From a candidate division FCPU426 bacterium (GTDB lineage: Bacteria; Oederibacteriota; Muellerivitia; Muellerivitales; Muellerivitaceae): a DNA stretch of 38,155 nucleotides. The stretch is taken from assembly GCA_030041545.1 (NCBI GenBank), contig JASHNQ010000062.1, forward strand, positions 1 through 38,155. The letters run 5' to 3'. The position numbers and the translations under genes were made by a program. A model generated the notes under the pieces. It was not told where the DNA came from. It made no database searches and was given only the letters and a program-made list of their open reading frames with translations. Shown here piece after piece: positions 1-38,155 of the stretch; position 1 is the stretch's first letter, and every line of letters begins with the position of its first letter.

Positions 1-93
1 CCGGGCCAAATGACCCTCCTCCAGCCAGTCTTCTAGCGAAGGCGGCAGCAACAGCATCTGTTCCCGGTCACAGGGGTGGAAGTTGTAGGCCAT
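1..93 (-). mobile_element. IS1182-like transposase, N-terminal fragment cut by window edge
   Basis: The first 31 codons of a minus-strand gene are visible, starting at an ATG at 91-93 behind a GGGAGG ribosome binding site at about 101-106. The peptide starts MAYNFHPCDREQ and continues into LLPPSLEDWLEEGHLA. This is the typical opening of IS1182-type transposases (DUF772 N-terminal domain followed by a DDE catalytic domain). The catalytic part would lie outside the window, so intactness cannot be judged. The element extends to the left. Its right terminus should fall between about 100 and 250, but one end alone does not identify the terminal inverted repeat. Family assignment rests on the N-terminal signature only. 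Confidence 0.7.
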
Positions 94-358
94 GAAATTC
101 CCTCCCAAAAAATCAAAATCCTCTTTCCTTCTTCCCCTCTTACTCCTTTTCCCTTGGTTTTCAATGAAAATTTATGGGATTATGCGACAGGCTCTTATTC
201 CCCTGAAATTATAAATAACAAGAAGCTTGGTTCCCGCTCCAGCCCAGGAAGGAAACTTCTCGGGTGGGGATAACGGGTTTTCCCCTCTCCCAAAATGTCG
301 TAACCTTGCTTTTTGGCCGCCGGTATTCAACACTATTCCGGCTTTCGAGGAGGACCTC
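94..358. other. Intergenic region between IS end and glutathione peroxidase
   Basis: This 265-base gap separates divergent genes and must hold the right end of the insertion sequence and the promoter of the peroxidase gene. It is T/C-rich around 120-160 and A/T-rich around 205-220 (an attataaataac stretch that could be a -10 box). I do not see a convincing -35/-10 pair or a certain IS terminus. Confidence 0.4.
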
Positions 359-925
359 ATGAAAAAAATGGTTTTGGTTTTGGCGGCTGGGCTGGCGGTT
401 GGCTTCATCCATTCTTCAGGTAGGGGGGACACCATGGCGCAAGAAACGGTTTACCAGTTCAATGAGAAAACGATCGACGGGAAGCCCGTCTCATTGGACC
501 ACTACAAGGGAAAGGTGCTTTTGATCGTCAACGTGGCCAGCCACTGCGGCTTTACCCCGCAATACGCGGGCCTGGAGAAGCTTTACGAGAAGTACAAGGA
601 CAAGGGATTCGTGATCCTAGGCTTTCCCTGCAACCAGTTCGGCGCCCAGGAGCCGGGCACGGCCGAGGAGATCAAGGCCTTCTGCTCCACCAAGTACGAC
701 GTGACCTTCCCTCTTTTCACCAAGATCGAGGTCAACGGCGACAACGCCGACCCGCTTTATAAGTTCCTCAAAACCGCCCAGCCCGGTGCGAGCCCTAGGT
801 CGGACATCGGCTGGAACTTCACGAAGTTCCTCATCGACTCAAACGGAAGGCCGGTGAGCCGGTTCGATTCGAGGGTGACGCCGGATAAAATCGACCCCGC
901 GGTGCAAGCCTTGGTGGGAAAGTAA
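359..925 (+). CDS. Thiol-dependent glutathione peroxidase (GPx family)
   Basis: This 188-residue protein reduces hydroperoxides. The peroxidatic Cys63 sits in NVASHCGFTPQY. The other active-site residues are present: Gln97 in FPCNQFGAQEPG and Trp152-Asn153 in GWNFTKFLID. Cys109 matches the resolving Cys of yeast Gpx3-type enzymes, which usually take electrons from thioredoxin rather than glutathione. I chose the ATG at 359 because GAGGAGG lies just upstream and because residues 1-23 look like a signal peptide (MKKMVLVLAAGLAVGF). That would give an exported form. A second ATG at 434 (MAQETVYQF) has its own GGGGGG-containing binding site and would give a standard cytosolic enzyme. It is the only plus-strand gene I accept here and is convergent with the autotransporter gene. 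Confidence 0.93.
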   Translation: MKKMVLVLAAGLAVGFIHSSGRGDTMAQETVYQFNEKTIDGKPVSLDHYKGKVLLIVNVASHCGFTPQYAGLEKLYEKYKDKGFVILGFPCNQFGAQEPGTAEEIKAFCSTKYDVTFPLFTKIEVNGDNADPLYKFLKTAQPGASPRSDIGWNFTKFLIDSNGRPVSRFDSRVTPDKIDPAVQALVGK

Positions 926-930
926 TTTAG

Positions 931-955
931 AGGCTCTGTGGACTTTGGGGAGCCT
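931..955. terminator. Weak inverted repeat between convergent genes
   Basis: AGGCTC at 931-936 and GAGCCT at 950-955 form a 6-bp stem with a 13-nt loop, between the stops of the peroxidase gene (925) and the autotransporter gene (976). Neither side has a clear U-tract, so this is at best a weak bidirectional terminator. Confidence 0.3.
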
Positions 956-975
956 TCCGGTCTGTTGCGGTGATT

Positions 976-3900
976 TTAGAACCCCAGGTTCACCCCGCCC
1001 GATAGGTTTTGTTCCGCGTAGTCGGCCAGGCCTACCTTCCCCTGGTATTGGACGAAGGCGTTAAGCCCCTTTTCGAATCCCAAATTCAACCCGGCCCCGA
1101 TCACCGCCGCGTCGGTCCCCGTTTCCGGCCCGCTCACGGTAAAGGTTCCGCCGCCGCTGATACTGCTCTCCAGGCTGTCCAGGTTGCCCTCATAAACGTG
1201 CTCCCAGGCGGCACTGAGGGCCGGGGATAGGCGGATGCCGCCCAAATCCCAGGTGCGGCTAGCCGCCACCCCCAGGTCGCTGTTCAAATAACCTTCGCCT
1301 TGCGCCCCGAAAACCAAGGGCGCCAAGGAGCCTGACTCATTGAATGCGTTGATATTCACCCCGGTGTACTGCCCCGACACGAAAGGCCCTACCTTCATCT
1401 GGTCCACCTTCCAGTCGTACCCCGCGCCCAACTGGCCCGAGATCATCAGGCCCTGGGTGCTTCCCACCGCAGTTCCGCCTAGGGCGTTGCGCTGGGTGGT
1501 GTAGCTGTTGACCCCGCCTTCGGCCATGGCCTCCGCGTGGAACGGCCCTTCGTTAAACCCTCCATAAAGGCCTACCTGCCCGCCCGTGCCGTTCACCGCG
1601 CCGGTGGATTGGCTGGTGCCCGACTGGCTGTAACCCAGCAGCAGCCCCCCCGCCAGGTTTTTGGAGAAGCGGTAATCGAGCCCGGCGACCATTCCGCCGA
1701 TGGAATACTGATAGCCCGGCGTGTTCGAGTCGCCGGTGACGGTCCCGAAATTGCCCAGGCCTTCGGCGAAGGCGCCCCAGCGCTGGGGCTGGAGGCCCTG
1801 GGACATCCCCGCTTCCTCGGGGACCGGCACATCGGCCGCGAAGCGCGGTCCCTCCCCGTTCCAGGAAACGTCGTTGGAACCCAATTCGGAACCGCCGAAC
1901 AGTTGGAACAGCCTCTGGTTCACCAGCCCCGCCTCGGCCTGGGCGGTGGCGAAACCCATCGTATACAAGGGCGTCAAATTCGCGGGCGAGATTTCGTTAT
2001 AGGCACCTGGCAGCGACGCATCCTGCATGGTATCCAGGGCCTCGATCAGGTTCTTGTTGCCCCCACCGGCGTTCAGCTGGTCCAGGGCCGCGCCCAGGGT
2101 TTTCTGGTTCGGCGTCAGGCCCAGGGATTCGAAAGTCGGCCCGGACACCTCCAGCAGCACCTCGTTCGTTTCGTAAACCAGGGACACCGAATCGGCCGAT
2201 ACCCCGTTTAACAGCGTGTTGAAAGTCCCGTATAAAGTTCCCGCGGAAAGGATGCCGAAACTTTCCGTCCCGTGCACCTGGAAGAAGGAACCGTTGCCGG
2301 GGGCCAGCTGCAAGTCACCCCCCAGGGTGGCCGCGCCGGACACCCTCAGTCCGTCCCAGCCGCCCGGCGTCGCGTAGTCCAAGGATAGCTGCAAGGTCGT
2401 CCCGGACGACGCTTGGTTGTAATACCCGCCCACCGTCACCGCCACCGGCTGGGTGATGGCCAAGGTTCCCCCGGAAACCAACAAGCTGCCCGTGCCAACC
2501 GCGTTCACGTTTCCCAACCCCAGGAACCCGCTTTCCAAAGTCGTGCCGCCGCTGTAACGGTTGTCTCCCGCCAAGGTCAATGCCCCGCCACTCACCTCGA
2601 GCCCCTCGGCCCCCGCGATCGTCCCGCTAAAATAGCCGTTTTGAAGGCTCAAGTTTCCCGCGCTTAAGCTAACCGACCCGGCCCCATCCAAGGTGCCAAT
2701 CGTCACGCCCACGCTGGTCCCGGTGGCGTTCAGGGAATCAGTCGAGCCCATCTCGACCAGGCCGATGGAAACAAAAGCGGAGCCGTTGGAACCGGCGCTC
2801 CCAGCCACGTTCCCGGTTCCGCTGCTGCTCCCGTTCCCTCCGGTGCCGCCCGTGCCGCCGTTGATATCGAGACCATCATCTGTTTGCATTACCAAAGTGC
2901 CTGCCGTGATGGACGCACTGCCGCCGTTTCCGCCGCCGCCGCCCGTGCTGTTGTTTCCGCCCGAACCGGCCGCCCCCGCGACGCCGTTCTCCCCGCCCGT
3001 GCCGCCCGCGCCCCCCTGGCCGCCCGCGCCCCCCTGGCTGCCCATTCCGCCATTTCCGCCTTGGCCCCCGGCGACCTCGAAAGTCACCCCTGAATCCATC
3101 AGGAGGCTTCCGAACGAGACTCCCGCGTTTCCGCCGTTCCCACCGGCACCGCCGGTGTCACCGCTTCCGCCGGTGCCGCCGGTACCGCCGGTGCCCCCCT
3201 GGCCTCCCGTGCCGCCCTGGCCGCCGGTACCGCCTTGGCCGCCCTGGCTTCCCACTCCCCCGGTTCCGCCCTGGCCCCCGGTGATATCCGCGAGTGTTCC
3301 GCTCCCGAGGACTAGGGTGGAGGCGTCCGCCAGCGCGTTGCCGCCAGCACCGCCGGCACCGCCCGTGCTGTCATCGGCGCCGTATCCCCCCATGGCGCCG
3401 GTTCCGCCCTGGCTCCCCGCGCCGCCTGTAAGACCCGTCCCCCCGTCCCCGCCCAAGCCGCCGTCCTGGCCCTGCCCGCCCGCACCGCCGGTGATAGTAA
3501 AGGATGTGGTGACTCCCGGCCCCAGCCCCAGCGTTCCCTGGCCCAGGGTAAGATAGGCGTTGCCGCCCGTGCCGCCATCGCCGCCCGTTTCCTGGTATCC
3601 GCCGGAATTGCCAGCGGTATTGGAGCTTCCATTGGAGCCCACATCGCCGTACCCGCCTAGGCCACCCGCGCCTCCGGCCACAGAGAAGAAAGAGCCCGCG
3701 TTTTGGAAAAGGGTTCCGATGGTCACATCCGCGTCATTCCCTTGGCCCCCTGCGCCTGCCGCTCCCTGTTGTCCGTTGGACCCGCCATCGAAGGCTTGGC
3801 CGCCTTGGCCGCCGAAACCGCCCGCTCCACCCTGGCCGCCCGTTGCCGTAAAAATGGCTCCTTGGTTCAGGGTCACGCTGGTGGCCGATAACTCGGCCAG

Positions 3901-6651
3901 TCCGCCTTCACCGCCGGTGCCGCCCGTGCCTCCATCGCCGGCATTGCCCCCCGTTCCGCCGCTTCCGTTTGATCCGCCATCCTGGCCCGAAGCTCCCGCG
4001 CCTGCGGTTCCACCGTTTCCCCCATTACCCGCGTTGCCTCCTTGGCCCCCTTGGCCTCCCGTAACATCAATTGAAGTTAAGGTGGACACCCCGCCGGCTC
4101 CCAGGCTGATTGAGCCCACTGTCAGGCTCGCGTTCCCGCCCTGGTACCCATCCCCGCCCGCGCCACCGTCGCCACCCGTTCCGCCGTTATTGCCGTCGCC
4201 GCCGTCGCCCGGATAATCCAAGTAAGCGCTGGGTGTCCCGCCGCTGCCCCCAGTGCCCCCAGTGCCGCCGTCGCCCCCCTTGCCGCCCGCCCCGCCCGTT
4301 CCGCCCATGACCGACACCGAAGCCCCGGAGTTCAAGGCAAGGGTCATCATGGAAACACTGGCCGTTCCACCGGACCCGCCCTCAGCCCCGCTTCCGCCAA
4401 CCTCGCCGTTGCCGCCCGTGCCGCCATCGCCGCCGTTATTGTCGTAGTAAGAGCTGTCGTTATAGGCCCCCCCTTGGCCGGAACTTCCCGCCCCGCCATT
4501 GCCGCCGCTTCCGCCCGCGCCGCCCGCCCCGCCAGTCCCACCGGCCGCGTTCAGGGACGCGCCGTTATCCAAGGTCACTCCAGTGGCGAGGAACTGCGCG
4601 TTTCCGCCCAAGCCTCCACTATAACCCCCGGCCCCGAGTCCGCCGTTGCCGCCATCCCCGCCGTTGCCACCGTCGCCGTTTCCAATACCGCCCGCGCCGC
4701 CGTTTCCGCCCGTGCCGCCGTCACCGTTGCCGCTGCCCGCGCCACCGGTCCCAGCGGTGAGGTCGAACTCCGAATCCTGGCCCAGGAAAAAGCTGTTGAA
4801 GGTGGCGGAAGCCGCGCCCGCGTTGCCGCCCACATAGCCGTTGGTCCCCACAGCCGCGGAATTGTAGCCGACGGCCCCATCCGCCCCGCTGACGGGCGTG
4901 TCGGTACCACCGTCGCCACCTGCCCCGCCATTGCCTCCATTCCCCCCTGCACCCAATTGCCCGCTGTTTCCGCCATTGCCACCTGTTATTTGGAGGGTGA
5001 CATCCGGAGCGGTCCAAAGGGAGCCAATGGAAACCCCCGCGTTTCCGCCTTGCCCCCCCTGCCCAGCGCCGCCGTTATTTTGTCCGCCCCCGGCCGCCCC
5101 CGCGTATCCTCCCACGTTTTGGCTTCCGCCGCCCTGGCCGCCCGTTCCGCCGGTCCCGCCCGCCCCGCCGCTTCCTCCGTCGCCAGCGCTGCCTCCCGTT
5201 ACGGTGACGCTGGAACCCGAATAAAACGTCGCGGAAGAGGAAACCAAAGAGGCCGTTCCGCCGTTTCCGCCCGGGCCGCCCGGGCCCCCGTAGCCCGCCG
5301 TGCCCCCCATGGAAGCCGGAAAACCGTTGGAGGTGAGCTCGCCCGTATAACCCGCCGCCCCGGCGTTACCGCCATTACCGCCGTTTCCGCCATCGGGGCC
5401 GAACCCGCCGTTCCCGCCCTGAACCGTGAGAAAAGTGGGCATGGTCACTCCGGCCGAACCCATGAGCAGGTTTTGAAAAGCCGCCGTGGCGCTCCCACCC
5501 GCGCCCCCCACCCGGAGACCGTCCGTGTCCCCGCCGCCGTTGGCGCCGTTCCCTCCGGTTGAGCTGTAGCCGCCGTAAAAGTCGCTCGAATCACCCCCAT
5601 TGCCGCCCGACCCACCGCTGCCGCCCGTGCCGCCCGGGGCGGAGTTGCCGCCGTTGCCGCCAGCCACGGCAACACTTTCGTTGCTTCCCAAGAGCGAGAG
5701 GGTACTCACGGAAAGGGACGCAGTGCCCCCGTTTCCTCCCCACCCGGGATCCCCCCCGTTCCCACCGTTGCCGCCCGGAGTGCCAGTTCCAGCGTTGGCG
5801 TAACTGCTGTCGCCCCCTGAGTCCCCGTAATCACCATTGCCGCCCCCCTGGCCCACGGCGCCGTCGCCGCCCGCCCCACCGACCACGCTGATGGCGACGT
5901 TGGAGCCAGTCAAGACGGCTGAGTTGGCCGAAATAGCCGCGTTTCCGCCGTTGCCGCCGGACCCACTGTAGATGGCGTCACCGCCGTTGTCGCCGCTTCC
6001 GGTAAAAGGCGAATCCCCTTCCACGCCCGGGCCGCCTTGGCCGCCCTCGCCTCCCACCGCCAGAAGGGAGGAACCCGAGTCCAACGTGACGGCGGCGCCC
6101 ACCGTTATGTAGGCGCTGCCACCGAAAGACCCCGTGGTGTTCTCGCCCAAAGCCGCGGCGGCCGTGCCAAAGGTCACACAGAGTTGCGAGCCCGAATCCA
6201 GGGTCAGTGAATTGGTGATGGTGAATTCCGCGCTGTCGTTGGTGTCCGTGGAGATGGTACTGGGGCCCGAGTTGGAGAGAGTGAAGCCCACGTTGGGCCC
6301 CAGGGTTAATTGGCTGAAGCTGAAGGCGGTGGACCCGTTGTTTCCATTATTCCCAACGACCCCAAAAGTGACTCCGCCTGTGGGGCCCAGAAGGGTGATG
6401 GGCTGGGTACCGTTGCCGACGAATTGAGTGAGGGTGATGGAGCTGTTGTTGGAAATGTCGAGTTGGATGTTGCCACCGTTGGCGGTGGCATCGATGGTCG
6501 TGATGGCCGCGCCCAAGGAGCCCGCGCTGTCATCGCCATTGGTGTCGGTGACGGAGGCGGTTTGGGCGTGAAGAGCGGAAGCTAGCAGGAAGGCGGCAAG
6601 CAGGAAAGGGATTCCAGGAAAGGCAAATCGTTTTTTTATACAGGCGGTCAA
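976..6651 (-). CDS. Giant glycine-rich (PGRS-like) autotransporter, type V secretion
   Basis: This 1,891-residue protein starts at a TTG (6649-6651) preceded by GGGGAGAG. Residues 1-29 are a signal peptide ending near ALHA. From about 165 to 1310 the passenger alternates glycine-rich blocks (GGNGG, GGTGG, GGAGG) with short strand-like segments such as ASLSVSTLSLLGSN or ASVSMMTLALNSGA. I count about 16-17 such modules, spaced roughly 60-75 residues. Residues about 1355-1400 (LTLAGDNRYSGGTTL) match the autotransporter-associated beta-strand repeat. Residues about 1500-1585 form a linker, and about 1623-1891 form a 12-stranded autotransporter barrel (WGAFAEGLG to a terminal GVNLGF, ending in Phe). 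It should be exported by Sec, inserted in the outer membrane and display the passenger outside. Only two cysteines are evident. The ligand is unknown; adhesion is a guess from the family. Confidence 0.9.
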   Translation of the reverse strand: MTACIKKRFAFPGIPFLLAAFLLASALHAQTASVTDTNGDDSAGSLGAAITTIDATANGGNIQLDISNNSSITLTQFVGNGTQPITLLGPTGGVTFGVVGNNGNNGSTAFSFSQLTLGPNVGFTLSNSGPSTISTDTNDSAEFTITNSLTLDSGSQLCVTFGTAAAALGENTTGSFGGSAYITVGAAVTLDSGSSLLAVGGEGGQGGPGVEGDSPFTGSGDNGGDAIYSGSGGNGGNAAISANSAVLTGSNVAISVVGGAGGDGAVGQGGGNGDYGDSGGDSSYANAGTGTPGGNGGNGGDPGWGGNGGTASLSVSTLSLLGSNESVAVAGGNGGNSAPGGTGGSGGSGGNGGDSSDFYGGYSSTGGNGANGGGDTDGLRVGGAGGSATAAFQNLLMGSAGVTMPTFLTVQGGNGGFGPDGGNGGNGGNAGAAGYTGELTSNGFPASMGGTAGYGGPGGPGGNGGTASLVSSSATFYSGSSVTVTGGSAGDGGSGGAGGTGGTGGQGGGSQNVGGYAGAAGGGQNNGGAGQGGQGGNAGVSIGSLWTAPDVTLQITGGNGGNSGQLGAGGNGGNGGAGGDGGTDTPVSGADGAVGYNSAAVGTNGYVGGNAGAASATFNSFFLGQDSEFDLTAGTGGAGSGNGDGGTGGNGGAGGIGNGDGGNGGDGGNGGLGAGGYSGGLGGNAQFLATGVTLDNGASLNAAGGTGGAGGAGGSGGNGGAGSSGQGGAYNDSSYYDNNGGDGGTGGNGEVGGSGAEGGSGGTASVSMMTLALNSGASVSVMGGTGGAGGKGGDGGTGGTGGSGGTPSAYLDYPGDGGDGNNGGTGGDGGAGGDGYQGGNASLTVGSISLGAGGVSTLTSIDVTGGQGGQGGNAGNGGNGGTAGAGASGQDGGSNGSGGTGGNAGDGGTGGTGGEGGLAELSATSVTLNQGAIFTATGGQGGAGGFGGQGGQAFDGGSNGQQGAAGAGGQGNDADVTIGTLFQNAGSFFSVAGGAGGLGGYGDVGSNGSSNTAGNSGGYQETGGDGGTGGNAYLTLGQGTLGLGPGVTTSFTITGGAGGQGQDGGLGGDGGTGLTGGAGSQGGTGAMGGYGADDSTGGAGGAGGNALADASTLVLGSGTLADITGGQGGTGGVGSQGGQGGTGGQGGTGGQGGTGGTGGTGGSGDTGGAGGNGGNAGVSFGSLLMDSGVTFEVAGGQGGNGGMGSQGGAGGQGGAGGTGGENGVAGAAGSGGNNSTGGGGGNGGSASITAGTLVMQTDDGLDINGGTGGTGGNGSSSGTGNVAGSAGSNGSAFVSIGLVEMGSTDSLNATGTSVGVTIGTLDGAGSVSLSAGNLSLQNGYFSGTIAGAEGLEVSGGALTLAGDNRYSGGTTLESGFLGLGNVNAVGTGSLLVSGGTLAITQPVAVTVGGYYNQASSGTTLQLSLDYATPGGWDGLRVSGAATLGGDLQLAPGNGSFFQVHGTESFGILSAGTLYGTFNTLLNGVSADSVSLVYETNEVLLEVSGPTFESLGLTPNQKTLGAALDQLNAGGGNKNLIEALDTMQDASLPGAYNEISPANLTPLYTMGFATAQAEAGLVNQRLFQLFGGSELGSNDVSWNGEGPRFAADVPVPEEAGMSQGLQPQRWGAFAEGLGNFGTVTGDSNTPGYQYSIGGMVAGLDYRFSKNLAGGLLLGYSQSGTSQSTGAVNGTGGQVGLYGGFNEGPFHAEAMAEGGVNSYTTQRNALGGTAVGSTQGLMISGQLGAGYDWKVDQMKVGPFVSGQYTGVNINAFNESGSLAPLVFGAQGEGYLNSDLGVAASRTWDLGGIRLSPALSAAWEHVYEGNLDSLESSISGGGTFTVSGPETGTDAAVIGAGLNLGFEKGLNAFVQYQGKVGLADYAEQNLSGGVNLGF

Positions 6652-6712
6652 AAGTCTCTCCCCATGTCAGTGGATGAGGGCGAAGGCGTTAAAATTAAAT
6701 AGGAATAGGGCG

Positions 6713-6741
6713 TTTATAGAAAGCCTTGCAAAAAATTTCAA
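6713..6741 (-). promoter_or_regulatory. Sigma70-type promoter for the autotransporter gene
   Basis: On the minus strand, TTGAAA (6736-6741) and TATAAA (6713-6718) are separated by exactly 17 bases. The predicted transcript start near 6705 leaves a leader of about 55 bases before the TTG start at 6651. The match to housekeeping-type consensus boxes is good; activity is inferred. Confidence 0.6.
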
Positions 6742-6910
6742 GAGACCAACGGTTTTTTGTAACTGGTTTCCAGGGCCAACTGAAGTTTTAGGCCATTAAC
6801 GGCGAGTTAACGCTAAACAGGAGGATTCAGTCGGCAATTCGAGGTTCAAATGTCAGGGCAATTATTTACGCCATGAGCATTAAAAAACCTGATGGCAAAA
6901 ATGTTCGTTT

Positions 6911-7447
6911 CTATTTTACGGGATTACGCCAGTGGTTCATTTCGGCTTCCGTGACGGGGGCCCAAAGCCTGACGGCCAGGGGATAATTCTCCACGAAAAC
7001 CACCAGCGAAGCGTCGGGCCTGCGGTTCGGCCAATCCCTTGGAATGGATTTCTTGAACGACGCGGGCGGAAGCTTGCGGCTATCCAGGCCCCAAAATTTC
7101 GACACGAACCGGTGCCAAAAAAGGATGAAGAGTTCCACGAAAACGTCCCTTGGAATCGACGGGGGTTTGCCGCCCGTGGCCGCCTTTTGAAGCAGGGCCT
7201 CGAATTCGGCGGCCGTCCGGATCACCAAAATGCCGGTGGAGGGCTGGGTGAACATCAATCCCCTTTCCAAAGACAGGGGCTGGACCTCGTCGTCCACTCC
7301 AATGGCGTTTTGCGCGGATAACCCGGTCCAACTTTTGAGCAACGGCTGGAAGAAATCGTAGAGTTCCTGCGTGTTGGGTATTTTGACCGGGGACAATTCA
7401 GGGCCGGATGCCGCGGAAGACTCGTAAGCCAATTTTGTCATTTCCAT
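6911..7447 (-). CDS. Unrecognised 178-residue soluble protein
   Basis: I do not recognise this family with confidence. The ATG at 7447 has a GGAGG ribosome binding site about 8 bases upstream. There is no signal peptide or membrane segment. Residues 25-110 look mixed alpha/beta and include a repeated strand-like LMFTQPSTGILVIRT. A long aromatic helix follows (VFVELFILFWHRFVSKFWGL, about 113-132), then a basic stretch with PPASFKKSIPRDWPNRRPDA and a strand LVVFVENYPLAVRLW. The order helix-with-E/L, basic loop, strand faintly recalls CheC/CheX-type phosphatase folds, but I see no diagnostic ExxN motif. It sits alone between the autotransporter and the XRE/nucleotidyltransferase pair, with 259 and 243 non-coding bases on either side, so it is probably monocistronic. 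Confidence 0.6.
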   Translation of the reverse strand: MEMTKLAYESSAASGPELSPVKIPNTQELYDFFQPLLKSWTGLSAQNAIGVDDEVQPLSLERGLMFTQPSTGILVIRTAAEFEALLQKAATGGKPPSIPRDVFVELFILFWHRFVSKFWGLDSRKLPPASFKKSIPRDWPNRRPDASLVVFVENYPLAVRLWAPVTEAEMNHWRNPVK

Positions 7448-7690
7448 AGCAATGACCTCCAGGAAAAGTAGTTAATGGAGTTTCTGGTTTTCGCTGAAGG
7501 CATTCAGGGGGGAGGGCGCTTTGAGACCCGGTAGCAGCCGGGAAATTGAGGTGTTGATATTAAGAATAAATCCCAAATGATCAAAAATGATAGTGTTAAT
7601 TATGATTTAATTTGTTTTCCGTTTACCTTTCAAAAACTAAGAACTTCTAACAAAAACCGTGTTTTTAAGAAATATTCCCTCAAAAGGATT
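7448..7690. other. AT-rich intergenic region
   Basis: This 243-base gap lies downstream of the nucleotidyltransferase gene and upstream of the 178-residue gene. Positions 7555-7690 are markedly AT-rich compared with the flanks, which fits a horizontally acquired module border. AATCC/GGATT (about 7688-7699) forms a tiny stem at the end of the nucleotidyltransferase gene. No reading frame, tRNA or strong terminator is evident. Confidence 0.4.
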
Positions 7691-8314
7691 TCAATCCTTG
7701 GATTTAGGAAGCCGGATTCCCGCGCTCCGGTAAAAGACGTCCAAGACTTTGGCGGCCGAAAACCCCTTGCCCCAGATATCCCGGCCATACGACCCCAGGA
7801 AATTCTCGACTTGCCGGCGGAACAACATTAAGGCGGAAGACTTGGGGCTCAACCGGAGGGCCTTTCCCCACAAGCCGGCCAGACGGCCCGCCGGGGTCCT
7901 TTGCTTTCTAAAAACCGCCACCATGTCCTTGACGTCCAAGTCGATATACCGCGTCATTTTCCCAATGGACCAATATTCCGGGTTCAAGACCCTCACTTGA
8001 ATGCCCCCAAATGTCTTGAACGGCCGGCAATGCTTCCGGTAATCCAAATAAGTGACCTGGCTCCACCGGTCGATGTCCTCGCTGTAGTTGGTTTGGATGC
8101 CGGTCAACCTCCTGTTTTTTTCCACGGCGGATTCAAATTCGGCCCAATGGCGGGGGTCACGGCTTTTGAGGCTGACGGCAAAATCGATATCCATGCTCGG
8201 ACGGATGCTGCCCATCGTGGAACCGGCCGCCGCGCCGGTGAGGTAAATGCCCGCCCGGCCCTTGAAATCCCGGGCGACCCCCTTGAAAAAACGCTCCACT
8301 TCCATGGGATTCAT
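7691..8314 (-). CDS. Nucleotidyltransferase-fold protein, putative toxin of a TA pair
   Basis: This 207-residue protein has the minimal nucleotidyltransferase signature near the N-terminus: GAAAGS (about 27-32) followed by the metal-binding pair Asp42-x-Asp44 in RPSMDIDFAV. A third acidic residue could be Asp91 in VTYLDYRKH. The rest is helical and basic. This layout is shared by AbiEii/MenT-like and related toxin nucleotidyltransferases, which transfer nucleotides to tRNA or protein targets; the target here is unknown. Its ATG overlaps the stop of the upstream XRE gene by 4 bases (8311-8314), so the two are co-translated. Alternatives are an antibiotic-modifying or housekeeping nucleotidyltransferase, but pairing with an XRE regulator favours toxin-antitoxin or abortive infection. 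Confidence 0.72.
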   Translation of the reverse strand: MNPMEVERFFKGVARDFKGRAGIYLTGAAAGSTMGSIRPSMDIDFAVSLKSRDPRHWAEFESAVEKNRRLTGIQTNYSEDIDRWSQVTYLDYRKHCRPFKTFGGIQVRVLNPEYWSIGKMTRYIDLDVKDMVAVFRKQRTPAGRLAGLWGKALRLSPKSSALMLFRRQVENFLGSYGRDIWGKGFSAAKVLDVFYRSAGIRLPKSKD

Positions 8315-8802
8315 CGTTTATTCCCCGCCCTTTGCCTTTCCGCGATCCGGTCCAGCAGGGCATGAACCTCGATCGAGGAACGGCCAGCCCTCAGGGAAAG
8401 CCAGGCCCTTTCCGCCCTCCGCCCAACGCGGGGCTTGCCGCTTTTGCCGGTTGCCGCCCGCAGCCGGTTTCGCGCCAAAAGCCCGGCCCTTTCGGATAAA
8501 AGCCGGTGTCCGGGCTTCGGGGGCCGGCCCGCGGCAATGGATTGCGCGATGCCTTCCATGCCTTCCCGGGTGAGGACGGCCGCGTCTTCCCCTTCCTCCG
8601 GACCCATCCCGTCGGCCAGGATACCGGGACGGATATCCAAGGCATAGGCCAGGGCCCGGAGGGTCCTCAAGGAAACCTCCCTCTCCCCCCTCTCGATATC
8701 CGAGAGGTTCGGCCGGGGAACGCCCGCTTTTTGGGCCAAAGCCGCCTGGCTCAAGCCCCGTTTCAATCTCCATAAAAGCACGCAACGTCCGAAGGGCACC
8801 AT
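8311..8802 (-). CDS. XRE-family HTH protein, putative antitoxin/autorepressor
   Basis: This 163-residue protein has an XRE/Cro helix-turn-helix at about residues 9-62. The core is RLKRGLSQAALAQKAGV followed by PNLSDIERGEREVSLRTLRAL, the classic recognition-helix pattern. After a linker (63-85), residues 86-163 form a basic helical tail ending WLSLRAGRSSIEVHALLDRI, a plausible partner-binding region. The ATG at 8802 is preceded by only a weak ribosome binding site. It is the first gene of a two-gene unit with the nucleotidyltransferase, with an ATGA overlap at 8311-8314. The 16-bp inverted repeat at 8812-8827 overlapping the likely -10 box suggests autorepression. A 219-residue frame overlapping it (8318-8977) is a high-GC shadow. 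Confidence 0.85.
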   Translation of the reverse strand: MVPFGRCVLLWRLKRGLSQAALAQKAGVPRPNLSDIERGEREVSLRTLRALAYALDIRPGILADGMGPEEGEDAAVLTREGMEGIAQSIAAGRPPKPGHRLLSERAGLLARNRLRAATGKSGKPRVGRRAERAWLSLRAGRSSIEVHALLDRIAERQRAGNKR

Positions 8803-8811
8803 TTCCAGATA

Positions 8812-8827
8812 GTAGTATAATTACTAC
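8812..8827 (-). promoter_or_regulatory. Operator-like inverted repeat over the -10 box of the XRE/NTase pair
   Basis: GTAGTA (8812-8817), a 4-base TAAT spacer and TACTAC (8822-8827) form a perfect 6+6 inverted repeat, 9 bases upstream of the XRE start codon. Read on the minus strand, a TATACT -10 box (8814-8819) lies inside it, with AT-rich sequence upstream and TTTAAT as a possible -35 at 17-base spacing. Transcription would begin about 4-6 bases before the ATG, giving a nearly leaderless mRNA. Operator function is inferred from position and symmetry. Confidence 0.55.
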
Positions 8828-8918
8828 ATTTTGTAAATTAAAAAGATTTGATCCCGCGGTGACTCCGGGGGAATCGACTCCCCGATCCCGGAACCGGTTG
8901 GGAAACCACCCTTGAACT

Positions 8919-11900
8919 TTAAACCTTTGAGAATTCCTTAGTCGTGCTGGCGGGCTTGCTGGACTGCGGGGCTTCATTTCCGGACAGGATTATCTCCGTC
9001 ATTTGCATGGCGTTGTCCATCTTGGGGTAGCGGACGGCGCGGTAGCCGCGGACTTCCTCGGGCAGGTTTAAGGCCTTCTCCCACCTTTCATACTGCCCTG
9101 GGTTCGTGTATTCAAAACGGTCGACCAGGCCCCCATACCATTCCCTAAAGGCCTTTTCCCTTTTGTGCCAGGCGGGAAACAGGCGGCGCAGGAACTTCAT
9201 GCGCTTCATCAGGTTCAACATCCAATCCCGGCTTTTCAGGTCAAAGCGGATCTTCATTCCCAAAACGTCGAATTCGGGCCGGTTGAAGTGGCGGTACACG
9301 ATCCTATCGCCGGCGGCCAAGTCCACCTTGTAACGCCGGGCATCCTTCTCGTATTTTTCCGGGCGGGTCAAAAGATGGGCCACGTAAACCTCATCCTTGA
9401 TCTCCATCACCTTGTGCAGGTGCCTCACCACGGCCTTGCTGACCGAGTAATCCGAGGCCTTGGTGTCCTTTTTCATCGTGGTCATCACCCGGTCCGCGTA
9501 TTGGCGGGCATAAGCGGGTCCGCCCCATTCCATAAGGTCATAGAGCCGGTTCACGAACTGCACTCGGGTGTCCTCGTCCCCTTCCCAGGCCTTGAGGAAT
9601 TCCCCGGCCATTTCCAGGTATCTTTCGGCGCGCGCGCCCCGCAACAGGGCTGCTTTTTTCATCAAGACTTCCTGGAAGCCCATGCGGACTTCCGCTTGGT
9701 ATTTCTCGGGATGAACGGCCAAATCCCGCCCCAGGTGGAAGGCGTCGATGTTGTGCTTGGCCGCGCTGGGGCTGAAGTTGTCCTTGATGGCGTCGATCAT
9801 CTCGTTGAGCGTCAGGGGCAAGAGGCCGCGCTGGAAGGCCACGCCCAGGAGAAGGATGTTCACGAACACCTTATTGCCCAAGTAGTCCTCGGCGATCTTG
9901 CTCATGTCCGCGCCCGCGTAGTCCTTGGTGTACTTCTTGAACAGGTCGGCCAGTTGGGAGGGGTTGAAATCGTCCAGGCCCATGAGGGAAAGGATGGTGT
10001 GGGTCTTGTGGGTGTTCACCACCGAATGGGTGTATTCCTTGGAGCCGATTCGGGACTGCAGGCGGGGGTCGATGCCCCGGGCCGCCTCCAGGATGTCCAA
10101 CCCCAAAAGCAGGTCGGCCTTGCCCTGGGGCATGAGGGGCGCCACCACCTTCTTTTTCTTGGAGAAGGTGATCATGGAATAGACGCCGCCGTTCCTGATG
10201 GCGATTCCCTTCTTGTCGCAGAAGGTCACGTGGTAGCCGTGCTTCATGGCGGCCCTCACCAAAACCGCCGTGGAGCTGCCGATTCCCATGCCGCCCACGC
10301 CCGCGATATAGCCCCTCCAGTCCTCGTCGAACGGGAAAGGCTCGGGCGCCGGGATATGGGAAGGGTCGGGTAATGGGACGGCGGCGGGCTTGCGCTTGCG
10401 GATGATGGTGAGTTCCTCGAAGGCCGGGCAGGCCTTGATGCGCGTGCAGGCCATGTCGGACACGCAATAGGAAAGGTCGGTGGACATCTTGGGGCCGTAG
10501 GGGGTCTCCTCGATGGCCAGGCCCGGGCAGCCGGTGAGCCTCGTGCATTCCAGGCAGTACTCGCAGGTGTGGTCGTTGACGTTGATGCGCTTTTGCACCG
10601 GCAAATAGCCCCGCTTGGCCTTCTGGCGGGAAAGTTCCTGCCGCTTGCGGCGGTGGTAAGTGATGCCGCATTCCTTGTCCGCGATCACGAATTTCACCCC
10701 GGGTTCCAGGATCATATCCTCCAATATTTCCCGGTAATCCTCCCGCAGCTCGGGGTTGACCCTAGCGATGGAAACATCCAGGCCCTTGGTGAGGCCCCCC
10801 AGCACCTTCTCAATGTCCTGGCCGAAGGTGGGATTGCCCATGAGGTCCCTCTCCATGCCCGGATGGGGCTGGTGGCCGGTCATGGCGGTGGTCTTGTTGT
10901 CCAGGACCACGTAAAGCACGTCCTGATTGTTCTTGATGGAATCCGAGATTTCGGCCAGGCCCGAGTGGAAGAAGGTGGAATCGCCGATGAAGCACACCGA
11001 CTTGTTGGTGGAAAAGGGCGAAAGCCCCGCGCCCGTGCCGCCGCCCAGGCCCATGCCGATATAGTTGTGCATCAGGGGGCCGTTGGGGGGCATAAAGAGC
11101 AACACGTAACAGCCCGCGTCACCGTGGAAGAGGATGTCGAGGGGCTCGCGCTTATGCTTCTTCTTCATGTACTCCTTGTCCTTGAAGTCCGCCACGAGTT
11201 GCAAGAAGACCGAGGAGGAATCCCGGTGCGGGCAGCCGGGGCAAAAGGACGGAGTGCGCTTGGGAATGGACACCTCGAACATCCTGAGGCTGTCCATGAA
11301 CTGGATTTCTTTTTTGACCTTCGAGGTGGATACCTCGAATTGGGCCAAGAGCGGCGCCAGGGTCCTCATGACCACGGCGGGGCTTAAGCCCTGGTCCGCG
11401 GGAAAACCCTTCAAGTCGTCCGGAAAGGACTTGCCCCAAACCGGGGGAACCGTTTTTATTTTTCCGGACTGTTGAAGATCCATGACGATGTTCCGGACCT
11501 GGTTTTCGATGAACCGCCGTTTTTCCTCCACCACCACCAGGGTGTCGGTGTATTTCAGGACTTCCTGGACGGCTTCGGGATCCACGGGATAGGTCAGGCC
11601 CAACTTGAGGATGGGAAACTTGCCGGTCAGCCCGAACTCGGACAGGGCCTGTTCCAGGTAGGTGTAGCTGGCGCCGGCCGTGATAAAGGCAAAGGGAGCC
11701 CTGCCCTTGGCGGACAAAAGCTGGTTGACGCCCTTCTTGCGGGCCGCGGCCAAAAGCCGGGGGAACTTGACCTCCAGGGCCTCCTGCTCCAGGGGCACGG
11801 TATGGGGGGGAAGGACGATACTATGCTTGATGTCGAAGGTGGAACTGTCGATCGTGGCCTTGTTCAGGGTGGAAAAACCCTTGGGCGGCTGGTTGGGGTA

Positions 11901-12464
11901 GACCTCCACGCTGCCACCCCCCTCCGCCGTATAGGTGATGAGAAGGTAGGCGATGAAAAGGTCGGCTTCCTCGGAAAGCTCAAAGGCCAGCTTGACCCAG
12001 TCCTTGATCTCCTGGAAGGTTGCGGGCTCCAAAACCGGGATAAAAAGGTGGTCGGAAAGGCGCCGGGAATCCACAGGCACCTGGGTGGTGTCGCTCCAGG
12101 GGTCATCGCCGATGACAATCACGCCCGCCCCCTGATGGCCCCTCTTGGCCAGGGAGGCCGCCACCAAGGCGTCCGCGGCCACATGGAACCCCACGGATTT
12201 CATGACCGTAATAGCCCTTAAACCGGCCATTTGGGCGCCATTGAGCCTGGCGGCCGAAAGTGCCTCGTTATTGGCGATTTGGGCGAGGATGCCGTGTTCT
12301 TTCAGGTAGGGGGTGGCGTTGGCCGCCGCTTCGAAGACGTCCGCCACGGGGGAGCCGGGATAGCCGGTAAGCAGATTAAGGCCTGCTTCCAGCCCGCCTT
12401 TCAGGATCAGCTCGTTTCCGGTATAGGTTTCGGTGCCCTTTTCTTTAACAAATCTTGGGTCCAT
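8919..12464 (-). CDS. Indolepyruvate:ferredoxin oxidoreductase, fused alpha/beta single chain
   Basis: This 1,181-residue enzyme oxidatively decarboxylates aryl-pyruvates to aryl-acyl-CoA while reducing ferredoxin. Domains in order: pyrimidine-binding domain (about 15-200); a middle domain with VVEEKRRFIENQ (311-322); thiamine-diphosphate domain (about 405-600) with FCPGCPHR (407-414), GDAGCY (448-453) and FIGDST to LDNKTTAMTG (492-530); and a ferredoxin-like segment. The segment has Cys634, 637, 640 and 646, then 667, 673 and 679. Next are the gamma domain from GYIAGVGGMGIG (718-729) and a C-terminal helical extension (about 930-1181) found in long fused forms. The length fits the one-polypeptide family rather than separate IorA/IorB subunits. 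The ATG at 12464 has a weak AAGG site. Such enzymes are oxygen-sensitive, which suggests anaerobic amino-acid metabolism. The substrate among aryl or branched 2-oxoacids cannot be read from sequence. Confidence 0.9.
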   Translation of the reverse strand: MDPRFVKEKGTETYTGNELILKGGLEAGLNLLTGYPGSPVADVFEAAANATPYLKEHGILAQIANNEALSAARLNGAQMAGLRAITVMKSVGFHVAADALVAASLAKRGHQGAGVIVIGDDPWSDTTQVPVDSRRLSDHLFIPVLEPATFQEIKDWVKLAFELSEEADLFIAYLLITYTAEGGGSVEVYPNQPPKGFSTLNKATIDSSTFDIKHSIVLPPHTVPLEQEALEVKFPRLLAAARKKGVNQLLSAKGRAPFAFITAGASYTYLEQALSEFGLTGKFPILKLGLTYPVDPEAVQEVLKYTDTLVVVEEKRRFIENQVRNIVMDLQQSGKIKTVPPVWGKSFPDDLKGFPADQGLSPAVVMRTLAPLLAQFEVSTSKVKKEIQFMDSLRMFEVSIPKRTPSFCPGCPHRDSSSVFLQLVADFKDKEYMKKKHKREPLDILFHGDAGCYVLLFMPPNGPLMHNYIGMGLGGGTGAGLSPFSTNKSVCFIGDSTFFHSGLAEISDSIKNNQDVLYVVLDNKTTAMTGHQPHPGMERDLMGNPTFGQDIEKVLGGLTKGLDVSIARVNPELREDYREILEDMILEPGVKFVIADKECGITYHRRKRQELSRQKAKRGYLPVQKRINVNDHTCEYCLECTRLTGCPGLAIEETPYGPKMSTDLSYCVSDMACTRIKACPAFEELTIIRKRKPAAVPLPDPSHIPAPEPFPFDEDWRGYIAGVGGMGIGSSTAVLVRAAMKHGYHVTFCDKKGIAIRNGGVYSMITFSKKKKVVAPLMPQGKADLLLGLDILEAARGIDPRLQSRIGSKEYTHSVVNTHKTHTILSLMGLDDFNPSQLADLFKKYTKDYAGADMSKIAEDYLGNKVFVNILLLGVAFQRGLLPLTLNEMIDAIKDNFSPSAAKHNIDAFHLGRDLAVHPEKYQAEVRMGFQEVLMKKAALLRGARAERYLEMAGEFLKAWEGDEDTRVQFVNRLYDLMEWGGPAYARQYADRVMTTMKKDTKASDYSVSKAVVRHLHKVMEIKDEVYVAHLLTRPEKYEKDARRYKVDLAAGDRIVYRHFNRPEFDVLGMKIRFDLKSRDWMLNLMKRMKFLRRLFPAWHKREKAFREWYGGLVDRFEYTNPGQYERWEKALNLPEEVRGYRAVRYPKMDNAMQMTEIILSGNEAPQSSKPASTTKEFSKV

Positions 12465-12570
12465 GTGGCTGTTACCTTAGCACGCAGGTAGTGAAATTCC
12501 AATGAAAAGGCGTTTTTTGCCTGGTTTTACGAAGTTAAATGGAAATTAGTTGATCTTCGAAAGATGATGC

Positions 12571-12627
12571 GTTTTAGGAATTAGGTTTCAGCTAGCGTCG
12601 AGCGCCTAAAACCTAGCACCCGCCTGT
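12571..12627. repeat. Degenerate intergenic inverted repeat (TTAGGTTT type)
   Basis: TAGGTTT (12582-12588) pairs with AAACCTA (12609-12615) around a GC-rich loop. Both arms contain iterated (T)(T/C)AGG words that resemble those of the element at 22247-22321. It fills part of the 205-base gap between the M23 stop (12670) and the oxidoreductase start. A nearby stem, CCATGGGC (12634-12641) with GCCCGTGG (12645-12652), may act as a weak terminator. No other feature is evident in the gap. Confidence 0.5.
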
Positions 12628-12669
12628 AGATACCCATGGGCATAGCCCGTGGAACTCTAACCGGCTCGA

Positions 12670-13704
12670 TTAGATGTATTTCTCCGGGTTCACCGCCTTA
12701 CCCTTCTTGCGGATTTCAAAGTGAAGGTGCGGCCCGGTGACCCGCCCCGTGGCGCCCACCCGGCCGATCAAGGCTCCCCGCCGGACCCTTTGACCCGTCT
12801 TGGCGTAAATCTTTGACAAGTGGCCGTAAAAGGTCTGGTAGCCGTTGCCGTGGGCCACCACGATCAAGTTGCCGTAGCCGCCGGACACGCCGGTGAAAAC
12901 GACCTTGCCTTTGGCCGCCGCGTAAACCGGGTCGCCGTACTTGGCGTGCAGGTCCACCCCCCCGTGGTGCCGGATGTCACCGGTCAAGGGATCAGTACGC
13001 GGCCCAAAGGGAGAATTGATTCTCCTCCAATGTCCCAAGGGATTCCCAAACATGACCCCCCAGGTGGAAAAATAATCCCTCCATTCCTTGACCATGAGAA
13101 GGGGTTTCGCGTCGGGGATGAAGACCACGTCGCCTTCGTGAATTCTCTTCCACCAGGAAAGACCATTTTCCGTTTTGAGAGTTTTTTCGTCCACGCCGTA
13201 ATCCGAGGCGATCCGGGCCAGGTCCTCGCCCTTTTTCACCGTGTGAAGAACTCCCTTGCGGGAAAGGATATTTAAGGATTCTTTGACCTTGGCCTCAAAG
13301 GGCATCGTGGGGTTGGCTCCGATGAGTGTTTCCTTATCAATATTATTTTTCTTAGCAATGGTCCAGTAATTCTCCCCCATTTGAACCGTGTGGACGGTCA
13401 CCTGGACGGTCTTGGAAAGGAGCTTTTGGAGATTGAGGATATCGGCATCCGTGGCGATCTGAATTTCGCCTTCGGGACGGCGGGCGATGATGCTCTGAGG
13501 AATGACCGCCACGGTGGCAAGGGTTTGGGGAATGGCGTCAACGATGGGAGTCAGCGAGTTGCCATAGACCAGGGGATCCAGTTTTTGTTGGGAGGCCTCG
13601 GGGACAAAGGCATGGTTGACCGCCGCGAAGACCCCCATCAAGCCCAACAGGATCACGGCGTCCAGCGCCAGGAAAAAAACGAAACGGCGGTTGAAAGACA
13701 ACAT
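12670..13704 (-). CDS. Membrane-anchored LysM / M23 (LytM) metallopeptidase-like protein
   Basis: This 344-residue protein probably cleaves or regulates cleavage of peptidoglycan cross-links in the periplasm. Residues 8-29 form an uncleaved membrane anchor. Two LysM-type modules follow: about 102-148 (HTVQMGENYWTIAKKN) and about 152-198 (LHTVKKGEDLARIASDYGV). The LytM domain spans about 225-344. All zinc-ligand motifs are present: HGGVD (His247, Asp251) and HLH (His326, His328), plus the catalytic-type His295 in YGHLS. It is therefore likely an active endopeptidase rather than an EnvC-like degenerate activator. AGGGG sits 5 bases before the ATG. A long inverted repeat (13725-13934) lies immediately upstream and separates it from dxs. 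Confidence 0.9.
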   Translation of the reverse strand: MLSFNRRFVFFLALDAVILLGLMGVFAAVNHAFVPEASQQKLDPLVYGNSLTPIVDAIPQTLATVAVIPQSIIARRPEGEIQIATDADILNLQKLLSKTVQVTVHTVQMGENYWTIAKKNNIDKETLIGANPTMPFEAKVKESLNILSRKGVLHTVKKGEDLARIASDYGVDEKTLKTENGLSWWKRIHEGDVVFIPDAKPLLMVKEWRDYFSTWGVMFGNPLGHWRRINSPFGPRTDPLTGDIRHHGGVDLHAKYGDPVYAAAKGKVVFTGVSGGYGNLIVVAHGNGYQTFYGHLSKIYAKTGQRVRRGALIGRVGATGRVTGPHLHFEIRKKGKAVNPEKYI

Positions 13705-13724
13705 TAAACCCCTAAACGAAATTT

Positions 13725-13934
13725 GCTGTCATTGCGAGGGGTTGGTCCCCGAATAGGGGACCGACTCTGCCCGAAGCAACCCCAGTTCCAAATTGACTTC
13801 CTTGGGAAGAGGCCTATTTCAACTGAGGTTGTCCGGGGGCTTTAGCCCCAGGATGGTTGGCCGAACTAAGGCCAACTACTTCAAGCCTGTCGTACCCGGC
13901 CGCCTATTCGGCGGCCACTCCTCGCAATGACAGC
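13725..13934. repeat. Long inverted repeat element, TGTCATTGCGAGG family, copy 1
   Basis: Terminal arms GCTGTCATTGCGAGG (13725-13739) and its exact complement (13920-13934) enclose about 180 bases. Inside are hairpins: GGTCCCC/GGGGACC (13744-13762), GGGGCT/AGCCCC, TTGGCC/GGCCAA and GGCCGCC/GGCGGCC. The interior GAAGCAACCCCAGTT and AACTGAGGTTG words are shared with copies 2 and 3. There is no reading frame, so it is MITE/REP-like. It lies between the dxs stop (13949) and the M23 start (13704). Confidence 0.85.
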
Positions 13935-13948
13935 GATTTAAGTTTTAA

Positions 13949-15865
13949 CTAGGACACAACTCCCAGCATGTACGGCTGCTGGTCCTTAAGCACCTTCCTT
14001 ATGGTCTCGGCCACCTGGTCCGGTTCCAGGCCGCAAAGCTCGCGTTGCAGCTGGGGCTTGCCGTGCTCGATGTAGCGGTCCGGGATGCCCAGGACCTTGA
14101 CCGCTATGTCGCCCGCCCCGTTCTTCTGGAGGGCCTCCAACACCGCGCTTCCGAAGCCGCCGATGACCGAGTTCTCCTCAAGCGTCAGGAGCACCTTGGT
14201 CTTGGAGGCGATGGAAAGGAGCATTCTTTCGTCCAGGGGTTTTACGAAGCGCATATTGGCGACGGCGCCTTCCAGCCCCTCCTTTTTCAGGATCTCCCGG
14301 GCCTGCTTGGCCACGCCCACCATGCGGCCCACGGCCAGGAGCGCGTAATGCTTGCCTTCGTGAAGAAGCTCACCCTTGCCGATTTCCAGTTTCTTGAAGC
14401 CCTCCTCGATCTTGACGCCTTCCCCGTTGCCGCGCGGGTAGCGCAGGGCTATGGGGCCGTGGTGCCCCACCGCCGTGTAAAGCATGTTCCTCAACTCGTT
14501 CTCATCCGAGGGGGCCATCACCGTCATGTTGGGCACGCAGCGCAGGTAGGAGAGGTCATAGGCGCCCTGGTGGGTCTCGCCGTCCTCGCCCACCAGGCCG
14601 CCCCGGTCCAGCGCGAAGACCACCGGCAGCTTCTGCAGGCACACGTCATGGATGATCTGGTCGTAGGCCCTCTGGAGGAAGGTGGAGTAAATGGCCACCA
14701 CGGGCTTCACACCCTCGCAGGCCAGCCCCGCGGCCATGCACACCGCGTGGCCCTCGGCGATGCCCACGTCGATGAAACGGCCGGGGTAAGCCTCGCCGAA
14801 CTTCTTCAGGCCCGTGCCCTCGGGCATGGCCGCCGTGATGCCCACCAGGTTCGGGTGGTCCTTGGCCAGTTCGATCAAGGCGTCGCCGAAAACCTTGGTA
14901 TAGGCCGGCGCCGCCCCGGAAACCGGGACCGCCGTGCTCTTGCCCGTCACTTTGTCGAAGACCGTCACGCCATGGTACTTCTCCGGGTTTTCCTCGGCCG
15001 GGCCGTAGCCCTTGCCCTTGCGGGTGACGATATGCAGCAGGATGGGCCCCTTGAGCTGCTTGACCTTCTTGAAAATCTCCACCAGCGTCCGCAGGTCGTG
15101 GCCGTCGATGGGGCCGTAATAGCGCAGGCCCAGTTCCTCGAAAAGGGTGCCGGGCGTCATGAAGCCCTTCAGGGCCTCCTCGGCGTGGTGGGTCATCTGC
15201 AGCATCTGGTGCCCCACTTTGGGGATGCCGTTGATGAAGCGCTCCACGTGGGTCTTGGCCTCGTTATAGGACTTGCCCGCCAGGATCTTGTTGAGGTAGC
15301 TCGTCATGGCGCCCACGCTGGGGGATATGGACATCTCGTTGTCGTTGAGGATGACGGTGAGGTTCAGGTTCGGGTGGTCGCCGATATTGTTGAGGGCCTC
15401 CATGGACAGCCCGTTGGGGATGGCCGCGTCGCCCACCACCGCCACCACGTGGAAGTCCTTATGGCGGATGTCCCTGGCCATGGCCATGCCGAAGGCGGCG
15501 GAAAGGGCCGTGCCCGCGTGTCCCACGGCGAAGGTGTCGTACTCGCTCTCGTTGCGCTTGGGGAAGCCGCAAAGGCCCTCGAACTGGCGGAGGGTGGGAA
15601 ATTTTTCGCGGCGGCCCGTGACGGCCTTGTGGCCGTAGGCCTGGTGCCCCACGTCCCAGACAAGGCGGTCCTTGGGCGTGTCGTAGACGTAATGGAGGGC
15701 CAGGGTGAGTTCCACCGCGCCCAAGCTGGCGCCCAGGTGCCCCCCGGTCTTGGAAACCGAAGTCACCAGGAAGTCGCGCAGCTCCTCTGCCACCTTCGGG
15801 AGCGCCTCCGGCGGCAAGGCCCGGAGGTGGTCGGGCGTTTGGATTTTGTCCAAGTACTCGTACAT
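13949..15865 (-). CDS. dxs: 1-deoxy-D-xylulose-5-phosphate synthase
   Basis: This 638-residue thiamine-diphosphate enzyme condenses pyruvate with glyceraldehyde 3-phosphate, the first step of the MEP isoprenoid pathway. Signatures include GGHLGASLGAVELT (41-54), DVGHQAYGHK (71-80), a TPP/Mg motif GDAAIPNGLSMEALNN (145-160) with NDN (174-176), and the C-terminal DRGGLVGEDGETHQG and PSDENEL motifs. The third residue of the usual GDG is Ala here, a variant known in the family. Length is standard. GAGG lies 5 bases before the ATG at 15865, at the edge of an intergenic repeat. Upstream on the same strand are the YuiD-like gene, ispA and xseB, the common xse-ispA-dxs neighbourhood, so isoprenoid enzymes are probably co-expressed. 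Confidence 0.97.
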   Translation of the reverse strand: MYEYLDKIQTPDHLRALPPEALPKVAEELRDFLVTSVSKTGGHLGASLGAVELTLALHYVYDTPKDRLVWDVGHQAYGHKAVTGRREKFPTLRQFEGLCGFPKRNESEYDTFAVGHAGTALSAAFGMAMARDIRHKDFHVVAVVGDAAIPNGLSMEALNNIGDHPNLNLTVILNDNEMSISPSVGAMTSYLNKILAGKSYNEAKTHVERFINGIPKVGHQMLQMTHHAEEALKGFMTPGTLFEELGLRYYGPIDGHDLRTLVEIFKKVKQLKGPILLHIVTRKGKGYGPAEENPEKYHGVTVFDKVTGKSTAVPVSGAAPAYTKVFGDALIELAKDHPNLVGITAAMPEGTGLKKFGEAYPGRFIDVGIAEGHAVCMAAGLACEGVKPVVAIYSTFLQRAYDQIIHDVCLQKLPVVFALDRGGLVGEDGETHQGAYDLSYLRCVPNMTVMAPSDENELRNMLYTAVGHHGPIALRYPRGNGEGVKIEEGFKKLEIGKGELLHEGKHYALLAVGRMVGVAKQAREILKKEGLEGAVANMRFVKPLDERMLLSIASKTKVLLTLEENSVIGGFGSAVLEALQKNGAGDIAVKVLGIPDRYIEHGKPQLQRELCGLEPDQVAETIRKVLKDQQPYMLGVVS

Positions 15866-15879
15866 TAAAACCTCAACTT

Positions 15880-15977
15880 AAATTTTTAATTTTAAATGTT
15901 GAATTTAAAATTTATGGAGATTTCCGCAAAGCGGAAATTTTTCAACAATTTAAAATTAAGAATTCAAAACTCATAAT
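15880..15977. repeat. AT-rich intergenic inverted repeat with inner hairpin
   Basis: The outer arms are built of iterated TTTAAAATT/GAATTT words. AATTTTAAATGTTGAA on the left pairs with TTCAACAATTTAAAATT on the right with one bulge. An inner perfect stem, ATTTCCGC (15920-15927) and GCGGAAAT (15931-15938), closes on an AAA loop. It fills the gap between the YuiD-like stop and the dxs start. Its edge on the dxs side carries TTGAGGTTTTA, which supplies the ribosome binding site. It has the same architecture as the element at 32407-32515. Confidence 0.7.
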
Positions 15978-15986
15978 TCGCCATCA

Positions 15987-16439
15987 TCACCCCATCGCAT
16001 AAAAGGCAAGGGCTATCCCGATGCCCAGGAAAGCACCTACGAAAACCTGTGTCGGCGTGTGCCCCAGCAGCTCTTTTAATTTTTCCGGAGGGACAGGCTT
16101 GGAGCTGTACAAATCGTCCACGATTTCATTGAGGATTTTGGCCTGCTGGCCAGCCGCCCGGCGCACACCCGCCGCGTCGGTCATGATCACCAGGGCCACC
16201 CCGACCGCCAAGAGGAAAATCGGCGAATTCCAACCGGTTTCGATACCAATGGCGGTGGCCAGGCAGGATACAAAGGCCGAATGGGAACTGGGCATGCCTC
16301 CCGTACCGACAAACAACCGGAAGTTGAACCTCCGGTGGCGCACATAATATATAGCAACCTTCAATCCCTGCGCAACGGCCCATGCCGCCGTTGTCACGTA
16401 AAGAATCTTCAGGCTTCCCCTTTGATCCAGGCTTTTCAT
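15987..16439 (-). CDS. YuiD-like DUF212 membrane protein, acid-phosphatase/haloperoxidase-related
   Basis: This 150-residue polytopic protein carries the DUF212 signature: GTGGMPSSHSAFVSCLATAIG, then MTDAAGVRRAAGQQAKILNEI, then LLGHTPTQVFVGAFLGI. The SSHS and GHTP blocks are relics of the PAP2 phosphatase motifs, so action on a lipid or prenyl diphosphate is plausible; the true substrate is unknown. I placed the start at the ATG at 16439, not at an upstream in-frame codon. GGAGGAC precedes it, the protein then has family length, and it begins two bases after the ispA stop (TAACCATG), implying translational coupling. Adjacency to ispA and dxs would fit prenyl phosphate recycling (inference). 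Confidence 0.85.
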   Translation of the reverse strand: MKSLDQRGSLKILYVTTAAWAVAQGLKVAIYYVRHRRFNFRLFVGTGGMPSSHSAFVSCLATAIGIETGWNSPIFLLAVGVALVIMTDAAGVRRAAGQQAKILNEIVDDLYSSKPVPPEKLKELLGHTPTQVFVGAFLGIGIALAFYAMG

Positions 16440-16441
16440 GG

Positions 16442-17338
16442 TTAATTTGTCCTCCGGGCCATATAAAGCGCAAGTTCGATCAAGGGCCTTCCCTGGGGGC
16501 CGAAGGGCCGCAGGCAACGAAGGGCCTCGCGGGTAAGCCTCTCCACTTCTGCCTTCGATTTCTCCAACCCAATGGCGGCGGGATAGGTCATTTTACACCG
16601 CTCCCGGTCGCTCCCGGCCTTCTTGCCCAAGGCCTTGCTGTCCCCGGTTTCGTTCAGGATGTCATCCACGATTTGGAAAGCCAAGCCCGCGGCCCAGCCG
16701 TAGTCGGTCAAGGCATCGAGTTTTGGACGTGAAGCCCCAGCTAGCAAGGCCGGAAGACGGACGCTGGAGGCCAAAAGCGCCCCCGTTTTGCGTTGATGAA
16801 TGGAAAAAACCTTGGCTAAGGTTGGCTTTTGCCTTTCGGCTAGTACATCGTCCACTTGGCCGCCCACCATGCCGGGATAGCCGGCGTGGCGGGCTAGTTC
16901 ATTGACGACTGGGGGCAGGTTCTTCCGGTAGCGGGGACCGTAACCGACAGGGTTGGAAACCCATTCGAAGGCAAGGGTTTGGAGACCGTCTCCGGCCAGG
17001 ATGGCCATGGCTTCCCCGAAGACCTTGTGGTTGGTCTTGCGGCCCCGGCGGTAATCGTCATTGTCCAGGGCCGGCAGGTCGTCGTGGATGAGGCTGTAGG
17101 TATGGATGAGTTCCAGCGCGCAGGCGATTCGGAGGGATTCTTTTTGGGGTAAACCAACTGCTTCCGCCGAAGCCAGGCAAAGGATAGGGCGAAGCCGTTT
17201 TCCGCCCGCGAAGACGCTGTATTTCATGCTATCCCATAGGGTTTTGGGGCAGTTGGAACCGCTTCTAAAAACCTGCTGAAGCGCCTTATCCACCACGATG
17301 CGTTTTTGTTTCCGGTAGGTTTCGATGTTGAAGGGCAC
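16442..17338 (-). CDS. ispA: Short-chain polyprenyl diphosphate synthase (FPP/GGPP synthase)
   Basis: This 298-residue enzyme elongates DMAPP with IPP to farnesyl or geranylgeranyl diphosphate. GGKRLRP (45-51) binds diphosphate. The first Asp-rich motif, DDLPALDNDD (86-95), is intact. The second reads DDILNETGD (225-233), so the fifth position is Asn instead of the usual Asp. The start is a GTG at 17338. Its AGGGG binding site lies in the border of the 37-bp inverted repeat, and no ATG gives a better start. It is followed two bases later by the YuiD-like gene. Product chain length cannot be fixed from sequence; the short residues before the first motif suggest C15-C20. Confidence 0.93.
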   Translation of the reverse strand: MPFNIETYRKQKRIVVDKALQQVFRSGSNCPKTLWDSMKYSVFAGGKRLRPILCLASAEAVGLPQKESLRIACALELIHTYSLIHDDLPALDNDDYRRGRKTNHKVFGEAMAILAGDGLQTLAFEWVSNPVGYGPRYRKNLPPVVNELARHAGYPGMVGGQVDDVLAERQKPTLAKVFSIHQRKTGALLASSVRLPALLAGASRPKLDALTDYGWAAGLAFQIVDDILNETGDSKALGKKAGSDRERCKMTYPAAIGLEKSKAEVERLTREALRCLRPFGPQGRPLIELALYMARRTN

Positions 17339-17342
17339 TAGA

Positions 17343-17442
17343 CACCCCTCACCCTACCCTCTCCCGCAAGGGGAGAGGGGAACATTGTCTGCGACTCATC
17401 TTTTACCCTCTCCCCTTGCGGGAGAGGGTAGGGTGAGGGGTG
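17343..17442. repeat. 37-bp perfect inverted repeat (CCCTCACCCTACCCTCTCCC type)
   Basis: The left arm 17343-17379 and right arm 17406-17442 are exact reverse complements over 37 bases, separated by a 26-base loop. Each arm also folds on itself (CCCTCTCCC, GCAA, GGGGAGAGGG). As RNA it would form a very stable hairpin or two stacked hairpins between xseB (stop at 17458) and ispA (start at 17338). Its ispA-side border provides the AGGGG ribosome binding site. It is non-coding and MITE/REP-like. Confidence 0.9.
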
Positions 17443-17457
17443 AAGGGGTCTTGGCAT

Positions 17458-17682
17458 TTAAGATTTAGATTCGTCGTCTTTGGATTTGGCGGTGGCGGTC
17501 TTGAGGAGTGTTTTGACCTTTTTCTCGATCTCATTCAACCGCTGGTTGCACTCTTTGGTGAGCTTCATGCCTTCCTCAAACAGCTTGAGGGAATCTTCAA
17601 GTTTCAGGTCCCCCGATTCCATCTTTTCCACAATGGCTTCGAGCTTGGCGAGCAAGTCTTCAAAAGATGCCGGAGCAGGCAT
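17458..17682 (-). CDS. xseB: Exodeoxyribonuclease VII small subunit
   Basis: This 74-residue, highly helical protein begins MPAPASFEDLLAKLEAIVEKME and continues with GDLKLEDSLKLFEEGMKL and CNQRLNEIEKKV, the standard XseB pattern. Several copies coat the large subunit XseA in the enzyme that degrades single-stranded DNA to oligonucleotides. I start it at the ATG at 17682, which has GGGAGGA a few bases upstream, rather than at the in-frame TTG at 17694. Its partner xseA lies upstream at 19856-21133 but is separated by a secreted glycoside-hydrolase-like gene, which is unusual because xseA and xseB usually touch. Confidence 0.95.
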   Translation of the reverse strand: MPAPASFEDLLAKLEAIVEKMESGDLKLEDSLKLFEEGMKLTKECNQRLNEIEKKVKTLLKTATAKSKDDESKS

Positions 17683-17722
17683 GATTCCTCCCAAAGTAAA
17701 ATTGGGCTTATTTTACTTCACT

Positions 17723-19669
17723 TTACTTTTCAATGGCAAAAACTCGATAAGAATGTGGCGGAATTTGGACCTTGAAATCCATTTTGGGTGGCGATGGATT
17801 CTGCTTCGCCCACCAGTTATTCGGGTCGGGCGTCGGTTGAGGCAGGGGCTCCAGGGATACGCCCGTCATGGCATCCACGACCTTTTCATCCGCTCCGGGA
17901 AGGGTGATGGTCACATCACAGGTCTCAGGTCGGTACGACTCCACCACAAAGCTGTTGTTGTCATAGGCGAAAAGGGCAACTTGGGCGGGTGAATCAATCC
18001 GGACCGGGAAATTCTCTTGCAGGTAGCCCTTGATCGCCGTCACAACGCCCTGCGGCAGGTTGTAAAGATCGCCGATATTTTCGGGGATGGTCAGGACATA
18101 GAGGATGCCCTTGGAATAGTGGTTCATCAGCACGATGGGAAATCCCTTGGCCGAGGCCACGCCCCGGATAATGCCCCAGGCGTCGTTGGTGAAGAACCGT
18201 ATTTCCGGGAACAGGATGGAAGGGTTGTCGTGTTTGGGATCGTTCAGGTAAGTCCCGTTCCCCGCCCCGAACCCGTTGATGAAATCATGGATGGAGACGA
18301 TGCGGCCCGTGGATTCCGCTTCCAGGATGTCCTCGATTCCCTTCCCTTGCAGGGCCCCCAGGAGGCCCGAAGTAATGAAGACGTTCTTTCCTTCCCCCAG
18401 GCTCTCTTTGACCTTGGAAACGATCAAAGGGTCGAACTTGGCCGATTCGGTCAGCAGGATGGTTTGTGCGTCTTTCGGATATTCGGGGTAAAGCTCGATG
18501 GGAATGCCGATATTACCCAGGTAGTCGTGGAGAAAATCCTCACCCGTGGACTGGTAAGGTTTGTAACTGGCAACGCCGATGGGTTTTCCCAACTTCCCCA
18601 AGACTTGATCGATTTTTTCTAAAGCGTATCCCGCCACCCGGCCCCAGCCGGCCGGGGCTGTGTCACCCTTCATCGGTTTGAAAGTTTTGACCATCTCATC
18701 CCAATTAAAGCTGGTGTTGAGGTTTTTCCAGGCATCCCGGTCGCCTGGTTCCAATCCCTTGGATTCCGCCGCCGGGTACCAGTTGAAGAGCGTGATTTCA
18801 GGCGCCTTGGCCAGGAGTGTATCCCATAGCTGCTCCGGGTAACGGTCCACGTAGCGGGTACTGTAAGTGTCCACCCAGCCGCCCAGGTCGTCGCCACCGG
18901 GTCGGATATTGCTGAAGTACCGGAAGATCTCGTAGCTCTCGTACTGTTGGAGAAGCTGGTCGGTGATGGTGGGATCGCGGGTTTCGGTGCCCGTATAAAT
19001 ATAGTCGAACATCTTGGCTTCCTGGTCCAGGTCGTAGCCCAGGCCCTGGAAATGCTCGTACCAGTTGGGGTACTTGATGATCACCTTGATGTTGGGGTTG
19101 ATCTTGCGGGCGGGAGCCAGCACCAGGTCGCGGGCGGCCTCGCGCATGGTGTCCAGGCGGTATTGGGTCCAGGACCGCTTGCCCTTGGCCTTGATGTCGG
19201 CGTCAGACTTGCTGGTGTAGAAAAAGAAATCGTCCAGGATAACGTGGTCGAAATGGCGGGCAGCGATTTCCACGGCCTTCTTGCACTCCGCCCGGTCCCC
19301 GGGCTTTTCAAGGTCAAAGGTGCCGAATTGTCCGCCTTTCCCGCCCCCCGCCGAAAGGGTGATGCCGCCCCAGACCTCCACGCCCCGGTCCGTGAAAAAT
19401 TTCTTGATGGTTTCCAGGGTGGTTTCGTCGCAGAAGTTCTTGTCCCGGTAAACTTCCAGGTAAACCTTGTCGAACTTCACCTGCCCCATAGCCCGGTTGA
19501 ATTCCTTTTCCAGTCGCGCTGGATCGGAAAAGGATTTGGTGGAGTAAACCGTGATGTAGATAGCCGTCTTGAAGTTTTTGTAGTGGCCCAGAGGAGTTCT
19601 ATCGTCGGCTCGAACCGCGCCAAAGGAGATAAGAACGGCGGCCAGCAGAATAAAGCGAAAGGATTTCAT
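17723..19669 (-). CDS. Secreted glycoside-hydrolase-like TIM-barrel protein, unassigned family
   Basis: This 648-residue protein has a signal peptide (MKSFRFILLAAVLISFGAVRA, cleaved near residue 21). Residues about 35-340 look like a (beta/alpha)8 barrel: YITVYSTKSF, KVYLEVYRD, VEVWGGITLSAGG, HFDHVILDDFFFYTSK, KVIIKYPNWYEHF, MFDYIYTGTETRD, ITLFNWYPA. The VILDDFFF strand end has the paired acidic residues expected of a catalytic site. About 360-545 resembles a glutamine-amidotransferase-like Rossmann domain (GKNVFITSGLL), as in some beta-galactosidase-type enzymes. About 560-648 resembles a small beta-sandwich. It probably acts on a polysaccharide outside the cytoplasm; I cannot assign a GH family. 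It interrupts the xseA-xseB pair, with a long inverted repeat just upstream (19694-19854). GGGG precedes the ATG. Confidence 0.7.
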   Translation of the reverse strand: MKSFRFILLAAVLISFGAVRADDRTPLGHYKNFKTAIYITVYSTKSFSDPARLEKEFNRAMGQVKFDKVYLEVYRDKNFCDETTLETIKKFFTDRGVEVWGGITLSAGGGKGGQFGTFDLEKPGDRAECKKAVEIAARHFDHVILDDFFFYTSKSDADIKAKGKRSWTQYRLDTMREAARDLVLAPARKINPNIKVIIKYPNWYEHFQGLGYDLDQEAKMFDYIYTGTETRDPTITDQLLQQYESYEIFRYFSNIRPGGDDLGGWVDTYSTRYVDRYPEQLWDTLLAKAPEITLFNWYPAAESKGLEPGDRDAWKNLNTSFNWDEMVKTFKPMKGDTAPAGWGRVAGYALEKIDQVLGKLGKPIGVASYKPYQSTGEDFLHDYLGNIGIPIELYPEYPKDAQTILLTESAKFDPLIVSKVKESLGEGKNVFITSGLLGALQGKGIEDILEAESTGRIVSIHDFINGFGAGNGTYLNDPKHDNPSILFPEIRFFTNDAWGIIRGVASAKGFPIVLMNHYSKGILYVLTIPENIGDLYNLPQGVVTAIKGYLQENFPVRIDSPAQVALFAYDNNSFVVESYRPETCDVTITLPGADEKVVDAMTGVSLEPLPQPTPDPNNWWAKQNPSPPKMDFKVQIPPHSYRVFAIEK

Positions 19670-19693
19670 GATTACCCCATTATCTAAAATATA

Positions 19694-19854
19694 ATTGCTG
19701 TCATTGCGAGGAATGCCCGCTGAATAGGCGGGCGATCATGACGAAGCAACCCCAGTTTAAACATGCCGTTGCAAAGCACCTGCAACCAAGGCTTAAACCA
19801 CCCATAAACTGAGGTTGCTTCGCCTCAAAGTTCGAGGCTCGCAATGACAGCAAT
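19694..19854. repeat. Long inverted repeat element, TGTCATTGCGAGG family, copy 2
   Basis: Perfect 17-bp termini ATTGCTGTCATTGCGAG (19694-19710) and complement (19838-19854) are present. Nested inside are GCCCGC/GCGGGC and an imperfect 17-bp pair, GAAGCAACCCCAGTTTA with TAAACTGAGGTTGCTTC. It starts 25 bases upstream of the glycoside-hydrolase-like start and ends one base before the xseA stop codon (19856-19858). It has no coding capacity. Confidence 0.9.
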
Positions 19855-19855
19855 A

Positions 19856-21133
19856 TTATTCTTCTTTTGAAACAACCTCCGATTCTACCTTGCCTTTCTT
19901 CACTTGGATCGTGAGACGGTCGCCTTTTTTCACTTGGGCCGAATCCCTCAATATGGAACCGCTTTCTTTGAGCGTAACAATGGCATAACCCCGCTTCAGG
20001 GGGCCGTGGGGATGATAGGCCAGCAGTTGGGCTTCCAGGCCTTTAAGCTTCTCCCGGAAGGGCTTCATCATCTGAAGCGGGGTTGCGCGGGCAAGGAAAT
20101 CTGAAAGGCGCTGGAGCTGGAGTTGCTTATCCTGCAACGACTGCCGCAGGGCTCCCTGCAGGTCGTCCATGCGGCGGTCCAAATCCTGCCGCGCCTGGTC
20201 CAACAATAGGTCGGGACGACGGCTTTTGAGGGATTTTAGGAGTTCCTGCAGGTCGCGTTTTTTCCCGTCCAGGAGGTTTTCCAATGCCTCGGTGAGCCGG
20301 TGTTGAAGAAAATCCAATTGTTCTTCCACCTCATCCTTGCCTGGCGCCAAATGGGCGGCCGCGGCCGTCGGCGTGGGTTCGCGGCGGTCGGCCACGAAAT
20401 CGCAAAGGCTGAAATCCACCTCATGCCCTACCGCGCAAATGGTAGGAATGGAGCAATCAGCCAGGGCCCGAACAACCCCTTCGTCGTTGAAGGCCGCTAA
20501 ATCCTCCAGACTGCCCCCGCCCCGGGTTAGGACCAGAACGTCGTGTACTTCCCTTTGGGAAACCACTTCGATGGCCGCGATGATCTCCGCCGGGGCTTCC
20601 TCCCCCTGGACTTTCACCGGGAACAACTCCACATCGTCAATGCCAACACGGGTTTCCAGTATTTTCATGAAATCCTGGATAGCCGCGCCCGTGGGCGAGG
20701 TGATGAGGGCGATGCGATGGGGATGATCGGGGACCAGCTTTTTGCGGGATTCCTCAAAAAGCCCTTCGGCCTGGAGCTTTTTCTTGAGTTGTTCAAAGGC
20801 AAGGAGAAGCCCTCCCACGCCCACGGGCTCCAGGGTTCGGACATTGAGCTGGAACTGCCCCCTGGCCTCATAGAGGGTCACGACCCCGCCCGCGATGACC
20901 CTCATACCGGTTTCGGGTTGGAAAGTGAGGGCCTGGTTATTGCCCTTGAAGAAGGCGCAGGAGATGAGGCATCTCTCGTCCTTGAGGTCGAAATACATGT
21001 GGCCGGAGGGATGCTTGGTGAAGCGCCCGATTTCACCCTGGACTAGGACGTGGGGAAACTTGGATTCCAAAAGCGCACGGGCGGTCTGGACTAGTTCGGT
21101 GACGGAGTAAATGACGCGGGATTCGTTGCTCAT
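19856..21133 (-). CDS. xseA: Exodeoxyribonuclease VII large subunit
   Basis: This 425-residue catalytic subunit of ExoVII begins with an OB-fold nucleic-acid-binding domain (about 5-105: YSVTELVQTARALLESKFP, VQGEIGRFTKHPSGHMYFDLKD). The nuclease domain follows, with IALITSPTGAAIQDFMKIL (141-159), VLTRGGGSLEDLAAFNDE (201-218), AVGHEVDFSLCDFVADRR (234-251) and PTPTAAAAHLAP (253-264). A long coiled coil (265-370) binds XseB. The C-terminal LKRGYAIVT strand is present. AGGA lies about 7 bases before the ATG at 21133. It is flanked on both sides by copies of the same long inverted repeat. Its usual neighbour xseB is displaced by one gene. Confidence 0.97.
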   Translation of the reverse strand: MSNESRVIYSVTELVQTARALLESKFPHVLVQGEIGRFTKHPSGHMYFDLKDERCLISCAFFKGNNQALTFQPETGMRVIAGGVVTLYEARGQFQLNVRTLEPVGVGGLLLAFEQLKKKLQAEGLFEESRKKLVPDHPHRIALITSPTGAAIQDFMKILETRVGIDDVELFPVKVQGEEAPAEIIAAIEVVSQREVHDVLVLTRGGGSLEDLAAFNDEGVVRALADCSIPTICAVGHEVDFSLCDFVADRREPTPTAAAAHLAPGKDEVEEQLDFLQHRLTEALENLLDGKKRDLQELLKSLKSRRPDLLLDQARQDLDRRMDDLQGALRQSLQDKQLQLQRLSDFLARATPLQMMKPFREKLKGLEAQLLAYHPHGPLKRGYAIVTLKESGSILRDSAQVKKGDRLTIQVKKGKVESEVVSKEE

Positions 21134-21147
21134 TAAACATTCCTAAA

Positions 21148-21305
21148 TTGCTGTCATTGCGAGGAATGATCCCCGAACAGGGGCTCGGTTATGACGAAGC
21201 AACCTCAGTTTAAATATGACTTTGCAACAAATTCCACTTCACGGCAAAACAATCCATGAACTGGGGTTGCTTCGCCTCAAAATTCAAGGCTCGCAATGAC
21301 AGCAA
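21148..21305. repeat. Long inverted repeat element, TGTCATTGCGAGG family, copy 3
   Basis: Terminal arms TTGCTGTCATTGCGAG (21148-21163) and exact complement (21290-21305) are present. The interior holds CCCC/GGGG and the shared CGAAGCAACCTCAGTT / AACTGGGGTTGCTTCG pair. It starts 15 bases upstream of the xseA ATG and ends 5 bases before the PfkB stop (21311). It is non-coding. Confidence 0.9.
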
Positions 21306-21310
21306 AAACC

Positions 21311-22234
21311 TTAAACCTTTTTAACTTTTACACTTTTAACCAACTTCGAAACCATCTGTGGCTTAAACCCCATAATCCCCATTTGGGCGACCGAAGTAGC
21401 AGTGGCACAGGCCAGGGCAGCCCGGTCTTTCAAGTTTTTGTTCTGGTGAACGCCCCTGAGACAACCGGCCAAAAAGCCATCCCCAGTCCCCACTACAAAT
21501 CCATTGATCGGCTTTCCCGAATATTTCACTTGGAAGATTTCCTGTTCGTTCCAAACCACAGCGCCAAAAGCGCCGTCCGTGACAGCGCCATGAACCAACC
21601 CGATCTTATTGAGAACGGTCCGCCTTAATTGGGGAATGGCGAAAAGGCCCGGCACCCTCCACCCCAGGGCCTCTGACAATTCGTCGAGATTCACCTTGAA
21701 AAACCAGGGCTTGGCCTGGAGCGCCTCATAAAGGGGAGGGCCGGAGGTATCCACGACTGTCCAGACCCCTTTACGATTGAAGGACTTCACCCATGCCGCG
21801 TAAAGGGCCTGGTTCATGCCTTGGGGCAGGCGGCCCGTCATCACCAAAAGATCGCCCCTCTTGACCGACCGTTCCAATTTCCCGAAATCGGCCAGGTCCA
21901 ATTCAAAGCCGGGATGGTTGTATTTTTGGATTTTATTCCCCATCCCAACGATCACGTTGAGGCGAACCGGCGCCTTCGAGCTCAGGAACCGGACCGGCAA
22001 CCCTTCCCTTTCCAAAAGGCGGCGGAAAAGGACGTGGGTGGGGTGGTTTCCCCCACCCGTGCCAAGCCAAGTGGTATAGGGAATACCGCTTTTGCGCAGG
22101 AAGCGGGCGATATTCAGGGCTTTTCCACCCGCTTCCACGTTGGAATGCAAGACTTCCCCGATTTTTCCATGGACCGGGTCCTTCAACTCTAGTCCCAGGT
22201 CTAAGGCAGGGTTAAGGGTCACCAGGTGGATCAT
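21311..22234 (-). CDS. PfkB-family sugar-phosphate kinase (1-phosphofructokinase/tagatose-6-P kinase type)
   Basis: This 307-residue ribokinase-fold kinase phosphorylates a sugar phosphate with ATP. The N-terminal LVTLNPALD (4-12) and EAGGKALNIARFL (35-47) are diagnostic of the LacC/FruK subgroup of hexose kinases. The C-terminal GTGDGFLAGCL (249-259) is the anion hole with catalytic Asp252. KVNLDELSEALG (180-191) matches the PfkB mid-motif. No phosphotransferase or other sugar gene is adjacent, so the natural substrate cannot be fixed; fructose 1-phosphate, tagatose 6-phosphate and fructose 6-phosphate are all possible. The ribosome binding site is weak. The gene lies between repeats at 21148-21305 and 22247-22321. 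Confidence 0.85.
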   Translation of the reverse strand: MIHLVTLNPALDLGLELKDPVHGKIGEVLHSNVEAGGKALNIARFLRKSGIPYTTWLGTGGGNHPTHVLFRRLLEREGLPVRFLSSKAPVRLNVIVGMGNKIQKYNHPGFELDLADFGKLERSVKRGDLLVMTGRLPQGMNQALYAAWVKSFNRKGVWTVVDTSGPPLYEALQAKPWFFKVNLDELSEALGWRVPGLFAIPQLRRTVLNKIGLVHGAVTDGAFGAVVWNEQEIFQVKYSGKPINGFVVGTGDGFLAGCLRGVHQNKNLKDRAALACATATSVAQMGIMGFKPQMVSKLVKSVKVKKV

Positions 22235-22246
22235 ATTGAACCGGGC

Positions 22247-22321
22247 ATCAGGAATCAGGTATCAGCAAGAGCAAAGACTTTAAGCATCTACTGAGACCTG
22301 AAACCTAACGCCTGACACCTG
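22247..22321. repeat. Intergenic inverted repeat built of TCAGG words
   Basis: The left arm ATCAGGAATCAGGTATCAG (22247-22265) is made of iterated (A)TCAGG words. The right arm 22291-22321 carries their complements (CTGAGACCTG, CCTGACACCTG). The loop is about 25 bases. It fills most of the gap between the TPR gene stop (22326) and the PfkB start (22234). It resembles the degenerate element at 12571-12627. Confidence 0.7.
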
Positions 22322-22325
22322 CCTT

Positions 22326-25082
22326 TCATTGAAGTTGGGCCAGCCGGTCCTCAGCAGCCTTGGCCACGTCCGGGTATTCCTGCTCAAGGGCCGCCTTCTG
22401 GTATTCCATGCGGGCCTCCATGAGCCTTCCCTTTTGCTTTAAGAGATCGCCCAGGGCCAGGTGGGGCATACCGAAATCCGGTTTGAGCTGGATGGCTTGC
22501 CGGTAAAAGGCCTCGGCCGAGTCCAAGTCCCCCAGCTTTTCCTCGGTCTGGCCCAGGTAAAAAACCGCCTCGTGGGCCACCCGGAAGCTGCTTTGCGCCT
22601 TCACGAAATAAAGCTGGGCGTCCTTGTATTGGCCCTGGTGATAATACACCAGGCCGATGCCGAAATAGGCATCATCCTGGCCCGGCTTGTACTTGAGGGA
22701 TTCCTCGAAGTACCTCCGGGCTGCGTCGTAATCGTCCAGCTCCACGGCCACCTTGCCCAGGTTGTAAAGGGCGTCGGCGTGGTTGGGGTCCTTTTCCAGG
22801 GTCTTTTCCAGGAAGGTCTGGGCTTTCACCCATTGACCCTGTCTTAACCAGGCCACGCCCTGGTAATAGTAGCCATCGGCGTCGTCGGGATTGACCTGCA
22901 AGCCCTGTTGGTAATCCTTGGCGGCCTCGTCGAAACGTCCCCGCTTAAGTTCCAAGTTGCCGAAATTGAAATAAGTCTCGGCCAATTGGGAATCCATCGC
23001 CAGGCTTTTCTTCAGGTTTTGCTCGGCCTCATCCAGGTTGTCCTGGTCCAGTTCCAGGGCCGCCAGGTTCGTAAGGGCCTCCGGATATTCGGGCCTCAGC
23101 TCCAGGGCCTTTTTGTAATAAAATGCGGCCTGCGCGAATTTTCCCTGCTGGTCATGGGCCCGTCCCAGGTTGTAAAAAAACTCCGGTTGGCGGGGATAGG
23201 CGGCGGCCCCCTTTTCCCAATAGGCAATGGCTTCGGTAAAAAGATTTTGCCGGTAATAGACATCCCCCAGGCCTTGGGGAGTCTGCCAAGTGGCCGAAGG
23301 GGTATTGGCCGCTTCCTCGAAGTAATGTTCGGCGATCATGAATTTGCCGTCCAGGTAGGCGATATGGCCGCAGCCCTCCAAATAATGGCCGTCCTGGGGT
23401 GAAAGGCGCTGGGCGTGTTCCATGGCCTCCAGGGCTTCCTTCTTCCGGTCCATTTTCAAATAAACATCCGAAAGGTCTTCCCAAACCTCCGGTTGGGAGC
23501 CCCATTGATCCACGGCCTTTTTGGCCAGGATCAAGGACTCATCCAAGTTCCCTTGGTCTCCAAGGCGCAGCACCTGGGCGTGGTAGCCGGCCTCGTCCGA
23601 GGACTGTCCTGGCGGAGCTACGGCAGCCTGAGTTTGAGCCCCGTTTTTCAGCTGCTGGATATGGGCGAACAATTCGGCGTCCTGCTGGCCCATTTGCCCG
23701 GCCTTCTCATAGGCCGCCAATGCGTCCTGGGACTTCCCCTGGGCCATGTCCAAGTCGCCTTCCAGCCTCACCCAACGGGAAGACTGCGGCTCCAAAACCT
23801 CGCCTTGCCGAGCCATGGAGAGCGATGGATCGTAATCCTTGCGCTCCTGGGCCAAAACCGCCAAGCCATAAAGGGGTTCGGTGTACTGGGGATCCATTCC
23901 CCGCGCCCTTTCCCAAATCTCCCGGGCCTTTTCCTTGTCGCCGGTCCGGTAATAGGCTACGCCGTCGTTGTACTGGAACACCGCGCTCTCCTTGGCCGCT
24001 TCCCAATCCTCCACGTTCTCATAGAGCGTCAAGGCTTCTTGGTACTTGCCCTGCCGCAGCTTCAAATCCCCCATGTTCCAAAGGGCGGGTTTCAAGTCCG
24101 GCTCGAAAAGCAGGGCTTGCTGGAGCGCCTTTTCGGCTTCCCGGGGGCGCCCCAGCCCCAGTTGGGCGCGTCCCAGGTTGTTGAAATAACCCGAATTGCG
24201 CGGGTCCAGCTCAATGGCATGGGCCAGGGCCACGGAAGCCTTGAGATAATCCTGGTTGAAAAGATAGGCCAACCCCAGAAGGTTATAAGCGTCGGGATTC
24301 TCCGGGGACAGTTTCACGGCCTTTTGGGTGTCCTCCACCGCGCCATCGTAGTTTCCCGAAAGAACGGAGGCCACGGCCAGGTTGTAATAGGCATGGTAAA
24401 AGCCCGCGCCTTTGTCCACGGCCGTCTTAAAGGCCTGGTAGGCCTGGATGTAGTCCTTCTTCTGGAAATAGGCGCAGCCCAGGTTGTTCCAAACCTTGGG
24501 GTCATCGGAAAGATCCTGGGCGGCCTCCTCGAAAAGACCCGCGGCCTGGGAGAAATCGCCCTCCTCAAAGGCCAGGAGTCCCAGGTCATAGGCCGCCTGG
24601 CTACGGGTGGAGTCGATCCCATGGGCCTGGTTGAGGTATTGCCGGGCTTGATCCATGTCGCCGGCCTTGTAAGCCGCCACACCCAGGTTGACGTAAGCCC
24701 CCCCATACGCCGGATTTATCAGCAGCGTTTTTTTAAATTGGACGGCCGCTTCGGCGTATTCCCCAAAGTAGTAATAAATGTAGCCCAAGTCGTTCAGGCA
24801 GGCCGGGTCTTGGGCGTTAAAATCCGGGCTGGACCTGTATCTCAAGAGGGCCGAGGCCATGGTGTCCTGGAAGTAAAAGGAATGGTGGGAATGGGCCACG
24901 AAAGGGTCGGCGGGCTTCACTTTGGGCAGGCTTTCGGCGGCCAGGGGGGAGATGGACTTGGCCGAGGAGTCGGTCCGCACCTGGGCAAAACCATCAACGG
25001 GAATAAGAACATTGGAACCACTAAGGGCAAAAAGGGCGCCAAGAAAAACTTTATACGAATGTCTTTTTTCTTGTTTTTTCAT
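22326..25082 (-). CDS. Large exported tetratricopeptide-repeat protein
   Basis: This 918-residue protein has an N-terminal signal-type segment (KVFLGALFALSGSNVLIPVDGFAQ, about 11-34). About two dozen 34-residue TPR units follow from about 85 to the end. Typical units include NDLGYIYYYFGEYAEAAVQFKK, NLGVAAYKAGDMDQARQYLN and NLGKVAVELDDYDAARRYFE. The central part (about 480-510) has a Q/A-rich non-repeat break. It should be a periplasmic or outer-membrane scaffold for protein-protein contacts; no enzymatic domain is visible. It starts 9 bases after the stop of the membrane-anchored TPR-like gene, at the end of the ABC operon, so it may work with that transporter. The exact function is unknown. 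Confidence 0.85.
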   Translation of the reverse strand: MKKQEKRHSYKVFLGALFALSGSNVLIPVDGFAQVRTDSSAKSISPLAAESLPKVKPADPFVAHSHHSFYFQDTMASALLRYRSSPDFNAQDPACLNDLGYIYYYFGEYAEAAVQFKKTLLINPAYGGAYVNLGVAAYKAGDMDQARQYLNQAHGIDSTRSQAAYDLGLLAFEEGDFSQAAGLFEEAAQDLSDDPKVWNNLGCAYFQKKDYIQAYQAFKTAVDKGAGFYHAYYNLAVASVLSGNYDGAVEDTQKAVKLSPENPDAYNLLGLAYLFNQDYLKASVALAHAIELDPRNSGYFNNLGRAQLGLGRPREAEKALQQALLFEPDLKPALWNMGDLKLRQGKYQEALTLYENVEDWEAAKESAVFQYNDGVAYYRTGDKEKAREIWERARGMDPQYTEPLYGLAVLAQERKDYDPSLSMARQGEVLEPQSSRWVRLEGDLDMAQGKSQDALAAYEKAGQMGQQDAELFAHIQQLKNGAQTQAAVAPPGQSSDEAGYHAQVLRLGDQGNLDESLILAKKAVDQWGSQPEVWEDLSDVYLKMDRKKEALEAMEHAQRLSPQDGHYLEGCGHIAYLDGKFMIAEHYFEEAANTPSATWQTPQGLGDVYYRQNLFTEAIAYWEKGAAAYPRQPEFFYNLGRAHDQQGKFAQAAFYYKKALELRPEYPEALTNLAALELDQDNLDEAEQNLKKSLAMDSQLAETYFNFGNLELKRGRFDEAAKDYQQGLQVNPDDADGYYYQGVAWLRQGQWVKAQTFLEKTLEKDPNHADALYNLGKVAVELDDYDAARRYFEESLKYKPGQDDAYFGIGLVYYHQGQYKDAQLYFVKAQSSFRVAHEAVFYLGQTEEKLGDLDSAEAFYRQAIQLKPDFGMPHLALGDLLKQKGRLMEARMEYQKAALEQEYPDVAKAAEDRLAQLQ

Positions 25083-25091
25083 TCCCTTTTC

Positions 25092-25820
25092 TTAGTGCCC
25101 TTTTTGCCTGAGTGGTTCGATGGGTTCTTTTTTTAGTATAGCGTAAAGTTCCTGGAGCTTTTGGGCCGCTACAATCCGCTTTTCGTCGGTATCGCCATCC
25201 TTCAAAAGTTCCTGCCAAATCTTGACGGCGTCCTGATAGCGCCCCACCTTTTGGTAGGTGTTGGCTAAAATGTTGACCAGCATGGGAGGCGCGTCGGGCC
25301 GGCTGGCTTCCTCCTCCAACACCGGAATAATCATCTTATCGTTATCCGTGTTTCGGTATCCGATGGCGGCCAGAAGGTATTTCAGCCGCTGGGCGTCGGG
25401 GTTGGCCTTGATTCCCTTTTCCAGGAGACGGGCCGCCTGGTCGATGCGCTTCAAATGGAAGGCCAGGGCGTTGGCCCCGAAGGTGTAAATCGAAATGAAC
25501 TGGGGGTTCAAGTCCGAGGCCAGGGAGCAATCATCGTAGAGCCTGGCCCACCGCGTGACCGCGTTGTCATCGTCCCCGTAGTATTGGATGACCTGTATCC
25601 AAAACACGTGCCCCACCAGCACTTTGGTCCCCGTCAGGTAGGCCACCGCGCGCAGGGTGGAAGCGATGGTTTTGTCCATGCGTTGCACCGGGCTGGCCTG
25701 GAAGGAAGTGGGGTGCACCCAATCCCGCAGCCGGGATGAGAGGAAGGCCTGGGAAACGAACAAAACGAATAGAACGGCGGGAGCCGCCCTCCACCATCCC
25801 CCGTAAGACGGCGCGCTCAC
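25092..25820 (-). CDS. Membrane-anchored TPR-like protein in an ABC operon
   Basis: This 242-residue protein starts at a GTG (25818-25820) that overlaps the permease stop in a GTGA arrangement with GAGGG upstream. This start is preferred over in-frame codons up to 25916, which would lie inside the permease gene. Residues about 12-30 (AAPAVLFVLFVSQAFLSSRL) form one membrane anchor. The rest is helical with TPR-like pairs, such as LDCSLASDLNPQF-type spacing, LLEKGIKANPDAQRLKYLLA and ILANTYQKVGRYQDAVKIWQELL (about 170-215). It should present a TPR domain on the periplasmic side. It is third in the series ATPase, permease, this gene, large TPR protein. I recognise no named family. Confidence 0.75.
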   Translation of the reverse strand: MSAPSYGGWWRAAPAVLFVLFVSQAFLSSRLRDWVHPTSFQASPVQRMDKTIASTLRAVAYLTGTKVLVGHVFWIQVIQYYGDDDNAVTRWARLYDDCSLASDLNPQFISIYTFGANALAFHLKRIDQAARLLEKGIKANPDAQRLKYLLAAIGYRNTDNDKMIIPVLEEEASRPDAPPMLVNILANTYQKVGRYQDAVKIWQELLKDGDTDEKRIVAAQKLQELYAILKKEPIEPLRQKGH

Positions 25821-26593
25821 CGGAATTCCCTCTTTTCCAGGTTGATCCATCCGATGAGGAAGACCACGAAGGAATAGGAAAAGGCGTAAAGCAGGATATC
25901 CTGCCATTGGGCCCACCCCAGTACCAAGTTGGGGTCATAAAGCCGGTCCTTCAAGTTGAAGGCTTCCAAGTTGGGAAGGATGTAGTAAACCACCCTCAGC
26001 AGAACCTTGACCCAATGGCTTAGCTGCTGGTTTAAAAGCCACTGGACTTCCCCGATGCACTGGCCCAGGAAAACAGTGAAGAAGGTATAAAGCACCACTC
26101 CCACCATGGACGTGGCGATCATTTGGTAGGTCAGCCCCAGGGTCGTCAGCACGAACATTTCCAGGAGGATGAAAACAACGCATTCATAAAACAGGACCGG
26201 AACCGTTCCGCCACCCAAGAAGACCACCAAGCCGACGATCACCAGGCCCATCCCAAGGACGACCAGGCAGTTCACCAGGAAAAAGCCCAGGATTCGGCCT
26301 AGGAGGTACTCGCCGCGGGTCAGGGGCTTGGCCAGGTGCAGAAAGATGGCCTTTTGGTCCATTTCGGTGGTGTAAGTGACGGCCAGGCCCAACAGGAGCA
26401 CCAGAAGCCCGGAAATTTCCATACCCGCCAGCCCCAGGTCCATGAAAATCTGGAGGGTGCTGCCGAAACTGAGGATGGAAAGGAGGAAATCCAGCCCGCA
26501 AAGCACGATGACACTGATGAGCCAGACGAACAGCAGGCGGCTGCGGATGAGTTCCCGGAAAGTGAAGGCGGTCACGGCAAGAACCCGTTTCAT
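25817..26593 (-). CDS. ABC-2 type transporter permease
   Basis: This 258-residue integral membrane protein has about six hydrophobic spans. They include LFVWLISVIVLCGLDFLL (about 21-38), GLLVLLLGLAVTY (about 61-73), FFLVNCLVVLGMGLVIVGLVVFL, FVLTTLGLTYQMIATSMVGVVLYTFF and a last span LLYAFSYSFVVFLIGWINL. The N-terminal TFRELIRSRLL and the AKPLTRGEYLLGR loop are typical of ABC-2 permeases. It pairs with the upstream ATPase through an ATGA overlap (26590-26593). The substrate is unknown; relatives export polysaccharides, drugs or lipids, or act in gliding-like systems. Confidence 0.87.
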   Translation of the reverse strand: MKRVLAVTAFTFRELIRSRLLFVWLISVIVLCGLDFLLSILSFGSTLQIFMDLGLAGMEISGLLVLLLGLAVTYTTEMDQKAIFLHLAKPLTRGEYLLGRILGFFLVNCLVVLGMGLVIVGLVVFLGGGTVPVLFYECVVFILLEMFVLTTLGLTYQMIATSMVGVVLYTFFTVFLGQCIGEVQWLLNQQLSHWVKVLLRVVYYILPNLEAFNLKDRLYDPNLVLGWAQWQDILLYAFSYSFVVFLIGWINLEKREFR

Positions 26594-27573
26594 GGCCGCC
26601 TCCCGCCGATCGGCCGGTTCAAGTGGGCCTGCGCGCCGATGGCCTTGAGGAAATAAGCCTCCACCTGTGAGGATAGGGGGCGTACGCCCTTGACTTGGGC
26701 CTTCCGGGCGGTCAACAGCGCGAGGGTTTCGGCTAGGACCAGGCCCGAAACCTGGACTCCCCCGTTATTTCGCACCGTTTCCTGGAACGGCATGCCGGAG
26801 AGCTTGGCCGCCTCCGCGCCGTCCACGTCGATCCAGTAATCCACCGGGACGGAGGACTCCAGGATTTTGGAAATCGGGACCACTTCCTTCAAGACCCCCT
26901 CATGAAGGATGCCGACGCGGTCGCAAACCCTCTCCACCTCGTCCAAAATGTGGGTGTTCAAAAAGAGGGTGGTTCCCGCCTTTTTCAAGTCGATGAAAAT
27001 GTCCCGCATTTCCTTATAACCCACGGGGTCCAAGCCGCTCATGGGCTCGTCACAGATGAGGAGCCGGGGCTTTCCAATGAGGGCCTGGCCGATGCCGATG
27101 CGCTGCAGCATGCCCTTGGAATAACCCGAAACCTTGAGACCGGCCGCGGAACGCATACGGACCAGGTCCAGGATTTCGTCCACCCGGTGCTGGAGGGCCG
27201 AACCGGCAAGGCCGTGGAGGGAGCCGAAATACCCTAAAAGTTCCCTGCCCGTGTGCTGCTTGGAGAAGTAAGGCAGTTCGGGAAGGTAACCGATCCGCTG
27301 CCGCACGCCGCGCTGGGAAATGTTCCCTCCCAGGACCGCCACCGAACCGGCCGTGGGCCGCAAGAGGCCCAAAACCAGCTTGATCAAGGTGGTTTTTCCA
27401 GCCCCATTCAAGCCCATGAGCCCGAAGGCCTGGTTTTCGTAGACATCCAATTGAACGGTCTTGAGGGCGTGGGTGACCTTGGGCGTGAACCAAAAACCGG
27501 TTTTATAGGTTTTGGAGAGGCCCCGGATTTGGATGGCGCAGGGGGAATCGGTCACAACGGCTGTTCGTTCCAA
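26590..27573 (-). CDS. ABC transporter ATP-binding protein
   Basis: This 327-residue ATPase has Walker A GLNGAGKTT (54-62), a Q-loop region near GYLPELPYF (95-103), signature VSGYSKGMLQR (148-158), Walker B LLICDEPMSGLDP (171-183) and the switch histidine in FLNTHILDEVE. The slightly degenerate signature (SGYSKG) is common in ABC-2 exporters of the NatA/CcmA type. About 100 residues follow the ATPase core, as in that group. The start is a TTG at 27573 with GAGG at 6-base spacing; a GTG at 27555 is the alternative. It is first in a four-gene unit with permease, TPR-like and TPR proteins. Confidence 0.92.
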   Translation of the reverse strand: MERTAVVTDSPCAIQIRGLSKTYKTGFWFTPKVTHALKTVQLDVYENQAFGLMGLNGAGKTTLIKLVLGLLRPTAGSVAVLGGNISQRGVRQRIGYLPELPYFSKQHTGRELLGYFGSLHGLAGSALQHRVDEILDLVRMRSAAGLKVSGYSKGMLQRIGIGQALIGKPRLLICDEPMSGLDPVGYKEMRDIFIDLKKAGTTLFLNTHILDEVERVCDRVGILHEGVLKEVVPISKILESSVPVDYWIDVDGAEAAKLSGMPFQETVRNNGGVQVSGLVLAETLALLTARKAQVKGVRPLSSQVEAYFLKAIGAQAHLNRPIGGRRP

Positions 27574-27686
27574 GGAAGCCTCGGGATTAAAAGTGGGGAA
27601 TTTTGAAACTGACGCACTATCAAAATGCGAAGATGGGCGTATTTTACTTTCCGCTTTTTTATACCCTTAACGACTTTCGTACTTTC

Positions 27687-28523
27687 TTATGTTCCTATTT
27701 CTACGTAACTTTCCAGCCGCTCAAACAAGGCCAGCGCCGCCTGGATGGCCAGCGCGCTGGTCTTCGGGTTTTGGACGGACGGCTTGTTGCGGGTGACGGC
27801 GGTCAACTCGCCGAAGTCCCCCCGCACGTGGATTTCATGCTGGTTGGAGCGGATTTGGGGATCGGACACGACCCGCACCTTAAGTTTCCGGGGATTCCCC
27901 GATGCCAAGGCGGTGGTGGCAGCCACATTGACATTGGCCGGGAAGCGCTGGATCGCCCCCCAAACATCGCCTTTATAAAGATAAAAAGCTATCTTGGATT
28001 TGTAAAGCGATCGTTTTTGGGCTTGGGTCAACCCGGGTGCCCCCTGGAAACCCGCCGGCGGCTTGGTGGAAGTAATCCGCAGTTCCCTGATTTCCCCGAT
28101 TTGCCGGGCCGCCTTGAGGCCGTCCAAGCCGCAAAGAGCGCCGGAGGGCAAGTAGATTTTGGTTTGATGTTTTACCGCCAAGGCGGATAACTTCTTTTGG
28201 TTCAAAAGGAACCCACCCGTGCTCATCATGACCACGGGTTTACGGCTTTTTAAGGCGGCCTCCGCCACCGGAAGGGACGCCTTCACCGAGGCCGCTTCCA
28301 AGACAAAGTCGCATTTGGGGAGGAGTTGGTCCAGATGGGCGCAGACGGTTGGACGGGACTTCAATCGTTTAGAAAGTTTGAGGGCGGAATCAGGAACCAT
28401 ATCCAAGACGGCTGACACGCGGAAGGAAGATTTCCTTTTCTCGAGGAGTTCGGCGACCAGTGATCCGATGGCGCCGCAGCCCACAATCCCCAAGCGGCGG
28501 TATTTACCTTTTGCTTTTTTCAT
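27687..28523 (-). CDS. nadX: L-aspartate dehydrogenase
   Basis: This 278-residue enzyme oxidises L-aspartate to iminoaspartate with NAD(P)+, feeding NadA for quinolinate and NAD synthesis. It replaces the oxygen- or fumarate-dependent NadB. The Rossmann motif GCGAIG (15-20), PSGALCGLDGLKAA (126-139), FPANVNVAATTALA (194-207) and NQHEIHVRGDFGEL (227-240, catalytic His229) match the family. I start at the ATG at 28523 because family members begin just before the GxGxxG strand; an in-frame GTG at 28541 is possible and neither has a strong binding site. It lies directly downstream of nadA, which supports the assignment. Confidence 0.92.
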   Translation of the reverse strand: MKKAKGKYRRLGIVGCGAIGSLVAELLEKRKSSFRVSAVLDMVPDSALKLSKRLKSRPTVCAHLDQLLPKCDFVLEAASVKASLPVAEAALKSRKPVVMMSTGGFLLNQKKLSALAVKHQTKIYLPSGALCGLDGLKAARQIGEIRELRITSTKPPAGFQGAPGLTQAQKRSLYKSKIAFYLYKGDVWGAIQRFPANVNVAATTALASGNPRKLKVRVVSDPQIRSNQHEIHVRGDFGELTAVTRNKPSVQNPKTSALAIQAALALFERLESYVEIGT

Positions 28524-28602
28524 GAAGTTGTGGACACCCACTCATTTTGGGAAGGTGTGAAAGTTTAAAAGTGAGGATGTCTAGAATTCACGCTTTAAAG
28601 CG

Positions 28603-29538
28603 TCATTTAGTGGGCACCGCCGCCAACATCCCGTCCAGGGCCCTGAGGGCCTTGACCCGGATGGGTTCGGGAATTTCGATGCGGAACCGGAGTTCCTTGA
28701 GGGACTCGTAAACGTCCTCGAGTTGGGTCATCTTCATGTTGGGGCAAATGAGCCCCTTGCTGGGCTGGAGGAAAATTTTGTCCGGCATGGCCGTGCGCAG
28801 GCGATGCAGCATTCCCATTTCGGTCCCGATAATGAAGCTCTTGGCCGGGGAGGCTTGGCAATAGCGCAGCATTTGGGAGGTGGAAAGCACGGCATCCGCC
28901 AGGTTGCAGATATCCTCATTGCTCTCCGGATGGACCACCACCTCGGCTTCGGGGTGCTGTTTCTTCAGGTCCAAGATGTCCTTGACCTTCATGCGCTGGT
29001 GGGTGGGACAGCAGCCCGCCCAAAGGATCATCCTCTTGTGGGTCTGCTTTTGGACGAACCGGCCCAAGTGCTGGTCGGGCACGAAGAGAATCTCTTCCTG
29101 GGACATGGCGTTGACCACTTGCAGGGCGTTGGCCGAGGTGCAGCAAACGTCCGCCATGGCCTTGATCTCCGCCGAGCAGTTCACATAGGCCACCACGGCG
29201 GCGTTGGGATACTTTGCCTTTTCCGCCTCTAGCTGAGCCGGGGTGATCATGTCCGCCAGGGGGCAACCCGCCTCGGCCGCGGGCAAAAGCACCGTCTTTT
29301 GGGGCGAGAGGATCTTGGCGGTTTCGGCCATGAAATGCACGCTGCAAAACACGATGACGTCCGCGCCGGTTTTGGCGGCCAGCCGGGAAAGTTCCAGGGA
29401 ATCCCCCACGTAATCCGCGATGTCCTGAACCTCCGGCCTTTCATAGCTGTGGGCCAGGATGACGGCGTTGTGTTCCTTCTTGAGTTCCTGGATGCGGGCG
29501 GTCAGTTCCGAATCATCCAAAAAAAGGTCTAAGGACAT
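28603..29538 (-). CDS. nadA: Quinolinate synthase A
   Basis: This 311-residue [4Fe-4S] enzyme condenses iminoaspartate with dihydroxyacetone phosphate to quinolinate. The three cluster ligands are conserved: Cys92 (AEAGCPLADM), Cys177 (WAGCCPTH) and Cys265 (GLICPNMK). AHSYERPEVQDIADYVGDSL (29-48), YVNCSAEIKA (118-127), CCTSANA (132-138) and HPESNEDI (203-210) match the substrate site. The ATG begins two bases after the panD stop (TGACCATG) with GGGAGG inside the panD end, so translation is probably coupled. It has no nadB beside it; nadX downstream supplies iminoaspartate. Confidence 0.97.
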   Translation of the reverse strand: MSLDLFLDDSELTARIQELKKEHNAVILAHSYERPEVQDIADYVGDSLELSRLAAKTGADVIVFCSVHFMAETAKILSPQKTVLLPAAEAGCPLADMITPAQLEAEKAKYPNAAVVAYVNCSAEIKAMADVCCTSANALQVVNAMSQEEILFVPDQHLGRFVQKQTHKRMILWAGCCPTHQRMKVKDILDLKKQHPEAEVVVHPESNEDICNLADAVLSTSQMLRYCQASPAKSFIIGTEMGMLHRLRTAMPDKIFLQPSKGLICPNMKMTQLEDVYESLKELRFRIEIPEPIRVKALRALDGMLAAVPTK

Positions 29539-29540
29539 GG

Positions 29541-29906
29541 TCAGCCTCCCTTTTTAACCTTGGTTGCTTTGTTCTTGGCGTTCACCGACACGACCGTGGG
29601 ATGGAAACCGGCGGGCGGGGCCTTGGGAAAGCTTTCATAGGTAAGGACGATCAGTTTATCCCCCACTTCCGTATGCCTCGCGGCGGCGCCGTTCATGCAA
29701 ACCACGCCGGAGCCGGCTTTTCCCTCGATGGCGTAAGTGGCGATACGGCTTCCGTTGTTCAGGTTGAGCACATGCACCTGTTCATAGGGGGCGATATCCG
29801 CCGCTTTCATCAGTTTCGCGTCCAGGGTGATGCTCCCCTCGTACCACAATTCGGTCTGGGTGACGGTGGCTTGGTGGATTTTGGATTTAACGAATGTCCG
29901 CGCCAT
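29541..29906 (-). CDS. panD: Aspartate 1-decarboxylase (pyruvoyl-dependent)
   Basis: This 121-residue proenzyme self-cleaves at Gly24-Ser25 (ELWYEGSIT) to create the pyruvoyl cofactor. It then decarboxylates aspartate to beta-alanine for pantothenate. KSKIHQATVTQTEL (7-20), VLNLNNGSRIATYAIEG and CMNGAAARHTEVGDKLIVLTY are typical. The ATG at 29906 puts the cleavage site at exactly its usual position and follows AAAGGG. The in-frame TTG at 29921 would add five residues. It follows panB and panC and is coupled to nadA. Confidence 0.97.
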   Translation of the reverse strand: MARTFVKSKIHQATVTQTELWYEGSITLDAKLMKAADIAPYEQVHVLNLNNGSRIATYAIEGKAGSGVVCMNGAAARHTEVGDKLIVLTYESFPKAPPAGFHPTVVSVNAKNKATKVKKGG

Positions 29907-30003
29907 GGTTTTCCCTTTCAAAGAATGGGCGACAGTGTAACCTAAAATTTACAAACCATCCAGCGCCAAGCCAACGGGTCTCGGGATTTGTCGGGGATGG
30001 ATG

Positions 30004-30846
30004 TTAAATAACAATATTGTCAATGAGACGCACATTGTCAAGGTAAGTGGCCAAAGCGATCATGGTCCCCGGCTTGATTTCCGTGACGGGAACCAAGGTT
30101 TCAGGGTTGACCGCCTCCAAGTATTGGATCTTCACGTTCTTTTCGTCCTCTATCACTTTGCGGATTTCCTCCAAGACCTTCTCGGCCTGGGTTTCTCCCA
30201 ACTCCACGATGCTCTTTCCCACCTTCAGCGCCTTGTAAAGCGCCGGCGCGGTTTTGCGTCCCTCCAGCGTCAAGCCTTGGTTGCGGGAGCTCATGGCCAA
30301 ACCGTCGTGTTCCCGCACTGTGGGACAGCTTATGGTTTCAATATCCATATTGAGATCCTTGATAACCTGGCGCAAAACGGCCAGTTGCTGGGCATCCTTC
30401 TGGCCCAGGTAAAGGCGGTCGGGCATAACTGCGCCCAGGAGCTTGACCACCACCGTGGCCACTCCGTTGAAATGCCCGGGCCGGAAGGGCGCGCAAAGAC
30501 CTTGCATCAGAGGCCCCTTGACTTCCACGGAAGTGGAAAAACCTGCCGGGTACATTTCTTTATCCGAAGGGGTGAAGACGGCATTGACTTTTTCACCCTG
30601 GAGCATTTTTAAATCTTTTTCCAGGGTGCGGGGATATTTGGCAAAATCCTCCTTTGGACCGAATTGAAGGGGGTTCACGTAAACAGAGGCGATCGTCACG
30701 TCGTTTTCTTTGCGGCAGGCGCGGACCAGCTCCAAATGGCCTTCGTGCAGGGCGCCCATGGTAGGAACGAAACCGATGCTTTTCTTGGCCAGACGCCACT
30801 TGCGGGATTGGGCCTGCATTTGTCGGGGGTCTGGAAAAGCCTTCAT
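30004..30846 (-). CDS. panC: Pantothenate synthetase (pantoate-beta-alanine ligase)
   Basis: This 280-residue ligase joins pantoate and beta-alanine with ATP. PTMGALHEGHLELVR (28-42) contains the HxGH-type pair His34/His37. VNPLQFGPKEDFAKYPRT, the AFRPGHF-type pocket (CAPFRPGHFNGVATVV), LYLGQKDAQQL and the KMSKS-like AMSSRN follow in order. I start at the ATG at 30846, four bases after the panB stop, which gives the family length; an upstream in-frame codon at 30924 would overlap panB. The order panB-panC-panD puts all pantothenate-branch enzymes of this window in one unit. Confidence 0.97.
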   Translation of the reverse strand: MKAFPDPRQMQAQSRKWRLAKKSIGFVPTMGALHEGHLELVRACRKENDVTIASVYVNPLQFGPKEDFAKYPRTLEKDLKMLQGEKVNAVFTPSDKEMYPAGFSTSVEVKGPLMQGLCAPFRPGHFNGVATVVVKLLGAVMPDRLYLGQKDAQQLAVLRQVIKDLNMDIETISCPTVREHDGLAMSSRNQGLTLEGRKTAPALYKALKVGKSIVELGETQAEKVLEEIRKVIEDEKNVKIQYLEAVNPETLVPVTEIKPGTMIALATYLDNVRLIDNIVI

Positions 30847-30850
30847 TGCC

Positions 30851-31642
30851 TTATGAACCGGGCTGGAACTTGCCACTACGGACTTCCTGGGCATATTGCT
30901 GGACGGCTTTTTTGATCTCCTCATGCAGGTGGAGGTAAGCCTTCGCGTGCTTCGGGTGGAAGTCGGGCAAAAGACCCATCATGTCGTGAAAGACCTGGAC
31001 CTGTCCGTCGCAATGGGGTCCGGCGCCGATGCCGATGGTGGGAACCTTCAGGCTTTGGCTGATCTTTTGGGCGATGACAGGCGGGACCAATTCCAGGACC
31101 ACCGCGAAAGCACCGGCTTTTTCCAGGGTCTTCGCTTGCTGGAGAAGCCGGGTCGCCCCAGCCTTATCCTTGCCCTGCTGGTGGTAGCCCCCCCATTGGT
31201 GGACGTGCTGGGGCGTGAAACCCACGTGTCCCATAACCGGCACCCCGTTTTCGACCAGGAACGAAGTGACTTCGGGCGCCTGGGGACACCATTCCAATTT
31301 CACCGCCTGGGCGCCGGCCTCGGAAAGAAAGGCCCCGGCGTTTTCCAGGGCATCCTCCAACCCTAACTGGTAGGAGAGGAAAGGCATGTCGCCGATGACA
31401 AGGGCCTGTTTCACGGCCCGCGCCACCGCCTTGGTATGGTGGATCATTTCATCCATGGTGGCCGAAAGGGTGCTGGGACGGCCCAGCATGGTCGTGGAAA
31501 GGCTATCCCCCACCAAAATGGCGTCCACCCCGGCCGCGTCCACGGCCAGGGCCATGGGGTAGTCGTAGGCGGTCACCACGACCAGTTTTTCACCCTTGTC
31601 GCATTTGGCCTGGAAGTCGAGGATGGTCGTGCGTTTTTCCAT
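30851..31642 (-). CDS. panB: 3-methyl-2-oxobutanoate hydroxymethyltransferase
   Basis: This 263-residue TIM-barrel enzyme transfers a hydroxymethyl group from methylenetetrahydrofolate to ketoisovalerate, giving ketopantoate. The metal and substrate residues are visible: VTAYDYPMA (23-31), VGDSLS with Asp46, GDMPF with Asp85, KLEW (115-118) and GIGAGPHCDGQVQVFHD. I start at the ATG at 31642 with AAGGA five bases upstream. The upstream ATG (31675) lies inside the inverted repeat 31658-31741, and the shorter form has the exact usual length. It follows the deoxynucleoside kinase and overlaps no gene. Confidence 0.96.
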   Translation of the reverse strand: MEKRTTILDFQAKCDKGEKLVVVTAYDYPMALAVDAAGVDAILVGDSLSTTMLGRPSTLSATMDEMIHHTKAVARAVKQALVIGDMPFLSYQLGLEDALENAGAFLSEAGAQAVKLEWCPQAPEVTSFLVENGVPVMGHVGFTPQHVHQWGGYHQQGKDKAGATRLLQQAKTLEKAGAFAVVLELVPPVIAQKISQSLKVPTIGIGAGPHCDGQVQVFHDMMGLLPDFHPKHAKAYLHLHEEIKKAVQQYAQEVRSGKFQPGS

Positions 31643-31657
31643 CAAAGTCCTTAAAAT

Positions 31658-31741
31658 CAGTTCACGGTTCGACATTCGCAGCCGGCAGCAAAAACCTTAA
31701 AAAGAGTTTGCCACGAACTGTCGACTGCCAACCGTGAACTG
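31658..31741. repeat. Intergenic inverted repeat (CAGTTCACGGTT type)
   Basis: Perfect 12-bp arms CAGTTCACGGTT (31658-31669) and AACCGTGAACTG (31730-31741) are present, with further imperfect pairing inside (GTTCGACA / TGTCGACT region). It fills the gap between the deoxynucleoside kinase stop (31746) and the panB start. A related element is at 33003-33085. Confidence 0.8.
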
Positions 31742-31745
31742 GTGT

Positions 31746-32390
31746 TTATTTTTTCACGCTGATCGGCTGGTAATAAACCGTCCCCTTGGTGACCTTTTCC
31801 AAATGATTTAAGAGGTCGTCCAAGTCCGCGTCGCGGTGGACGAAATCAATCTCGCTGGTATTGACCACCATCAAGGGCGTCCCGCTATAATGGAAGAAAT
31901 AGTAGTTGTAAGCCTGGTTCAGCTCCGCCAGGTATTCCGCCGTGATCTGGTTCTCGAACTTCCGCCCCCTCAGGGCGATGCGCTTCAATAAAACCTCGGT
32001 GGAGGCCTGAAGGTAAATGATGAAATCGGGCTTTAGGATACGTCCGCCCAAAATCGTATGGATTTGCTCGTAAAGTTTCAATTCGTTGTCGTCCAAGGTC
32101 AGGTTGGCGAAGATGCGATCCTTGGCGAAGAAATAGTCGCTCACGATACCCTGCTGGAAAAGATCGCTTTGGGCCAAGTCCTGCTGTTGTTTGAAGCGGG
32201 AAAGAAGGAAGAACATCTGGGTCTGGAAGGCGTGTTTCTGGATGTCCTTGTAAAAATCCGTGATGAAGGGGTTGTCCTCCGCCCCTTCCAGGACCAGGCG
32301 GGAATTCAACTTCTTGGCCAGGATGTCGGCCAGGCTGGTTTTACCCACCCCGATCGGGCCCTCGATGGCGATGTATTTATGCTGAAGCAC
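31746..32390 (-). CDS. Deoxynucleoside kinase (dAK/dGK family)
   Basis: This 214-residue P-loop kinase phosphorylates deoxynucleosides for nucleotide salvage. IAIEGPIGVGKTSLA (7-21) is the Walker A loop. VSDYFFAKDRIFANLTL contains the DR-F motif. PDFIIYLQASTEVLLKRIALRGR matches the LID region of the family. Specificity (deoxyadenosine, deoxyguanosine or deoxycytidine) is not readable. It starts at a GTG (32390) preceded by GAGG at 7-base spacing; that site is the border of the inverted repeat at 32407-32515. The arrangement folK, kinase, panB, panC is seen in other bacteria and suggests a conserved cofactor/salvage operon. Confidence 0.92.
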   Translation of the reverse strand: MLQHKYIAIEGPIGVGKTSLADILAKKLNSRLVLEGAEDNPFITDFYKDIQKHAFQTQMFFLLSRFKQQQDLAQSDLFQQGIVSDYFFAKDRIFANLTLDDNELKLYEQIHTILGGRILKPDFIIYLQASTEVLLKRIALRGRKFENQITAEYLAELNQAYNYYFFHYSGTPLMVVNTSEIDFVHRDADLDDLLNHLEKVTKGTVYYQPISVKK

Positions 32391-32406
32391 TCAAAACCTC
32401 AAAACA

Positions 32407-32515
32407 AGTTCTAAGTTCTGAGTGATGAGTTTTGAGTTAGGGATGTTTTTTCAATCTTCGATTGAAAAAAACTTTCAACAACAACTTAGAACTCAAAACT
32501 GAGAGCTCAAAACTT
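32407..32515. repeat. Intergenic inverted repeat with inner 11-bp hairpin
   Basis: The outer arms are iterated AGTTCTAAGTT / GAGTTTTGAGTT words. AGTTCTAAGTT (32407-32417) pairs exactly with AACTTAGAACT (32483-32493). An inner perfect stem TTTTTTCAATC (32446-32456) and GATTGAAAAAA (32460-32470) closes on TTC. It lies between folK (stop at 32517) and the kinase gene. Its kinase-side edge, TTGAGGTTTTGAGTG, holds the binding site and start codon of the kinase. It has the same layout as 15880-15977 but a different sequence. Confidence 0.75.
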
Positions 32516-32516
32516 A

Positions 32517-32993
32517 TTAAAAAGGTTTCACCTCGGATTTGTCTTCCACTCTTTTAAGAGCCTCAACCACGGTTTGATTGCTCCCTGGAAGGTGTTTATC
32601 AGGCGCCAGTTCGGCCAGGGGCACCAGTACGTGCCGCCGGTGTTCCAACCTAGGATGGGGCAACACCAATTCCTCTGCCTCTAGGACCCAATCATCGTAG
32701 AGGAGGATGTCCACGTCCAGGGTCCTGGGGCCTTTGGGCGCTTCCCTTTGTCGTCCTGCCTGGGTTTCCAAGGCCCGGACCCATTCTAGCAAAGATTCCG
32801 GGGCCAAATCGGTCTGGAATTCGGCCACCTGGTTGAGGAACCAGGGTTGATCCAACAAATCCACGGGCTCGGTCTCGTAAACTTTCGAAAAGCGGGGCAA
32901 GGCGAAAGACTTTTCGATGGCCTTGCGCGCCTGAGCCAGGAATTTTTCCCGCTCCCCAAGATTGGAACCTAAAGACACGTAAACTAACGCCAC
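32517..32993 (-). CDS. folK: HPPK, 6-hydroxymethyl-dihydropterin pyrophosphokinase
   Basis: This 158-residue folate-pathway enzyme transfers pyrophosphate from ATP to hydroxymethyl-dihydropterin. ALVYVSLGSNLGERE (2-16), FSKVYETEPV, DQPWFLNQVAEF, the diagnostic PRTLDVDILLYDD and LPHPRLEHRRHVLVPLAELAPD are all present. I prefer the GTG at 32993, with GGTGG just upstream and the family-typical start just before the first strand; another in-frame GTG is at 33002. The start region abuts the inverted repeat 33003-33085. No other folate gene is in view. Confidence 0.95.
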   Translation of the reverse strand: MALVYVSLGSNLGEREKFLAQARKAIEKSFALPRFSKVYETEPVDLLDQPWFLNQVAEFQTDLAPESLLEWVRALETQAGRQREAPKGPRTLDVDILLYDDWVLEAEELVLPHPRLEHRRHVLVPLAELAPDKHLPGSNQTVVEALKRVEDKSEVKPF

Positions 32994-33002
32994 ATTAACC
33001 AC

Positions 33003-33085
33003 CAGTTCACAGCTGACAGTTCACAGTTGACAGGGTCGCATTTACAACTTGCCTTACCTGTGACCTGTTAACCGTGAGCTGTGAT
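33003..33085. repeat. Intergenic inverted repeat (GTTCACAGCTGACAG type)
   Basis: The left arm (33003-33035) is made of repeated GTTCACAG/TGACAG words. The right arm (33057-33085) carries their complements with several mismatches (CCTGTGACCTGTTAACC). It exactly fills the gap between the dapL stop (33087) and the folK start, and resembles the element at 31658-31741. Confidence 0.65.
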
Positions 33086-33086
33086 C

Positions 33087-34250
33087 TTATTTCAGCCTTG
33101 CGAGCCTTTGAACCGCTTCCTCCAGCCGGGCCTTTCCCACGGTGATGGTAGCCCGGAAAAAACCCTCGCCTTCCTTGCCAAAACCGTTGCCCGGCGTGAC
33201 TACAGTGCCCGCTTCCTCCAGCGCCTTGCCGCACCAGTCGGCGGAGGACATGCCGTTGGGAACCCTGATCCACATGTAAAAAGCCGCTTGGGGCACTTGG
33301 AACTGCCAGCCCAGCTTTTTCAACCCGGCGGCAAAAACGTCCCGGCGTTCCTGGTAAATTTTACGGATGTTATCGGTCACCGCATCCGGGGCTTCCAGGG
33401 CCGCGATTCCCGCGTACTGGACGGGATTGAACACGCCCGAATCCAGGTTGCCCTTCACTTCCGCCAGGGCCTTGAGCACGCTCTTGTTGCCCACCGCGAA
33501 GCCGATGCGCCAGCCGGTCATATTGAAGGTCTTGGAAAGGGAATGGAACTCTACCCCCACTTCCTTAGCGCCGGGCAGTTCCAGGAAGCTCACCGGTTTT
33601 TGGCCGTCGTAGTAGATTTCGGTGTAAGCGGCGTCATTGGCCACAATCAGGTTGTGTTTTTCGGAGAATTCGATCACCCTGGCGTAAAAATCCCTGCCCG
33701 CCAAGGCGGAGGTGGGATTGTTGGGGGAATTGGTCCAGATCAGTTTGGCCCGCTTTAAAACATCCGCCGGGATGGCGTTCAAGTCGGGAAGAAACTTGTT
33801 CTTTTCCAATAGCGGCATGAAATAAGACTCGCCGCCCGCGAAAAGGGTTCCGGCATGGTAAACCGGGTATCCCGGCGAGGGAACCAGGACCACGTCTCCC
33901 GGGTTGATGACCCCAACGGGCAGGTGGCCGATTCCCTCCTTGGAGCCGATCAAGGCCACCACCTCGTCCTTGGGGTCCAGCTTCACCCCGAAACGGCGGT
34001 CGTACCAGCGGGCTACGGCCTCTCGGAATTGGGGCAGGCCGGGCCCCAGCGGATATTGGTGGTTGGCCTTGTCCTTGGCGGCCTTGTAGAGGGCCTCGAT
34101 GATAAAATCGGGGGTGGCCAAGTCAGGATCGCCGATGGCCAGGCTGATGATATCCACCCCCTTCTCGATGGCGGCTTTCTTTTTCCGGTCCATCTCGATG
34201 AACAAATAGGGGGGGAGTTTTTTCAGCCGGTCGGCTTGGGGAAAATCCAT
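33087..34250 (-). CDS. dapL: LL-diaminopimelate aminotransferase
   Basis: This 387-residue PLP aminotransferase converts tetrahydrodipicolinate directly to LL-diaminopimelate with glutamate, bypassing the succinylated or acetylated intermediates. ISLAIGDPDLATPDFII (35-51), HQYPLGPGLPQFREAVARW, GSKEGIGHL (102-110), TNSPNNPTSA (173-182), ANDAAYTEIYYDG and HSLSKTFNMTGWRIG with PLP-Lys240 match DapL better than general aspartate aminotransferases. Neighbours dapB, dapA and lysA support the role and indicate DAP-type peptidoglycan. No dapD, dapC or dapE is seen, as expected. The ATG at 34250 follows GGAGG at about 34255-34259. Confidence 0.93.
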   Translation of the reverse strand: MDFPQADRLKKLPPYLFIEMDRKKKAAIEKGVDIISLAIGDPDLATPDFIIEALYKAAKDKANHQYPLGPGLPQFREAVARWYDRRFGVKLDPKDEVVALIGSKEGIGHLPVGVINPGDVVLVPSPGYPVYHAGTLFAGGESYFMPLLEKNKFLPDLNAIPADVLKRAKLIWTNSPNNPTSALAGRDFYARVIEFSEKHNLIVANDAAYTEIYYDGQKPVSFLELPGAKEVGVEFHSLSKTFNMTGWRIGFAVGNKSVLKALAEVKGNLDSGVFNPVQYAGIAALEAPDAVTDNIRKIYQERRDVFAAGLKKLGWQFQVPQAAFYMWIRVPNGMSSADWCGKALEEAGTVVTPGNGFGKEGEGFFRATITVGKARLEEAVQRLARLK

Positions 34251-34266
34251 ATGATCCTCCGAATTT

Positions 34267-35031
34267 TTAGGCAGCTATCAAGTTGCGAAGGATGCCTATT
34301 CCCTCCACTTCCACTTCGACGGTGTCACCGGGTTTGACGGGGCCAATACCGGAAGGGGTCCCGGTGGTGAAGACGTCCAGCGGCTCCAAAGTCATCACCT
34401 GGGAGGCGAAGGAAAGGAGCTGGGCTGTATTCCAAATCCTCTGGGAAATTCTGGCGTCCTGCTTTACTTCCCCGTTCACGCGGGCCTCGATTTTCTGGTT
34501 TCCTTCCTTGAAATCCGTCACTAGCCAGGGGCCCAGGGGGCAAAAAGTATCAAAGCCCTTGGCCCGGGTCCACTGGCCGTCGGTCTTCTGCAAATCCCGG
34601 GCAGTGACATCGTTGCAGCAGGTAAAGCCCCAAACCGCCTTCAAGGCGTCCTCCGGAGTCGCGTTTTTCAGACGGGTTTTCAGCACCACCGCCAACTCCG
34701 CCTCGTAATCCACGCGGGAAGATGAGGGAGGATACAGGATTTTGCCTTCGGGGTTCAACAAGGACGAGGGTGGCTTGATGAAGAGGATCGGGTCCTTATG
34801 CTCCTCGTGCTTCATTTCCCGGATATGTTCGTGATAATTCAGGCCAACCGCGACGATCTTGGTGGGAATAGCCGGCGCCAACAGTTGGAAGGGTTTGAGG
34901 GGATTGGACTTGGAATCCAGCGTGGGGTCATTCCAGGGCTCCTCCGAAGTGAAGCAACGGTAGGTGTCCACCGAATCCAGCAAAATGGCCCAGCGGGGTT
35001 TGTTGTTATGCAACAGCCTTGCGATTCTCAT
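34267..35031 (-). CDS. Fumarylacetoacetate hydrolase-family protein
   Basis: This 254-residue protein belongs to the FAH superfamily: KIVAVGLNYHEHIREM (58-73), DPILFIKPPSSLLNPEG (80-96), DYEAELAVVL with metal ligands Glu110 and Glu112, CCNDVTARDLQ with Asp141, and a C-terminal FTTGTPSGIGPVKPGD. Members are oxaloacetate tautomerases/decarboxylases, acylpyruvate hydrolases or hydratases in aromatic degradation. I start at the ATG at 35031 with AAGGG upstream; an upstream in-frame start would run into dapB. It sits between dapB and dapL in a lysine operon. A role in oxaloacetate handling would fit an aspartate-centred cluster, but that is inference. Confidence 0.88.
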   Translation of the reverse strand: MRIARLLHNNKPRWAILLDSVDTYRCFTSEEPWNDPTLDSKSNPLKPFQLLAPAIPTKIVAVGLNYHEHIREMKHEEHKDPILFIKPPSSLLNPEGKILYPPSSSRVDYEAELAVVLKTRLKNATPEDALKAVWGFTCCNDVTARDLQKTDGQWTRAKGFDTFCPLGPWLVTDFKEGNQKIEARVNGEVKQDARISQRIWNTAQLLSFASQVMTLEPLDVFTTGTPSGIGPVKPGDTVEVEVEGIGILRNLIAA

Positions 35032-35051
35032 CCATGGGCCCTTTGAAGAAG

Positions 35052-35873
35052 TTATTGGTTGGAAGGACGCAGGCCAAGTACGTCCCACATATCGTATAAA
35101 CCGTTTTTCTTGCCGGCCAGGAAAAGGGCCGCCTTGAGCGCGCCCTGGGCGAAGGCTTCCCGGCTGTGCGCCCGGTGGGTCAGTTCCAGCCTCTCTCCTG
35201 GACCAGCGTAAAGCACCGTATGATCGCCCACGATATCCCCCCCCCGCACCGCGTGGAACCCGATGGTCCCGTTTTTCCTCTCCCCCATTTGCCCTTGGCG
35301 GCCGTGGGTGGAAACGTCCTTCAAGTTCACATTCCAGGCCCGGGCCACGGCTTCGCCCAAGCTCAAGGCGGACCCCGAGGGGGCGTCTTTTTTGAAATGG
35401 TGGTGGGTTTCCACGATTTCCACGTCGTAAGCCCGTCCCAATTTGGCGGCTGCTTCCTCCACCAGGGCGAAAAGCAAGTTCATTCCAACGCTCATGTTGG
35501 AAGCCATCATGACGGGAATTTTTGGGGAAGCTTGCCGGATTTGTTCTTTCTCGCCATCATTGCAGCCGGTCGTTCCAATCACCATGCCGATGCCCAAGGT
35601 CATGGCTTCGCGCAGATATCCCATGGTGGCCTGGGGCTGGGTGAAATCGATGAGAACGTCCGGTTTAGGGCTTATTTTCGGCAAAACGGGGGCAATCGGG
35701 TTTTTCACATTGGAAATGGTAGGCAGGACTTCGTTGAGTGGCTTGCCGATGGAAGGATGGGAGGCGTTTTCCAAGGCTCCCACGATTTCGAATTGGGAGT
35801 CCTGGGCGGCCAGTTCCAGAATGGTATGGCCCATCCGTCCGGTAGCGCCGGAGACGGCGAGCCGGAGGCTCAT
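35052..35873 (-). CDS. dapB: 4-hydroxy-tetrahydrodipicolinate reductase
   Basis: This 273-residue NAD(P)H-dependent reductase is in the lysine/DAP pathway. The Rossmann motif SGATGRMG (8-15), IDFTQPQAT (75-83), VIGTTGCN (98-105) and SNMSVGMNLL (125-134) are present. So is the catalytic ETHHHFKKDAPSGSAL (155-170, with His157-His159 and Lys162). The ATG overlaps the dapA stop by four bases (35870-35873), so dapA and dapB are co-translated. The length is typical. Confidence 0.97.
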   Translation of the reverse strand: MSLRLAVSGATGRMGHTILELAAQDSQFEIVGALENASHPSIGKPLNEVLPTISNVKNPIAPVLPKISPKPDVLIDFTQPQATMGYLREAMTLGIGMVIGTTGCNDGEKEQIRQASPKIPVMMASNMSVGMNLLFALVEEAAAKLGRAYDVEIVETHHHFKKDAPSGSALSLGEAVARAWNVNLKDVSTHGRQGQMGERKNGTIGFHAVRGGDIVGDHTVLYAGPGERLELTHRAHSREAFAQGALKAALFLAGKKNGLYDMWDVLGLRPSNQ

Positions 35874-36766
35874 CGATGCTGTCCGACGGCGGCTAATAGC
35901 CCGTGGCGTTCCAGCTCTTTGCGGATGGATTCCTTGGCTTCTTTTGTCGCGGGAACCAGCGGCAGCCGGAATTCCTCGTGGATTTGGCCGCGGAGGGCCA
36001 ACGCCGTTTTAATGCCGACCGGATTGGCATCCGTCGACATGACGGTCTTGACCAAATCAAAATACCTCATGAAGAGGTCCCGGGATTCTTCGGCGTTGCC
36101 CTCGAGATAGGAACGGATCATCCGGGATGTCTCCCGCGGGATCAAATGCGCCGTCACTGAGATGACTCCAACCCCTCCCACCGACAAAATGGGGAGGGTG
36201 AGGGTGTCATCCCCCGATATCAGGGAGAAATCGGGGTCGCAAAGGTTTTTGATTTTTATCATTTGTTCCAAATTGCCGCTGGCTTCCTTGACGCCGTCGA
36301 TATGGGGGTGTTTGGAAAGTTCATAAATCGTCTCGGGGGACATGTTGATGCCGGTCCGCCCGGGGATGTTGTAAAGGACCTGCGGAATGGCGACGGCGTC
36401 CGCCACGGCCGTGAAATGGGCGATCAGCCCCCGCTGGCTGGGCTTATTGTAATAGGGACAGGCCAACAAAGCCGCCTCCGCCCCCACTTCCTTGGCGTGG
36501 CGGGTGTAGTGGATGGCCTCGGCCGTTGAATTGGAGCCGGTCCCGGCGATGACCGGCACCCGCTTGCGGGCGGTCTTGACCGTGAAAGCGATAACTTCCC
36601 CATGTTCCTTCTCGGTGAGGGTGGGCGATTCGCCCGTAGTGCCGCAGGGCACAAGGCCGTCAATGCCCTTGGCGATTTGGTCCTCGATCAAGGCTTCCAT
36701 GGCGGCGTAATCCACCTGGCCGTTCCTAAAAGGCGTGACTAAAGCAGTGTAGGCGCCTCGAAACAT
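35870..36766 (-). CDS. dapA: 4-hydroxy-tetrahydrodipicolinate synthase
   Basis: This 298-residue TIM-barrel aldolase condenses pyruvate and aspartate semialdehyde. CGTTGESPTL (41-50), VIAGTGSNST (72-81), ACPYYNKPSQ (102-111), LYNIPGRTG with Tyr132 and Schiff-base Lys160 in DGVKEASG are visible. I start at the ATG at 36766 with GGTGAG seven bases upstream; this fits the family N-terminus (MFRGAYTALVTPF). A longer frame to 36808 would run into the terminator. The leader carries a terminator-like hairpin and a small stem that places the ribosome binding site in its loop, which hints at conditional expression. Confidence 0.97.
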   Translation of the reverse strand: MFRGAYTALVTPFRNGQVDYAAMEALIEDQIAKGIDGLVPCGTTGESPTLTEKEHGEVIAFTVKTARKRVPVIAGTGSNSTAEAIHYTRHAKEVGAEAALLACPYYNKPSQRGLIAHFTAVADAVAIPQVLYNIPGRTGINMSPETIYELSKHPHIDGVKEASGNLEQMIKIKNLCDPDFSLISGDDTLTLPILSVGGVGVISVTAHLIPRETSRMIRSYLEGNAEESRDLFMRYFDLVKTVMSTDANPVGIKTALALRGQIHEEFRLPLVPATKEAKESIRKELERHGLLAAVGQHR

Positions 36767-36787
36767 TCTTGGCTCACCAATCCTTTG

Positions 36788-36842
36788 CCAAAATAACAAA
36801 ACCCCCAACCTGCCCAGAGTATCGTCGAAGGGGTCGGGGGTT
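36788..36842 (-). terminator. Rho-independent terminator or attenuator before dapA
   Basis: On the minus-strand RNA, an 11-bp stem (36832-36842 with 36800-36810; five G-C pairs in a row, one G-U) and a 21-nt loop are followed by UUUUGUUAUUUU. It lies after lysA and ends only about 22 bases before the dapA ATG, leaving little room for a dapA promoter downstream of it. Confidence 0.75.
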
Positions 36843-36858
36843 CGTGTTCAGGAAAGTT

Positions 36859-36887
36859 ATATTAGGGAATTTTCCCGGCCGTCGCAA
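36859..36887 (-). promoter_or_regulatory. Possible dapA promoter with palindromic spacer
   Basis: TTGCGA (36882-36887) and TAATAT (36859-36864) on the minus strand are 17 bases apart, each a 4/6 consensus match. The spacer includes GGGAAAATTCCC (36865-36876), a palindrome that could be an operator. Transcription from here would run into the hairpin at 36800-36842 before dapA. This is suggestive only. Confidence 0.35.
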
Positions 36888-36908
36888 GAGAAGTTTCAGG
36901 GCCGGAGT

Positions 36909-38155
36909 TCAGTCGAAAATTTTTTCCAACCTCACCAGGTCTTGCCAGGTCTGTCGCGAACGCGCCACAGAGAACTTGTTGCCGCGAACAACCATTTCCG
37001 GCGGGAGGGGCCGGGAGTTGTAGGTGCTGCCCATGACGCTTCCATAAGCGCCAGCGGAGAAAATCACCATTAAATCGCCCCGTTTCATGAGGGGTAGCTT
37101 GCGCCCCTTGGCGAAGAAATCCGTAGATTCGCAAATAGGGCCCACTACATCGACTTTTTGTACGGCTTTTTGGGGGCCTTCCAGCGGAGCGATTTGGTGG
37201 TAAGCCTCGTAAAGAGCGGGGCGAATGAGTTCTCCCATACCCGAATCCACAATGTAAAAGGTCTTGGTGCCGCTTTGTTTCACATAAAGCAAACGGGTAA
37301 GAAGCACACCCGAATTGCCCGATATATAACGACCGGGTTCCAAAATCAGGGTGGCATTGAGGCGTTTGATAATCGGCACTACCAAACGCGCGTACTGGGA
37401 AGGCTTGGGTGGATTTTCACCATGATAATCAATGCCGTAACCTCCGCCTAAATTGATCGTATGAATGGGGAACCCTTCACGACGGAGTTGCAACACCAGT
37501 TTTTCAACGATTTTTGCCGCACGCCCCACCGAAGCGGTTTGGATCATTTGGCTTCCCACATGGGCATGCACACCCGTCCAATGGACCGAGCGGCAATGGC
37601 GCACGACCTTCATGACTTTGTCCACATCCCCCAGGTAAACACCGAACTTGGTCTCCTTTTTGCCGGTTGTAATGAAGTGATGGGTTTTAGGATCGACGTC
37701 CGGGTTAAAGCGGACAGCAATCGGCGCGGTTTTCCGCATTTTTTGGGCGACCCCGTTGATGGCCTCTACTTCAGGAATGGATTCGACGTTGAAATAACGG
37801 ATGCCTTCCTTTAATGCATAGGCGATCTCGTCGTCGGACTTGCCAACACCGGCAAAAACGATCTTATCCGGTGGGGCGCCCGCCTTCCGGGCCTTGAACA
37901 ATTCCCCTCCCGATACCACGTCAATCCCCGATCCTAATTTCAGCAAGGCACGGATAACCGACAAGTTATCATTCGTTTTGATAGAATAGGCCACTAGATG
38001 CGGAACCGGCCGATAGGCTTGATCCACTTCTTTGTATTTAGCCTCAAAGGCCGGAAGGCTGTAAACGTAACAGGGCGTGCCGACCTTTTCGGCGATCTTG
38101 GAAAGGGCCACGCCGTCCGAATACCAGCGGTTGTTTTTAAAATGAAAGCCAACCA
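36909..38155 (-). CDS. lysA: Diaminopimelate decarboxylase, N-terminus beyond window
   Basis: This PLP enzyme decarboxylates meso-DAP to lysine. A GTG at 38111 could serve as start, but the frame stays open to the window edge and reads GFHFKNNRWYSDG just before VALSKIAEKVGTPCYVYS. That is the normal LysA N-terminus, so the true start lies beyond 38155. Visible motifs: YSIKTNDNLSVI (PLP lysine), THHFITTGKKETKFGV, HVGSQMIQTA, LGGGYGIDYHGENPP, LEPGRYISGNSG, VDSGMGELIRPALY, CESTDFFAKGRKLP (active-site Cys) and GAYGSVMGSTYNSRPLPPE. It is the first lysine gene of the run lysA, dapA, dapB, FAH, dapL. Confidence 0.96.
   Translation of the reverse strand, partial: VGFHFKNNRWYSDGVALSKIAEKVGTPCYVYSLPAFEAKYKEVDQAYRPVPHLVAYSIKTNDNLSVIRALLKLGSGIDVVSGGELFKARKAGAPPDKIVFAGVGKSDDEIAYALKEGIRYFNVESIPEVEAINGVAQKMRKTAPIAVRFNPDVDPKTHHFITTGKKETKFGVYLGDVDKVMKVVRHCRSVHWTGVHAHVGSQMIQTASVGRAAKIVEKLVLQLRREGFPIHTINLGGGYGIDYHGENPPKPSQYARLVVPIIKRLNATLILEPGRYISGNSGVLLTRLLYVKQSGTKTFYIVDSGMGELIRPALYEAYHQIAPLEGPQKAVQKVDVVGPICESTDFFAKGRKLPLMKRGDLMVIFSAGAYGSVMGSTYNSRPLPPEMVVRGNKFSVARSRQTWQDLVRLEKIFD

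Follow-up and report, generated by a model that had tools for sequence, protein, structure and literature searches.

A two-gene operon in the genome of a candidate division FCPU426 bacterium is likely to encode a chromosomal toxin-antitoxin module akin to AbiE and MenAT, its antitoxin being of another type. It lies on the minus strand of the window, by which we mean the whole 38,155-nucleotide stretch of DNA that was analysed (contig JASHNQ010000062.1), and is present once in the host genome. The first gene (8802–8311) encodes an XRE protein of 163 residues (P0002), the predicted antitoxin, recognized by its HTH_3 match, its AF2 model and its constant position upstream of the second gene. The latter (8314–7691) encodes a nucleotidyltransferase of 207 residues (P0001), the predicted toxin, assigned to the AbiEii/DUF6036/MenT kind from its AF2 model, its match to MenT1 and the Pfam scores of its relatives. 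Both genes share an ATGA at 8311–8314, the overlap reported in an earlier first-pass annotation of this DNA, and translation of the nucleotidyltransferase is probably coupled to that of the XRE gene through it. The same annotation had inferred a module related to AbiE and MenAT, in which the antitoxin is of the XRE kind and the toxin a small nucleotidyltransferase. Sequence comparison supports this reading well, because pairing is constant, the partners covary, the distribution is scattered, the promoters are of an autorepressor type, and the enzyme has the motifs and predicted fold of AbiEii and MenT.

Pairing and distribution of the module

The nucleotidyltransferase family comprised 15 members, two of which (L015 and L016) begin at a contig end. 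A survey of whether homologues always occur as a pair had been called for in the first-pass annotation; a homologous partner was found directly upstream of the nucleotidyltransferase in all 13 members with readable upstream DNA, with junctions ranging from −11 to +2 nt. Ten of these 13 partners were full XRE proteins, one (L010) was cut by a contig end, and two (L012 and L023) lacked the helix-turn-helix (HTH). With two small genes, a constant pair, a patchy distribution and a predicted autoregulatory operator, the module has the general features of a type II-like system.

Within the host phylum, homologues were present in four other genomes of 45; three of the four genomes belong to the host's own family, with homologues 55–57% identical. 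Another homologue, L002, came from a metagenome-assembled genome labelled Nitrospira sp., whose phylum held seven more clear ones, and L023 and L024 represent two further phyla. In L002, a run of 11 G within the catalytic motif (about 2999–3009 of SBBF01000075.1) interrupts the nucleotidyltransferase frame, owing either to a mistake in assembly or to slippage capable of turning the gene on and off. The module was absent from both other genomes of the host genus (G027 and G028), and in G027 other genes lie beside the same indolepyruvate-oxidoreductase-like gene that flanks the pair in the window (8919–12464). In the phylogenetic tree, from which one row in a wrong reading frame (L030) was disregarded, L006 of the host phylum grouped with L024 of another phylum and not with the window's clade (support 95/97). 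Because of this grouping and because presence of the module varies within one genus, horizontal transfer appears likely.

Acquisition had also been proposed from an AT-rich flank. The flank is real, with a GC content of 37% at 7450–7690 against 61% for the gene pair and 58% for the window, but it is weak evidence; better evidence comes from the absence of the module in the two genomes of the same genus and from its unrelated neighbors elsewhere, the surrounding genes differing from locus to locus. Beyond this flank the window carries, on the minus strand, a gene for a 178-residue protein with no Pfam match (6911–7447), which belongs to a multi-copy family with 1–6 matches per genome in 8 of the 8 host-family genomes searched. 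A gene for a protein of 1891 residues follows on the same strand (976–6651); this protein has long GGxGG-rich repeats, no Pfam match and a C terminus that looks autotransporter-type.

Toxin-antitoxin modules are often found on plasmids or phages. Searches by tblastn found no homologue in plasmids with four family members as queries or in phages with two, scans of IMG/VR gave pattern matches and no relatives, and sampling around genome G240 returned mostly genomes already covered and no new loci. The plasmid, phage and IMG/VR results bear on the earlier suggestion of phage defence, taken here as a dedicated (abortive infection) system triggered by infection. The related AbiE does confer phage resistance in some hosts (PMC3985639). 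However, phages, plasmids and IMG/VR yielded no homologue, the nucleotidyltransferase had no PADLOC match, and no defence genes were noticed in the ~1.5-kb flanks of the relatives, so that the suggestion stands unsupported and a dedicated defence role is very unlikely.

Motifs and predicted fold of the nucleotidyltransferase

P0001 matched no family in Pfam, NCBIfam or PADLOC, and searching the PDB by sequence, with the single sequence or a profile, returned chance matches only. Its match to the aminoglycoside acetyltransferase model NF000507 (E 0.09) was rejected as chance, as were the CG-1, Flagellin_IN and DUF3640 matches of its relatives. Against AbiEii (PF08843), L024 scored 24.5 bits with a cut-off of 22.5 and other relatives 15–20 bits, and against DUF6036 (PF19502), L006 and L010 scored 25.6 and 25.1 bits with a cut-off of 23.6; P0001 itself matched neither profile. 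Since these three relatives reach curated cut-offs, the family is placed with AbiEii and DUF6036 by transitivity. The Pfam search advocated for both proteins gave HTH_3 for the XRE protein and no match for the nucleotidyltransferase itself, of which only relatives cross the cut-offs. P0001 also had no NTP_transf_2 or KNTase match in Pfam, and L023 gave a weak match to NTP_transf_2 (E 0.026).

Across 13 family sequences, residues G27, G35, R38, P39, D42 and D44 were invariant, as were D80, I81, R83, W84, K119, R122, D127 and D130, and residue 40 was Ser or Thr in all 13. Motifs I and II of AbiEii were taken as hG[G/S]x9-15DhD with an Arg four positions ahead of the first Asp. The family has this arrangement as L25-T-G27-A/G28-x13-D42-I-D44 with R38, the second motif I glycine being Ala in the window's own clade; in the window, the segment from G27-A28 to D44, which includes R38 and S40, is encoded at 8183–8236 (minus strand). 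Of the GS...DxD core described in the first-pass annotation, Asp42 and Asp44 hold throughout the family, but the GS at residues 31–32 is not conserved and G27 (LTG27A) is the core glycine. Motifs III and IV are encoded at 7925–7960 (minus strand), and their four invariant residues would correspond to the motif III Lys/Arg and the motif IV DxxD of AbiEii/DUF1814 (PMC3985639). K119 and R122 show KxxR spacing, not the textbook/COG4849 consensus KLxAaxxR; the basic residue that precedes D127xxD130 in motif IV is not conserved and is present in L006. The motif II arginine is described as a feature of AbiEii/DUF1814 that other polymerase-beta-type proteins lack (PMC3985639).

An AF2 model of the nucleotidyltransferase had a mean pLDDT of 92.5, and its best PDB match, with a probability of 0.99, E 0.014 and TM about 0.4, was MenT1 as part of the MenAT1 complex. 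Being weak by E-value and TM-score, this match is suggestive, not decisive. The best-matching entries, 8an5 and 8an4, had probabilities of 0.99 and 0.95 at E 0.014–0.11, and at these values the model is consistent with a MenT-type fold that carries the catalytic residues. The corresponding residues of MenT1 are R37, T39, D41, D43, K137, D149 and D152, with D41, K137 and D152 essential for toxicity and T39 the site of phosphorylation (PMC10435456, PMC11375011). The spacing of R-x-S/T-x-D-x-D and DxxD in the nucleotidyltransferase is identical to that in MenT1 (R37-x-T39-x-D41-x-D43). R38, S/T40, D42, D44, K119, D127 and D130 occupy positions on which toxicity or phosphorylation depends in MenT1/AbiEii, S40 aligning with the MenT phosphorylation site.

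Minimal nucleotidyltransferases (MNT) may serve as antitoxins (PMC7641770), and the MNT antitoxin 8xeo was among the weaker structure matches of the model. The enzyme could accordingly be an antitoxin-like partner that silences another protein by modification, as MntA does HepT in HEPN-MNT. The closest matches, however, are toxin nucleotidyltransferases (MenT1 and AbiEii) and not MNT, and the one partner found throughout is the XRE protein, in which the HTH is dispensable. Without a HEPN partner, a HEPN-MNT identity was rejected, and an antitoxin role for the nucleotidyltransferase is extremely improbable.

The XRE protein and the shared promoter

The presence of an HTH in P0002, claimed from the first reading, is certain (HTH_3, E 1.1e-13, residues 11–60, Pfam); the Pfam matches include no AbiEi family, and those in PADLOC were generic HTH matches only. 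It is followed by a conserved C-terminal domain of ~90 residues that has no Pfam match. The AF2 model of the protein is all helical (pLDDT 88.9, pTM 0.55), with PDB matches driven by the HTH. What had been called a basic helical tail is thus helical but proves to be a conserved domain rather than a mere tail.

The C-terminal domain (residues 75–163; 8314–8580, minus strand) is predicted to bind the toxin on account of its co-occurrence with the nucleotidyltransferase, its retention in proteins that lack the HTH and its covariation. A profile of aligned residues 75–163, run against 384 genomes, gave seven strong matches, all seven of which adjoin a nucleotidyltransferase of this family; a marginal match in an 885-residue frame (G197, E 2.7e-4) was taken as chance. 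Among 11 loci, distances between nucleotidyltransferases covaried with those between C-terminal domains (Mantel r 0.73, 0/5000 permutations), a correlation to which shared ancestry contributes. L012 and L023 have lost the HTH, and an open reading frame upstream of their intact nucleotidyltransferase still encodes the C-terminal domain (1229–1504 and 1152–1493, respectively). Because the domain survives loss of the HTH beside an intact enzyme, the simplest reading is that the C-terminal domain, and not the HTH, would be the neutralising part that must be kept as long as the nucleotidyltransferase is intact. In AbiE, the C-terminal domain of the antitoxin is sufficient for neutralisation (PMC3985639), which parallels what the HTH-less loci suggest for the XRE antitoxin. 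L012 retains a promoter with a palindrome, though its protein has no HTH left to bind it.

The pair could instead be non-toxic, the nucleotidyltransferase modifying a metabolite, a protein or a small molecule such as a drug and thereby tuning some response of the cell, and the XRE protein acting as sensor or regulator. XRE repressors do have many roles outside toxin-antitoxin modules (PMC2701414), and the plasmid and phage searches that found no module fit such a role. On the other hand, neighboring genes differ in each genome, so that there is no shared pathway, the distribution is patchy, and the relatives match a toxin family. A C-terminal domain never seen alone in the 384 genomes and retained after loss of the HTH is also more in keeping with an antitoxin that acts by protein-protein contact than with a regulator, and we consider a non-toxic pair unlikely.

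Upstream of the XRE gene, a sigma-70-type promoter is predicted with the −35 element TTTACA (8837–8832; TTGACA at the same position in most relatives) and the −10 element TACTAT (8814–8809), spaced 17 nt apart on the minus strand. The palindrome GTAGTAATTATACTAC, the predicted operator, occupies 8812–8827 (minus strand) as the inverted repeat GTAGTA-ATTA-TACTAC and lies between and over these elements. The repeat noticed over the promoter in the first-pass annotation therefore exists, although alone it is not beyond chance: 9% of random 42-mers from the window and 26% of shuffles contain one as good. The same arrangement, a palindrome over a sigma-70-type promoter, was present in 11/11 loci with a readable start; compared with random stretches of the same loci it gave a Fisher p of 3e-12, which is optimistic because the loci are related. 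The palindrome itself varies in sequence, reading AATTATAGTAAATTTACTATAATT in L003 and AAATCGTATCTGATCAGATACGATTT in L011, as expected if repressor and operator co-evolve. The XRE partner probably shuts off the pair's own promoter. The XRE start codon lies 6 nt past the −10 element in the window and 6–7 nt past it in 10 of the 11 loci, which implies a transcript that is probably leaderless and starts at or next to the antitoxin ATG. With the operator over −35 and −10 and the ATG so close behind, the layout would represent a strikingly uniform, apparently leaderless and autorepressed operon.

Proposed mechanism and comparison with known systems

The sequence shows an operon with a constant pair of genes, the motifs and fold class of the enzyme, and a conserved arrangement of palindrome and promoter; from these features we infer how a toxin-antitoxin pair of this kind may work. 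The small nucleotidyltransferase would probably poison the cell through the nucleotides that it attaches to tRNA: when free, the MenT-like enzyme would hold Mg-NTP through Asp42/Asp44 and Lys119 and extend tRNA 3' ends, and translation would stop. The C-terminal domain of the antitoxin would bind and silence the enzyme, perhaps, more speculatively, by promoting its autophosphorylation at Ser40. The XRE domain would bind the palindrome over the promoter and repress the operon, transcription would begin at or next to the antitoxin ATG, and the ATGA overlap would couple translation of the toxin.

A more far-reaching proposal is possible, if rather doubtful: that XRE repressors bearing this dedicated C-terminal domain form a distinct, unnamed class of antitoxin, which is made from leaderless transcripts, causes MenT-like tRNA nucleotidyltransferases to phosphorylate their own active-site Ser/Thr, and needs only that domain to do so, as the natural HTH-less loci suggest. 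A sharply delimited partner of XRE and C-terminal domain, some natural forms of which lack the DNA-binding half, offers a clean test of how antitoxins silence such enzymes. The pair could also serve to test whether active-site autophosphorylation, proposed for MenT1 and MenT3, is general, and would allow a number of genes now annotated as "hypothetical" in little-studied phyla of bacteria to be given a label.

Toxins of the nucleotidyltransferase type come with several antitoxins that are unrelated to one another. Partners of the COG5340 and COG4861 families have been described for DUF1814 toxins (PMC3985639), as has one system of the Xre-MNT type, whose toxin resembles kanamycin nucleotidyltransferase (PMC8406773). 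In the open-licence literature we found no XRE protein with the present C-terminal domain paired with an enzyme of the AbiEii/DUF6036 type; catalogues of toxin-antitoxin systems compiled in silico may include such pairs under generic labels. The module, which occurs here and there in lineages of bacteria that are not related, is predicted to extend the AbiE/MenAT kind by a variant whose antitoxin differs.

Like MenAT1 (Rv0078B-Rv0078A), the pair has its antitoxin gene first and a small (~200 residues) nucleotidyltransferase as predicted toxin, for which MenT1 is the best fold match and which shares with it the R-x-T/S-x-D-x-D, K and DxxD residues; their sequence similarity is too low for sequence search to detect. 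MenA1, of 7.4 kDa, lacks a DNA-binding domain, whereas the window's predicted antitoxin consists of an XRE domain and a helical domain of ~90 residues, and partner families vary within the MenAT group. With AbiE (AbiEi-AbiEii, COG5340-DUF1814, type IV), the pair has in common a DNA-binding autorepressor, predicted here, upstream of the nucleotidyltransferase, operator repeats over the promoter, an antitoxin made of an HTH and a C-terminal domain, and nucleotidyltransferase motifs I and II and, less clearly, III and IV (PMC3985639). AbiEi, however, combines a winged HTH with a COG5340 C-terminal domain, in contrast to the Cro/CI-type HTH and Pfam-less domain found here, and because the antitoxin family differs the pair is not filed under AbiE. 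The AbiEii profile also has 238 positions, more than the 207 residues of the nucleotidyltransferase, and since the latter misses the score cut-offs it is not formally filed under AbiEii or DUF6036. Xress-MNTss of Streptococcus suis, a type II Xre-MNT system, likewise joins an XRE antitoxin, which binds its own palindrome-containing promoter, to a nucleotidyltransferase toxin (PMC8406773). That toxin is described as kanamycin-nucleotidyltransferase-like and toxic only once exported to the E. coli periplasm; P0001 gave no Pfam match of that type.

As regards DUF6036, two family members (L006 and L010) lie above the cut-off and most, including the window's nucleotidyltransferase, below it. Other distant relatives have different partners or none that was seen (L008 and L017). 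In L025 (2003–2353), L026 (1017–1466) and L027 (1985–2548), the overlapping upstream gene comes from another small family, with no Pfam match in L025, and probably encodes yet another antitoxin type. The distant L028 (2025–2687) has a true DUF6036 protein (73.5 bits) that likewise follows an XRE gene with an ATGA overlap, this gene being longer (220 residues) and of a different kind, which implies that XRE and DUF6036 proteins came together repeatedly or long ago.
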